Of a DNA stretch of 53,819 bases, positions 1-53,819 are shown piece by piece. The notes beneath the pieces were generated by a model, which was not told the DNA's origin, ran no database searches, and saw nothing but the letters and a program-made list of their open reading frames with translations. Position numbers and translations under genes: made by a program. Position 1 is the first letter of the stretch; each line of letters opens with the position of its first letter. The stretch spans positions 1 to 53,819 of the forward strand of contig NZ_JASJEB010000047.1 in assembly GCF_030064895.1 (NCBI RefSeq). Reading direction: 5' to 3'. This DNA is from Crocosphaera sp. (lineage in GTDB: Bacteria; Cyanobacteriota; Cyanobacteriia; Cyanobacteriales; Microcystaceae).

Positions 1-130
1 TTTCACAGAAAGTATAGTTAGTGATATAATTATAGCACAAGACAATAGGAAGTGGACGCTTTGCGATTTATTCATTGGTCGGGCATTCATCCCTAAGTTA
101 TAGAACGTTAGGGAATTCTGCCCGACATTC
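1..130 (-). mobile_element. Left end of an IS200/IS605-type element (partial)
   Basis: An imperfect hairpin lies at 78-126, with perfect 8-base outer arms (GTCGGGCA / TGCCCGAC) and a mostly paired inner stem. Read on the minus strand, the hairpin is followed by GGGATGAATG and, about 50 bases later, by TGTGCTATAAT, a good -10 element. The same order of motifs precedes the TnpB gene at 28.1 kb. Subterminal hairpins of this kind mark IS200/IS605 ends. The transposon gene would run leftwards out of the window. The element abuts and truncates the acyltransferase gene at 108-548. Confidence 0.6.
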
Positions 131-548
131 GGTTAAAAAAGTTTCTGAAGTAATAGGGTAAATAGTTGGCAACAAAATCGATTAAGCTTCGGGTTTCAGT
201 AGGGTTTACCCAAGGAGTAAAGTAGTTCTGTACTATATTTATTGTGAACATAAAAACGACTAAAGGGATAAAAAGCCGCTTTATTCTTTCCTTAGAGTAC
301 TGACGAAGAGATCTCCGTGATAAAGAAATACCGGCACTGTACCCTGCTATCAGAAACAGTAGAGGCATATGCCAGGCTCCAACTTCTATGAGATAGATCT
401 GTAATAACTGGGCGTTTACGCTGGTTGTAGATACATCGGAAAATGGAGGGATAAACATCATCAACCAAACGACATGAAAGGGAATAAGATTAATGATTAT
501 TAAGCTTCTAAGCCAGTCAAAGTCGTAGAGTCGTTTTATCATAAGCAT
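108..548 (-). pseudogene. Acyltransferase family 3 (OafA/EpsH-like), truncated by an IS end
   Basis: The 146 residues begin with the motif FDWLRSLIIINLIPFHVVW, followed by hydrophobic segments and a basic RRSLRQYSKERIKRLFIP stretch. This is the usual N-terminal half of membrane acyltransferase 3 enzymes, which O-acylate surface sugars or lipids and normally have 350-400 residues with about ten membrane helices. The reading frame runs into the hairpin of the mobile-element end (78-126), and the last residues and the stop codon come from that element. The product therefore has only the first third of the family fold and is very probably non-functional. The ATG at 546-548 is the first start; a second ATG lies two codons in. 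The family assignment is good; the exact insertion point is not resolved. Confidence 0.75.
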
Positions 549-692
549 TAAATTTGTAAAAAGTATACAAAAGGAGAGAAGTCAGCACAGCCAGCAAAAA
601 AGCTCTTGTCTTGATCATTTAGCTTTATAGAAAACTTGTCAATATCAGGAGTCTCAAACACTGATTCTTTCCTTTAAAAAAATCCAAATCCA

Positions 693-734
693 AACTCCGA
701 ACTCCGAACTCCGAACTCCGAACTCCGAACTCCG
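693..734. repeat. Tandem heptamer, six copies of AACTCCG
   Basis: Six perfect head-to-tail copies of AACTCCG lie in the gap between the truncated acyltransferase and the prohibitin gene. They are of the short tandemly repeated repetitive (STRR) type common in cyanobacterial intergenic DNA. No function can be read from them. Confidence 0.9.
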
Positions 735-818
735 AAATCAGTCTGGTTAGTGTTCGTCACATAAACAGGCCAATAACCGCTAAAATCAAAATTAGGTTAG
801 GATTAAGGAGAAAGATTT

Positions 819-1664
819 GTGAGTCGTCAATCAGCCCCAAGTTTGCAACCCTTATTGGGTGGTATTATTGCTGCGTTATTAGTAGTAATTAGTTTCAACT
901 CATTTGTTGTGATTAACCCTGGACAAGCAGGGGTTTTAAGTGTTTTAGGAAAAGCTCAAAATGGAGCATTATTAGAAGGATTACATTTTAAACCCCCTTT
1001 AGTGTCTGCCGTGGATGTTTATGATGTTACTGTACAGAAGTTTGAAGTTCCGGCACAGAGTGCAACCAAAGATTTGCAAGATTTAAGCGCAAGTTTTGCC
1101 ATCAACTTTCGTCTTGATCCTGTGCAAGTTGTAGAAATTAGACGTACCCAAGGAACCCTACAAAATATTGTTTCTAAAATTGTTGCCCCTCAAACCCAAG
1201 AATCATTTAAAATAGCAGCAGCAAAACGGACCGTAGAACAGGCCATTACCCAAAGAAGTGAACTAAAAGAAGACTTTGATAATGCCCTCAATTCTCGCTT
1301 AGAAAAATACGGTATTATTGTCCTAGATACCAGTGTTATCGATCTCAATTTTTCCCCTGAATTTGCCAAAGCAGTAGAAGATAAGCAGATCGCTGAACAA
1401 AAAGCACAACGGGCTGTTTATATTGCCCAAGAAGCCGAACAAGAGGCGCAAGCTGATGTTAACCGCGCTAAAGGTAAAGCCGAAGCTCAACGATTGTTAG
1501 CAGAAACTTTAAAAGCTCAAGGGGGTGAATTAGTGCTACAAAAAGAAGCGATCGAAGCCTGGAAAACTGGTGGCGCACAAATGCCGAAAGTTTTAGTCAT
1601 GGGGGGAGATAGTAATAGTAGTGTTCCATTTCTTTTCAATTTAAAAGACTTAGCTAGTGAGTAA
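819..1664 (+). CDS. Prohibitin / SPFH-domain membrane protein
   Basis: This 281-residue protein has an N-terminal membrane anchor at about residues 11-32, then NPGQAGVLSVLGKAQ, the typical opening of an SPFH (band 7) domain. The domain extends to about residue 200 and is followed by an Ala/Glu/Gln-rich coiled coil (about 180-235). Prohibitins form ring-like membrane scaffolds that influence membrane proteases and lipid organisation; cyanobacteria carry one or more. The start is a GTG preceded by a well-placed AAGGAG. It stands alone, and the downstream gap holds an inverted repeat. The assignment is firm at family level; the substrate or partner is not evident. Confidence 0.92.
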   Translation: MSRQSAPSLQPLLGGIIAALLVVISFNSFVVINPGQAGVLSVLGKAQNGALLEGLHFKPPLVSAVDVYDVTVQKFEVPAQSATKDLQDLSASFAINFRLDPVQVVEIRRTQGTLQNIVSKIVAPQTQESFKIAAAKRTVEQAITQRSELKEDFDNALNSRLEKYGIIVLDTSVIDLNFSPEFAKAVEDKQIAEQKAQRAVYIAQEAEQEAQADVNRAKGKAEAQRLLAETLKAQGGELVLQKEAIEAWKTGGAQMPKVLVMGGDSNSSVPFLFNLKDLASE

Positions 1665-1748
1665 ACAGTGAGCAGTAATCAGTTATCAGTGATCAGTTTT
1701 TTGAATTATGACGCAAGTAAACATCATAAATAAACTGTGAATGTGTCG

Positions 1749-1812
1749 GGTGGGCAATATTCAGAAAAATACTCTAATAACTATCTAGAAAATACCTGAA
1801 AAATTGCCCACC
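1749..1812. repeat. GGTGGGCAAT inverted repeat
   Basis: A 10-base perfect inverted repeat (GGTGGGCAAT at 1749-1758, ATTGCCCACC at 1803-1812) encloses 44 AT-rich bases. A similar arrangement occurs at 42191-42247 and single arms occur near 16317, so this belongs to a dispersed intergenic repeat family. Confidence 0.7.
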
Positions 1813-1896
1813 AAATTTTCATTTTACTTCACAATAGATAATTGATAAAAATTAAAACAAATTAAATTCTAAATTATAAATTTACTTTCATTTTCT

Positions 1897-2556
1897 ATGA
1901 AAAATTTTGCTATTAATGTAGATAATATTAGCTTTAGTTGGCACGAAAAAGCCCCCGTTTTAAACTCTTGCTCATTGGCCGTCCCAGAAGGAGAATTTTG
2001 GATGCTTTTGGGAGCAAACGGTAGTGGTAAGTCAACCCTGTTGAGATTATTAACTAATTTACTAACCCCCCAAAATGGAACCATTACCATGACTCCTCCA
2101 GTGGGTTTTGTCTTCCAAAACCCCGATCGCCAGTTAGTAATGCCCACAGTTGGGGCCGATATTGCCTTTGGTTTAGTAGAAGAACAATTACCCCCTCTAG
2201 AGGTACGTTATCGTGTACGAGAGGCTCTAAGTGCAGTTAACCTATTAGAATTAGAGAGAAGACCTATTTACGCCCTCAGTGGTGGACAAAAACAGCGTAT
2301 CGCTATTGCCGGAGCGATCGCTCGTCATTGTTCGGTATTGTTATTAGATGAACCCACAGCACTACTCGATCCTGATACGCAAATCGAATTAGTGGAACAA
2401 GTGCAAAATTTAGTCAAGAGTCGAGGCATTACAGCCCTATGGGTGACACATCGTTTAGAAGAATTAAACTACTGTGATGGGGCTTTTTTATTGGAAGGAG
2501 GAAAGGTTGTACAACAGGGAGATCCCCAACTTATTAAAGCAAAAATTTCTCATTAA
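1897..2556 (+). CDS. CbiO/EcfA-type ABC transporter ATPase (orphan)
   Basis: The 219-residue ATPase has Walker A GANGSGKST (39-47), a Q-loop at VFQNPDRQ, the signature LSGGQKQR (127-134), Walker B VLLLDEPT (147-154) and the H-loop histidine at about 185. The NPDRQ sequence after the Q-loop is typical of the energy-coupling-factor/CbiO group, which drives uptake of metal ions or vitamins together with a membrane T component and a substrate-binding S component. Neither partner is nearby, so its substrate cannot be deduced. It lies 12 bases upstream of the NACHT-FGE gene and may be co-transcribed with it. No Shine-Dalgarno sequence is obvious before the ATG. Confidence 0.88.
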   Translation: MKNFAINVDNISFSWHEKAPVLNSCSLAVPEGEFWMLLGANGSGKSTLLRLLTNLLTPQNGTITMTPPVGFVFQNPDRQLVMPTVGADIAFGLVEEQLPPLEVRYRVREALSAVNLLELERRPIYALSGGQKQRIAIAGAIARHCSVLLLDEPTALLDPDTQIELVEQVQNLVKSRGITALWVTHRLEELNYCDGAFLLEGGKVVQQGDPQLIKAKISH

Positions 2557-2568
2557 AATTCCTTGTCT

Positions 2569-5500
2569 ATGTCAGAAAAAGAACCAACACCATCATCTGT
2601 TGAGGAATCAGTAACCTCTACGAATATCCGAAGGGAAGCAAGAGAAAAAAGAGTCCAAACTGTTCTAAAATTTTTAAAAATGTTGGGGCTACCAGTTTCG
2701 GTAACTGGAGTCACAGGGACAATTATATTACTGCAAAATGGTCAATACAAATTAGCTGTTATTACAATTGTGATTAGTGTATTGGCTTTAGTTATAGCGA
2801 TATGGGGAAATTTTTTCTTACGAGTAATAAATCGTACTTTAGACTTAATAGAAGAAGAGTTAGAGAACATAGAAGAACCCATAGCACAATGGATTGTTAA
2901 GCAATTCAAAACTATTCCTGTACGGTTATGGTGGCAATTCAATCTAAAGTTCAAGGATCGATATTATGAGAGTTTAATTGATACCTTTAGAGAACTAAAA
3001 ATAGAAGGGTTTAGGATTGGTTTACCAGCATTAGATTTAGAAGATATTTTTGTTTCTTTGCGAGTTAAAACAGGAACACCTGATAAAATTCGAGGCAGAA
3101 TTATTACAAGACAATCAGATAATGAACAAAGAGAAATTTGGGAATTTTTAAAGAATAATCAGGGGAAATTTCGAGCCTATCGCCGTTTAGCTGTGATTGC
3201 TTCTCCCGGCTCAGGAAAAACCACTCTTCTCAAGCATTTAACCCTAACCTATGCCAAAAAGCAACATAACAAATATCAAGCACCCAATTTCATTCCTGTA
3301 TTATTATATCTGCGAGATATTCGTCATCAACTTGTCACAGAAAATCCTCCTTCACTGTCACAATTGATTCGAGAACATATTGAAAATCTGCCCTCAGAAC
3401 CTCCTTTAACCTTACCCCCTAATTGGATTGAGGATCAGTTAAGATTAGGAAAATGCCTAGTCATGCTCGATGGACTTGATGAGGTTGCCAACGCCCATGA
3501 AAGAAATGCGGTAAGTGCCTGGGTTAACCAGCAGATGAAGGTGTATCGGCAAACAGTTTTCATAGTCACTTCTCGGCCTCATGGGTTCCAAAGTGCGCCA
3601 ATAGAGCGAGTGGGAACTGTCTTAGAAGTGCTTCCCTTCAACCCACAGCAGGTAGAAGACTTTATTCGTAGTCTGTATCAGCAAAATGAAATTATGAGAA
3701 CCGGACGGGAAACCCCTGCGGTACTCAGAGAAGCAGAAACCTTATCTGATGATTTAATTACCCGAATTCAAGAGAAACCTGCGATCGCCGATATGGCCAG
3801 AAATCCTCTTCTAGTGACCATGATTGCTACAGTACATTATTGTGGCAGTGCTTTGCCCGGTCGTCGTGTGGAACTGTATCAGAAAATTTGTGATTTACTA
3901 TTGGGTGCGCGACAACAAGCGAAAAAAATAAAAGTGCCATTGACGGGGGAACAAAATAAGTCTGTCTTGCAAGTTTTGGCCTTATCTTTAATGCAAGCAA
4001 AAACCCGCGAATTTTCTTTAGAGTTAGGAACAGAAATCATACAAGAAGAACTAGGAAAGGTTGCTGGAAATACCTTAACAGGGAAAGAATTTCTCAAACA
4101 AATTAAAGAAATAAGTGGCTTATTAGTGGAAAAAGAACTGAAAACTTATGAATTTGCTCACTTAAGTTTCCAAGAATACCTCGCTGCCTCAGAAATTAAA
4201 GAATTGCAACAAGAATCTATATTAATTGACAACTTTCAAGATCCTTGGTGGGCCGAAACAATTCGTCTCTATGCTGCCCAAACTAATGCCACTTCTTTGA
4301 TTCAAGCAGGGATTAAAACCCCAACAGTTCACTCATTAGTGTTAGCTTTAGACTGTAAGGAAGAACGTTTAAAAGTTGACCCAGAAATCAGAGAACAATT
4401 AGACACCATTTTAGAACAAGGGTTAGAATCTAATAACCCTGAAATTGCCACCTTGGCTGCACAAGTTAAATTATCACGACGACTGAGTAATTTAACGACT
4501 ATGGACGATAATCTTTATATTGATTCTTTCTACATTACCTGTGCAGAGTATCAACTTTTCATGGATGACGATGACTTATTCTATTCAGGAGAGCATTTTG
4601 CCCCTGGAAGTGCTAAACAACCCATTACCGAAGTCAGTTGGCTGAATGGGATGCGTTTTTGTCTCTGGTTAACTGCTAAAGCACCATCCTTGACTCGTAA
4701 GAGTGCGTCTGAGTCTACTGTTTTCTTTTTCAGACTGCCAACCTTGGAGGAAGTGCAAAATTATCACCCCAGAGAACATGAAGACTTAGGCTGTTTAACC
4801 CTAGAGGAAACTGGGGACAGTCATCAGCAAAATCAGGGTATTCGTCTCGTTAAAACCCCAATACGACCTTCTCTGTATGGAGTGGAAACATTCAGTTTCA
4901 ATGGATTTGAAGGTGTTACCGCTAACGCACAAGGACAAGAAAGTCAACGTCGGCGTGAAATTTATTGGTATTTTACTGAGAATTTAGGAAAAGAGGTCGA
5001 TTTGGAGCTAGTATATATTCCTGGGGGAGCCTTTACAATGGGTTCTCCTGAAACTGAAAAAGGAAGTCTTAATCGTGAACGTCCTCAACATCAAGTTACT
5101 GTTTCTCCATTCTTTATGGGGAAATATCCTGTAACTCAGGCACAATGGAGAGCGATCGCTTCTCGAACAGATTTAAAGGTAGAAATCGACTTAAAACCTA
5201 ATCCCTCTTATTTTAAAGGGGATGAGCGCCCTGTGGAAACAGTTTATTGGTATGAAGCGGTAGAGTTTTGTCAAAGATTATCTAAGCTAACAGGAAGAGA
5301 CTATAGACTACCCAGTGAAGCCGAATGGGAATATGCTTGTCGAGCCGTGAGAAAACCCCTAAACCTAGAACAAGGCGAATCTTATCCTCCGTTTCATTTT
5401 GGAGATACCATCACCGATCAATTAGCTAATTATTCTGCTTCTAATACTTACGCCAATGAACCCAAGGGAAAAGATAGAAGAGAAACTACCCCTGTTGGTC

Positions 5501-5835
5501 AATTCCCCCCCAATGCTTTTGGATTATACGATATGCACGGAAATGTTTGGGAATGGTGTTTAGATCCTTGGCATGATGATTACAACGGCGCACCCTCTGA
5601 TGGTAGCGTCTGGGGTGGGCAAAACCGAACTAATAACTCTACTTCTGTTCATCGTTTATTTGTAAACAATATTCAAAAACAATTGACAAAAGAACGATAT
5701 TATGCAGGTCGCGGCGGTTCGTTCAACAATGGTCCGCGCTATTGCCGGTCTGCGTCTCGCGACTACGACGGCGCGTGCGTTAACGTCCTCGGTTTTCGTG
5801 TTGTGTGTGTTCTCCCCAGGACTGGAAATCAGTGA
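2569..5835 (+). CDS. Membrane-anchored NACHT (STAND) NTPase fused to FGE-like/C-type-lectin-fold domain; putative DGR target
   Basis: A protein of about 1088 residues. Two hydrophobic segments at about 45-85 suggest a membrane hairpin. A NACHT NTPase module follows, with P-loop ASPGSGKTTLL (about 211-221) and Walker B CLVMLDGLDEV (about 296-306). Residues about 640-740 look like a degenerate FGE-sulfatase module, and about 815-1085 is a fuller one (VYIPGGAFTMGSP, RLPSEAEWEYACRA, GLYDMHGNVWEWC, RGGSF, LGFRVV). The last part is GC-rich, unlike the rest of the gene, and matches the variable-region layout of DGR target proteins (see findings). NACHT STAND proteins sense ligands and oligomerise; cyanobacterial DGRs are known to diversify such proteins. 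A TTG two codons upstream is an alternative start. No reverse transcriptase or template repeat is present in the window. Confidence 0.88.
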   Translation: MSEKEPTPSSVEESVTSTNIRREAREKRVQTVLKFLKMLGLPVSVTGVTGTIILLQNGQYKLAVITIVISVLALVIAIWGNFFLRVINRTLDLIEEELENIEEPIAQWIVKQFKTIPVRLWWQFNLKFKDRYYESLIDTFRELKIEGFRIGLPALDLEDIFVSLRVKTGTPDKIRGRIITRQSDNEQREIWEFLKNNQGKFRAYRRLAVIASPGSGKTTLLKHLTLTYAKKQHNKYQAPNFIPVLLYLRDIRHQLVTENPPSLSQLIREHIENLPSEPPLTLPPNWIEDQLRLGKCLVMLDGLDEVANAHERNAVSAWVNQQMKVYRQTVFIVTSRPHGFQSAPIERVGTVLEVLPFNPQQVEDFIRSLYQQNEIMRTGRETPAVLREAETLSDDLITRIQEKPAIADMARNPLLVTMIATVHYCGSALPGRRVELYQKICDLLLGARQQAKKIKVPLTGEQNKSVLQVLALSLMQAKTREFSLELGTEIIQEELGKVAGNTLTGKEFLKQIKEISGLLVEKELKTYEFAHLSFQEYLAASEIKELQQESILIDNFQDPWWAETIRLYAAQTNATSLIQAGIKTPTVHSLVLALDCKEERLKVDPEIREQLDTILEQGLESNNPEIATLAAQVKLSRRLSNLTTMDDNLYIDSFYITCAEYQLFMDDDDLFYSGEHFAPGSAKQPITEVSWLNGMRFCLWLTAKAPSLTRKSASESTVFFFRLPTLEEVQNYHPREHEDLGCLTLEETGDSHQQNQGIRLVKTPIRPSLYGVETFSFNGFEGVTANAQGQESQRRREIYWYFTENLGKEVDLELVYIPGGAFTMGSPETEKGSLNRERPQHQVTVSPFFMGKYPVTQAQWRAIASRTDLKVEIDLKPNPSYFKGDERPVETVYWYEAVEFCQRLSKLTGRDYRLPSEAEWEYACRAVRKPLNLEQGESYPPFHFGDTITDQLANYSASNTYANEPKGKDRRETTPVGQFPPNAFGLYDMHGNVWEWCLDPWHDDYNGAPSDGSVWGGQNRTNNSTSVHRLFVNNIQKQLTKERYYAGRGGSFNNGPRYCRSASRDYDGACVNVLGFRVVCVLPRTGNQ
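5707..5820 (+). other. Putative DGR variable region (VR)
   Basis: This is the 3' terminal coding part of the NACHT-FGE gene. GC is 56 of 87 bases from 5707 to 5793, against an AT-rich surround. Between the conserved blocks RGGSFNN and LGFRVVCV, the codons ggt, tat, tct, gac, tac, gac, ggc, tgc, gtt and gtc all end in C or T and could each derive from AAC or AAT by changes at the first two positions only. This is the signature of adenine-directed mutagenic retrohoming. The shared 3' block (about 5790-5820) would be the homing-initiation end. The template repeat and reverse transcriptase must lie elsewhere. Confidence 0.7.
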
Positions 5836-5837
5836 AA

Positions 5838-5858
5838 AGTTATCAGTTATCAGTTATC
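5838..5858. repeat. Tandem heptamer, three copies of AGTTATC
   Basis: Three perfect AGTTATC units follow directly after the NACHT-FGE stop codon. Similar CAGTTATCAGT-type sequence occurs at 1676-1697 and, in the other orientation, at 14318-14360, so it is a dispersed STRR family. Confidence 0.8.
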
Positions 5859-5991
5859 AGTGAGGAATTATGAATAGTATAGTAGATGATAGCAATTTTC
5901 ATTTGCATAGATTACAAACTCAAAGAAAAATACTCCCCACACTTCCCACCCCTCCTACACTCCCCACCCTCACTAAACCAAGTTCCTTGTA

Positions 5992-6579
5992 TTACCAGAC
6001 TAGATAGGGTAATTTCTGTGCCGTCTCTTTAATCTGGTTAGGGTTTTGAATTAACTGTCCACAACTGTCCCATGTACCTTCAAGAAGCATCATTCGGGAA
6101 CCTTCTCCCATAGAAATGTCTCCTAACCAATCATCGCATTTGACTTGCTTAGCTGCTAAATCTAGGGTAATTTCAGCCTGGGGGTTATTTTTTAGTTGGC
6201 TTTGTAAACTTTTGACAGCTTCAGGTGATGCAGTCACACAGGGAACCCCATTAGCGATACAGTTACCAAAAAATATTTCAGCAAAACTTTCGCCGATAAT
6301 GGCTTTAATTCCCCAACGTATAATAGCTTGAGGTGCGTGTTCCCTAGATGAGCCACAGCCAAAATTCGCATTGACGACCAAAATGTTAGCCCCTTGATAT
6401 TGAGGCTGATCAAAAGGGTGTTCCCCTTTCAGTTGACTGCGATCATCAGCAAACACCTGTTCTCCTAAACCGTCAAAGGTGACACAACGTAAAAACCTTG
6501 CGGGTACAATGCGATCTGTATCGATATCATCTCCTGTTAGGGGAATACCTCGCCCTGAAATTAACTTGACTTGGTTCAT
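5992..6579 (-). CDS. leuD: 3-isopropylmalate dehydratase small subunit
   Basis: The 195-residue product is the small (swivel-domain) subunit of isopropylmalate isomerase, which with LeuC interconverts 2- and 3-isopropylmalate in leucine synthesis. [15 protein letters not shown] near the N-terminus and [15 protein letters not shown] around residues 75-90 are the family landmarks. The start chosen is the ATG at 6577-6579 ([11 protein letters not shown]), which gives the normal family length; an upstream extension of 23 codons has no family similarity. No leuC lies nearby, as is usual in cyanobacteria where leu genes are scattered. Confidence 0.93.
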
Positions 6580-6691
6580 TAAGACTTGCCTGTTCCTTAA
6601 CTTTAGCTCTATTTCTATGATAAGCCTTAAGTTCCTGACCAACAGCAAAGGTTAGGGAAAATTAATTTCTAATTATATTTTTTGAATTATC

Positions 6692-7828
6692 TTAACCAAA
6701 ATAATCTCTCAAAGCATAAGCGACTTGTTCTTGTTCTTCGGGAGAAATATCGGGGAACATTGGTAAGGATAAAACTTCATTTGCTGCTTGTTCTGTAACA
6801 GGAAAAGCTCCCTTTTGATAACCTAAATTTTGATAAACTTTTTGTAAATGTAAAGGAATGGGATAATAAATCATGGAAATAATACCATTTTCCTGTAGCT
6901 TCGCTCTCAAGTCATCCCTTGTTGTTTTTTCTTGATTAGTCTTATTTTTTACTAAGATCGTGTATTGATTCCAAACATGATAACCTCCCTGAATTTCTTG
7001 GGGAAGTTGTATCTCTGAAATACCAGCTAATAATTGATGGTATCGTTGAGCAATTTCTCGTCTTTGTTTATTCCACTGATCGAGATAACGTAACTTAACT
7101 TGTAAAATAGCTGCTTGGATACTATCAAGACGACTATTAATACCAACAACATCGTGATAATATCGTTGTGCCGAGCCATGTTCTTTAATGACTCGAATGC
7201 TTTCAGCGATCGCAGGATCATTAGTTGTCACTGCACCACCATCGCCACAAGTTCCTAAATTTTTAGTGGGAAAGAAGCTAAAACAACCAACATGACCAAT
7301 ATTTCCCGTGATATCCTCTTGCCATTTTGCCCCTGTACTTTGAGCGCAGTCTTCGATCACGTACAAATTATGTTTTTCAGCAACATCCATTAAATCAGCC
7401 ATATTAACCGGTTGGCCAAAGAGATGAACCGGTATAATAGCTTTGGTTTGGGGGGTAATAGCTGCTTCTATGGCTTCAATATCGATGTTAAAGGTATCCC
7501 GTTCGATATCCACAAAAACAGGTTTTGCCCCCACTAAACTAACGGTTTCTGCCGTAGCAATAAAAGTGAAGGATGTGGTAATCACTTCATCCCCTGCACC
7601 AATATTTAAAGCACGTAAGGCTAAATAAAGCGCATCGGTTCCTGAGTTACAACCAATACAATAAGAACTACCCACATATTCAGCTAGTTGTTGTTCAAAG
7701 TCGCTAACAATTGCACCACCGATATAACGACCGGAACGGACAACTTCGAGGACAGCACGATCAATTTCTTCACTAATAAGCTTATATTGACGGACTAAAT
7801 CTACAGGGGGGATGGTATTCACTGGCAT
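6692..7828 (-). CDS. DegT/DnrJ/EryC1/StrS family PLP-dependent sugar aminotransferase
   Basis: The 378-residue product matches nucleotide-sugar aminotransferases that convert keto-sugars to amino-sugars for surface polysaccharides or glycosylated metabolites. The PLP-binding lysine is K189 in FFPTKNLGTCGDGG, the cofactor-ring aspartate is D160 in VIEDCAQ, and the N-terminal SGRYIGG and NSGTDALYLAL motifs are intact. The length is normal. It lies 112 bases upstream of leuD (5' side) on the same strand, with no obvious functional link. The exact sugar substrate cannot be told from the sequence. Confidence 0.9.
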   Translation of the reverse strand: MPVNTIPPVDLVRQYKLISEEIDRAVLEVVRSGRYIGGAIVSDFEQQLAEYVGSSYCIGCNSGTDALYLALRALNIGAGDEVITTSFTFIATAETVSLVGAKPVFVDIERDTFNIDIEAIEAAITPQTKAIIPVHLFGQPVNMADLMDVAEKHNLYVIEDCAQSTGAKWQEDITGNIGHVGCFSFFPTKNLGTCGDGGAVTTNDPAIAESIRVIKEHGSAQRYYHDVVGINSRLDSIQAAILQVKLRYLDQWNKQRREIAQRYHQLLAGISEIQLPQEIQGGYHVWNQYTILVKNKTNQEKTTRDDLRAKLQENGIISMIYYPIPLHLQKVYQNLGYQKGAFPVTEQAANEVLSLPMFPDISPEEQEQVAYALRDYFG

Positions 7829-7913
7829 TTTAACAGCATTTTTTAACTGAGTTTATCAAAGGGATGGTTAAAGAAGCAAGTAACAGGGAGATGAGGTTGA
7901 CTGGGTGATTGGG

Positions 7914-8030
7914 TGACGGGGAGATAGGGAGATGGGGAAACGGGGAGACGGGGAGACGGGGAGACTGGGGGAGTAAAATATTAATATTGTTTCTAATCTT
8001 CCCACACTTCCCACACTCCTCATATCACCT
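7914..8030. repeat. Dispersed intergenic repeat, copy A (GGGGAGAC tandem plus AT palindrome)
   Basis: A run of degenerate GGGGAGAC-type units (about 7914-7972) is followed by AAAATATTAATATTGTT and then TCTTCCCACACTTCCCAC. The same blocks occur in reverse complement at 34313-34473, and a shorter relative of the C-rich end occurs at about 5931-5971. This is a mobile or recombinogenic intergenic repeat of unknown role. Confidence 0.75.
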
Positions 8031-8034
8031 ATTA

Positions 8035-8445
8035 TTAACCTTTCGGGGCAAACTTCAAAGAAACGCCATTCATGCAATAACGTTGTCCTGTGGGTTTTGG
8101 TCCATCCCCAAATACATGGCCTAAATGACCACCACAACGGCTACAATGTACCTCAACTCTTGTCATAAATAAAGTACGATCAACTGACGTTTCAATGGCA
8201 CCTTCAATGGGTTGATAAAAGCTTGGCCAACCTGTTCCACTGTTATATTTAGTGTCAGAGGTAAATAAGGGTTGTCCACAACCGGAACAGTTATAGGTTC
8301 CTTCTCCATATTCTTTATCGAGAGGACTGGTTCCTGCTCTTTCTGTACCATGTTTCCGCAAAACATTAAACTGTTCTGGGGTTAACATTTCTTTCCATTC
8401 TTGTTCGGTTTTGTTAACTTCAAATTTTTTTTCTGAGGTTTTCAT
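8035..8445 (-). CDS. msrB: Peptide-methionine (R)-S-oxide reductase
   Basis: MsrB reduces the R form of methionine sulfoxide in proteins, using thioredoxin. All family landmarks are present in 136 residues: zinc-binding Cys pairs CSGC (53, 56) and CSRC (101, 104), the substrate motif [11 protein letters not shown] (70-80), and the catalytic cysteine C124 in [11 protein letters not shown]. It has no signal peptide, so it acts in the cytoplasm. It is a single gene between two minus-strand genes; a dispersed repeat separates it from the downstream aminotransferase gene. Confidence 0.95.
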
Positions 8446-8538
8446 GATCTTTTTTTCTAAATAATTAACAACAAATGTCTAGTTTTTTAAACAGTAATCC
8501 ATTGATCACTGTTCACTGCTAACTGTAAACTGTTCTTA

Positions 8539-9330
8539 CTATTCTATCTCAATGCTAGTAGGTGATTCTTCTTCAGAAGGTTGAGAAGAAACGGGTTTAC
8601 GATAGTCCATATAAAGGCGATCGCGCCAGAGGAAGAAAGCATCATAAGCAGTATTATCTGCTAACCCAGGAATTCCTTTCCCTTTGAGGTTATCAGGAAT
8701 ATCTAAATAGTCACCGCCAGGTTGTTTTAAAATAATACTTAATCCTGCTACGGCTAAATCAGCTAACGTGATTTCATCTCCCACTAAATAGGGTTGATGC
8801 TCTAAAATAAGACTGAGTGCTTCTAAGTCTTGTTTCAATGCTTTGGTAGCTTCTTTAACTGCATCAGGTCCAACCCCAACTCCTGTTCCTAAAGCACTCA
8901 AAAGATCCCCAGGAACCGCACTAATAATATTTTTTACCAAGTCAGGTACTTCTTTTGGTAAAACAGAACTACGAAAATTTGGGTTTTGATTTAACGCCCC
9001 AATTAAGGCGAGTCTTCCTTTAGTTCCGATAGATTCATCTGCCCATTCTTCTATTAATAAACATTGTCCCCGTTTAAGAGGATCAGCAGGAATTATGGGT
9101 TTTTCTGGGTATTTTCTATCTAAATAAAAGGCAATTTCAGTAGAGTCAGCAACAATAGTTTCTCCATCTTTTAAGACAGGAACTTGTCTTTGTCCTGACA
9201 TTTTATATAAGTCTAATTGTCCCACTCCTGGGGTAACTTCAATTTTCCGATATTCTAACCCTTTATAATCAAGAATTAAGCGCACTTTCTCGGAATATTG
9301 AGAAACCTCAAACTGATACAGTTCTAACAT
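8539..9330 (-). CDS. Glutathione S-transferase family protein
   Basis: The product has about 263 residues. An N-terminal thioredoxin-fold domain opens with LELYQFEVSQYSEKVRLILDYKG and contains QVPVLKDGETIVADSTEIAFYL, the glutathione-binding cis-Pro and Ser/Glu elements. A helical C-terminal domain follows, with LVGDEITLADLAVAGL. These enzymes conjugate or transfer electrons to glutathione; the substrate is unknown. The start is the ATG at 9328-9330, preceded by a GGAGAGGA ribosome-binding site; an upstream extension of six codons would swallow that site. It is monocistronic. Confidence 0.88.
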   Translation of the reverse strand: MLELYQFEVSQYSEKVRLILDYKGLEYRKIEVTPGVGQLDLYKMSGQRQVPVLKDGETIVADSTEIAFYLDRKYPEKPIIPADPLKRGQCLLIEEWADESIGTKGRLALIGALNQNPNFRSSVLPKEVPDLVKNIISAVPGDLLSALGTGVGVGPDAVKEATKALKQDLEALSLILEHQPYLVGDEITLADLAVAGLSIILKQPGGDYLDIPDNLKGKGIPGLADNTAYDAFFLWRDRLYMDYRKPVSSQPSEEESPTSIEIE

Positions 9331-9579
9331 TAGGTGTCCTCTCTCCAATTGTCGTTATCAATCTGTTTATACTGTAACGTTTTTTTACAATTCTATCACC
9401 AAAAATACTATTTTGTTGCAAATCTGCTATGTAATATTATGTTTTTAAGCAAAAAGGACTAATACTAAATTCGGTTCTCAGGTGAGATTAAGATTCACCC
9501 ATTAGGATGACTCATTAGGGGGGCGCATGATTCATCAATGTAGCCCTAAACTATAACGTAGGCCAATGAAGAGGATATC

Positions 9580-9765
9580 ATGGTGAATCTTACCTTACCC
9601 AGATGGTTACAGCCAACTTTCGACCTTAATAAGCGATCGCAAATTACTGGTGATCGTTGCTTCAAAGAAAAGCTCGTTGATCCTTTTCCCCCTGAAGAAA
9701 AAGATTTATCCCAACCAACTCCTTCATTGAGTTATTTAGATGATTATATTCACCAATATTTTTGA
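9580..9765 (+). CDS. Small hypothetical protein (61 aa)
   Basis: A 61-codon frame begins with ATG a few bases after AAGAGGA, a good ribosome-binding site. The product is Pro-rich and acidic in its second half (DPFPPEEKDLSQPTPS) and ends in aromatic residues, with no membrane segment or signal. I do not recognise the family. It is flanked by non-coding DNA on both sides and runs divergently from the GST gene. The ribosome-binding site is the main support. Confidence 0.5.
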   Translation: MVNLTLPRWLQPTFDLNKRSQITGDRCFKEKLVDPFPPEEKDLSQPTPSLSYLDDYIHQYF

Positions 9766-10186
9766 TTTTGGTTCTCTGGAATTAAGCGTGATCGCACCTT
9801 AAATTTAATTGAAGGGGCGATTTATCTTATTTTTTGCTTATCTTGTCTTAGTATATCAAGAATAATGACCAGCATCATCTTTTTACAGAAAAGTCAGCAA
9901 CAAATTGAGCAATGGGAAGTTGGCGAGCAATTTATTGTAGTATCATAAGAAGATAGAAGATTGTATATACATTATAATTATAGCTAATTATAGCTAATTA
10001 TAGCTAAACAAATGAAAATAACAGAAATATTTACCACTGATCATCATTTTGAACAAGCTAGGTTTACAATTCTTTTACCACTTAATAAATGATTGCAGTT
10101 TAACTTTAATTAGCACTCAAGAAAATAGCGATCGCTATCTATTAGTAAAGGGAGATCGCCACATTTCTCAACTTAAGAATTAGCTT
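9766..10186. other. Gene-poor interval with possible eroded small ORF
   Basis: No intact gene is seen in these 421 bases. A 28-codon ATG frame lies at 9865-9948. Three perfect copies of the decamer ATTATAGCTA lie at 9977-10006. From 10013 a frame starting MKITEIFTTDHHF runs 26 codons to a stop; shifting by one base continues another open stretch ending YLLVKGDRHISQLKN just before lipA (stop at about 10182). This looks like a small gene broken by a single-base frameshift, but I do not recognise it. Confidence 0.35.
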
Positions 10187-11056
10187 CTACCGAGGATATT
10201 GAGTCATTAATTCTCGAACTTGTTCAGCATGATAAGAACTACGGGTTAAGGGAGAGGAAACCACTTGTAAAAAGCCGATAGATTCCCCAAATGTTTGCCA
10301 CGCTGCAAAGGTTTCGGGGGGAACAAACTCTTTTACCCCTAAATGTTTAGCAGAGGGTTGCAAATACTGTCCTATGGTCAAAATATCACAATCAACGGCC
10401 CGTAAATCTTCCATAACTTGACGCACTTCTGCATCTGTTTCTCCTAACCCCACCATAATACCGGACTTGGTATAGAGTTTCGGGGCTAAGGTTTTGGCCT
10501 GTTGCAATAAAGTAAGTGATCGCTGATAATCTCCTTGAGGACGAACCCGACGATAAAAACGGGGAACTGTTTCCGTATTATGGTTGAGAACTTCGGGTTT
10601 AGCTGCTAATATAATTCCTAATGGGTCCCAGTTACCGCATAAATCGGGAATTAACACCTCAATGGTGGTTTTTGGGGAAACTTGACGAATACCTTCGATA
10701 CAACGTACAAATTGAGAAGCCCCTCCATCCGGTAAATCATCACGGTTAACGGAGGTAATGACGACGTGATTGAGACGTAAACGACGTACTGCTTCAGCTA
10801 GGTTTAAGGGTTCCTGGGGGTCTAGGGGTTGGGGTTTCTTTTCAAAATCAATATCACAGTAAGGACAAGCGCGAGTACAAGCTGGCCCCATAATCAAAAA
10901 GGTTGCTGTCCCTGCATGGAAACATTCCCCAATATTAGGACAAGAAGCTTCTTCACAGACTGTATTTAAGCCTAAATCTCTTAATATCTCTTTAACGCTA
11001 CCAACCCTTTGCCATTGAGGGGCTTTTACCCGTAACCACTGCGGTTTAACCGTCAT
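10187..11056 (-). CDS. lipA: Lipoyl synthase
   Basis: LipA is a radical-SAM enzyme that inserts two sulfur atoms into octanoyl groups on carrier proteins to make lipoate. The 289 residues show the auxiliary cluster motif C-x4-C-x5-C (C34, C39, C45 in [12 protein letters not shown]) and the radical-SAM motif CTRACPYC (C60, C64, C67). The length is typical of a cyanobacterial LipA; several cyanobacteria hold two copies. It is convergent with the small frames at 10.0 kb and divergent from the GGDEF-EAL gene. Confidence 0.95.
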
Positions 11057-11173
11057 CTTTACCTAATCTCTATATCTAATCATTTAAACTTATCTTATCA
11101 TTTACTAGACAGAGAGTCTCCCCACCCATACCTGTTTCAACAGAGATTGAAAGTTAACCCATTATTATTGCGA

Positions 11174-11189
11174 TGTGACTGCTATCACA
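11174..11189. promoter_or_regulatory. Perfect CRP/SYCRP1-type operator
   Basis: TGTGACTGCTATCACA is a perfect palindrome of the TGTGA-N6-TCACA class, the consensus bound by cAMP receptor proteins including cyanobacterial SYCRP1. It lies 95 bases upstream of the GGDEF-EAL start and about 118 bases upstream of the lipA start on the other strand. Distance and orientation fit control of the GGDEF-EAL operon, but lipA cannot be excluded. Confidence 0.65.
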
Positions 11190-11283
11190 GGGAATTATTG
11201 AGGATACTATTATCATGTTATTGATCGTGATTATAAACTTAAGTAAAGATTAAGAGTGTATTATTAAATGTTTACTTTTGACA

Positions 11284-13386
11284 ATGTTTAACCTTTTCTC
11301 TGTACGAGCAAAATTAACTTTATCTATAACATTGATTATCTTAGGAATAACTGGTGGATTAACCTTTCTCTCTGTTCACAAAGATCAAAAGTCTCACGAA
11401 CATGATATGACAGAAAAAGGGGAATTATTTTTAGATTCTATCGATGTTTTATTGCGTAACTCTCTCTATTCTTTGGATGTAAATACGGTTGTTAGATCAG
11501 TAGAACAATTCAGAGAACATCAAACTTTGATCGAAACGGTCTGTGTTTTTGATGCTGATGGTAGACTGTTAATAGAATCAACACAAGGCAATTTAACCTT
11601 AGAAGCTCAACCCGATATTTTTGGAGTAGAAATTATCAATCATCAAGGATACATTTATCAACAATATGATGATTATTTGTTGGCAGCTAAACCAATTAGA
11701 TTTGGAGAAAAAACGGTAGGTGGTATTGCAATTAAACTTTCAAAAAATAATTTGCAAGAAAAAATTAATACTGTGCGCGTTCAGGGTTTATTAATTGCTA
11801 TTTTTGCTGTTTCTGGTGGTGTTATTATTACTTTGTTTATTAGTTATTCTGTAACTGTTCCTCTCAATCAGTTAGTTAAAGCAACTAAACGTATTACTGA
11901 AGGGGATCTCAGTTATCGAATTGATTTAAAGAATAAGAGTGAGTTCTCTTTGTTGGCTAAAGAATTCAATAAAATGAGTGATTGGCTAGAAGAAACATTA
12001 CAAAAATATCAAGAAAGTAATACACAATTGCAACATGATTTGTTCCACGATAACTTAACTGGGTTGTCTAATCGTGTTCATATTATTCAGGAAATTGAGA
12101 AGGCAATTAACAGGAAAAAAGGTAATAATGATTATAATTTTTCTCTTCTTTTTTTAGACTGCGATCGCTTTAAAGTGATTAATGATAGTTTGGGTCATGA
12201 TGTAGGAGACCAAGTTTTAGTTAATCTTGCTGAAAGACTCAATTTATGTATTAGAAAGGATGATATTGCTGCCCGTTTAGGAGGAGACGAATTTGTTATT
12301 TTGATTAACAATATCAGTGATGTTGAGCAAGTAACACAAATTGCTGATCGCATTTTAGAAAAGATGAGTCAACCTTTAATATTAGATAATCAACAATTAG
12401 TAATTACCATGAGTATTGGGGTTGTCATGAGTCAGGAAAACTATAAAGATGCCGATGATTTGCTAAGGGATGCAGATGTTACAATGTATCATGCTAAACA
12501 AAAAGGAAAGGCTCAATATGCTATTTTTAAGCCGATCATGCACACCGAAGCATTAGAAAGATTAAAAGTAGAAAATGGACTGAGAAAAGCCTTAGAAAAA
12601 AAAGAATTTCATCTTTATTATCAACCTATAATTTCTCTTACAACATCTCAATTAATTGGCTTTGAAGCATTATTAAGATGGCACCATCCCACTCAAGGTT
12701 GGATTTCTCCGGGTAGCTTTATTCCTGTTGCGGAAGAAACAGGGTTAATTGTTCCTTTGGGAGAGTGGGTTTTGCAAGAAGCTTGTCGTCAAATTAGTGT
12801 CTGGCAAAGTCATTTTACTTTCTCTAAACCCTTAAAAATTAGTGTTAATATTTCCAGTTATCAACTTAATCAATCTGAGTTTGTTGCACAAGTACAAAGA
12901 GTTTTAAAAGAGACTGAAATTAAAGCTAGTCAATTAAATTTAGAAATAACAGAAACCGTAATTATGGATAATATTGAATCTGTTTGTTTTAAGTTACAGT
13001 GCTTACAAAAACTCGGAGTTAAAGTATCTATTGATGATTTTGGTACGGGTTATTCTTCCCTTAATTATCTACAACAATTACCTATAGATATTTTAAAAAT
13101 AGATCGTAGTTTTGTGAGTAGACTAGAATCTCATCCTACTGAGTTTCGGATCATTGAAGCTATTATTAAACTCGGTAATATATTAGGGATGGAAACCTTA
13201 GCAGAAGGAATTGAAACTTTAGAGCAATATAACTTAATTAAATCTTTAGGAGTTAATTATGCTCAAGGATATCTATTTTCTAAACCTCTAAATGTGAACT
13301 CGGTTGAACAAATTCTTTACTCTTTATTTGAATCTGCTTCTTTAGCTTGGAAAAGTGATGATTACCTTCCTTCAATATTTCGGTAA
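11284..13386 (+). CDS. Membrane sensor with HAMP, GGDEF and EAL domains (c-di-GMP turnover)
   Basis: The 700-residue protein has a first membrane helix at about 10-30, an extracytoplasmic sensor region to about 165, a second helix at about 168-190, and a HAMP linker (PLNQLVKATKRITEGDLSYRI). A GGDEF diguanylate cyclase domain (DNLTGLSNR, ARLGGDEFVILI) and an EAL phosphodiesterase domain (FEALLRWHHP, ISVNISSYQL, DDFGTGYSSLNYL, LKIDRSFV, AEGIET) follow. Both active sites look intact, so it may both make and degrade c-di-GMP. Translation is taken from the ATG at 11284; a TTG lies two codons upstream. The downstream PhnD-like lipoprotein gene overlaps it by 29 bases, and a CRP-type site lies upstream. 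Confidence 0.93.
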   Translation: MFNLFSVRAKLTLSITLIILGITGGLTFLSVHKDQKSHEHDMTEKGELFLDSIDVLLRNSLYSLDVNTVVRSVEQFREHQTLIETVCVFDADGRLLIESTQGNLTLEAQPDIFGVEIINHQGYIYQQYDDYLLAAKPIRFGEKTVGGIAIKLSKNNLQEKINTVRVQGLLIAIFAVSGGVIITLFISYSVTVPLNQLVKATKRITEGDLSYRIDLKNKSEFSLLAKEFNKMSDWLEETLQKYQESNTQLQHDLFHDNLTGLSNRVHIIQEIEKAINRKKGNNDYNFSLLFLDCDRFKVINDSLGHDVGDQVLVNLAERLNLCIRKDDIAARLGGDEFVILINNISDVEQVTQIADRILEKMSQPLILDNQQLVITMSIGVVMSQENYKDADDLLRDADVTMYHAKQKGKAQYAIFKPIMHTEALERLKVENGLRKALEKKEFHLYYQPIISLTTSQLIGFEALLRWHHPTQGWISPGSFIPVAEETGLIVPLGEWVLQEACRQISVWQSHFTFSKPLKISVNISSYQLNQSEFVAQVQRVLKETEIKASQLNLEITETVIMDNIESVCFKLQCLQKLGVKVSIDDFGTGYSSLNYLQQLPIDILKIDRSFVSRLESHPTEFRIIEAIIKLGNILGMETLAEGIETLEQYNLIKSLGVNYAQGYLFSKPLNVNSVEQILYSLFESASLAWKSDDYLPSIFR

Positions 13387-14311
13387 AACCATTAGCTTAT
13401 TAACAGTACCAATACTGATTAGTTGTCAGCAAAAATCTCTTGAGACTCCTACCCCAAATCTTACTTTCAAACCTTCCTCTAGCTCTGTTATTTTAGGAGA
13501 AATTTCTGATGATCCAACGGAAGTTTTTGAAAGCTTTCAACCATTAGCTGATTATCTAACTAAACAATTAAGTGGAGAGGAAAATATAACCGCAAAAGTT
13601 GAAGTTGCTCCGAATATGGAGACGATGGCAAAATGGCTAAAATCTGGCAAAGTAGAATTATATTTTGATAGTCCTTATCCTGCTTTTTTAGTTAGTGAAG
13701 CATCCGATGCTGAAGTAATTTTAAGTCGCTGGAAAGGAGGGGTTTCTGCTTATAATAGTGTGATTATTACCCTTCGTGATCAAGGGATGAAAGAGATCAA
13801 TGATCTACGGGGGAAAACTATTGCTTTTGAAGAAAATTTTTCCACATCAGGATATATGCTTCCCTATAGTTATTTAAAACAACAAGGGTTAAATTTGATA
13901 GAAAAAACCTCTGATAATCAATGGATTTCTGAAAATGAAATTGGTTATGTTTTTAGTGGCAATGATAATAATTCTTTACAATGGTTAGTTAGTGGCCGTG
14001 TTGCTGCAATGGCTATGGGTTCGGTTGATTTTGAAAAATTGCCAGCAGAAACCCGCGAACAATTTATCATTATTGGTGAAACAAGATCAGTTCCTCGTCA
14101 TATGGTTGTTATTTCTCCTACTTTATCTAAACATAAAATAAGGAAGCTGAAAAAAATTCTTTTAGAAATGAATGAAAGCAAGTCAGGAGCAAATATTTTA
14201 GAGCAATTTGAGGAAAGCACAAAATTTGCTGAAATACCCAAACATAAAAGCGATATTTTTCAAGAAATTCGTCCTCTTATCAATGCTAATCTTAAAAACA
14301 TTGAGGAGTAA
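13358..14311 (+). CDS. PhnD-like phosphate/phosphonate-type substrate-binding lipoprotein
   Basis: The product has about 317 residues. A short hydrophobic leader ends in the lipobox ILISC near residue 23, so it is exported and lipid-anchored. The remainder matches the PhnD/TctC-like periplasmic binding fold: ILGEISDDPTEVFESFQPLADYL, a ligand loop YFDSPYPAFLV, a DLRGKTIAFEENFSTSGYMLPYSYL block and a C-terminal helix. No ABC permease or ATPase is next to it. Its start lies within the end of the GGDEF-EAL gene (29-base overlap), so the two are translationally coupled and the protein probably senses a ligand for that enzyme. A GTG one codon upstream is an alternative start. Confidence 0.85.
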   Translation: MITFLQYFGKTISLLTVPILISCQQKSLETPTPNLTFKPSSSSVILGEISDDPTEVFESFQPLADYLTKQLSGEENITAKVEVAPNMETMAKWLKSGKVELYFDSPYPAFLVSEASDAEVILSRWKGGVSAYNSVIITLRDQGMKEINDLRGKTIAFEENFSTSGYMLPYSYLKQQGLNLIEKTSDNQWISENEIGYVFSGNDNNSLQWLVSGRVAAMAMGSVDFEKLPAETREQFIIIGETRSVPRHMVVISPTLSKHKIRKLKKILLEMNESKSGANILEQFEESTKFAEIPKHKSDIFQEIRPLINANLKNIEE

Positions 14312-14387
14312 TTAATCAATTTAACTGGTAACTGATAACTGATAACCAATAACTGATAATATAGTGTGAAAAATTCTAAGGATTTAT

Positions 14388-15830
14388 ATGGCTTTTACTC
14401 AAAATCCGATCAAGTTTGGAACCGATGGCTGGCGTGGGGTAATAGCAGCCGACTTTACCTTTGAAAGAGTGGCACTGCTGGCTCCTTTGTGCGCTAAGAT
14501 TTTAGAAGAAAATTACGGCACTTCTAGCAGCGAGCGCAAAATTATTGTTGGTTATGATCGCCGTTTCTTGGCAGAAGAGTTTGCTGAGGTGACTGCCAAC
14601 GCAATCATCGAAGCAGGTTACGATGTTATTTTATCGGAGTCTTATGCCCCTACTCCGGCTTTTAGTTGGGCAGCCAAAGTGCAAAACGCATTAGGGGCGA
14701 TCGTTTTAACAGCTAGTCATAACCCGGCCAAGTATCTAGGGTTAAAGGTGAAAGGGGCTTTCGGGGGATCAGTAGCACCAGCAATTACCCAACAAATAGA
14801 GGAATTGCTTCCTAACCCACCTCAGTTTTCCGCCTCCCCTGGCAGTTTAAGCCATTTTGACCCCTGGGAAAGCTACTGTCAAGGCCTACGTCAAAAAGTA
14901 GATATCAACGCCATTCAAGGGGCAATTAAAGCGGGGAAATTAAGAGTTTTTGCCGATGTGATGCACGGGGCTGCGGCCAGTGGTTTGGAAAGGCTGTTGG
15001 GTTGCCCTATCGAAGAGATTAATGGCGATCGCGATCCCTTGTTTGAAGGGGGCGCGCCTGAACCGTTACCCCGTTATCTCAGTAAGTTATTCCATACCAT
15101 AAAAACCGCTATAAGTCAAGGGGATAATAGTTTAAGAGTAGGGTTAGTTTTTGACGGAGATAGCGATCGCATTGCTGCGGTGGATGGACAGGGAAACTTC
15201 CTTAGTTCTCAGATTTTAATTCCCATCTTAATCGATCATTTAGCTAAGCGAAAAGGGTTTACAGGAGAGATTATTAAAACGGTCAGTGGTTCTGATTTAA
15301 TTCCCCGTTTAGCTGACGTTTATAATTTGCCTATTCATGAGACTCCTATTGGTTATAAATATATCGCTGATCGGATGTTAAATGCTGAGGTTTTAATTGG
15401 TGGTGAAGAATCAGGAGGAATTGGTTACGGAACCCATATTCCTGAAAGGGATGCCCTTTTGTCTGCATTATATGTTTTAGAAGCAGTTGTGGAAAGTGGT
15501 AAAGATTTAGGTCAATACTATAGTCAACTACAAGAAAAAACAGACTTTTTTAATGCTTATAATCGCATCGATTTGCCTTTAGCTAATATGGAAGTTAGAG
15601 CTAAATTATTACACCATTTAGAGACGAAACCATTAACAGAGATTGCTGGTCAAAATGTAGAAATTTGTGATACAAAAGACGGTTATAAACATCGTTTAAC
15701 CGATGGAAGTTGGTTACTAATTCGCTTTAGTGGAACGGAACCTGTTTTAAGATTATACTGCGAATCTTTGACCATGAAACAAGTTCATCAAACTTTAAAC
15801 TGGGCAAAAAATTGGGCTAATTCTATTTAA
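14388..15830 (+). CDS. Phosphoglucomutase/phosphomannomutase family (alpha-D-phosphohexomutase)
   Basis: The 480-residue enzyme interconverts hexose 1- and 6-phosphates via a phosphoserine. Visible are the N-terminal FGTDGWRGVIA, the active-site loop TASHNP (108-113, phosphoserine S110), the metal loop DGDSDR (about 256-261), the sugar-specificity loop GGEESGGIG, and the phosphate-binding RFSGTEPVLRLY near the C-terminus. Whether glucose or mannose phosphate is preferred cannot be settled from these motifs. It is monocistronic and convergent with a ferredoxin gene across a shared hairpin terminator. Confidence 0.92.
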   Translation: MAFTQNPIKFGTDGWRGVIAADFTFERVALLAPLCAKILEENYGTSSSERKIIVGYDRRFLAEEFAEVTANAIIEAGYDVILSESYAPTPAFSWAAKVQNALGAIVLTASHNPAKYLGLKVKGAFGGSVAPAITQQIEELLPNPPQFSASPGSLSHFDPWESYCQGLRQKVDINAIQGAIKAGKLRVFADVMHGAAASGLERLLGCPIEEINGDRDPLFEGGAPEPLPRYLSKLFHTIKTAISQGDNSLRVGLVFDGDSDRIAAVDGQGNFLSSQILIPILIDHLAKRKGFTGEIIKTVSGSDLIPRLADVYNLPIHETPIGYKYIADRMLNAEVLIGGEESGGIGYGTHIPERDALLSALYVLEAVVESGKDLGQYYSQLQEKTDFFNAYNRIDLPLANMEVRAKLLHHLETKPLTEIAGQNVEICDTKDGYKHRLTDGSWLLIRFSGTEPVLRLYCESLTMKQVHQTLNWAKNWANSI

Positions 15831-15852
15831 GCTTTTCAGGTTTTTAACTATT

Positions 15853-15876
15853 AGGGATAATTACTAAATTATCCCT
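15853..15876. terminator. Bidirectional hairpin between convergent genes
   Basis: A perfect 9-base stem (AGGGATAAT / ATTATCCCT, loop of six bases) sits between the ends of the phosphohexomutase and ferredoxin genes. Its symmetry and position suit termination on both strands, though there is no strong T tract. Confidence 0.5.
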
Positions 15877-15886
15877 ATAAATCTAT

Positions 15887-16246
15887 TTAAAATTCGTCGT
15901 TAATGACGGAGTTTTCAGCAGTCCAAACCACATTATCACCTTGTCCCCAGAAACCGTCGTATTTAGTTAATTTTAAATCTCCATACACTTTAGTTTGACA
16001 AGCTAAACGAAGATTTTTTTCTAAAGAATGGGGAGGTAGAGAACGTCTTGTTTTATCTTTCCAGTTAGCTTCAGACACTGTACCTTCTATTTCTAAAGAA
16101 CAAGTACCACAGGTTCCAATACCCCGACAATTGATAATTTTCGCTTGACCATTATAGAGATCAATATTGTTCTTAAGAAGAACACGGCGTAAATTTTCCC
16201 CTTGATTACAGGTTATAATTTTTCCTTGTGCTGTAATTTTAAACAT
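15887..16246 (-). CDS. [2Fe-2S] plant-type ferredoxin-like protein
   Basis: The 119-residue protein has the four cluster cysteines at C40, C46, C49 and C83 (CRGIGTCGTC and LACQ), fitting the 2Fe-2S beta-grasp fold. It differs from the photosynthetic PetF by the extra C-terminal tail (residues about 95-119, WGQGDNVVWTAENS) and by the C-x5-C spacing typical of adrenodoxin/XylT-like ferredoxins. It is cytoplasmic, and its redox partner is unknown. It is monocistronic and convergent with the phosphohexomutase gene. Confidence 0.9.
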   Translation of the reverse strand: MFKITAQGKIITCNQGENLRRVLLKNNIDLYNGQAKIINCRGIGTCGTCSLEIEGTVSEANWKDKTRRSLPPHSLEKNLRLACQTKVYGDLKLTKYDGFWGQGDNVVWTAENSVINDEF

Positions 16247-16340
16247 AGAATGATAAACTATTATGTTTTTATCCTAATTATACCCTATTTTAATCAATAA
16301 AAATCAACATCGTCGGGTGGGCAAATCAAAACTTATAGTC

Positions 16341-16388
16341 GTTTCAAATAAGTTTGAAACAGAGTAGTGTGAGCAGGATGCTCACTAT
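16341..16388. repeat. Two short palindromes (GTTTCAAA and GTGAGCA types)
   Basis: GTTTCAAA-TAAG-TTTGAAAC lies at about 16343-16362, and a GTGAGCA-GGA-TGCTCAC palindrome follows at about 16368-16388. The second recurs at 42061-42081 with TCC in place of GGA as its centre, so it is a dispersed palindromic repeat. They lie between the monooxygenase and ferredoxin genes, both on the minus strand. Confidence 0.6.
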
Positions 16389-16494
16389 GTTTACAATATA
16401 GTAGCCACGTTTTGTCTCATTTATATTTGAATTAACTATATCTAAATCTATTGTAATACTAGAAATTTTTGACCACCTAAAAAACTTAAATCAA

Positions 16495-17943
16495 TCATCT
16501 TTTAAGTAATAAAGATAATACAATTAAAATAATTACTATAACCCCAAGACTCAGTAACATTTTTGTAGTTCTATTGCTTTTAGTTAAAATTTCTGAATAA
16601 GATAATTGATGATTTTGAATCAGCACAAAAGAATGAGGACTAAACATAAAAGGTAGGAAACGACTCAAAAGTAAACGAGCAAAAAAGTTAACACTCCATA
16701 ATCTTTTTTGTAAAATATCTTGATTATATTGCCAAGGATAACTAATCTGAACTAAACGAATTAATGCTTTAATATCTTTCTGTCGTCGCTTTTGATAAAT
16801 GGGAAGTGCTTGAGAAAGATTATCTTGAGTTTCTGTTAATATTTCCTGGAAAATATAAACATCTTCTAATGCAGAATTAACCCCTTGTGCAAGATCAGGA
16901 GGAAAACAATGGACAGCATCCCCTAATAAGATAACAGCAGTTCCCTGATTATTATCAGGTTTTCCCCAGATTTTATAGACTCCCGAACAATATTGAGGGA
17001 TGGGAAATGTTCCTCCTTGACTAAAGGTAAATCTTTCTATTTCTTCATGAGAAAGAATTTTTTCTATAGGAATTTGAGGAAAAGCTTTTTGAAAATATTG
17101 TCCAACATCTTCGGGTGTTTTTAATTGCCAAATGTGATGATCTGCATAAGTAATAATATTAGCCGTTCTGGTTTTATTAGGATTTTTAAAGGGTAATAAA
17201 CCCAAAGAAATAGCCTTATTTTTTTCTTTAAAACTTGAACGAATAGCATAGGCAATTGTTGATGTGCTGATATCGTTTTCTTCTTCTGACAAGGGAAATT
17301 GAGGGGGCAAAGTAAGCACTTTATACCTCATTCCAGAACTAGGAGAAGGAAACCTTTGCATCTCAAATAAGTGGGATTTATCTTCACTTTTTTGAAGAGT
17401 TTGACGGACAAGAGAATTTAATCCATCACCTCCTATTAATAAAGTAGGAGTCAAGGTTATTGGTTGATTATCTTCACTTTGAGTAATGATTTTTAAATGG
17501 TTTTTGATAATTTTAATTTCCAGACAATTGGTGTTAAATAAGACTTGAATACTATCTTGCCAATACTGTTTTATTTCTTGATAAAATAATTGTATCAACT
17601 CAGATCTAGGTAAGAAATAGGCTGTTTTTCTCTCAGGATCAATAATCGGTAGTTTTTTGGTTTTGCGTGTTGTGTCGGGTTTAATTACTGTTAAGTAAAA
17701 GTCTGTATTGGCAACACTCAAATCAGCTACTTTATCTGTAAGATTTAATGAATCTGTTAATTTTTGTCCTCTACCATCAATTTGATAACTAAAAGATTTA
17801 TCGGGTTCATAATAATCAGAAGAGGGTATTTTCTCAATGACTGTAATATTTTTCCAGCCTCTTTTTGCTAACATTAATGCTGTACCTAAACCTGTAGGTC
17901 CGCCACCAATAATAACAACACTTTTTTTGTCAAAGTTACTCAT
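16495..17943 (-). CDS. FAD-dependent monooxygenase, kynurenine 3-monooxygenase-like
   Basis: The 482-residue flavoprotein opens with the FAD-binding VVIIGGGPTGLGTALMLAKRG (about 9-29). It has a group-A hydroxylase GD motif in VILLGDAVHCFPPDLAQGVN (about 345-364), and the overall arrangement and a C-terminal membrane helix (about 462-480) match kynurenine 3-monooxygenase relatives. Aromatic hydroxylation with NAD(P)H and oxygen is the expected chemistry. No tryptophan-degradation genes accompany it, so the true substrate is open. The C-terminal helix suggests attachment to a membrane. Confidence 0.8.
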   Translation of the reverse strand: MSNFDKKSVVIIGGGPTGLGTALMLAKRGWKNITVIEKIPSSDYYEPDKSFSYQIDGRGQKLTDSLNLTDKVADLSVANTDFYLTVIKPDTTRKTKKLPIIDPERKTAYFLPRSELIQLFYQEIKQYWQDSIQVLFNTNCLEIKIIKNHLKIITQSEDNQPITLTPTLLIGGDGLNSLVRQTLQKSEDKSHLFEMQRFPSPSSGMRYKVLTLPPQFPLSEEENDISTSTIAYAIRSSFKEKNKAISLGLLPFKNPNKTRTANIITYADHHIWQLKTPEDVGQYFQKAFPQIPIEKILSHEEIERFTFSQGGTFPIPQYCSGVYKIWGKPDNNQGTAVILLGDAVHCFPPDLAQGVNSALEDVYIFQEILTETQDNLSQALPIYQKRRQKDIKALIRLVQISYPWQYNQDILQKRLWSVNFFARLLLSRFLPFMFSPHSFVLIQNHQLSYSEILTKSNRTTKMLLSLGVIVIILIVLSLLLKR

Positions 17944-18078
17944 AATCGATAATATTTATTCCCTAAAATACAGTTAACTATAACATATTATTAAAAGCCC
18001 GTCGTTAACGCCGGTGTCTTATTCTTTTAAATTTTTTATGCTATTATCTATAATAGTAAGGTATTATGGGAGTTTTCT

Positions 18079-18291
18079 GTGTCTTCAAAACCCAAAAAGT
18101 CTTTAGATATAATTAGATTGGGCCAGTTTATGAAATGGCAAAACTTAGTACAGAGTGGTGGTGAAGCAAAAATAAGAATTCAAGGGGGAGAAGTGATGGT
18201 TAATGGTTGTGTTGAGACAAGAAGGGGACGACAATTAATCAGTGGAGATAAAGTAACTTTTAATGGTAAGCATTACGAAGTCAATTTATAG
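18079..18291 (+). CDS. Small S4-domain RNA-binding protein (YbcJ-like)
   Basis: This is a 70-residue single S4 domain: LDIIRLGQFMKWQNLVQSGG, then AKIRIQGGEVMVNGCVETRRGRQL, then GDKVTFNG. The S4 fold binds structured RNA and occurs in ribosomal and ribosome-associated proteins. The start is a GTG, since no ATG lies upstream in frame. It stands alone. The family is clear; the RNA partner is unknown. Confidence 0.88.
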   Translation: MSSKPKKSLDIIRLGQFMKWQNLVQSGGEAKIRIQGGEVMVNGCVETRRGRQLISGDKVTFNGKHYEVNL

Positions 18292-18503
18292 TAAGCTGTT
18301 AAGCAGTTAAATCACTCCGCAGTGACTGACAATGAGACAGTGAGGGGGTTTTAAGGTTTGTTTACTAATTTGTCAATACGTTGTTTAAATTCCTATTAGC
18401 TTAAGGGTTCGCCTCGTTTTTCTAAGAGAAATTTGTTAATAACTTAAATATTAAATATTTCTTTGTTATACTACTGCAATAAGTAGTTATATGATCTAAA
18501 AAT

Positions 18504-21056
18504 ATGTCTAATTTAGGTTCTATTTTGAATAAGTTTCTATTTAAAAATAAGGTTAACTTTCGGGACATTAGAGATATTTAAAAATGGCTATTCATAGGGC
18601 TATTATTATTTTTCTGTGTGAGTATTTTTAGTCAATATACTTTACAAGCTCAGAATAATTCTAACTATGCTATTAGTATGCAAGCTGACTTTAATCGGCC
18701 AGAATTTTATCCCCTTAACCAATCAATAAACCGTGACCAATATCAACCAGTCGCTGAATGGACAGGGCGATTAATTTTACCAACTCAAGAAGAAATCGTT
18801 GCTAAACAATCACAATGGGTAGAAAAAGATTGGGTTAAAATTGAACTACATAATACCCCACAAACCTTTCAACAATTAAGAGGAAAAATTGTAACTTTAA
18901 CTTGGCAAGAGACACCCCAAGTGAATTATGTAGAGAAAGTTACTACAGATATAAAATTCAACGATAGAGCCAGAAAAGCTTATCAAAAGGGAGATGTTGT
19001 CCCTTCTCGTCTCAATGGAAGGAAACAAGTCGGCCCTTTACAATCCTTAGCCGGCGCACGTCAATACGATGATTTAATAGTAAAATTAACAGGAAATGTA
19101 GAACCTGTTTTAAACGATGATTTATTGACAGAAAAAGTAGAAGAAACACTGATTAAAATTGAAAGAGAACCTATACAAATAACTGGTCGCTATTATGGAT
19201 TAGTAAAAATAGAAGGAGAAGCTAAAAACATTAATAGAAAACCCTCAGAAGATTGTCCAGGAGAAAAACCATGTTCAGGAGAATATTATCAAGTTCGTCA
19301 CTACAATAGAGTTTCACAACGCTTTGATGGCCCTGTTGAAACAATCAGAATTCCCCAGCAACCTCGAGGTAATAATGGACGGTTTATTTCCACCCCTCGT
19401 TATCTGGAAAACGCCGAAACTGGAAAAGAGGGATGGTATATTTATGGGGCTCAAGATAAACAAGGAATTTTTACCGTACAGTCCTTAAAACCAAGAGCTT
19501 TAGTGCAACTAAAACCCGAAAGAGTTGAATTAAATCTACAGCCTGGACAACGTTATATTGCCCGAGAAAATTGGCAAAATACTCCAGAAAGAAAAGGGTC
19601 TTTTCAAAGTGTTTTAATTGCGCCTTCTGACCAGAATAGAGAACAAGCAATAAATGAATGGAAAGAAGGAGACTATGGCTTAGTAATTCATGCTTTTGGA
19701 GGAATTGGAGGAGATAATGGGGAAAGAATATCTGGTGGAACAGTAACCGGACATTTTTCTTATGGAGTGGCAAAAGTTGTTAAAGACTTTTTTACATCGG
19801 AGTTACAATTTGACATTATTTATTATCAAGTTTATGCCCAAAATCCACAAGGGATAATCTCTGGAAAGATTGACTGGTCAGCTTATTCAGGAGATTTACA
19901 AAGAGGATGGGTTGCTTCTCGCCCCTTGTCTGATGTTATTGTTAAGTTAGATGTTTTATCCGATTTTACAATAGCTAATCAAACCCTTTCTTTTGGGAGA
20001 CAGCTATTAGAATCTATAGAAATAATGATGGCACGTTATCGCACAGGAGATGGCACTGGAGTTTCTTCTGTTACTCCTTCTACCTCTTGTGTTCAAGACT
20101 CTAGTCAGGCACTATATATTGCCATGCAAAAGTTAAAACAACAGGTCATTTCTTCTCCTGAATTAATGAATTGGTTAAAAGAAAATCCCTCACAAATAGA
20201 AAATTCATTATTTGGGCAACTCAAACAACTGCTTCAAAACTTAAATAAAATTTTAGTTCCCTCTGGGGTTATTCGGGCTGACTGGCAGCAAAACGCCGAA
20301 GTTTTAGCAGGAGTAGCCGGGGGAGAACGTTTAACCACAGGTGAAACTATCTTATCTGGACTGCGAAGTTGGCGAACTATGTTGCCCCGTCGCGCCCATG
20401 ATGAAATGAGTTCTATTTTTTTACACAATAATGCCAGTTTATGGTTTTTGAGAACTAATCAAATTCTAGGCTGGGATGCAACTATTTTGCCCCTAGCTCC
20501 CACTTTCCTTTTTGGTCAAATTCCCTTATTTTCAACTGTATTCACGAGAGTCATTTCAGCCCTGACTTATCCTCTTTCTCCTGAAGATTGGTATCTTAGT
20601 TTAGGACTTTTATTAAGTTATGGCATAATTGTTCTTTCTCTTGGCTTTAAAAGCGGTTTTTTGACCTGGAAATTAGTTGATATTTCCCCTAAAAAATGTT
20701 TTCAAATTCTACAACTTTTCTTTTTGCCAGCCTTCATAGAAGAATTGGTGTTTCGGGTTATTTTACTCCCCCATTCCTTTGAAGGAGTTTATGGCATAGA
20801 ATGGCTGTTTTGGGTAACTTTAAGTCTAAGTTCATTTATCGTTTATCATCCCCTCAACGCTTTATTATTCTATCCCCAAGGGAGAAATGTATTTAGAAAA
20901 CCAATCTTCTTATTCTTTGCTGGGTTATTAGGGATTATTTGTGCTATCAGTTACACAATAACCGCTTCTTTATGGCCTCCCGTGGTCATTCATTGGTTGA
21001 TTGTGGTGATTTGGTTATTTTTCCTGAGTGGAGAACAAAAATTGACGATAAATTAA
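18504..21056 (+). pseudogene. GDYXXLXY-type lipoprotein-like region plus CPBP intramembrane protease; in-frame TAA near N-terminus
   Basis: The long open region (18618-21056) has a soluble part of about 600 residues with GDYGLVIHAFGGIGG, then a membrane domain with the CPBP glutamic-protease motif EELVFR (about residue 710) and a later conserved histidine, HPLNALLFYP. CPBP enzymes cut membrane proteins. Reading back in the same frame gives a hydrophobic leader, KWLFIGLLLFFCVSIFS, then a TAA at 18579-18581, then 25 more codons back to an ATG at 18504. The only start after the TAA is a GTG (18618) inside the leader. I infer a recent nonsense mutation that removes the signal segment. If the GTG is used, the CDS is 18618-21056 (812 aa). 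Confidence 0.75.
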
Positions 21057-21072
21057 TAACAATTAACAACAA

Positions 21073-21219
21073 TTAACTTTCTTGAGTTGCTGTAACGGAA
21101 GACTTATGCTTTGCAGATAATAAGGTCGTCCACTTAGTTGTCAAGAGTCGGGGAACTAACAAACAAAATAGACTATTTAACAGTAACATCACCCATAATT
21201 GGAGATTGCTCATTTCCAT
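21073..21219 (-). CDS. Putative small single-helix membrane protein (48 aa)
   Basis: A 48-codon ATG frame lies between the CPBP and DUF21 genes. Its product has one strong hydrophobic helix at about residues 6-26 (LQLWVMLLLNSLFCLLVPRL), a positively charged flank (TTKWTT) and a Ser/Thr-rich tail (SAKHKSSVTATQES). The pattern fits the small single-helix subunits of cyanobacterial thylakoid complexes, but I do not recognise the sequence. No strong ribosome-binding site is visible. A second ATG follows at codon 3. Confidence 0.45.
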   Translation of the reverse strand: MEMSNLQLWVMLLLNSLFCLLVPRLLTTKWTTLLSAKHKSSVTATQES

Positions 21220-21348
21220 AAGATAAAAGCCTCTTCTTTTGTTTATTTTTTCGCATCCCTAATTATGCCTAATATTGTTGAAAAAAGAAATAGCATTAAG
21301 TTTTAAATTTCTTGTTAGACAGATAAGTTTTTCTCAAGTTACAAAATA

Positions 21349-22389
21349 TTAAGGTTTTATACCTCTGGAATTCAATAAAACTTTACGTTTTTTTCTAGCA
21401 ATTTCTTGTAAGTCAATAATTCGATCAGTTTCATCAACTATTTCCCCGGTTAATACTTCTAAAACATCCTCTAAGGTTACTACTCCTGCAACTCCACCAT
21501 ATTCATCTAAAACAACCATTAAATGCTCACAAGTATCTTGAAAAGTCTTGAGTAACTTATCCGCTTTAATGGTTTCAGGAACATAATAAACTTGACGAAG
21601 TAACTGATTAATTTTCTTATTTTCTTTTCCTCTAATAATAGCTGTAAGTAATTCATCTTTAAGACAATATCCAATTACTTTATCGATAGATTCTTCAATA
21701 ACTAAAATGCGACTATGTTCAGAATTAATAATTTCTTCTTGAGACTCTATTAAAGTTAATTCTCCTGGTAAAAAAGTGACAATTACTCTAGGAGTCATTA
21801 ACTCGCTTGCGGTTAAATCATTGAGTTGAAATACTCGTTGAATCATTTCTGCTTCATCGTCTTCGATCACTCCTTCTTTATGACCAATCATAGTTAAAAA
21901 ACGGATTTCTGTTTCATTGGTAGTCGGTAATTTTCCCTGTTTAGTAAAAGGAGAAGTTATTTGTTCCATTAACCAAACTAGAGGGGTAAAAATGACTGTC
22001 AAAAATTGTACAGGAATGGCAACAGATAGAGCGATGGGTTCAGAATACCTTTCCCCAATAGTTTTCGGAATAATCTCACCGCAGACAATAATTAGAAAAG
22101 TTAAAACGCTAGAAAATAATCCTAACCAAGCATCTCCTAAAACACTAGCAGCCAAGCTACCAATAACAATACTGCCTACAATATTAAAAATGTTATTTAG
22201 GATAACAATAGTAGCAATAGGACGGTTCATTTTACTGCGAATTGACTGTAAAACTATTGCTGTTTTTTTCTTAGACTGTGCTAACTGTTTAACTCGAACC
22301 CGTGAAACAGAAAATAAAGCAGTTTCTGCACAAGCACAAATTGCTGAACCAGTTAAGACAATTAAAACCACAAAAATAATATTAAACAT
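21349..22389 (-). CDS. CNNM/CorC family membrane protein (DUF21 plus CBS pair)
   Basis: The 346-residue protein has an N-terminal DUF21 transmembrane domain (about 1-185, including SAICACAETALFSVSRVRVKQL and CGEIIPKTIGERYSEPIAL). A CBS-domain pair follows, containing LMTPRVIVTFLPGE and GGVAGVVTLEDVLEVLTGEIVDE. Relatives are linked to magnesium or sodium export and its regulation by nucleotides. The C-terminal CorC_HlyC domain of longer homologues is absent, as in many cyanobacterial members. The thiO-like gene ends 7 bases upstream of its start, so the two form an operon. Confidence 0.9.
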   Translation of the reverse strand: MFNIIFVVLIVLTGSAICACAETALFSVSRVRVKQLAQSKKKTAIVLQSIRSKMNRPIATIVILNNIFNIVGSIVIGSLAASVLGDAWLGLFSSVLTFLIIVCGEIIPKTIGERYSEPIALSVAIPVQFLTVIFTPLVWLMEQITSPFTKQGKLPTTNETEIRFLTMIGHKEGVIEDDEAEMIQRVFQLNDLTASELMTPRVIVTFLPGELTLIESQEEIINSEHSRILVIEESIDKVIGYCLKDELLTAIIRGKENKKINQLLRQVYYVPETIKADKLLKTFQDTCEHLMVVLDEYGGVAGVVTLEDVLEVLTGEIVDETDRIIDLQEIARKKRKVLLNSRGIKP

Positions 22390-22396
22390 AATAATT

Positions 22397-23509
22397 TTAT
22401 TTTAAAGCATTTTCCATAATTTTATCTCGAATCATTAAAGCTGTTGCAGGAGCTAATAAAATACCGTTACGATAATGACCAGTAGCTAATAATACACCAG
22501 GATAGTTAGGAACTTCTTTAATAATAGGTGCTGCTTCTCCATCGGGACGAGGACGTTTTCCCGACCAAGTATTAACAATTTTTCCTTTTCTCAATTCAGG
22601 AAAGACAGAAAAAACTTGTTTTTTTGCCTGTTCTAAAAACTCAATATTTGGCTTTACCTCTCCCCTTTGATTAGGAAATTCTAAGGTTGCACCTATCCAA
22701 TATTCTTGATTATTAATAGGAACAATATGGATGTCTTCCCCAGTAATCACAGGTTGAAAATTTACATTTCCTAAAGTATGATTCAACTTAATTTGTAATG
22801 CTTGTCCAAGAACAGGTTTAATTTTAACCATAGGTTGCAGGTGATCAATCAAAGGAGTCGAACCCAAACCAGCACAAATAATTAACCAATCCGTTTCTAG
22901 GGTCTGGTATGACGTTTTTATATGGTACGATTGACCATTATTTGCACTATCTATACCCATTGAAGTAATATTTTCAACTTTGACTCCAAACTGACAATTT
23001 ACACCGTTTTGAGAGGCAGCTAAAACAAGAGATTCAGTTAAAATAGTCGGGTTAATTTGTTTATCATTAGGGGAATAAATTGCCCCAATCACACGATCAT
23101 TTTGTACTTGAGGACAGCGTTTTAATAACTCATTTCGATCCCAAATTTCCAGAGGGTATCCGTTATCATGACGAAATTTTTGTAATTTATCCCATCTTTC
23201 TAAGGGATCATCAGCAAACCGTAACATTAAAATACCCTGATGGTTAACAGGAATTTTCTTACCTGTTAACCCTTCTAACTCAGGAATTAAAGTTGTATAA
23301 CGTTCTAAACTAAGCTGCCTAAGTTTCCAACCCCTTCCCCTTTTTTTCTGGCTAATAATAGCCATTAAAACCCCTAAAGCTGCCCCTGTTGAACCAGAAG
23401 CAGGTTTTTTTTCATCAATTAGGGTAATATCTAAACCCTTAATTAAACTTAGTTCGTAGGCAATAGACGATCCAATTACACCGGCACCAATAATAGTAAT
23501 ACGAGTCAT
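22397..23509 (-). CDS. thiO: DAO-family FAD oxidoreductase, glycine oxidase (ThiO)-like
   Basis: The 370-residue flavoprotein has an FAD-binding start, ITIIGAGVIGSSIAYELS, a second conserved block, SGSTGAALGVLM, and a C-terminal NTWSGKRPRPDGEAAPII...TGHYRNGILLAPATA segment. That segment is characteristic of glycine oxidase ThiO, which makes dehydroglycine for the thiazole of thiamine. In some cyanobacteria ThiO is fused to thiazole synthase ThiG; here it is a stand-alone polypeptide. It lies between psbQ and the DUF21 gene on the same strand. The ThiO role is likely but other amino-acid oxidases share these motifs. Confidence 0.8.
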   Translation of the reverse strand: MTRITIIGAGVIGSSIAYELSLIKGLDITLIDEKKPASGSTGAALGVLMAIISQKKRGRGWKLRQLSLERYTTLIPELEGLTGKKIPVNHQGILMLRFADDPLERWDKLQKFRHDNGYPLEIWDRNELLKRCPQVQNDRVIGAIYSPNDKQINPTILTESLVLAASQNGVNCQFGVKVENITSMGIDSANNGQSYHIKTSYQTLETDWLIICAGLGSTPLIDHLQPMVKIKPVLGQALQIKLNHTLGNVNFQPVITGEDIHIVPINNQEYWIGATLEFPNQRGEVKPNIEFLEQAKKQVFSVFPELRKGKIVNTWSGKRPRPDGEAAPIIKEVPNYPGVLLATGHYRNGILLAPATALMIRDKIMENALK

Positions 23510-23542
23510 ATAATTAATAATCTAAAAGCTGAAATAAGTAGA

Positions 23543-23561
23543 GGGCATAATAATTATGCCC
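23543..23561. other. Perfect palindrome between psbQ and thiO
   Basis: GGGCATAATAATTATGCCC is a near-perfect palindrome 26 bases past the psbQ stop. It may end most psbQ transcription or stabilise the psbQ 3' end before thiO; no T tract follows on the minus strand. Confidence 0.45.
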
Positions 23562-23587
23562 CCCAAAATATTACATTTAAAATGACC

Positions 23588-24031
23588 TTAACTACTGGGA
23601 AGTAAATCTAAGAACCCTTGTAAATGCTCAACTGCTTCACGATATTGGCGTTGTGCAGCCACTGCATTACGTTCCTTAGCTGCAGCATCCAAGCGTTCAA
23701 AGTCGCTGAATAAAGCCTTAGATAAATTTCTCGCTTCCTTTTGATCTTTTGGTAACAAAGAACGAGTTAAACTACTCATTTCTTGACGAAGACCCCCTAA
23801 AGGCCCGTGAATATAAGTACGGGTATCGATCCAATTTTGATCCGCAATAAAACCTTTGAGAATGTTTAAATTTTCCTTTGCTTCCTCAATGGGTTCAACC
23901 AGAATCTGTAATTGTTCAATTTTTTCGGGAGAATAGGTAGTGGGAATAGAGGCTTTCGGACCCCCACAACTAACACAGAAGATGGCCACAGCCACCAATA
24001 ATAAAGAGAGAATAGACCGAATACGTGGCAT
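23588..24031 (-). CDS. psbQ: Photosystem II lipoprotein PsbQ (CyanoQ)
   Basis: The product has 147 residues with a signal peptide ending in a lipobox (AIFCVSC, lipidated C22), so the mature protein is anchored to the lumenal face of the thylakoid membrane. The rest is a four-helix bundle with conserved IEEAKENLNILKGFIADQNWIDTRTYIHGPLG and LFSDFERLDAAA, diagnostic of CyanoQ. It stabilises the oxygen-evolving complex of photosystem II. The upstream region (24032-24390) carries a MITE-like repeat instead of an obvious promoter. Confidence 0.95.
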   Translation of the reverse strand: MPRIRSILSLLLVAVAIFCVSCGGPKASIPTTYSPEKIEQLQILVEPIEEAKENLNILKGFIADQNWIDTRTYIHGPLGGLRQEMSSLTRSLLPKDQKEARNLSKALFSDFERLDAAAKERNAVAAQRQYREAVEHLQGFLDLLPSS

Positions 24032-24167
24032 ATTTCTAAGTTTTGTTAATGATATTAAGTAGACTCCTCCGTTAATTCTCTCAAGAATTGAGTAAATTGG
24101 TCAATGTTTTTATTAGAAAAAATGTACTAATTAAGCAAGTCTGTCCAGGTTTGTATAGGTTTTACTT

Positions 24168-24385
24168 ACATCTTGCATCAGAACAGGAATACTTAATAAT
24201 TAGAGGCAGAAGGCAGGGTGCAGGAAGCAGGAGGGAATAAAAAAGTTGAAAAATAAGATTATTTAGCTTTTAAATGTCTTATAACTTACTATATAACGTG
24301 ATATATAAGTATTAATCCTTCTGCCTCCTGCCTTTCAACTCCTGCCTCAAAGAAAACTAGGCTTTTATTTGAAGGTGCAAGATGT
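24168..24385. repeat. MITE-like element with ACATCTTGCA terminal inverted repeats
   Basis: The 10-base arms ACATCTTGCA (24168-24177) and TGCAAGATGT (24376-24385) enclose about 200 bases. Inside are a second nested inverted pair of purine/pyrimidine-rich blocks (GAGGCAGAAGGCAG... and ...CTGCCTCCTGCC) and an AT-rich centre. There is no coding capacity. The structure resembles a miniature inverted-repeat transposable element sitting between psbQ and the LysR gene, and the two genes' regulatory regions must lie at its edges. Confidence 0.55.
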
Positions 24386-24390
24386 CGGTT

Positions 24391-25347
24391 TTAGGAAGCA
24401 GACTGATTAAGTGTAGGATCATTAAACTTCTTCACTTGTTGACGAACCAAATGGCAAAAATGAGCAATAGGAGGAATAGTAATGCGATCGCTGGTAGAAA
24501 CTAAAACCACTTGACGAGTTAATTGTTGAAGAGGTTTTGGGTTAGACTCATCTACAATAGGAAGCAAAGGACGCACCGATAAACTCTCATCTTTACTGCT
24601 TTCTATTAAAGCAGTTTCTGGTAACAAAGCGACGATTTCTCCTTGTCTAACCACCCCTCGAAAAGCATCTAGGGTATTCAATTCCATCACTGCATTGATA
24701 GTTAAATTGTGCATTGAACACCATTCCTGTAGCAATCTTTGCATTCCATAACCATCTTTAAAAACTACTTGCGGATACTTCATTAATTCTGTATAGGGAA
24801 CTTCTTTATAGCTAGTTAAAGGATGATCCGCAGCCATTAAAACATCAATCTTCTCTTCATATAATAAATCAACAGTCATCTCAGAGCTAGTGGTTAAAAA
24901 ACGATTATTCATGACGATCGCAATATCCACTAAACCATCTCTTAACACCTTTAATGTGCGATCGCTACCTAAGGCCGTCACCCTTAATTGTACTTGAGGA
25001 TAATCTACACAAAATTTTTGTAAAATTGGCGGTAAGAAATGGGAGCAAACCGAATGAATGGCTGCTACGCATAATTCTGGTTGTTTTCCTGCTTGTAAAT
25101 CTTTGATTTCTTGCCCAACCGTTGCCCATTCTTGACAAATTTTTCTCGCTCTTGGCAACAATTTTTCCCCTGCTACCGTCAATCTTGCTTGAGCTGAGCG
25201 GTGAAACAATAAAGCCCCTAAGTTCGCTTCTAGGGCTTGTATTTGTCGGCTGATAGTGGATTGGGTAATGCTACACTTAGTTGCTGCCTGTCCAAAACTA
25301 CCCGTCTCTGCGATCACCAAGAATGCTTGTAGTTGCTCAATTCGCAT
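24391..25347 (-). CDS. LysR-family transcriptional regulator
   Basis: The product has 318 residues. The N-terminal winged helix-turn-helix is clear (MRIEQLQAFLVIAETGSFGQAATKCSITQSTISRQIQALEANLG). A periplasmic-binding-like effector domain covers about 90-300. The start chosen is the ATG at 25345-25347, because LysR proteins begin just before the first helix; a TTG eight codons upstream is less likely. The N-terminus is closest to cyanobacterial NtcB-like nitrogen regulators, but I cannot assign the effector. It runs divergently from crcB, so it might control that gene, although the short interval has no recognised operator. Confidence 0.88.
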   Translation of the reverse strand: MRIEQLQAFLVIAETGSFGQAATKCSITQSTISRQIQALEANLGALLFHRSAQARLTVAGEKLLPRARKICQEWATVGQEIKDLQAGKQPELCVAAIHSVCSHFLPPILQKFCVDYPQVQLRVTALGSDRTLKVLRDGLVDIAIVMNNRFLTTSSEMTVDLLYEEKIDVLMAADHPLTSYKEVPYTELMKYPQVVFKDGYGMQRLLQEWCSMHNLTINAVMELNTLDAFRGVVRQGEIVALLPETALIESSKDESLSVRPLLPIVDESNPKPLQQLTRQVVLVSTSDRITIPPIAHFCHLVRQQVKKFNDPTLNQSAS

Positions 25348-25451
25348 TGATAAGGCTTTAGGTATCTTCAACTCTTGATAATATCTTATTTTGGCAGTTT
25401 ATTTCGTAGAATTTGATACTAAACTAATGAATAGTTGATTATTTTTTTTCT

Positions 25452-25820
25452 ATGCAGTTTTTATTAGTATTTTTAGGAGGGGGTTTAGGGAGTTGTTGTC
25501 GTTATCTTATTAGTAAAATAATTAACGAACAAATAGAAACAATTTTCCCGTGGGGAACCTTAACAGTTAATTTAATCGGTTGTTTAATTATTGGTATTAT
25601 AATTGGTTTAATTGAAAAATTCCCAATCCATCCTTATTGGATACTATTTCTAGTAACAGGATTTTGTGGAGGTTTTACTACTTTTTCTTCTTTTTCTTTA
25701 GAAAATAATTTACTCTTAAGAGATCAAAAACACACCTTATTATTAGTTTATACAATGTTTAGTTTATTGTGGGGATTTGCTGCTACTTTTCTCGGACTAA
25801 TACTTATCAAAAGATTTTAG
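25452..25820 (+). CDS. crcB: Fluoride channel CrcB/FluC
   Basis: The 122 residues with four membrane helices match dual-topology fluoride exporters: GGGLGSCCRYLIS near the N-terminus, WGTLTVNLIGCLIIG with the conserved Asn, and GFCGGFTTFSSFSLE with the Phe/Ser/Thr pore residues. It acts in the plasma membrane to keep cytoplasmic fluoride low. No fluoride riboswitch is visible in the short leader. It is a single gene divergent from the LysR gene. Confidence 0.93.
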   Translation: MQFLLVFLGGGLGSCCRYLISKIINEQIETIFPWGTLTVNLIGCLIIGIIIGLIEKFPIHPYWILFLVTGFCGGFTTFSSFSLENNLLLRDQKHTLLLVYTMFSLLWGFAATFLGLILIKRF

Positions 25821-25859
25821 TTATATAGCTCATCATTAATCAGTTGACTGTTGAAGTTA

Positions 25860-27863
25860 TCAAACTTTCTTTTGCCAAATTGTCCACAAGTACCCCAAGA
25901 TAAAAGGTAACCATAAAACTAATCTTTCTTGACTATTTAAAAACCAACTTGTATCTCCTAATGCTTGACGATATTGTAAAACAAAATAAATAAAACTCGA
26001 TAAACTAATTAAACGAACTCCTAAATTTTGATTGACTACAGCAAAAGGAATAATCCAAGTAAAATACCAAGCATGAATAACAGGAGAAACTATATATAAG
26101 AAAAAAAAGTATCCTAAACTAAATTGGCGAAAAGTTCTTGTTTGAGTTAATAACCAAATGATAGCAATAACTAAGGGAATAGCATAAATCCAATTCCATT
26201 GATGGGAATTTTGCCAAACTAAAGCTAATAAATAGGGAAAAAATTCGGCACTTTTTCCATAGGAAACGAAGTTAGAACTAGTAGGAATCAAAGGACATTC
26301 TTCTAGAGAACAAAAAGGAATTGCGCTTAAAACTAATGGCAATAATCCACTCATTAATACTAAACTAGCGAAGAAAAAATTAATCCGACGAAAAGCTTGA
26401 TAAACTAAAAAGCCTAAAATCGGCAAAGATATCCATTTTACTGCAATACTAATCCCGACGAAAACACCAGATGAAACCCATCTCCAAGAAAAATCATGAT
26501 TGTGATTAGAATCAAAAATTAACCAAGAAATTACTAAAGGCAAAATAAACCAACTATCATAGTGAGACCCTCCAGCAAAAGAATAAATCACTAAAGGATT
26601 CCAAGCATAAAGTAGGGTTCTTCTCTCACCAAAACGACGAGCTAACAACCAACAAATAAACAAATCAGCAACAATAAATCCCAATTTGAAAATCATTACA
26701 CTGGGACTAATTGTCGCTAAAAAACGAAATCCCCATTGTGCAATAGGGGGATAGATAGCAGAGGTATCAAGATGATTAATTAGAGACCACCATTCTGTTC
26801 GATAGGGTATTAATTCAACTGCATCGGGAGCAAAATGATAGGGACTAATTCCTAATGTTTGTAAATATCCTTCCCAAAGATATCTCCAAATATCATCACC
26901 TGGATACATGGGAAGTAGCAATAAACGAGTCAATATTGTAACTGTCCAAAACCAAACCTTTGAAAGATTAGTAATTCCCCAAGACAAAAAAAATCCCAAT
27001 CCCATAATTCCTATCCCTTGCAAAAATGGAGGAACAGTTTCTATTTTGAGAAAATCCCCATTAGGAATAATTAAAATTGTTCCTAAAAGCAAAAAAATAG
27101 ACGAAAAGAATAATAAAAATTTAGATGAATTAAAGTTCAGTTTATCTCTTAAATATAAATTTCCTAGGGTCGTCAAAATAATAATTCCGGCTTTAATACT
27201 TCCAGAAATCGTTCCCGAAATTTTTGATTTCCCTCCTTTTCGAGGATAGTAATTTACAGGAATTTCACAAATATTTAGATTAGATTGAACGGCTTTTACT
27301 TGCATTTCCACCGTCCAACCAAATCCCCTATCTTCCATGGAAAAACTTTCTAATGCAGAACGGCGAATTAAGCGTAAAGGCCCTAAATCATGGTACGAAT
27401 AACCCCATCCTAATTGAATCAGAAAACTAGCCAATCGGTTACCAAATTTTTGTACCGGTGTCATGACTTGACAACCCTTCACTGTGGCAGTGCGATCGCC
27501 TAAAATAAGGTCATAGGTTTTTTGTTTGGGCCAAAATTCCTCAAGTTGTGTTATGTCATCACTCCCATCTCCATCACAGAACAAAATCCACTCAATTTCA
27601 GGTGGTAAATTCTGTAAACCTGTCCAACAAGCTTGTCCGTATCCAACAATTGGTTCAGAGATGACTTCAACTCCTGCTTTTTCCGCTAAAGTTGCACTGC
27701 GATCACTGCTACCATTATCAATAATCCGAATTTTCTGCAATCCTAAATCATGTAGAGAGTTAATAACATTAATGATAGTTGCTTCTTCATTACGAACGGG
27801 GATAATAACTAGAATATTAACTAACCCTTTAGCTTTCTGGGAATTTGAATTAATGTTACTCAT
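25860..27863 (-). CDS. Fused family-2 glycosyltransferase and polytopic membrane glycosyltransferase domain
   Basis: The 667-residue protein has two parts. Residues about 15-235 form a GT2 catalytic domain of the dolichyl-phosphate mannose synthase kind (VIIPVRNEEATIINV, LFCDGDGSDD, RGFGWTVEMQVKAVQ). Residues about 245-665 hold about eleven membrane segments. One loop (YPGDDIWRYLWEGYLQ...SPYHFAPDA) resembles lipid-linked mannosyltransferases of the GT87/GT-C kind. The fusion could charge a lipid carrier and transfer the sugar onward; this is inference. It lies directly downstream of crcB, convergently, and upstream of the TnpB element. Confidence 0.85.
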   Translation of the reverse strand: MSNINSNSQKAKGLVNILVIIPVRNEEATIINVINSLHDLGLQKIRIIDNGSSDRSATLAEKAGVEVISEPIVGYGQACWTGLQNLPPEIEWILFCDGDGSDDITQLEEFWPKQKTYDLILGDRTATVKGCQVMTPVQKFGNRLASFLIQLGWGYSYHDLGPLRLIRRSALESFSMEDRGFGWTVEMQVKAVQSNLNICEIPVNYYPRKGGKSKISGTISGSIKAGIIILTTLGNLYLRDKLNFNSSKFLLFFSSIFLLLGTILIIPNGDFLKIETVPPFLQGIGIMGLGFFLSWGITNLSKVWFWTVTILTRLLLLPMYPGDDIWRYLWEGYLQTLGISPYHFAPDAVELIPYRTEWWSLINHLDTSAIYPPIAQWGFRFLATISPSVMIFKLGFIVADLFICWLLARRFGERRTLLYAWNPLVIYSFAGGSHYDSWFILPLVISWLIFDSNHNHDFSWRWVSSGVFVGISIAVKWISLPILGFLVYQAFRRINFFFASLVLMSGLLPLVLSAIPFCSLEECPLIPTSSNFVSYGKSAEFFPYLLALVWQNSHQWNWIYAIPLVIAIIWLLTQTRTFRQFSLGYFFFLYIVSPVIHAWYFTWIIPFAVVNQNLGVRLISLSSFIYFVLQYRQALGDTSWFLNSQERLVLWLPFILGYLWTIWQKKV

Positions 27864-28101
27864 CTTATTTTTTTTATTTAGTTTTAAGTATAATGCTATA
27901 AAATAATGATTATTTTATCATTTTCTCAACTAAAATTAAGATTTTTCGTTTTAACAAAATTATTGGCAGAAGTCCCCAGCTATAAATTCTCAAAGAAATA
28001 TTGATATGTTAGGTGGGGATGAATGACAATCAAAAAAATAAACAACACAACCTCCGAGCCATCTTATCTTTGTGCTATAATATTAGCAATCGTGCAAGTA
28101 G

Positions 28102-29313
28102 ATGATAATGTACAAGGCATATAAATTTAGAATCTATCCTGATACTAAGCAACAGCAAGCATTAGCGAAGGCTTTTGGTTGTTGTAGATGGTATTGGAAT
28201 TATTCTTTAGATTTATGCCAGAAAACTTATCAAAAGACGGGTAAAAGTTTGAGCAGGGGAGCTATTCAAGGTCTTTTACCAGGACTTAAAAAAGAATATC
28301 CTTGGCTCAGTGATGCTTACTCTCAGTGTTTACAATTTGTAGCTTTAAATCTCTCACGAGCTTACCAAAATTTCTTTGAGAAAAGAGCGAAGTTACCTCG
28401 ATTCAAATCAAAGCATGGTAGGCAATCCATGAGTTATCCTGCTAATGTTAAGTTTGAAGGTGATTACCTTAAACTAAATCGAAAGATAGGTAAAATTTAT
28501 TGTCGTCGTCACCGAGATTTTGAGGGAACTATTAAGACAGTTACTATCTCAAAAAACAGTGATGGCAAATACTATGCTTCGGTTACAGTTGATGATGGTC
28601 TAGAGAAACCAGAAACCTCAACAGAAGGCAAAGCAGTAGGAATAGATTTAGGATTAACTGATTTTGCTGTGACCAGTGATGGTTCCAAATTTGATAATCC
28701 TAGACATTTAGCTAAACATCAACAGAACTTAAAGCGTAAGCAACAAAAATTATCTCGTAAACAAAAGGGGAGTAATACTAGGCAAAAAGCTAGACGGTTA
28801 GTAGCTAAAGTCCATTCCAAAATCTCTAGATGTCGAGAAGATTTTTTACACAAACTATCCCGTAAGATAGTCAACGAAAACCAAGTTATTGCTGTAGAAA
28901 ATCTCAATGTCAAGGGAATGGTGAAAAATCATAACTTAGCTAAAGCTATTAGTGACTGTGGTTGGGGAATGTTTTGTACAATGCTCAAATACAAAGCAGA
29001 AAACGAAGGAAAAACTTATATTGAAGTTGATAGATTTTTCCCTAGTTCTAAGACTTGTCATGTATGTCTAAATCAAGTAGATAGCTTACCTCTTGAGATT
29101 AGAAACTGGACTTGTGAGCATTGTCACACAAACCATGACCGTGACATAAACGCATCAATAAATATTAGAAATGAAGCCTTACGGATATTGTCGTTAGGGA
29201 CTAGCGATACTGCTAATGGAGGGAATGTAAGACGGCTAGGAGGTAAGATTTCTTACCTCTTAGACGCAATTCCCAATGAGATTGGAAACCCCAACTATAT
29301 TGCTTGCAATTAG
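28102..29313 (+). CDS. tnpB: RNA-guided nuclease TnpB of an IS605-type element
   Basis: The 403 residues are full length for TnpB. The RuvC catalytic residues are present: D182 in GIDLGLTDF, E266 in VIAVENLNVKGM and D348 in HDRDINASI. A four-cysteine zinc finger (C319, C322, C338, C341; KTCHVC and CEHC) is intact, as is the N-terminal KAYKFRIYPD. TnpB proteins are RNA-guided DNA nucleases that keep their element in the genome. Two ATGs lie at the start, at codons 1 and 3. The reading frame ends inside the right-end hairpin, so the guide (omega) RNA should overlap its 3' end. Confidence 0.93.
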   Translation: MIMYKAYKFRIYPDTKQQQALAKAFGCCRWYWNYSLDLCQKTYQKTGKSLSRGAIQGLLPGLKKEYPWLSDAYSQCLQFVALNLSRAYQNFFEKRAKLPRFKSKHGRQSMSYPANVKFEGDYLKLNRKIGKIYCRRHRDFEGTIKTVTISKNSDGKYYASVTVDDGLEKPETSTEGKAVGIDLGLTDFAVTSDGSKFDNPRHLAKHQQNLKRKQQKLSRKQKGSNTRQKARRLVAKVHSKISRCREDFLHKLSRKIVNENQVIAVENLNVKGMVKNHNLAKAISDCGWGMFCTMLKYKAENEGKTYIEVDRFFPSSKTCHVCLNQVDSLPLEIRNWTCEHCHTNHDRDINASINIRNEALRILSLGTSDTANGGNVRRLGGKISYLLDAIPNEIGNPNYIACN

Positions 29314-29319
29314 TTGGGG
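29160..29319 (+). ncRNA. Predicted omega RNA overlapping the tnpB 3' end
   Basis: In characterised TnpB systems the guide RNA comes from the tnpB 3' part and the right end of the element. Here the last 160 bases contain two hairpins, GAGGTAAGA-TTT-CTTACCTC at about 29239-29260 and the terminal CCCCAACTA stem. The guide would start just past 29319. The 5' boundary is a guess. Confidence 0.35.
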
Positions 29320-29362
29320 TAGTTCACATAGTTAGTAAGGAACGAACTTAGAGTAGAGGATT

Positions 29363-30220
29363 ATGAACAAGGGAGTAATACCAATTATTTTTTTGCTTAT
29401 AGCATGGGGAATTGCTAGTTGTGGAGCAGTTGACAAGGAAGCGCAAAGCGAAAGTTCTCCCATTGATAAAAGTCAGATTGAAACAATTGTCAATGGTAAT
29501 CCTTTTGATTATCAAGATTATGCTACGGTTTTAGAAACATATGTGGACGAGGGTGGACTAGTGGATTATGAGGGGTTACAGGCTAATCGAGAACAACTAG
29601 ATCGCTTTAATCGCTCTTTGGGAGAAGTTTCCCCCGCAGTTTACAATAGCTGGAGTCAAGAGGAAAAACTAGCTTTCTTAATTAATGCCTACAATTCATT
29701 TACCTTAGAGTCAATTATCGACCAAAATCCCCTCAAAGACAGTATCCGCAAGATTCCTGGTGTGTGGAAAAGACGCAAATTTTCCCTCGCTCAAACTGAA
29801 AAAACTCTAGACAATATCGAACACGATATCATTCGCCAAGAGTTTAATGAGCCGAGAATTCATGCTGCTTTGGTTTGTGCTGCAATTAGCTGTCCACCCC
29901 TGCGTAATGAGCCTTATGTTCCCGAACGGTTAGACGCACAATTGGCAGAGCAGTCCCAAAAATGGATTGCTAGTCCTCATGGTTTTCAGATAGATCGACA
30001 AAATAATCGCGTTTCTATTTCGGCAATTTTTAAATGGTTTGGTGAAGATTGGCTCGAAACCTACAGTAGTGACGAAAAATTTGCTGGTAGCGAGCGCGAA
30101 AAAGCAGCACTTAATTTTATCAGTCAATATGTCCCTCCCGAAATTAGGACCTATTTGGCACAAGGCAATTATCGAATTAACTATTTAGATTATGACTGGT
30201 CTTTAAATAAACAAAATTAA
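29363..30220 (+). CDS. DUF547-domain lipoprotein
   Basis: The 285-residue protein has a signal peptide ending in a lipobox (GIASC, Cys at about 20), so it is an exported lipoprotein. The DUF547 domain is recognised by YVDEGGLVDYEGL, the core EKLAFLINAYNSFTLESII and HAALVCAAISCPPLRNEPY. The domain has conserved Cys/His residues and an unknown reaction. A ribosome-binding site AGAGG precedes the ATG. It lies 50 bases past the TnpB stop, so insertion of that element may have separated it from its original promoter. Confidence 0.9.
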   Translation: MNKGVIPIIFLLIAWGIASCGAVDKEAQSESSPIDKSQIETIVNGNPFDYQDYATVLETYVDEGGLVDYEGLQANREQLDRFNRSLGEVSPAVYNSWSQEEKLAFLINAYNSFTLESIIDQNPLKDSIRKIPGVWKRRKFSLAQTEKTLDNIEHDIIRQEFNEPRIHAALVCAAISCPPLRNEPYVPERLDAQLAEQSQKWIASPHGFQIDRQNNRVSISAIFKWFGEDWLETYSSDEKFAGSEREKAALNFISQYVPPEIRTYLAQGNYRINYLDYDWSLNKQN

Positions 30221-30359
30221 TCCAGCTGTAAATTTTCCGTTGCTGGACACGGAACTTATAGCATTTCCCATACTCATGAGGTGAGCTACAGAGCTTTTGC
30301 TTTTAATATTCTGCAAGGTTTATAAAAGAAAAATAGGGTCATTTATTTATTTGTAAAAA

Positions 30360-31010
30360 ATGAAAGCTATGATGACGATTAATGAACTCAAAAATATTTG
30401 GTTAAATTTAGTCAGTTATAACCACTCAAACTTAGTATTTTGCCAAGAAAGCTGGAGTGAAATTGAAACAGCTTATGGACAATTATCAAGATATTATCAT
30501 AATCTTAGTCATCTCATTCATCTCCTTAATTTAGCCTTTCAGTATCAAAATAATATCCAAGATTTTGATACCTTATTATTTTCAATATTTTATCATGACA
30601 TTGTTTATCAAATTCCTGGAGAAAATAATGAATTAAAAAGTGCTGACATAGCAAAAAAAAGATTATTAATGATCAATTATCCGACTCAAAAAATCAAAAA
30701 GTGCTTTTCGCAAATTATTGCCACAAAAAATCATAGTGCAAAAAAAGAACTAGATATAAATTGGTTATTAGATTTAGATTTAGCTATCTTAGGGACACAG
30801 AGAAATCAATACATAGAATATACAAAAAAAATTAGACAAGAATATGCAATCTACCCTGACAAAATTTATAATCAGGGAAGAAGCAAAATTTTAAATACAT
30901 TTCTTCAGCAAAAGACCTTATATAAAACTCAATTATGTCAGGAAAGATTTGAACAGACAGCTAGAAATAATCTAATCTGGGAACTTGAATTATTATCCAT
31001 TATTGAATGA
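30360..31010 (+). CDS. Predicted HD-superfamily metal-dependent phosphohydrolase
   Basis: The 216-residue protein carries YHNLSHLIHLL (about 45-55) and FSIFYHDIVYQIPGENNELKSADIA (about 78-100), the His and His-Asp pairs of the HD fold, and WLLDLDLAILG with a further metal-binding Asp. It belongs to the COG4339 group of uncharacterised soluble HD proteins. A second ATG occurs four codons in. It stands alone between the DUF547 and SpoIID genes. The substrate is unknown. Confidence 0.85.
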   Translation: MKAMMTINELKNIWLNLVSYNHSNLVFCQESWSEIETAYGQLSRYYHNLSHLIHLLNLAFQYQNNIQDFDTLLFSIFYHDIVYQIPGENNELKSADIAKKRLLMINYPTQKIKKCFSQIIATKNHSAKKELDINWLLDLDLAILGTQRNQYIEYTKKIRQEYAIYPDKIYNQGRSKILNTFLQQKTLYKTQLCQERFEQTARNNLIWELELLSIIE

Positions 31011-31044
31011 GAATAAATAGTTTCTAACCGTCAGTATTCTTTAA

Positions 31045-32193
31045 TTAATTCAAGGTAGTTAATTGAGCATCTTTGTAATAATGACTCAAAATCTGATCAT
31101 AACGAATACCTTGTTGAGCTAAATAATGGGTTCCCCATTGACTTAAGCCAATACCATGACCATAACCCCTCCCTTCAATAGTAAAAGTTCCGCGATTATT
31201 AGAGATAGTAAATAAGGTGCTTTTGAGCTTTAAAGCCCTACGTAGCTCATCATCAGTAATGTTACGAGAACCCCCACTACCGACAATTTTCATAGTAATA
31301 ATGCGTCCATGAGGCGTAATTTTTTCAGGAATAAGCGATCGCACCGAACCCACGCCACCGATGAGACGACCCATTTCCCTAGCACTAAAGGTTTTATTCC
31401 ATTGAAACACAGGAGCTAATTGATCATAATCTACCACACCCCGTAAATAGGGCAGAGGAGAACTCCAAACATCCTCAACATTTTCTGTATGACCCCCAGA
31501 AGAAGAATGGAAGGCTGATAAAATCACTTTACCCTTGTAAGTCAAAACTTGTCCTAAAGTAGCCTTAACCGCCTCATGAGTGGTGACAAATTCCGTTTGC
31601 AACCCCTTATATACCTGGGTGTTAGTAGTCGTATCTAAATCATAATAACGATTAGTCGCCCGAGACGCTTTGTAGAGAGCATAGGTTCGAGCTACCACTG
31701 CTTGAGATTTTAAAGCTTCTTGGGGCCAGGTGGGATAAGCTTCAGCACCAACCACACTGTACAGATATTCCTCTATATCTACCAAATTAAGAGCAGTTAC
31801 CCCTTTTCCTTGACGAATCACCCGAACCTTGCCCCGATACCAGCGATCGCCGATCCAGATCACCCCATCGTCCTTGGGTTCGATGATCAGATGACTAGAG
31901 TTCCATTGATTGAGGTTAACCCCACTGCCTCCAGGTTTCACCGTAAAGCCATCCAGAGCCGCTAAATTGCCCATTGCTCGCCCTCCAGCGTCTCGGACAA
32001 TGGCCTGGGTTGAACTGCCCACCTGCACAGCACTAACGCCCTTTTTGATAGCAATACGGAGTTCTTGGGCAGCTTGTGCCGGGAGACAGAATATAAGCCA
32101 AACTAACCCCATTAGTCCACCATATTTCGCCAAAGTTAGCCAGAATGTCTGGGTAGCCTTTCCCTGACTGTTGACCTGTTTATGTACTTTCAT
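31045..32193 (-). CDS. SpoIID/LytB-domain protein (peptidoglycan-acting)
   Basis: The 382-residue protein has an N-terminal hydrophobic segment (WLTLAKYGGLMGLVWLIFCL), probably a signal anchor, then the SpoIID fold: VEEYLYSVV-type sequence (VDIEEYLYSVVGAEAYPTW), ALKSQAVVARTYAL, and SSSGGHTENVEDVW, ending with GRGYGHGIGLSQWGTHYLA. SpoIID proteins cleave denuded peptidoglycan glycans or enhance amidases. The start chosen is the ATG at 32191-32193 (MKVHKQV), which places the signal at a normal distance; a longer frame adds 14 codons without similarity. It is divergent from the GNAT gene. Confidence 0.9.
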   Translation of the reverse strand: MKVHKQVNSQGKATQTFWLTLAKYGGLMGLVWLIFCLPAQAAQELRIAIKKGVSAVQVGSSTQAIVRDAGGRAMGNLAALDGFTVKPGGSGVNLNQWNSSHLIIEPKDDGVIWIGDRWYRGKVRVIRQGKGVTALNLVDIEEYLYSVVGAEAYPTWPQEALKSQAVVARTYALYKASRATNRYYDLDTTTNTQVYKGLQTEFVTTHEAVKATLGQVLTYKGKVILSAFHSSSGGHTENVEDVWSSPLPYLRGVVDYDQLAPVFQWNKTFSAREMGRLIGGVGSVRSLIPEKITPHGRIITMKIVGSGGSRNITDDELRRALKLKSTLFTISNNRGTFTIEGRGYGHGIGLSQWGTHYLAQQGIRYDQILSHYYKDAQLTTLN

Positions 32194-32276
32194 CACTGTT
32201 TTCCTCACACACACCTTACAAAATAGGGAAATCACATTGTATTATAGCTTTAGAGAATATCAAAAATAACCATATA

Positions 32277-32762
32277 ATGTCCGCTTTATCCCGTCATTAT
32301 CGTTTAAAACAGGGGAAAACCCAAGATAAGGCCAGACTGTTGAAATTTATGCAACTGACATATCAAGAGTTATTTCCCGAACAGTCTAATTTTAGTCATT
32401 TAAGCAAGACTATTGACCAATATTTATCATCAAAAACCCCTATTTGGTGGCTAGAATATCAACCCAACAAGGAAACAAAATCAGACATGATTGCTTGTCT
32501 CTGGATGGGAACCGCCATCGATCAAGTCAATGGTCATCAGTACGGACACATCTTTTTAATCTATGTTAAACCGAACCATCGTCGTCAAGGGTTAGCCACA
32601 ACCTTGATCCAACAGGGACAACAATGGGTTAAGCAGCAAGGCTATGATCAAATTGGCCTACAGGTGTTTAAACGCAACCAAGCAGCCCTGAAACTGTATA
32701 CCAAATTAGGCTTTTCCCCTCAATCTTATTTAATGTTTAAATCTGGAAATATCAACGAATAA
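32277..32762 (+). CDS. GNAT-family N-acetyltransferase
   Basis: This 161-residue GNAT fold has motif A, YGHIFLIYVKPNHRRQGLATTLIQQGQQW (about 95-122, with the acetyl-CoA pyrophosphate loop RRQGLA), and motif B, NQAALKLYTKLGFSPQSY. The acceptor is unknown. It is closely followed by the M23 peptidase gene on the same strand (about 110 bases). Confidence 0.9.
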   Translation: MSALSRHYRLKQGKTQDKARLLKFMQLTYQELFPEQSNFSHLSKTIDQYLSSKTPIWWLEYQPNKETKSDMIACLWMGTAIDQVNGHQYGHIFLIYVKPNHRRQGLATTLIQQGQQWVKQQGYDQIGLQVFKRNQAALKLYTKLGFSPQSYLMFKSGNINE

Positions 32763-32874
32763 AGACATTTTTTAAGCAATAGCTAATCCTACCATTATTA
32801 ATCAAGTCAGTGATTTGTTCCAAAATTCGTTATGATGCTTTAACAAGTCGCTAACTGTGAGAAGTGAGACGGAA

Positions 32875-34248
32875 ATGAATAAACACGATCTTTTAAAATC
32901 AAAATCCCCTTTAAGAAAAACCCTGGTCAAACAAGGTATTAGCTTGGTGAGTGGACTGGGTATTTTAACCAGTGGAGTCGGTTTCAACGGAGCGATCGCC
33001 CTATCAGAAACCTTGGTCATTCCCGAAACTCCGACCCCCACCGTTAAACCAGAACCCGTTTCCCCACCTCCTGTAAAAGTGCCGAAGGTTTCTCCCTCGG
33101 TTGCTCCGGTTCCTTCTAGTAATACCAACTCTGTACTAAGACGGACTTCTAATAAACCTAATCAACCCAAACTGTCACCGAAACCCTCAGTTTCCCGTAC
33201 TCGTGACACCGCTAAACCAAAAGTTAAATTATCAGCCCCAAAAATATTAGATCCGCAAACCTCGAAAAGCGAACCCCCTAAAACCTTAAGACAAGCACTT
33301 ACTCAACCCCAAACTATTCAATTATCCCCTTCTGTTACCACTAAGGGGAAACATAGTTATATTGATCCCAAAAACTACAGTAACCCCAGTCCAACGGTGA
33401 CAACACCCAGTAAAGTTGTCTTAACCGAACGTTCCACCGGCTGTAAAACCGTTGCCCAAAATGGTCAGTTATCCAGAGGTAGTTGTGGTGCAGTGGCCAC
33501 TCAAAAACCAAAAGTACAAGCCCCTCGACAGTTACCCTCTCGTCGTGTTACCTTAGCCTCTCGTCAAACCAAAAAAAACACTCAGGCAGCTAAACCAGTT
33601 AGAGCTAGATCTGCTCCAAGAGTCGAACCGTTGCGCTTAAAACGTAGCCCCATTGCCTCAGAACAAGTGTTTAACTTACAACCGATGCAACGTCGGGGTC
33701 TATCCATTGCTTTAGAACCCTTACCCCGTTATAACCGCGCTGCTTCGATGTATGCGCCCACTGCACCCCAAGCACGGAAAACAGATTTAATCTTTCCCTT
33801 ACCCATAGCGGCCACCATGACATCTGCTTTTGGTTGGCGGATACACCCCATTGCTGGAACCCGAAGAATGCACAACGGGACTGATTTTGGCGCACCAGAA
33901 GGAACTCCCGTATTAGCTGCTTATTCTGGGGAAGTTTCCCACGCTGACTGGTCTGGGGGTTATGGTTTAATGGTAACTCTACGTCACCTAGAAGGCACTC
34001 AAGAATCTCGTTATGCTCACCTTTCCGATATCTACGTACAACCTGGAGAATGGGTGGAACAAGGGACAGTTATTGGACGACTTGGTAATACAGGATATTC
34101 CACTGGCCCACACCTTCACTTTGAATGGCGACACCTCACGGAACAAGGATGGGTTGCTGTGGATGCTGGTCTTCATTTGGAGTACGCTATGGATAATTTA
34201 ATCCGTGCTATGCAGTACGCTCAAGCCAGCGAAAACCCTGAAGGTTAA
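32875..34248 (+). CDS. M23 (LytM) family metallopeptidase, secreted
   Basis: The product has about 457 residues. An N-terminal membrane or signal segment (ISLVSGLGILTSGVGFNGAIAL) is followed by a long Pro/Lys/Ser-rich linker (about 45-300). The C-terminal M23 domain has the zinc ligands in HNGTDFGAPEGTPVLAAYSGEV and in GPHLHFEW. Such enzymes cut peptidoglycan cross-bridges or activate amidases at the cell wall. The start is the ATG at 32875; a GTG six codons upstream also lies in frame. The basic linker may bind wall polymers. Confidence 0.92.
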   Translation: MNKHDLLKSKSPLRKTLVKQGISLVSGLGILTSGVGFNGAIALSETLVIPETPTPTVKPEPVSPPPVKVPKVSPSVAPVPSSNTNSVLRRTSNKPNQPKLSPKPSVSRTRDTAKPKVKLSAPKILDPQTSKSEPPKTLRQALTQPQTIQLSPSVTTKGKHSYIDPKNYSNPSPTVTTPSKVVLTERSTGCKTVAQNGQLSRGSCGAVATQKPKVQAPRQLPSRRVTLASRQTKKNTQAAKPVRARSAPRVEPLRLKRSPIASEQVFNLQPMQRRGLSIALEPLPRYNRAASMYAPTAPQARKTDLIFPLPIAATMTSAFGWRIHPIAGTRRMHNGTDFGAPEGTPVLAAYSGEVSHADWSGGYGLMVTLRHLEGTQESRYAHLSDIYVQPGEWVEQGTVIGRLGNTGYSTGPHLHFEWRHLTEQGWVAVDAGLHLEYAMDNLIRAMQYAQASENPEG

Positions 34249-34312
34249 AGATAAAGTGGGGAGAGTAGAAACAATTTTCAATTGGGTCTATCAAAATCTC
34301 GGTTGAATGAGG

Positions 34313-34473
34313 GTGGGGAGTGTGGGAAGGGTGGGAAGTGTGGGAAGACTAGAACAATATTAATATTTTGCTTCCCCATCTCCCAGTCTCCCTGTCTCCC
34401 CCATCTCCCAGTCTCCCAGTCTCCCAGTCTCCCAGTCTCCCAGTCTCCCAGTCTCCCAGTCTCCCAGTCTCCC
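34313..34473. repeat. Dispersed intergenic repeat, copy B, with eight tandem AGTCTCCC units
   Basis: Eight perfect AGTCTCCC units run from 34410 to 34473. To their left are AACAATATTAATATTTT and GTGGGAAGTGTGGGAAGA, which are the reverse complement of the blocks in copy A at 7914-8030. The two copies lie in opposite orientation 26 kb apart and could recombine to invert the DNA between them. Confidence 0.8.
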
Positions 34474-34491
34474 AATCTACCCGAACTCAAA

Positions 34492-35235
34492 CTAAGCTGC
34501 TGCTTCTAAACTAGATTCGTCAATTTTTTCAAGATGACGGCTAGTTTTTGGAGGAATAGGTAAATCTTGTCCTTTATGAAAGTCTTCTTGTACTTTATGG
34601 GTTAAACGGGGAGAAATTTGACGAACAATTTGAGTTAATAAGCGATCGCCTGTTTTTTTAATTACAGATAAGGGCAACTTATAAATAAACTGAGGAAACT
34701 GTACCGCTACATCCATCGCTAAATTCCATTCTACTTTCGTAATAATCTCTGGAACTTCTGATTTTTTCTGTTTTTTAAAGGCTTTTTCTATACCTGAACC
34801 AGCTAAATGGCTAGGAATTTCTGTAAGGGACATGGAAGCTTTATAATCTACTTCATAACCCAAATAAGGTTCATCGGGAATAGGAATACTGTGCATATCA
34901 TAAACCCCGTTGATGGAAGGTTCTAAGACAACTGCTAACTTGGGTTCTACGTCATAGCCAAAGGACCCAAACCGTCCCACCGTTAAAATATAACCGTTAT
35001 CCCCTATGGCTTCCGTTTTCATGGGTGCAGCACAACGACAAAACCATCCCTGATGAGCATTGAGATAGTTGGCCACTGTATCAGCGTCACTATACATTTC
35101 CATATACCCCACAAATTGGGTCTTAAAATGGATGGGATTGGTTTCTAAGGATTCAATGAGTCGTTGCTCTTCAAGATTGTCTAAAGATACCTCTGAAACC
35201 TGACTGGGATGATTATTGCGCCATTGACATTGCAT
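34492..35235 (-). CDS. DUF1997 family protein
   Basis: The 247-residue protein contains HFKTQFVGYMEMYSDADTVANYLNAHQGWFCRCAAPMK and GFDVEPK-like GYDVEPKLAVVLEP, followed by a segment rich in hydrophobic residues ending in IVRQISPRLTHKVQEDFH. It is a member of the DUF1997 family found in cyanobacteria and plastids; the fold resembles lipid-binding START-like proteins. Its role is unknown. No signal peptide is seen. It is divergent from the SDR gene. Confidence 0.8.
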   Translation of the reverse strand: MQCQWRNNHPSQVSEVSLDNLEEQRLIESLETNPIHFKTQFVGYMEMYSDADTVANYLNAHQGWFCRCAAPMKTEAIGDNGYILTVGRFGSFGYDVEPKLAVVLEPSINGVYDMHSIPIPDEPYLGYEVDYKASMSLTEIPSHLAGSGIEKAFKKQKKSEVPEIITKVEWNLAMDVAVQFPQFIYKLPLSVIKKTGDRLLTQIVRQISPRLTHKVQEDFHKGQDLPIPPKTSRHLEKIDESSLEAAA

Positions 35236-35390
35236 AACGATTTCTTAAAAAGTTAGTTTACAGTGATTTTTTGCTGGTTATGGGGTCGTCAGACTCCTAA
35301 TAAGGTTACGAAATTTACGAAACTTCATACAATAAAGAAAAGTTAAAGTATCTCAGTATCTATTTTAAATCAAGTCAAAGGAGTGTGACG

Positions 35391-36014
35391 ATGAAAGCAT
35401 TCGTAGCAGGTGCCACCGGAGAGACAGGTCGTAGAATTGTCCAGGAATTGGTCAATCGTCAAATTTCTGTCAAAGCATTAGTGCGAGATCAAGACAAAGC
35501 AAAGACCATTTTGCCCCCTGAGGCCGAGTTAGTCGTCGGTGATGTCCTAGATGTGGACAGTTTAACCAGAGCGATGACGGGATGTACTGTCTTACTCTGT
35601 GCCACTGGTGCAAGACCGAGTTTTGATCCTAGCGGACCTTATCAGGTGGACTACGAAGGAACAAAAAATTTAGTCAACGTCGCTAAAGGGCAAGGAATAG
35701 AACAGTTTGTTTTGGTTTCTTCCCTTTGTGTTTCCCAATTTTTTCATCCCCTTAACCTTTTTTGGTTAGTCTTATACTGGAAAAAACAAGCAGAAAACTA
35801 TCTGGAAAATAGTGGTTTACAGTACACTATTGTCCGTCCTGGTGGTCTTAAGAACGAAGATAACTCAGATCCCATTTTGGTGTCATCCGCAGATACTCTG
35901 TTTGAAGGCAGTATTCCTAGAATAAAAGTCGCTCAAGTTTGCGTAGATTCTCTGTTTAAAGATGATTATCAGCAAGGCATTCTAGAGATTATTACTCAAC
36001 CCACTACAGTTTAA
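35391..36014 (+). CDS. Atypical short-chain dehydrogenase / NAD(P)-binding protein
   Basis: The product has 207 residues and begins with the Rossmann motif KAFVAGATGETGRRIVQEL, the TGATG-like NAD(P)H-binding loop of atypical (NmrA-like) SDRs. GDVLDVDSLTRAMTGC and the region around YWKKQAENYLENSGLQYTIVRPGGL give the conserved Tyr-lacking active region and the substrate loop typical of plastid and cyanobacterial homologues. The start is the ATG at 35391, with AAAGGAG nearby; a GTG two codons earlier overlaps that site. Its reaction is unknown. Confidence 0.88.
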   Translation: MKAFVAGATGETGRRIVQELVNRQISVKALVRDQDKAKTILPPEAELVVGDVLDVDSLTRAMTGCTVLLCATGARPSFDPSGPYQVDYEGTKNLVNVAKGQGIEQFVLVSSLCVSQFFHPLNLFWLVLYWKKQAENYLENSGLQYTIVRPGGLKNEDNSDPILVSSADTLFEGSIPRIKVAQVCVDSLFKDDYQQGILEIITQPTTV

Positions 36015-36048
36015 TACTAAATCCGATTATCAATCTTTTAGAAGAGAT

Positions 36049-36163
36049 ATAGCAGTCAGGAATGATTCATGAGATATTTTTTTCTTATTTCCTGTTCCCT
36101 ATTGCCTGTTCCCTGTTCCCTTATACTTAGACTTAATTCTCACAACTGATAACTGACTGCTAT
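36049..36163. repeat. MITE-like element with ATAGCAGTCAG terminal repeats
   Basis: The 11-base arms ATAGCAGTCAG (36049-36059) and CTGACTGCTAT (36153-36163) enclose 93 bases with pyrimidine-rich TTCCTGTTCCC repeats. The sequence TAATACTAAATCCG, which also forms the ends of another element at 48.1 kb, lies just outside it at about 36011-36025. There is no coding capacity. Confidence 0.55.
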
Positions 36164-36274
36164 AGTAGGGTTTTCAAGTGTTAACCTATCAAGTTTTTAA
36201 GAGAGAGTATCTCAAGCGGATTTTGTTTAAAATCATTGTTTGTTCTTTATTTAATTATTATTAGATTATTTGTC

Positions 36275-37456
36275 ATGAAATATCGAAGATTTGGCCGCAC
36301 AGAATTAGAAATGCCTGTTTTTTCCTGTGGAGGAATGCGTTATCAACATAAGTGGCAAGATGTTCCTGAAAAGGAAATTCCTGAAGATAATCAACGTAAT
36401 TTAGAGGCCACTATTAAACAGTCTTTAGAAGTTGGTATTAATCATGTTGAAACGGCAAGAGGTTATGGAACATCAGAAATGCAATTAGGTAAAGTCTTGC
36501 CTAAACTTCCTCGAGAAAAGTTAATTGTTCAAACTAAAGTTTCTCCTAAGGAAGACCCTAAAGAATTTCGACGACAATTTAACCAATCTTTAAATTTTTT
36601 GCAACTCGACTATGTTGATTTATTGGGATTACATGGCATTAATACAGATGAAATTCTGGACTATTGTGTTCGTCCTGGGGGCTGTTTAGACGAAGCACGA
36701 AAATTACAGGAACAGGGGAAAGTTCGTTTTATTGGCTTTTCAACTCATGGACCAACTGATATTATCAAGAAGACCATAGAAACCGATTGTTTTGATTATG
36801 TTAATCTCCATTGGTACTATATTAACCAAGTTAATTGGCCAGCTATAGAAGCAGCTAAAAAACATGATATGGGTGTGTTTATTATTAGTCCTTCTGATAA
36901 GGGCGGAAAACTTTATAATCCCCCTAAAAAATTGGTTGAATTATGTCAACCTTTGAGTCCGATGGTATTTAATAATTTGTTTTGTTTATCTCATCCAGAA
37001 GTTCACACCCTCAGTTTAGGGGCTGCTCGTCCAACAGATTTTGATGAACATTTAAAAACCCTTTCCTTATTAGATGATCCTCAACCCATACTAAAGCCCA
37101 TCATAGCTAGATTAGAAGAAGAAGCTATGAAAGTTTTAGGAGAAAATTGGTTTAAAAGTTGGGAGCAAGGTTTACCCACTCATCAAGAAACACCAGGAAA
37201 TATTAACATCAGAACAATATTATGGCTCAGGAATTTAGCCCTAGCTTATGATATGAATGAATATGGAAAAATGAGATATAATTTATTAGGTAATGGCGGT
37301 CATTGGTTCCCTGGTAAAAATGCTGAAAATGTCAATCAATTAGATTTATCTAACTGTTTAGTTGATAGTCCTCACAGAGAAAAAATTCCTAATTTATTAG
37401 CAGAAGCTCATGAATTATTAGGGGGACAATCTGTACAAAGATTATCCCAAAGTTAG
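36275..37456 (+). CDS. Aldo/keto reductase family protein
   Basis: The 393-residue TIM-barrel reductase has MKYRRFGRTELEMPVFSCGGMRY at its start and the catalytic-tetrad Tyr in VETARGYGTSEMQLG. The lysine occurs in QTKVSPKEDPKEF, and the His in LLGLHGIN. A C-terminal extension of about 100 residues (after residue 290) lacks the ferredoxin-type Cys motif seen in some relatives, but keeps a conserved LDLSNCLVDSPHREKI block. It would reduce carbonyls with NADPH; the substrate is unknown. The start is the ATG at 36275, because residues before it are not part of the barrel. Confidence 0.9.
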   Translation: MKYRRFGRTELEMPVFSCGGMRYQHKWQDVPEKEIPEDNQRNLEATIKQSLEVGINHVETARGYGTSEMQLGKVLPKLPREKLIVQTKVSPKEDPKEFRRQFNQSLNFLQLDYVDLLGLHGINTDEILDYCVRPGGCLDEARKLQEQGKVRFIGFSTHGPTDIIKKTIETDCFDYVNLHWYYINQVNWPAIEAAKKHDMGVFIISPSDKGGKLYNPPKKLVELCQPLSPMVFNNLFCLSHPEVHTLSLGAARPTDFDEHLKTLSLLDDPQPILKPIIARLEEEAMKVLGENWFKSWEQGLPTHQETPGNINIRTILWLRNLALAYDMNEYGKMRYNLLGNGGHWFPGKNAENVNQLDLSNCLVDSPHREKIPNLLAEAHELLGGQSVQRLSQS

Positions 37457-37476
37457 AGTATTTTTTACTCAGATAT

Positions 37477-37504
37477 GGTAGGGTGAGTTTTGCTCACCCT
37501 ACCA
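37477..37504. repeat. Perfect GGTAGGGTGAG hairpin
   Basis: GGTAGGGTGAG-TTTTG-CTCACCCTACC is a perfect 11-base stem between the aldo/keto reductase and the DUF3883 gene. It can end the upstream transcript, but palindromes of this GGTGAGC type recur in cyanobacterial genomes as repeats. Confidence 0.65.
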
Positions 37505-38068
37505 TTAAATTTAGTATTAACATTTATTGAAGAATATGGAGAATCAAGTAATACTGATAAAAATATCAGTAAGTTAGTCATGGAGGTTATAACAAAAATT
37601 AGAGAAGATAAAGAAAAAGGGAAAGTTCTAAGTACAAAAGAAATCGGGGATACAGGAGAAGCTTTAGTAATTCAGCACGAAAAAAATCGGTTACATAAAC
37701 ATGGTCGAGATGATCTAGTTCACTTAGTTGTTAAAATACCTGAAAACTTAGCAGTAGGCTACGATATCAAATCTTACGAAGTAAACAACGAAGAATTAAG
37801 ATATATTGAAGTGAAAACTACAACAAGTATTGGAAAGCTGGCAACTAAATCATTTTGTATGTCGACCAATGAATGGAGAACAGCAAAAAGTGCAAGGGAG
37901 AAATACTACATTTATAGACTTATGATATCAAAAAAAGACATCTCCTTGTTTATCATTCAAGATCCTGTAGGCAAGGAAAGACAAGACCTTCTAAACATGA
38001 TTCCACGCAACGGTGCTGATATTACCTATCAGGAAAGTGCTGGCTATTGGGAGGAACTTTTGGCATGA
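37490..38068 (+). CDS. DUF3883 nuclease-like protein, probable restriction subunit of an R-M pair
   Basis: The product has up to 192 residues. The DUF3883 core, AVGYDIKSYEVNNEELRYIEVKTTTS, contains the PD-(D/E)xK-type D...ExK arrangement, with the later FCMSTNEWRTAKSAREKYYIYRL block. It overlaps the cytosine methyltransferase gene by ATGA, so the two are co-translated, and I infer that it is the cognate endonuclease. The 5' end is unclear. The open frame begins with a TTG inside a hairpin repeat, and the first ATG is at 37580 (162 aa), yet the residues before it look coding (FIEEYGESSNTDKNISKLV). The gene may have lost its start to the repeat. Confidence 0.75.
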   Translation: MLTLPLNLVLTFIEEYGESSNTDKNISKLVMEVITKIREDKEKGKVLSTKEIGDTGEALVIQHEKNRLHKHGRDDLVHLVVKIPENLAVGYDIKSYEVNNEELRYIEVKTTTSIGKLATKSFCMSTNEWRTAKSAREKYYIYRLMISKKDISLFIIQDPVGKERQDLLNMIPRNGADITYQESAGYWEELLA

Positions 38069-39108
38069 AAAAAAAACAGATTTATACCATAGCATCTTTA
38101 TTTAGTGGTTGCGGAGGGATGGACTTGGGTGCTGAAGGAGGATTTCAATTTCTCCATAAAAACTATAAAAAACTTCCAATTAAAATTGTATATTCTCTGG
38201 ATTGGGAGCCATCAGCAGCTAAAATTTATGATGCTAATTTTAGTCTTAAATGTCATGTAGCAGATATTAGAAATGTGCCATCAAAACAGATTCCAAACCA
38301 TGATATTTTGACTGGAGGATTTCCCTGCCAATCATTTTCTGTAGTAGCCCAAAATCCAAAACGTTTAGGATACAAAGATGAAAAAGGTAAACTATTTTTT
38401 GAAATGTGCCGAGTTATTCGCTCCAAAAAACCAAAAGTTTTCATTGCTGAAAACGTTAAAGGCATATTGTCAGCGAATAAGAAGGAAGCTTTTCCTTTAA
38501 TAGTAAAAGAATTTGAAAATTGTGGTTACTATGTTACTTATGCAACTCTCAATTCTTCCCATTTTGGAGTGCCACAAAAACGAGAGCGCGTCTTTATAAT
38601 TGGCTTTAAAAATAAGTCCGTTTTTGATGATTTTAAATTTCCAGAACCTACAACTTTTAATAAGCCTCCAATCCTAGCACAAGTATTAGAAAATGAAAGC
38701 GAGATAGACAACAAATACTATTTTAGTGAAAGAGCGATCGCCGGACTTCAAAAAACAAAACACTTTACTTCAATGAATAAAGGGCGTGTGCAATCTCTTG
38801 ATAAACCATGTAATACACTGGGAGCGCATCTTGCTAAAGTTAGCATCAACAGCACTGACCCAATACTATTAATTAATAATCGCTATAGAATGTTTACCCC
38901 AAGAGAAGTGGCACGTATTCAATCGTTTCCAGAGAGTTTTAAACTACCAGGAGCTAAGACTGCTCTTTATAGAGCTTTGGGAAATGCGGTTCCACCCGTA
39001 TTAATGTGGGAGGTAACCAATAGTGTTATTGAAGCGATGATACAAGTAAAGAACTTAGAACAAAAGAGACCAAGATATAAACAACTAGAGCTAGACTTAC
39101 TAGTTTAA
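38065..39108 (+). CDS. C5-cytosine DNA methyltransferase
   Basis: The 347-residue protein has the ordered motifs of 5-methylcytosine methyltransferases. These are I, SLFSGCGGMDLGAEGG; IV, TGGFPCQSFS with the catalytic Cys; VI, AENVKG; VIII, PQKRERVFIIGF; IX, RMFTPREVARIQSFP; and X, GNAVPP. It uses S-adenosylmethionine. The ATG at 38065 overlaps the end of the DUF3883 gene. The target-recognition region (about 230-290) is present but its recognised sequence cannot be read. It probably protects against the adjacent nuclease. Confidence 0.95.
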   Translation: MKKKQIYTIASLFSGCGGMDLGAEGGFQFLHKNYKKLPIKIVYSLDWEPSAAKIYDANFSLKCHVADIRNVPSKQIPNHDILTGGFPCQSFSVVAQNPKRLGYKDEKGKLFFEMCRVIRSKKPKVFIAENVKGILSANKKEAFPLIVKEFENCGYYVTYATLNSSHFGVPQKRERVFIIGFKNKSVFDDFKFPEPTTFNKPPILAQVLENESEIDNKYYFSERAIAGLQKTKHFTSMNKGRVQSLDKPCNTLGAHLAKVSINSTDPILLINNRYRMFTPREVARIQSFPESFKLPGAKTALYRALGNAVPPVLMWEVTNSVIEAMIQVKNLEQKRPRYKQLELDLLV

Positions 39109-39347
39109 CTAATTGAATCTTGTTTATACGAGTATCATAAATATTAGAATAAGATTATATCAATTAATTTTTGCTATTAGAATTTTAAGACTGTGATGAT
39201 GCGCAGTAAATGGGAACTATTCAAGATGAGTAAATAAACAAAAGCTGTTTAATGGTTGCTGTGGTTTGCTATGCCATAGCACAACAGAAAGGTTAGTATA
39301 GAGGAGTTAATTTCTCGTTTTGTTGAATCTCTTACAAAAATAACTTT

Positions 39348-40802
39348 ATGGAAATTTCTGTATCTAATAAGGCAAGTCGTCCTCTTCCTTGGATTTTAGC
39401 CGTTATGACCGGTGGACTACTCTTCGTTGGGGGATTAACCTACAGAATGGCTACAACCCCCGTTTCCGAGAGTAAACTCGAGAAAATGACCGTTAAGGCC
39501 CAACGGGAAAGCCTGGCAGTAGATATCGAAGCCAGTGGAGTCGTAGAACCCATCGAAAGTGTTAATATTAGCCCCAAAAATCCGGGGCGTTTAGTGCAGT
39601 TGCGAGTTGAACAGGGGATGAGAGTCAAAGAGGGGCAGATTTTAGCCCTTATGGAACACACAGAAATTAAAGCGGAAGGCAAATATGCTGAAGCTAATTA
39701 TAAGCAGGCTTTAGCAGAATTAGAAGCTGCTAAAGTTCGTATTCCCAGTGAAATTCAACAGGCTCAAACTCGTTATATCCAGGCACAAACGCAACTAGAA
39801 CAAGCAAAAGCCAGCTTGAAACGAGCAACAGCAAGAATTCCCCGAGAAATTGAGCAAATTCAAGCCCAAATTATCTCTGCACGGTCTGGACTACAATTAG
39901 CTGAGTCTCGTGTTCAAGATAATCGAAAATTATTAGATGAAGGAGCCATCACGAAGGATAGATATCGTGAACTCGTCAATGCTTATGATAGTGCCTTAGC
40001 TAACTTTATTGAGCTTCAGAACAAACTAGAACAAGCAAAAAACACACAAAACCCAGAAATTGACCAATTGAGACAAGAAGCCCTGCAAGCTCAAGCCGCA
40101 ATGGCTGAGGCGCAGATTCAAGTCGAAGAGCGCAAACAAACTGCTCAAATTGAAATAGCCAGTTTAGAAGCGGCGGCTGAGGCGGCTAAAGCCCAAGTGG
40201 AACAAGTGGTGATTCAATTCCAAGATACGGCCATTCGCGCCCCGTTTGATGGCACTGTTACGCAAAAATACGCTAATCCAGGGGCGTTTGTCACTCCTAC
40301 CACCTCTGCATCTAGCACTGCTTCGGCTACCTCTAGTTCTATTGTTGCCCTAGCCCGAGGATTAAAAGTAGTGGCTAAAGTGCCTGAAGTAGATATCGCC
40401 ATGATTCAACAAGGGCAGCCGGTAATTATTACCGCCGATGCTTTTCCCAACGAAGTTTTTCAAGGAAAGGTGGTTTTAATGGCTCCAGAAGCGGTTGTAG
40501 AGGCAAATGTGACCTCATTTGAAGTGACTATTGCCATAGGGCCGACAGGGCAAGAAAAATTATTATCCCGTATGAATGTGGATGTGAAATTTCTAGGACA
40601 AGAAATTAGCAATGCTTTGGTGGTTCCTACTGTTTCCATTGTTACCAAAAATGGCGAAACGGGGGTCATGGTCGCAGATGAGAACGAAAAACCTAAATTT
40701 AAACCGGTTACTATCGGTCAAGTTTTAGATGAAAAAACCCAGATTCTTTCGGGTTTGAGCTCTGGAGAAAGGGTTTTTATTGACTTACCCGAAGATAAGT
40801 AA
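39348..40802 (+). CDS. HlyD/MacA-type efflux adaptor (membrane fusion protein)
   Basis: The 484-residue protein has an N-terminal membrane segment (about 14-33), a lipoyl/barrel-hybrid half (EASGVVEPIESVNISPKNPGRL), a long coiled coil (about 105-280, EAAKAQVEQ and similar) and the second lipoyl half (IRAPFDGTVTQKYANPGAFV). It bridges an inner-membrane exporter and an outer-membrane channel. The next gene is a MacB-like permease that starts 25 bases later and should be its partner. A linker of Ser/Thr/Ala around residues 320-330 is unusual. The ATPase of the complex is not in the window. Confidence 0.9.
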   Translation: MEISVSNKASRPLPWILAVMTGGLLFVGGLTYRMATTPVSESKLEKMTVKAQRESLAVDIEASGVVEPIESVNISPKNPGRLVQLRVEQGMRVKEGQILALMEHTEIKAEGKYAEANYKQALAELEAAKVRIPSEIQQAQTRYIQAQTQLEQAKASLKRATARIPREIEQIQAQIISARSGLQLAESRVQDNRKLLDEGAITKDRYRELVNAYDSALANFIELQNKLEQAKNTQNPEIDQLRQEALQAQAAMAEAQIQVEERKQTAQIEIASLEAAAEAAKAQVEQVVIQFQDTAIRAPFDGTVTQKYANPGAFVTPTTSASSTASATSSSIVALARGLKVVAKVPEVDIAMIQQGQPVIITADAFPNEVFQGKVVLMAPEAVVEANVTSFEVTIAIGPTGQEKLLSRMNVDVKFLGQEISNALVVPTVSIVTKNGETGVMVADENEKPKFKPVTIGQVLDEKTQILSGLSSGERVFIDLPEDK

Positions 40803-40827
40803 ATTTAATCATTATTTTAATACTAAT

Positions 40828-42048
40828 ATGAATTTTTTAGACAGTGTTAAAATGGCAACTTCTATGTTGGCTGCCAATAAGTTACGCACCAGCTTAACTA
40901 TGTTAGGGATGATTATTGGTAATGCTTCGGTTGTTGCTACTATTGGTATTGGTCAAGGGGCGGAAAATTTAGCTACTGAGCAGTTAAATGAATTAGGACC
41001 AAAAGTTATTTTTGTGGTTCCTGGTACTCGTAAAGCTCGCCGTGCTACCCTTGATTTACCGAAAACTTTAGTCTGGGAAGATGCCCAGGCAATCGCTAAA
41101 CAAGTTCCTACTGTAAGTACAGTTGCCCCGGAAAGAAATCAACGACAATTAATTAATTATAAAAGCGAAAATACCAGTGTTTTATTAATCGGAACAACGC
41201 CAAGTTATCCTCAAGTTAGGAGTTTTCCTGTAGAAAAAGGTCGGTTTCTTAATGAGATTGACCTGCAAAGAAATAAACGGGTTGCTGTTATTGGACAGGA
41301 TGTTGTTGATCGTTTTTTTACAGTTACCAACCCTATTGGGGAATCTATTAGAATTAAAAATATTCCTTTTGAAATTATTGGTGTAATGTCTCCAAAAGGC
41401 TCTTTAATTGGCACTAATTTGGATGAAACGGTGTTAATTCCTCTGACTACTATGACTAATCAAATTGTTGGGAAGACATCTCCTTATGGTACCCAAGTAA
41501 GTTGGATTAATGTAGAAGCTAAGGATGTTGAGAGTATTTCTGCTGCTAAATTTCAAATTGAAAATTTATTGAGATTAAGGCATAAAATTACTGATGAGGA
41601 TGATTTTGGGGTAGAAACTTCAAAACAAATGTTAGATATTGTGGGAAGTATTGCTCTGGGTTTAACGGTAATGTTGGCTTTTTTAGCAGGAATTTCCCTT
41701 ATTGTTGGGGGTATTGGGGTGATGAATATTATGTTAGTTTCTGTTAGTGAAAGAACGTCGGAAATTGGACTCAGAAAAGCGTTAGGAGCTAGTCAAAGTG
41801 ATATTTTAGGACAGTTCTTAATTGAGGCGGTTATTATTGCTGTTTCTGGGGGAGTTATCGGTATTTTAACGGGAGTTGGTTTAGTAACATTTGTCGGTTT
41901 AGTTTCTCCTTTATCTCCTACTATTTCTTCTGCTTCTATCACTATTTCTCTGGTTGTTTCTGGTGGTATTGGTTTAGGGTTTGGGGTTATTCCTGCACAA
42001 AAAGCAGCTAAACTTGATCCTATTGTTGCCTTACGAGGTTCTGTTTAA
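40828..42048 (+). CDS. MacB/FtsX-type ABC transporter permease
   Basis: The 406-residue permease has a first membrane helix around SVKMATSMLAANKLRTSLTMLGMIIGNASVV, a large extracytoplasmic domain (about 55-290) and three C-terminal helices with the MacB motif LIVGGIGVMNIMLVSVSERTSEIGLRKALGA. Without a nucleotide-binding domain it resembles DevC-type permeases. It follows the HlyD-type adaptor gene in an operon. The ATG at 40828 is chosen over a start 16 codons upstream that lies within the adaptor gene. The exported substrate is unknown. Confidence 0.9.
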   Translation: MNFLDSVKMATSMLAANKLRTSLTMLGMIIGNASVVATIGIGQGAENLATEQLNELGPKVIFVVPGTRKARRATLDLPKTLVWEDAQAIAKQVPTVSTVAPERNQRQLINYKSENTSVLLIGTTPSYPQVRSFPVEKGRFLNEIDLQRNKRVAVIGQDVVDRFFTVTNPIGESIRIKNIPFEIIGVMSPKGSLIGTNLDETVLIPLTTMTNQIVGKTSPYGTQVSWINVEAKDVESISAAKFQIENLLRLRHKITDEDDFGVETSKQMLDIVGSIALGLTVMLAFLAGISLIVGGIGVMNIMLVSVSERTSEIGLRKALGASQSDILGQFLIEAVIIAVSGGVIGILTGVGLVTFVGLVSPLSPTISSASITISLVVSGGIGLGFGVIPAQKAAKLDPIVALRGSV

Positions 42049-42060
42049 ATGGTGTTATAG

Positions 42061-42247
42061 TAGTGTGAGCATCCTGCTCACTTGCTGGAATCAAAGGAAT
42101 CGCAGAAATTACTGGGATCACTTGAATTGCTGGAAATACAGTAGACATAGCAAGCAATATGCTTGCACTACCTCTAATCTAATGCGCTAAGGTGGGCAAG
42201 TAAAAAACTTATCCTAAATATTGATAATGCTGTCAACTTTGCCCACC
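42061..42247. repeat. Cluster of palindromes between the permease and petJ genes
   Basis: A GTGAGCA-TCC-TGCTCAC palindrome (42061-42081) is followed by GCAAGCA-ATA-TGCTTGC (about 42152-42168) and then by GGTGGGCAA (42191-42199) paired with TTGCCCACC (42239-42247). The last pair resembles that at 1749-1812. Together they separate two convergent genes and may act as terminators. Confidence 0.55.
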
Positions 42248-42258
42248 CTACAGTTAGC

Positions 42259-42594
42259 TTACCAACCAGCTTCTGCTTGACTTAAAACATAAGTAGCTAC
42301 ATTTTCAATTTGTTCAGCATTTAAACGCCCTTTAAACGCAGGCATAGCAGCTTTACCATTGGTAACTTGATAGACAATTTTTTCTAGGGTATCTACTCCA
42401 TTTTTTGCTAGAGCATCTTTGTTTAAAGCTTTGCTAGGTCCTGCCACCAAGTTCCCTCCACCTGCGTGACAAGAAGCACAGTTAGCGGTAAAAACAGTTT
42501 TACCCGCAGCAGCATCACCAGCTAAGGCAGGGGAAACGAAACTGAAACAGAAAAAGGCAAAAAGCAATAAAATCAGTGATAATAATCTCTTCAT
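42259..42594 (-). CDS. petJ: Cytochrome c6
   Basis: The 111-residue precursor has a signal peptide ([25 protein letters not shown]) cleaved after A25, the haem motif CASCH (39-43) and the axial methionine M84 in AAMPAFKG. Cytochrome c6 carries electrons from cytochrome b6f to photosystem I or oxidase in the thylakoid lumen and replaces plastocyanin when copper is scarce. The start is the ATG at 42592-42594; a longer upstream frame lies outside the signal peptide. petE is divergent, and the shared interval contains repeated operator-like sequences. Confidence 0.97.
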
Positions 42595-42839
42595 TGTGTT
42601 CTCCGTACAAAGACCAATCCGTGCTCGATTATCTCTATATTTTCTGAGTCTGTCAAAAGACGGCTTGTCAAACTTCCAACGTTCATTTTGCTTAAAGCCA
42701 GCCCTCAAAAATAGCAAAATAATTTTCTTTTGTCCAAAGACAGCTTGTCAAACTTCTCAATTTTACTTATAATTCAGTAGTGGACAAAAATACTGACAAC
42801 ATATATTTCAGTCTTAAAGAATTAATGGGAACCACCAAA
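42595..42839. promoter_or_regulatory. Shared petJ-petE regulatory interval with two 26-base direct repeats
   Basis: The copies at 42651-42676 and 42731-42756 match at 24 of 26 bases, are exactly 80 bases apart and each contain a GAC-N5-GTC dyad within AAAGAC...GTCAAA. In Synechocystis the BlaI-type repressor PetR and the protease PetP control petJ and petE in response to copper. That the repeats are PetR sites is inference. One copy lies about 60 bases from the petJ start and the other about 85 from petE. Confidence 0.65.
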
Positions 42840-43199
42840 ATGTCTAAAAAATTAGGTTTACTTATCGCTACTGTTGCTCTCGTAATCTCCAGTTTCTTCG
42901 TCGCTGTTAACCCTGCTTCTGCTGCAACCGTTGAAGTTAAAATGGGTGCTGACTCTGGTATGTTAGCTTTTGAACCCAAAAAAGTTGAAATCAGCGCAGG
43001 AGACACCATAAAGTGGGTTAACAACAAACTAGCTCCCCATAACGTTGTTGTTGAAGGACAAGCTTCTCTTTCCCACAAAAACCTTGTTTTTGCTCCTGGC
43101 GAAAGCTATGAAAGCACCTTCAATGAGCCTGGAGAATATACTTACTACTGTGAACCCCACCGTGGTGCTGGCATGGTTGGTAAAGTAATTGTCAAGTAG
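42840..43199 (+). CDS. petE: Plastocyanin
   Basis: The 119-residue precursor has a signal peptide cleaved after ASA (about residue 28), giving a mature copper protein of about 91 residues. The copper ligands are H67 (APHNVV), C104, H107 (CEPH) and M112 (GAGMVG). Plastocyanin is the copper-dependent partner of cytochrome c6. The ATG at 42840 gives a normal signal peptide; a longer in-frame start 20 codons earlier does not. It is convergent with eda across a terminator. Confidence 0.97.
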
Positions 43200-43230
43200 T
43201 TTTCATTATTCTTAACAATCTAACGCCTTG

Positions 43231-43259
43231 GCCTGCGAATTCCATTCGTAGGCATTTTT
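43231..43259 (+). terminator. Rho-independent terminator after petE
   Basis: GCCTGCGAA-TTCCA-TTCGTAGGC forms a strong 9-base stem with one G-U pair, followed by ATTTTTA on the plus strand. It ends petE transcription and just touches the end of the convergent eda gene. Confidence 0.8.
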
Positions 43260-43923
43260 ATTGCTGAAATTCCGAAAGACGCTGCATCAAAAATTGAGCC
43301 TGTTGCGTGATTATATGCCATTCTTGATCATCTAAAGCATGACGAGGAAATAACTGACTGGATAAACCTACTGCTATCGCTCCTGCTTCGATAAAATAGG
43401 CTGCATTATCTAAGGTAACGCCTCCGGTGGGAATTAAAGGGATGGAACCCATCGGACCTTGCAGACCTTTGATATAGGCAATACCGCCAATAGCCTGCAC
43501 TGGAAAGACTTTAACACAACTGGCTCCGGCTTGCCAAGCGGTGATAATTTCTGTGGGGGATAAGGCCCCTGGAATGATGGGAATATCATGGTTTATCGCC
43601 GTTTTAATCAGAGTTTGATTAACATGGGGAGTAAAACAAAATTGAATACCTGCTGCGATCGCTTCTTTTAATTCTTCTAAGGTTAAAATGGTGCCGGTAC
43701 CAATGATACAGTGAGGTAAATCCTGTTTTAATTGTTTAATAATTTCACCTGGTTGGTAACTATTCCAAGTAATTTCTATAATATCCATACCTCCTGCTGC
43801 CACTGCTTTAGCCATGTCAATACCTTGCTGTATATTATCGGTGCGAATAACAGCAATAGCACGATATTGTCTTAATAATTTTCGCCAAGACTGTGAGGAA
43901 TTTAAGTCTTTATTTGCTTCCAT
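43258..43923 (-). CDS. eda: KDPG/KHG aldolase
   Basis: The 221-residue class-I aldolase splits 2-keto-3-deoxy-6-phosphogluconate to pyruvate and glyceraldehyde 3-phosphate, and often also 4-hydroxy-2-oxoglutarate. The Schiff-base lysine K138 is in CVKVFPVQAIGG, the catalytic Glu E50 is in IIEITW, and GTGTILTLEE and GSIPLIPTGGV complete the barrel. It is the last gene of glk-proB-eda on the minus strand, with 19 bases to proB. KDPG aldolase has been proposed to serve an Entner-Doudoroff route in cyanobacteria; no gene for the dehydratase step is here. Confidence 0.92.
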   Translation of the reverse strand: MEANKDLNSSQSWRKLLRQYRAIAVIRTDNIQQGIDMAKAVAAGGMDIIEITWNSYQPGEIIKQLKQDLPHCIIGTGTILTLEELKEAIAAGIQFCFTPHVNQTLIKTAINHDIPIIPGALSPTEIITAWQAGASCVKVFPVQAIGGIAYIKGLQGPMGSIPLIPTGGVTLDNAAYFIEAGAIAVGLSSQLFPRHALDDQEWHIITQQAQFLMQRLSEFQQ

Positions 43924-43942
43924 AATTTTACCTCAATTTATT

Positions 43943-45055
43943 TTAATTAATAACTAAATTATCTCGATGAACAATGGTTTCTGCTCCATGATAACCCAAT
44001 AATTCAGGTATTTTATCCGAATGATTTCCTTTGATTTTTTTTATTTCTTCCTGACTATAATTAACAATACCTCTGGCAATTTCTTGGCCATTTTCATTAC
44101 ATAATTGAACCGCTTCTAACGAGTCAAACTCACCTTCAACTTTAATGATTCCTGCTGCTAACAGAGATTTCCCTTTTTGAGAAATGGCCTTGACTGCACC
44201 CCGATCAAGATACAATTTTCCTCTCGGTAATAAACCATAAGCAATCCACCTTTTACGGGCATTATCATTATTTAATTGTGCCTCAAATTTAGTGCCAATA
44301 TCTTCACCTTTAAGAATTTTCAATAAGTTTTCTGATCTTTTTCCGTGAGTTATGACTGTGGTAACACCTGCGGATGTTGCCAGTCTTGCTGCTGTTAGTT
44401 TAGTTGACATTCCTCCTGTTCCCCATTGAGATCCTTTTCCTCCTGCTTTAATTTCTAATTTATCTAATTCTAAACGATTAACAACTTTGATAGGTTGTGC
44501 GTCAGGAAAAGTTCGAGGATCAGCGGAATAAAGTCGATCAACATCGGTTAAAATAAACAACCAATGGGCATTAATTAAACTAGCAACTAAAGCAGAAAGA
44601 GTATCATTATCTCCAAATTTTAACTCTTCAATAGCAACGGTATCATTTTCATTGACAATAGGAATAACTCCTAATTCAAACAACGCATGAAAAGTATTTT
44701 TAGCATTCACATAACAACTCCTTTCCATTAATTCTCTACGGGTTAGTAAAACCTGGGCAATGGGTTGATTTAAAGCTGTAAAAAGGTCATCATAAACTCT
44801 AATTAGTCTCCCTTGTCCTACGGCTGCAATAGCTTGTTTAATGACTATTTTCTTTGGTCTTTCTGTTAATTTAAGACGACTACAACCCACTCCCACTGCA
44901 CCGGATGAAACTAAGACGACATTATAGCCGAATTGTCGTAATTCTGTTAATGTTTCTACCAATGCAGCAATGGTAGATAAAGCTAATTTTCCTGTTTCTG
45001 GTTGAGCAAGACTAGAGGTTCCAACTTTGACAACAATCGTTTGGGAGGGTGTCAT
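43943..45055 (-). CDS. proB: Glutamate 5-kinase
   Basis: The 370-residue kinase makes glutamyl-5-phosphate, the first committed step of proline synthesis. The N-terminal amino-acid-kinase domain shows [51 protein letters not shown] and [19 protein letters not shown]-terminal PUA domain (about 280-365) contains [13 protein letters not shown] and LDRGAVKAI. The start is the ATG at 45053-45055, four codons inside a longer frame. It lies between glk and eda in a tight run. Confidence 0.94.
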
Positions 45056-45086
45056 ATAATTCAGCAATAAGTAGTAATAAAAAGTG

Positions 45087-46133
45087 TTATTGTGCAGCCT
45101 TTAAAGCTGCCCCAATTAAACCAACTTTGGGATTTAAGATGATATGAATCGGCATTTCAGTTAGTAGTGAACTCATGCGTCCTTTAGCTTTAAAGGATTC
45201 TATAAAAGTTCCTGTTTGCATTAATGGTAATATTTTGGGTGCAATTCCTCCTGCTATATATAATCCTCCATAGGGTAATAATTTTAATGCTAAATTTCCT
45301 GCTTCTGCACCGTAATTTGAAATAAATATATCCATCGTTTGTTGACATAAACTATCACTATTTCCTAAAGCAGCTTTGGACACTTCAGCAGAAAGATCAA
45401 TATTTTTTTCAATTTCCCAGTTTTGACATATTTCCTTGAATTTATCTGATTCTTTTTCGGGATACTTATGGCGTAAAAATTGATAAATTGCACTAATTCC
45501 CATGCCAGATACAACTCTTTCTATAGAAACTCTGGATAAATTATATTTTTTTTGAATATAGGTTAATAATTCAAATTCTAATTCGTTTCGTGGGGCAAAG
45601 TCTGCATGAGATCCTTCAGTGGAAAAGACACTATAATTACCATTTTCTGAAGGGGTTAAAAAACATTCTCCTAAACCGGTTCCGGCACCTAATACTCCTA
45701 TAGGTGTATTGGGTTTTGTTTCTGCTATTTGTAAAGTGTGTAAATCATTTTTTTCTAACCCTAAAATACCGTAACCAATAGCAGCAAAATCATTAATTAG
45801 AGTAACTCTTTCTAAAGATAGTTGTTTTTCTAGGCGATCACCTGTTAATTCTGGCCAGTTTAAATTTGTTAATTTTGAGGTATTGTTAACAACGGGTCCA
45901 GCGATCCCAAAACACCCATTTTTAACTTTAATTTCTTCTTTTAATTCTTGTTTAGCTTCTTGATAAAAATCTTGAATAATGGGGACGAGATCATCGTATT
46001 TTTGACTGAGATAAGAGTTTTCATATAAAGTAGTTTGTTGAGGTAAACTTTTACCTTTGTTAGAATTTTCCGAACTAACTAAACGTAAAATAGTTTTAGT
46101 TCCACCAATATCGCCAGCGAGTAACATAGACAT
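45087..46133 (-). CDS. glk: Glucokinase
   Basis: The 348-residue ROK/bacterial-type glucokinase opens with [16 protein letters not shown], the ATP phosphate-binding loop. It has the sugar-binding [12 protein letters not shown] and [12 protein letters not shown] blocks, and [11 protein letters not shown] and [18 protein letters not shown] with the conserved Glu/Asp/His. It phosphorylates glucose to glucose 6-phosphate. The next genes on the strand are proB and eda, 31 and 19 bases apart. A second ATG two codons in is an alternative start. Confidence 0.93.
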
Positions 46134-46182
46134 ACTTAATTTAACCTCTATCTGCGTCTGTTCTTAGTTTAATCAAAATGGG

Positions 46183-46840
46183 TTATTCTGTAAAATAGTC
46201 GTTATCTATTTTTTTGATAGCATAAGATTCAACCATCGAAACCCCTACATTATAATCAATTAACAATTCACCTAGTCTTTCCCCATCGATTAAAATAATT
46301 TTACTGTCGATCATAGTAGTATATTCTTTAGCTTCTTTACTAAAATTAGAAGTGGTAATAAATATCCCTTTTTTTGCTTGTCTTCTTAATAATGCACCAG
46401 CAAACCTTTGTATTTCTGGCCTCCCCACTGTATTCTCCCAACGTTTAGCTTGAATATAAATAATATCTAACCCTAATCTATCCTCTTTGATAATACCATC
46501 GATGCCTCCATCATTAACTTGTCCTACAGCTTCACCTGCTTCTTTTCTTGAACCTCCGTATCTCATAGCAATTAATAAATCAATAACTAATTTTTCAAAA
46601 AAATTGGTAGAATATTGTTTAATAGTTTCTAATAGTTCTTTTTTTAGTTGTTCTTTTATTCCCAAATAAATCTTTTCCAGTTGTTCTTCTGGTGTTTTAT
46701 TTTCTTATATTTCATCTAACTGTTTATTTACATCAGAATATGAAACATTATTATTTGGTTCTTTATTACTATTTTGAAAATCAACAAACTCAGGAAAACG
46801 CTTCAGGAATTTAACATTTATTTCTTGAATACTGTTATTT
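46183..46840 (-). pseudogene. Mrr-type restriction endonuclease, broken
   Basis: The open C-terminal part (residues from about 46665 down) has the Mrr catalytic domain, FFEKLVIDLLIAMRYGG, DGGIDGIIKEDRLGLDIIYIQAKRW and GIFITTSNFSKEA, with the PD-(D/E)xK residues D and QAK. Reading upstream in frame gives ENKTPEEQLEKIYL, then a TAA at 46705-46707, then INVKFLKRFPEFVDF, the usual Mrr linker, before similarity is lost next to a TnpB remnant. So the winged-helix N-terminus is missing and a nonsense codon separates the rest. Full-length Mrr proteins have about 300 residues. It lies 50 bases upstream of glk. Confidence 0.75.
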
Positions 46841-47083
46841 TTTAAAAGGCATATCTTGTATATTTCCACAGACTGAACAAGTTTTAGAACTAGGAAACCA
46901 CCTATCTACTATGGTTAACAAAAAACCAAAACATTCTTGTTTATAACTCAACAATTCTCGAAAACGATACAACCCTAAACTAGATAAGGCATCAGATAAC
47001 TTATGATTAGCCATTATGCCTTTTATGTTTAAATCCTCTATGAGAATATGTTGATAAGTTTTAGCTAATAATGTGGTGGTTTT
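46835..47083 (-). mobile_element. TnpB remnant
   Basis: This open stretch of about 82 codons reads KTYQHILIEDLNIKG (RuvC II with its Glu), ANHKLSDALSSLGLYRFREL, and VDRWFPSSKTCSVCGN, the zinc-finger start, then stops at 46835-46837. It is an internal fragment of an IS605-type TnpB, with a deletion between RELLSYK and VDRWFPSS and no N-terminal or C-terminal domain. It probably marks the insertion that removed the 5' end of the mrr gene. Confidence 0.75.
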
Positions 47084-47413
47084 TTAGGGTGTCTAGAACT
47101 TATTTATAGATTCTTCTGTGATACTTTCTCTAGCTTGGTTTTCGCTTATATGAGAAAATATGAACCTAGGAAGTCTCCTTTACGAATCTCAATAATCCTT
47201 TTTATTCTAGCACTTGATGTTAAAGTAAGTCAATGCTTAACTGGTTAAGATTTAAAGAGAATTCCTAGACATTAATGTATAGTTTTGTCTAGGAATGTCT
47301 AGATTTTTGTCTTCTAGAAAAAGCTCCAGTAGTCAATGAGTATGGATTAATTTACCTTCATCAGGAATAGAGATTTGTAGCCTTGTCTTTTTGCGGTTGA
47401 CTTGCGCTTTTAC

Positions 47414-47533
47414 CTAACCTTCACTTACCAGTACTTCTAAACATTGAATGGCTTGATCCATTGCTATGGGAATATGCTGTGGTGGAACACTGACACTGAA
47501 TGCTTCTTTCAAGAGTTTAACAATTTGATCCAT
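47414..47533 (-). CDS. Possible small protein (39 aa)
   Basis: An ATG frame encodes 39 residues beginning MDQIVKLLKEAFSVSV and ending CLEVLVSEG, with an amphipathic first helix. No ribosome-binding site is apparent, and I do not recognise the sequence. It may be a remnant of a larger gene, since the frame stays open some distance upstream of the ATG. Confidence 0.25.
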   Translation of the reverse strand: MDQIVKLLKEAFSVSVPPQHIPIAMDQAIQCLEVLVSEG

Positions 47534-47730
47534 TTCTGAAGCACGAGTAAAGGAAAAAGGAAAATTTTAGCTTAGTTTTCTACGTCAAAAAGAGAACGTG
47601 GTCATTCTATTCTTCAAAATGAGAATTGCTGACCAATCTCAAAACCTCTTTATTTAATTCTCAACAAGGCAGTAGAGACGTTGCACAAAACACCTCTACT
47701 ACAGGGAGTAAAATCTCAATAACTATTCAA

Positions 47731-47799
47731 TTAACTTAAAGACAAAAATGAAAAGCCTCCGGGCGTCTTGCCGTGTTTCGACTCCAAAGGCGTTTTCAT
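47731..47799 (-). CDS. Putative 22-residue microprotein with strong ribosome-binding site
   Basis: The ATG at 47797-47799 is preceded, ten bases away, by GAGGAG, one of the strongest ribosome-binding sites in the window. The product starts MKTPLESKHGKTPGG and ends in a hydrophobic-serine tail (FSFLSLS). Its coding sequence forms a hairpin followed by a T tract. Upstream is a TGACA-N10-TGTCA dyad (47866-47885). The bases GTGTGAGGAGT over the ribosome-binding site are exactly complementary to the conserved Yfr1 sRNA motif. I do not recognise the peptide family. Confidence 0.45.
   Translation of the reverse strand: MKTPLESKHGKTPGGFSFLSLS
47744..47791 (-). terminator. Hairpin with T tract inside the microprotein frame
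   Basis: On the minus strand GCCTTTGG pairs with CCGGAGGC (two G-U pairs), followed by TTTTCATTTTT. The stem pairs well only on this strand, since on the plus strand the wobbles become A-C mismatches. It could be an attenuator or terminator. Confidence 0.5.
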
Positions 47800-47865
47800 A
47801 TCACTCTTACTCCTCACACACAAACATAATCTATCAAGTTAAATAGTGGCCTGCAATCTACACTA

Positions 47866-47885
47866 TGACACTTTATAAATTGTCA
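47866..47885. promoter_or_regulatory. TGACA-N10-TGTCA dyad upstream of the microprotein
   Basis: TGACA (47866-47870) and TGTCA (47881-47885) form an inverted pair 67 bases upstream of the microprotein ATG, with the TATAAA-like core between the arms. This looks like an operator overlapping a promoter; the regulator is unknown. Confidence 0.35.
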
Positions 47886-48100
47886 CAATCATCAATGGCA
47901 ATTTTCAAAATTGCGGTTGGGAAAGTGTGGTCAATACTACTCGGATAAGCTTGAAAACTTTATGAAATGCCTAGTCTGGGTGGTTTGGGGAGGAATGATT
48001 ATTCTCACTATCTGAAGCTGATTAGTCTTTTTCAGCACTGAATATTGCTAGGTTAAGCTTTATAATTGGGAATACTATTAATAAGGAGTCCTACTCAGTC

Positions 48101-48229
48101 ATACTAAATCCGCTTGCCATATCCCCTTTTAAAGTCCATAGCTTACAACTTGAAAATCCTTCTGCCTACTGCCTTCTGCCCCCTGCCTCTTCTAAAAAAT
48201 AAAATGGGTTTGAGAAACGGATTTAGTAT
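48101..48229. repeat. MITE-like element with ATACTAAATCCG terminal repeats
   Basis: The perfect 12-base arms ATACTAAATCCG (48101-48112) and CGGATTTAGTAT (48218-48229) enclose 105 bases that include CTGCCTACTGCCTTCTGCC repeats like those in the element at 24.2 kb. A single arm of the same type lies at about 36011-36025, and a variant near 9462-9475. There is no coding capacity. Confidence 0.65.
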
Positions 48230-48272
48230 CAGTTGTCAACAAGACAGGAAGAAATGAGCAAATCTTCCCAGA

Positions 48273-50150
48273 ATGTACTGCCAAAGTTGGACACTCAAAG
48301 ATAGTCAAATTTTATTGCTTTTATTCTTTGCACCTATGATTTTTTTTAAGTTTCTTTCGCCTTTTTTGTTCAATGTAGTAGGGGGAATAACCCCCATTTT
48401 ATTATCTTTATTTTGGTTCATTTCTCCTAGCTTTTCCGCCGAAAATATTGTCTTAAAAGCGGGATTCTTGAATCATAAAATTCCAGTTAAAGACTTACAA
48501 ACGTTTGTAGAAACACAAGAAATATCTCCTAGTTTACAACCTTATAAGTTTTTATTAACCAGTGAATTTAGACAAGTTTTATCTCAAAATTTTAAAATTG
48601 ATCATTTAATTGCAGAACGATTTTTAAATGATCTTTTAAAAAGCGATGATGGTCAAAGAGTATTAAAACAACTTAGTCAAGCATTACCTGATAGTGATTA
48701 TACGCAACTAGAACAAACATTAAGAACACTTTTAAAACAAACTAATAACTTAAACTTTATCAATTTTTTGCGAGTTTATCCACAAGAAACTGTTACTGTT
48801 GATATATCAAGAATTGCAATATTGGGCTTCAAAGTAAATGAGTCTTTTTTACACAGTAGATTGATTAATTCTCAAGTCAAAAAAGGTTTAAAAGACGATT
48901 CACCAATAGATAATTTACCAACATTTGATCCGACAGTATCAGGGGAACAAAATATATTTCGAGAAAATACTGTTCTCTATGATCGTAGTAGAAACCGTTA
49001 TATTGCTCTGGATATTTACACTGCAAAAAAAACTCGTGGGCCTTTAGTGATTATGTCTCATGGTTTTGCCTCAGATCGTCGCTTTTTGCGCTATTTAGCC
49101 AAACATTTGACTTCTTATGGCATTACTGTGGTTTCTGTAGAACATCCTGGAAGTGACATTCACGCCCTAATTAAAACAGCAACAGGAATAAACTCAAGTC
49201 AAATTTTACCATCAGAAGAATTTATTGATCGACCTCAAGATATTAGTTTTGTTTTAAATCAATTAACCCTTTTAAATGAAAAAAATAGCAAATTCAAAGG
49301 AAAACTTAATACAAAAAAAGTCAGTATGATCGGTCATTCTTTTGGGGGTTATACAGCTTTAGCATTAGGGGGTGCATCCTTAGATTTGAAAACCTTGAGA
49401 AGTTTTTGTCAAGATAATTCTCCTTTGCGGCGATCGCCGGCTGACTGGTTACAATGTGCTGCCGGAAAATTGCCTTATCCTCAAAGAAATTTTAAGGATA
49501 ATCGTATTAAACAAATTATCGTTTTTAATCCCATTATTGGGGAACTTTTTGGTAAAAATTTATCTCAAATTAAAGTGCCAACCTTAATGTTATCTAGTTC
49601 TGATGACGGTATTACTCCGACTATTTCCCATCAATTAAAACCCTTTCAACAACTTTCTACAGAAAAATATATAATCATGGCTATGGGAGGAACTCACATG
49701 AGTATTACTGATATGAATAGTATGAACAGTATGATGGGACAGAGTACCCTCGTCAAAGAAGTAATGGGGAAAAAAGCTGAACCAGTTCGTCAGTTAGTAC
49801 GGGGAGTTAGTTTAGCATTTATTCAACAATTAACCCCCGAAAAATCTAGGTACAAAGTATTTTTAAAACCTAATTATATTGAATCTTTATCTCAGGAAAA
49901 TTTCAACTTTCGTCTCGGTACAGAACTACCCATGACGGTGAAAACCTGGATTAATGTTACTAATATCAAGGCACCAAAAGCCGATCTATGGTTTCTCAAG
50001 TCAAAATTAGTTCCTATACAGAACATTAAACACCATTTTATTAATGCACGACAAATTTTATTACAACCTCAATACAGCACAGAAAAACTCAATGACTTAT
50101 TTACAGGGTTACTTAATCATTATGATGATCAGTTTAATGAATGGAGTTGA
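48273..50150 (+). CDS. Alpha/beta hydrolase with N-terminal DUF1400 domain
   Basis: This is a protein of up to 625 residues. The N-terminus has hydrophobic segments and a signal-like region ending near SFSAEN (about residue 55). A DUF1400 domain covers about 60-190, and an alpha/beta hydrolase domain follows with the oxyanion region VIMSHGFASDRRF and the nucleophile elbow MIGHSFGGYTALALGG. The catalytic Asp is probably in LSSSDDGITP and the His in GGTHMSI. Such proteins are exported lipase- or acetylhydrolase-like enzymes common in cyanobacteria. The ATG at 48336 would give a more ordinary signal peptide and is an alternative start. Confidence 0.87.
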   Translation: MYCQSWTLKDSQILLLLFFAPMIFFKFLSPFLFNVVGGITPILLSLFWFISPSFSAENIVLKAGFLNHKIPVKDLQTFVETQEISPSLQPYKFLLTSEFRQVLSQNFKIDHLIAERFLNDLLKSDDGQRVLKQLSQALPDSDYTQLEQTLRTLLKQTNNLNFINFLRVYPQETVTVDISRIAILGFKVNESFLHSRLINSQVKKGLKDDSPIDNLPTFDPTVSGEQNIFRENTVLYDRSRNRYIALDIYTAKKTRGPLVIMSHGFASDRRFLRYLAKHLTSYGITVVSVEHPGSDIHALIKTATGINSSQILPSEEFIDRPQDISFVLNQLTLLNEKNSKFKGKLNTKKVSMIGHSFGGYTALALGGASLDLKTLRSFCQDNSPLRRSPADWLQCAAGKLPYPQRNFKDNRIKQIIVFNPIIGELFGKNLSQIKVPTLMLSSSDDGITPTISHQLKPFQQLSTEKYIIMAMGGTHMSITDMNSMNSMMGQSTLVKEVMGKKAEPVRQLVRGVSLAFIQQLTPEKSRYKVFLKPNYIESLSQENFNFRLGTELPMTVKTWINVTNIKAPKADLWFLKSKLVPIQNIKHHFINARQILLQPQYSTEKLNDLFTGLLNHYDDQFNEWS

Positions 50151-50281
50151 GGGGAGTCTGGGGAAACAATTACCTGGACTTATCTAATGTTTTTAGGAGT
50201 AGCGATCGCAAGGTCATTTTATCTTTTTCCCAAACTCCTGACTTACTCAACCGAAATATTGATACACTCAATTAAAGACGG

Positions 50282-50611
50282 CTAGGAAACAGTTTCTAAG
50301 GAAGCCTTCGGGTCAGAAATACTAGAGGAAGGAGCTTGAAATTCTCCTTTAACAACGTACTCTAAACGTAACTTTAACCATGTAATAAAGTCAGCATTTT
50401 CAGAAATAATAGCAGCACAAGGTTGAGGACATTTTGCTTTAATTTCAGCAAATTCTGGGGCTTCAATAAAAGCTGGTTGCTTCACTAACCAAAAGTCAAT
50501 TTCTTGATTTTTGTCTTCGTAGTGTCTTTTTCTTTCTCTCAAGACTTCATCAAGGGGTTCTTCTTCTAACAAGAAGCGTTGGCTGGCTAAAACGTAATAA
50601 TAGGTGGTCAT
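50282..50611 (-). CDS. ycf54: Ycf54, MgPME-cyclase complex subunit
   Basis: The 109-residue protein matches Ycf54 across its length: TTYYYVLASQRFLLEEEPL, RKRHYEDKNQEIDFWLVKQPAF, EIKAKCPQPCAAIIS and ADFITWLKLRLEYVV. Ycf54 is needed for the oxidative ring cyclase that converts Mg-protoporphyrin monomethyl ester to protochlorophyllide in chlorophyll synthesis. It lies 87 bases downstream of pdxJ on the same strand, and the two may be co-transcribed. Confidence 0.95.
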   Translation of the reverse strand: MTTYYYVLASQRFLLEEEPLDEVLRERKRHYEDKNQEIDFWLVKQPAFIEAPEFAEIKAKCPQPCAAIISENADFITWLKLRLEYVVKGEFQAPSSSISDPKASLETVS

Positions 50612-50698
50612 TGCTCAATCATTAATTGCTATTTACCCAATTACTATTATTGAACCCAAGGGGACATTATAGGTCAGGGTTTATTAATAATTAAGAAT

Positions 50699-51421
50699 TT
50701 AGAATTCTCCTCTCATGGCCAGTTTCATCTCTCGAACCGCTCTCTCCATCCCCACTAACACCGCACGACTGACGATGGTATGACCAATATTTAACTCTTC
50801 CATTCCTGGTAAACAAGCCACAGGATAGACATTGATATAGGTTAACCCATGACCGGCATTGACCCGTAAACCTAAGCTTAATGCTTGTTCGCAACCTAAT
50901 TTTAATGATTCTAATTCTTTTTGGCGTATTTCTGATTTTGGTGCATCTGCATATTTTCCTGTGTGCAGTTCGATAAATTTCGCTTGAGTATCAGCAGAGG
51001 CTTTAATTTGTGCCTCATCTGCGTCAATAAAGAGGCTCACAGGGATGTTTGCGCTTTGGAGGCGATCAACTACATTTTTCAGTTTTTCCAAGCTTCCAGC
51101 TATGTCTAAGCCCCCTTCTGTGGTAACTTCTTCCCGTTTCTCTGGGACAAGGGTAACATAGTCTGGTTTTACATCCAGAGCGATGGCCACCATTTCTTCA
51201 GTGGCCGCCATTTCCAGGTTGAGATGGGTGCGAACCGTTTCTCTGAGTAAGCGAATGTCTCTATCTTGCATATGACGGCGATCTTCTCTCAAATGCGCCG
51301 TGATACCGTTTGCTCCCCCTAACTCTGCTAATACTGCCGCAGCGATGGGATCGGGTTCAATGGTTCGTCTGGCCTGGCGGACAGTTGCAACATGATCAAT
51401 ATTAACACCAAGGGTGAGCAA
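50699..51421 (-). CDS. pdxJ: Pyridoxine 5'-phosphate synthase
   Basis: PdxJ condenses deoxyxylulose 5-phosphate with an aminoacetone phosphate derivative to pyridoxine 5'-phosphate. The 240 residues contain [17 protein letters not shown] at the start, [21 protein letters not shown], and the C-terminal [12 protein letters not shown] and [13 protein letters not shown] phosphate-binding segments. The start is the TTG at 51419-51421, since no ATG precedes the conserved LTLGVNIDH and the length then fits the family. Confidence 0.95.
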
Positions 51422-51505
51422 TTTTGTGTCTCCTCATAACTAGAGAATTTTATGTTTTTATTACTGAAATTGTACAATATATCAAGAAGTTAATGAAGAG
51501 AAAAA

Positions 51506-52061
51506 ATGCCTAGTTATCCTGGACTCTCAAGCGAAGCCTTTCGTCATCCTCTAGATACACAAGCAGAACAAACCTTAAGAAGTGTTCCTGGTTTTGACAT
51601 GGTTGCTACTAGCTTTATGGAGTATCTTTATGAACGAACCCAGCAAATTTCTTTGATGAGAAATAGTATTAAAGTTGGTTTTTAGAATGATGATGAAAAT
51701 GGTGGGAGGAAGTCATAAATACGCCCATGAATGTCATTTAGATGAGTTTTTAAAACAAGCAGAAGAGTATCAAAAATTAGATGAAGATGATCTCAATCAA
51801 CTGTATAAGTTTTTGATTTATAATGGTGGCAATAATGTCTTTTTAAGCCATCCTTTTCCTGTTGATAGGGTTCATTATTTAAAATACTGGGCTAATTCTG
51901 ATGAGTATCAAAACATTCGTGCAGGGAATTATAAAACATCTCAAAAAAGCGAGACTGTAACAGTAGATAAAAATGAAGAAGCAGAAAATTTAAGGAAACA
52001 AATAGAAGAATTACAACAAGAAATTGAAAGAATTAAAAATCAAGGAAATAATCAAGGGTAA
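51506..52061 (+). pseudogene. M48 family metallopeptidase with internal deletion
   Basis: Two fragments in different frames belong to one family. The first (51506-51685, 59 aa) is the N-terminus: MPSYPGLSSEAFRHPLDTQAEQ, RSVPGFDMVATSF and a stop just after SIKVG. The second (open from 51675 to 52061) resumes with MKMVGGSHKYAHECHLDEFLKQAEEYQ and ends with a charged coiled coil (ENLRKQIEELQQEIERIKNQ). The middle, including the HExxH zinc site, is absent. Normal members have about 290-340 residues, so about half the gene has been deleted and the enzyme cannot be active. Confidence 0.7.
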
Positions 52062-52226
52062 CTTTAAGTTGTTGTGCATTTAAACCGCATATTATGAAGT
52101 TAAGCAAAAAATTAGTAACATTTGTCCCCGTCTCCCCGTGAGTCTAGTATAGTAATTTAGATGCTTAGCTTAGCAGCTTATTATATTTATGGTGTGAGTG
52201 TCTAATAATTATTGTTGAAATCATGA

Positions 52227-52826
52227 TTAACTATCTTCTTCTGCTGCTTCAAAATCAATACGTTGATAAACATCTTGTAAAGAGATTTCCCAATTAACTG
52301 AACCTAATTTTAAGATAGCTTCTTCTCCTATATAAAAATTAACTAACCAATTATTATTTTCTTGTTTAATATATTGAGTAATTGAGTAACGATCTTGCTC
52401 AACTAAAATATATTCTTGAAACGTAGGAAGGGAACGATAATATTCAAATTTATCACCTCGATCATAAGCTTCTGTAGAAGAAGAAAGGACTTCGATAATA
52501 ATTTGTGGATTAATCACATTAGACTTACTTTTACCGTGATAAATCGGTTTATCTTTAATGACCATTACATCAGGATAAGTATAAATATTGTGTTCAGATA
52601 GCCATAATTTTACACTTTCTATATAAACATAATAATCTTGATTATCGATGTTTAAAGGAAATAGTTTGTAAATATTTCCAGCAATTTGATTGTGATTAGT
52701 TGTTCCACCTACCATTGGAATAATTTCTCCATTGCGATATTCATTTTTCTCTTGAGATTTTTCTTCTAATTCCAGATATTCTTCTGGAGTATAGTAACGC
52801 TGTTTAGGTTTAGTTTGTAATTGCAT
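52227..52826 (-). CDS. Uma2 family nuclease-like protein
   Basis: This is a 199-residue Uma2 (DUF820) protein. The core has the PD-(D/E)xK-like NEYRNGEIIPMVGGTTNHNQIAGNI, TYPDVMVI and PQIIIEVLSSSTEAYDRGDKFEYYRSLPTFQEYILVEQD, with D, E and K-like positions of the nuclease fold. Cyanobacteria hold many copies, sometimes near mobile elements; their function is not established. The next minus-strand gene, 44 bases upstream, is another Uma2 gene of a more distant type. Confidence 0.9.
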   Translation of the reverse strand: MQLQTKPKQRYYTPEEYLELEEKSQEKNEYRNGEIIPMVGGTTNHNQIAGNIYKLFPLNIDNQDYYVYIESVKLWLSEHNIYTYPDVMVIKDKPIYHGKSKSNVINPQIIIEVLSSSTEAYDRGDKFEYYRSLPTFQEYILVEQDRYSITQYIKQENNNWLVNFYIGEEAILKLGSVNWEISLQDVYQRIDFEAAEEDS

Positions 52827-52870
52827 TTTTTAATACCTCTCAATAATTCAATTATAGCATTATTTTGTAC

Positions 52871-53503
52871 TTAAAGATTCCGAAATTGACGCAAAGCAAC
52901 ACTTGAACCTTGATTCCACCCTAACTCAACATATTCAGGTAAGATATTTTTAACATCAAAATTAGGAAATAATCGACTCTTTTCACTGCCTTGATATTTG
53001 TTTTCTTCTAACACATAAATGTTTAAAAATCCTTGACGATAAATCCATAATTCAGGAACTTTAATCATTTCATAAGCACTAATATCTGTGATGGAAGTAA
53101 AATCAACTTCAATCGCTAAATCTGGGGCTGGATCAACAGTTAAATCAATTTTATTTTTACCTAAAATAGCTTGTCTATTGTTAATATAAAAACAGGTATC
53201 TGGTTCCACTCCTGCTAGTGGTGGTATTTTTAAAGTAATAGGGTCAAAACATTCCCAATCTAAATCTTTTTTATCTAAAATAATTTTAACTAAATTTCTG
53301 AGTAGATCGATACGTTTTCCGTGACTGGGTAAAGGAGACATAAGACGAATTTCTTGGTTGTTAAAATTAAAAGAAAGTTTAGGAATAGAGGTTTCTTGTC
53401 TTAAATTCAGTAATCTTTGATAATCTTCCCATGTCTGATCCCGAAAAATAACCGTGTTACCAGGGGATAAAGTTAAAGTGTCTTCACTAATAGTAATTAG
53501 CAT
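52871..53503 (-). CDS. Uma2 family nuclease-like protein (divergent)
   Basis: This 210-residue protein also has the Uma2 fold: WEDYQRLLNLRQET, FNNQEIRLMSPLPSHGKRIDLLRNLV, GVEPDTCFYI and PDLAIEVDFTSITDISAYEMIKVPELWIYRQG. It differs enough from the neighbouring Uma2 protein that they are not a recent duplication. There is no signal peptide. It is separated from the neighbouring gene by only 44 bases, so the two could be one transcript. Confidence 0.87.
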   Translation of the reverse strand: MLITISEDTLTLSPGNTVIFRDQTWEDYQRLLNLRQETSIPKLSFNFNNQEIRLMSPLPSHGKRIDLLRNLVKIILDKKDLDWECFDPITLKIPPLAGVEPDTCFYINNRQAILGKNKIDLTVDPAPDLAIEVDFTSITDISAYEMIKVPELWIYRQGFLNIYVLEENKYQGSEKSRLFPNFDVKNILPEYVELGWNQGSSVALRQFRNL

Positions 53504-53819
53504 TATGAACCTTAAATAAACTTAGATGAATACTATTATAATTAGGTTAACGGTAGTTGACCCTTTTTTAACCAATTAAAAATGTAGGGTGGATTAGAGA
53601 AACATAATCCACCATTAAACTTATCAATTAATTAGTCAAGATTTGGTGCAAAACTTCTGGTAGAAAAAGTTCAAGAAAAAATAACTGAACTTCCCCCCAC
53701 GAAAAACGACAAAAGCCTTATCTAAAGGTAGTTGTAGCGATTTTTGTACTACCCGTTACTGGGTACAATCTCTCTGAAGATTATATGAAGTGGGTTTGAG
53801 TAAACTGCACCTATGTAGT
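53504..53819. other. Terminal non-coding interval
   Basis: No gene is seen in these 316 bases. A GGTGGATTA-N8-TAATCCACC hairpin lies at about 53584-53612. The rest is AT-rich sequence without recognised signals, cut by the end of the window. Confidence 0.5.

Follow-up and report, generated by a model that had tools for sequence, protein, structure and literature searches.

The last codons of a NACHT-FGE gene in a 53,819-nucleotide stretch of Crocosphaera DNA (contig C28 of its genome; the whole stretch is called the window here) differ in composition from the rest of the gene, which raises the question of whether they are a variable region (VR) written in trans by a diversity-generating retroelement (DGR). 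An earlier note, made from the letters only, had proposed this and had predicted an A-rich near-copy beside a reverse transcriptase (RT) and an Avd gene elsewhere in the genome; such a copy, with both genes, is found on contig C39 of the same genome.

The variable gene end and its template

An overview of the features of the target gene and of the C39 cassette is given in Table 1. Pfam finds NACHT (2e-12) and FGE-sulfatase (2.9e-57) domains in the protein, and an ATG is present inside its frame at 2569. The likely membrane segment is predicted from 19-residue hydropathy windows above 1.6, which begin at residues 59–72. Concerning the C-terminal region, the proposed FGE/C-type-lectin-like fold is borne out by Pfam, by an AlphaFold model of residues 780–1090 (pLDDT 81.5) and by Foldseek, which places PvdO first among solved folds and next TvpA, a DGR variable protein of Treponema (2y3c; rank 3, E 4.4e-17); the VR lies at the 3′ end of the gene coding for this fold. 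PADLOC assigns the protein to no curated defence family and gives three weak matches, all in the P-loop region and with E 0.003 at best, the NCBIfam match to EruA reaches 23.5 bits against a cut-off of 1000, and no GUN4 domain is found by Pfam. A dispersed intergenic repeat with many genome copies (identity up to 97%) is located just 3′ of the gene, at 5889–5982.

Table 1 Features of the target gene (window positions) and of the DGR cassette and its neighbours (positions on contig C39)
Feature	Position	Strand	Evidence
Target gene, 1090-aa NACHT-FGE protein	2563–5835	+	Open frame; Pfam NACHT and FGE-sulfatase
Hydrophobic stretch, residues about 59–90, likely membrane segment (prediction)	2737–2832	+	Hydropathy
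NACHT NTPase domain, residues 211–371	3193–3675	+	Pfam; P-loop GSGKTT at 216, LVMLDGLDE at 299
FGE/C-type-lectin-like domain, residues 815–1081	5005–5805	+	Pfam; AlphaFold; Foldseek
Variable region (VR), 38 codons, residues 1050–1087	5710–5823	+	Matches TR at C39:9888–9998
Constant 3′ block, 29 bases, adjoining IMH-like end	5791–5819	+	Four perfect genome copies
EAD1-trypsin	C39 959–1996		
EAD1-VMAP	C39 2435–4000		
AAA ATPase, taken as MoxR component	C39 4015–5118		MoxR-like position
FGE target with SAV_2336 N-terminal domain, carries VR1	C39 5111–8035		
Avd	C39 8150–8599		NF033474, 136.5 bits against cut-off 80
RT	C39 8609–9679		RVT_1 1.9e-23; GLPIGNLTSQ and YVDD motifs
Template repeat (TR), A-rich, 111 bases, 37 codons	C39 9888–9998		
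FGE-only target, carries VR2	C39 10157–11023		

The VR has the length of 38 codons first proposed for it, but not the position: it had been placed at 5707–5820, as the last 38 codons of the gene, and three more codons follow the VR before the stop at 5833–5835. The GC count reported for 5707–5793 (56 of 87 bases) is correct; it is the highest 87-base value in the whole window, reached only at starts 5704–5707, and nowhere in the gene upstream of 5706 do 87 bases hold more than 47 G or C. Chance GC content or codon bias was rejected as an explanation because the predicted template exists.

Searching the genome with window positions 5650–5840 gave seven matches, three of them on C39. The C39 features of Table 1 are all on one strand, among other frames, and the DGR adjoins a VMAP ternary conflict system. 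The RT carries a GxxxSQ-type motif, which we take to be a mark of DGR-type RTs, and both the RT and Avd frames are open. As had been stated, the window contains no RT: all 23 RVT_1 matches of the genome lie outside contig C28.

Two further DGRs are found in the genome. The second (L017, G000:C34:987-6517) is intact, with a caspase-FGE target, Avd, RT, TR and an FGE target. The third (L018, G000:C177:36050-42560, minus strand) has a broken RT frame, in which, after GLP, an insert takes the place of the segment bearing SQ and YVDD in the C39 RT; the insert contains a gene at 37720–38085, labelled four-helix-bundle-like by eye, with short repeats on both sides. Between a common CGC and GGT, the C177 template is one codon longer than its two VRs; the template of another genus genome (G003) fits the C177 VRs. 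A kinase-FGE gene on contig C155 (L019:6622-8610; G000:C155:36621-38609) also carries a VR, and its kinase part matches PADLOC family PD-T4-6 with 340 bits. Rfam gave no match at gathering scores on the C39 and C34 DGR loci.

A hairpin downstream of the VR is described for phage BPP-1; we know of no requirement for it in cyanobacteria. The 70 bases after the window VR form no strong hairpin (z -0.2), and in a scan after six VRs a strong one is seen only at C155 (z -3.8), followed by the first VR of C34 (z -2.0).

Adenine-specific copying from template to target

Alignment with the C39 TR shows 13 of its 25 adenines, and 3 of its 86 remaining bases, altered in the window VR (Fisher p 6.7e-8), with agreement at the other 83 non-adenine positions. 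The codon gap between the two was placed for the fewest non-adenine mismatches, and a gapped pairwise alignment gave the same 13 and 3. The three non-adenine changes are CGC to TGC, a T to C which depends on gap placement, and the C/G difference at the 3′ end. Ten codons had been listed earlier as all derivable from AAC or AAT. Based on the template this stands for six of them (ggt, tat, gac, tac, gac and ggc) and fails for four: tct and gtt descend from TAT and GAT, tgc faces CGC and thus shows no adenine change, and gtc sits where the VR exceeds the TR by one codon and has no definite template parent. Two other variable codons were missing from that list, namely ttc (codon 5, from TAC) and ctc (codon 27).

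The same preference is seen in the other template–target pairs. In VR1 and VR2, 8 and 12 of the 25 adenines are changed, and 1 and 4 of the 86 other bases; the two VRs of the C34 element differ from their template at 16 and 14 of 32 adenines (1 of 88 others each), and the VR of the same-genus genome G004 from its own TR at 8 of 26 (1 of 85 others). The C155 VR, aligned ungapped with the C39 TR, is changed at 15/25 adenines and 10/86 other bases; a gapped alignment gives 15 adenine changes, two single-base gaps and substitutions at five other bases. This poorer fit is what would be expected of a copy that is older or was made from a different template. At the 3′ end a difference of the IMH versus IMH* type is present: the TRs read CAGCACT and all seven VRs compared (window, VR1, VR2, C155, the two of C34 and G004) have G for the second C, the full CAGGACT being found in five of the seven. 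In the window the putative IMH-like end, which adjoins the constant block, reads CCCCAGG against CCCCAGC in the template.

An alternative is that the FGE tail arose by ordinary duplication or gene conversion, with selection on surface residues and no retroelement. The concentration of differences at template adenines is against this, as is codon usage. Residues identical to those of the window FGE protein were compared, leaving out M and W, in the VR (1050–1087) and in the preceding domain part (815–1049). The codon is the same for 24/24 residues inside the VR and 64/122 outside it in the VR1 gene, for 27/27 and 56/116 in the VR2 gene, and for 21/21 and 60/115 in the C155 gene; codon identity over these three sister targets is thus 100% inside the VR and 48–53% in the domain part. 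For the targets of the C34 template it is raised but not total in the VR (15/21 and 13/18; outside 52/130 and 69/123). In favour of duplication, the window and VR2 have their extra codon at the same position, share a CTC before GGT, and carry the same base at 4–6 of the 9–11 adenine sites changed in both, depending on gap placement. Against 1/3, the shared bases give a binomial p of 0.35 to 0.08, and they may be due to chance or to partial copying between VRs. Moreover, 11 of the 38 codons are not the same in the two VRs; nine of these bear adenine in the template or lie at the place of the added codon. Residues shared by the two proteins have identical codons throughout the VR even though the rest of the domain is saturated. 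We therefore rejected duplication with selection, which appears very improbable given the adenine specificity and the total codon identity inside the VR.

It is also conceivable that a different template (that of C34 or C177, or one absent from the assembly) wrote the VR last, since the VR differs by one codon in length from the C39 TR and the assembly consists of 188 contigs and is 98% complete. Among 13 genome matches to the C39 TR (E up to 1), those of C34 and C177 differ at many non-adenine bases, and both were excluded as the writer for this reason. Four perfect copies of the constant 29-base block are found in 5.5 Mb, in the TR, VR1, VR2 and the window; C155 has it with two mismatches, no other genome site holds it with up to two mismatches, and a reversed-pattern control gave no match in the genome. 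Writing by any template other than that of C39 is thus considered unlikely.

A comparison with G004 agrees with copying within each genome. The TRs of the two genomes differ at five codons; the window VR has the form of its own genome at all five, as do VR1, VR2 and C155, and the G004 VR has the G004 form. The comparison does not polarise the change, i.e. either form may be the older one, but template and targets agree within each genome as concerted copying predicts.

Taken together, the adenine bias, the codon identity inside the VR and the 29-base block found at the TR and its targets indicate that the window gene was written in trans, and we regard it as very likely that its end is a remote DGR target of the C39 template. 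The earlier proposal of a trans target therefore holds for the history of the sequence: adenine-specific copying from template to VR is established at this level. By analogy with known DGRs, RNA of the C39 template repeat would be reverse-transcribed by a complex of the RT and Avd encoded beside it, random bases would be placed opposite the template adenines, and the cDNA would replace the window VR, guided by the common GC-rich 3′ block.

Length change and possible present activity

In DGRs, VR and TR are usually, though not always, of equal length. Here they are not: the window VR, VR1 and VR2 have 38 codons each against 37 in the TR. In VR1 the extra codon lies in an AAC run, whereas in VR2 and the window it precedes GGT. 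We surveyed 98 loci of at least 4 kb, which were chosen as relatives and some of which overlap, keeping rows in which adenines accounted for 75% or more of the mismatches. Of the 31 candidate TR–VR rows, a few of which are reverse-oriented and may be chance, the VR carries a 3-base insertion in four (C39 accounts for two of these) and a 1-base insertion in one, and a further locus (L100), probably no true pair, has four 1-base insertions; no deletions were seen in these 31 rows. The extra codon is likewise in or beside an AAC run at loci L072 and L079. Slippage in threes on AAC repeats was proposed previously (Wu 2018, as cited in PMC12875486). In G004 both TR and VR have 37 codons, which leans towards slippage at the time of writing rather than a later loss from the TR as the origin of the extra codon in the window. 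The CTC common to the window and VR2 is not accounted for by simple AAC AAT slippage.

Concerning present activity, the VR could be a fossil, written by the DGR in the past and now fixed, with selection keeping one useful variant; as this is compatible with the same copying history, it competes only with the claim that writing continues. Besides the C/G at the end, one codon and one to two non-adenine bases separate the VR from the present TR, and DGR decay is seen in the same genome, where the C177 element lacks the YxDD-bearing part of its RT and has a TR that has ceased to match its VRs in length. The state of the G007 genome also bears on this. Among nine genus genomes a single full-length match to the window protein is found only in its own genome (G000). 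G007 has an orthologue covering residues 2–728 at 87–92% identity, in three pieces that belong to the same locus, as the upstream flank matches over 1805 bases (92%). At the joints, neighbouring pieces share 5 or 6 bases, and frames adjoining the second and third match transposase families; splitting by insertion sequences would be the simplest reading, and an assembly misjoin is a second one. The FGE end of this orthologue was not found in the G007 assembly, where the contig with the downstream gene is without it and the best match to the window FGE domain has 62% identity. A C39-like RT (E up to 1e-40) is present in three of the nine genomes (G000, G003 and G005) and was not found in G007 at this threshold; the G004 contig ends just beyond the TR, where the RT would lie. 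On the other side, all VR residues held in common with the cis targets use identical codons, the 29-base block is perfect in the window while that of C155 has drifted by two bases, and the C39 RT and Avd frames are open. A fossil VR seems to us possible but rather doubtful, and trans writing of the window VR may be ongoing today.

Among the matches listed in a wider search (80 named loci of at least 574), the only one across both the NACHT and FGE parts is a NACHT-GUN4-FGE protein of a Pseudanabaenales MAG (L066:569-3982), with GUN4 between the other two domains. A paralogue in the window's own genome (L191, G000:C148:35092-37101) is of the NACHT-GUN4 type without a Pfam FGE domain.

Through a rewritten tail, a membrane sensor would be able to alter its binding face, as the earlier note had suggested. 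We lean slightly towards such a role, in which a membrane-anchored STAND NTPase would present a ligand-binding face that can be varied, probably to detect invaders. A broader reading can be offered only tentatively: one 111-base template may serve four sensor heads on four chassis in one cell (the ternary-system FGE, the lone FGE, the kinase-FGE and the membrane NACHT-FGE proteins), with AAC slippage also altering loop length by whole codons. If true, this would be a common, length-variable receptor repertoire in a probably unicellular cyanobacterium.

Comparison with known systems

Published work already covers trans targets, STAND-FGE targets with DGRs, and AAC slippage, and the window gene is a well-supported further case. 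For cyanobacterial DGRs, 76 remote targets were reported among 219 orthologues in 21 genomes (Vallota-Eastman 2020, PMC7517822). The present element resembles these in its RT–TR cassette, a C-terminal CLec target, scattered targets and kinase-CLec targets. Targets were accepted there at a TR identity above 50%, whereas nearly all non-adenine positions agree here. As DGRs are also reported there from certain unicellular species, a unicellular host is by itself no novelty; the word NACHT does not occur in the available text of that paper. An older source (PMC3610870), in its available part, has DGRs in Nodularia and not in Crocosphaera.

The DGRs of Thiohalocapsa PB-PSB1 (Dore 2024, PMC10907252) likewise have trans targets that match a remote TR at non-adenine sites, and NACHT/STAND and ternary-system targets are among them. 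Diversification was demonstrated in a population of that organism, whereas the window case is known from the sequence of one genome. The related cyanobacterial RT clade is described there as almost exclusively multicellular (63 of 64 characterised species), in contrast to the probably unicellular Crocosphaera host. The window gene is a clear-cut example of a STAND-type receptor gene whose tail was written from a template on a different contig, and with it trans diversification of immune-receptor-like proteins can be tested within one genome; the authors of a large metagenome survey state that their own method would miss such remote targets (PMC8144416). The extra codons would provide natural examples of how this DGR machinery alters length in frame.

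As in the VMAP ternary conflict systems (Kaur 2020, PMC7159879), the C39 DGR lies beside EAD1-trypsin, EAD1-VMAP and an AAA ATPase in the MoxR position; unlike the members of such loci, the window gene lies outside the C39 locus as a separate trans target. A likeness in architecture is seen to the STAND NTPase-FGS conflict systems (Kaur 2021, PMC8195603), in which a NACHT-clade STAND is fused to FGS (FGE), the DGR lies nearby or elsewhere in the genome, and invader sensing was proposed. Those proteins carry an N-terminal death-like or other effector-associated domain, whereas in the window protein Pfam finds none and a hydrophobic stretch takes its place.
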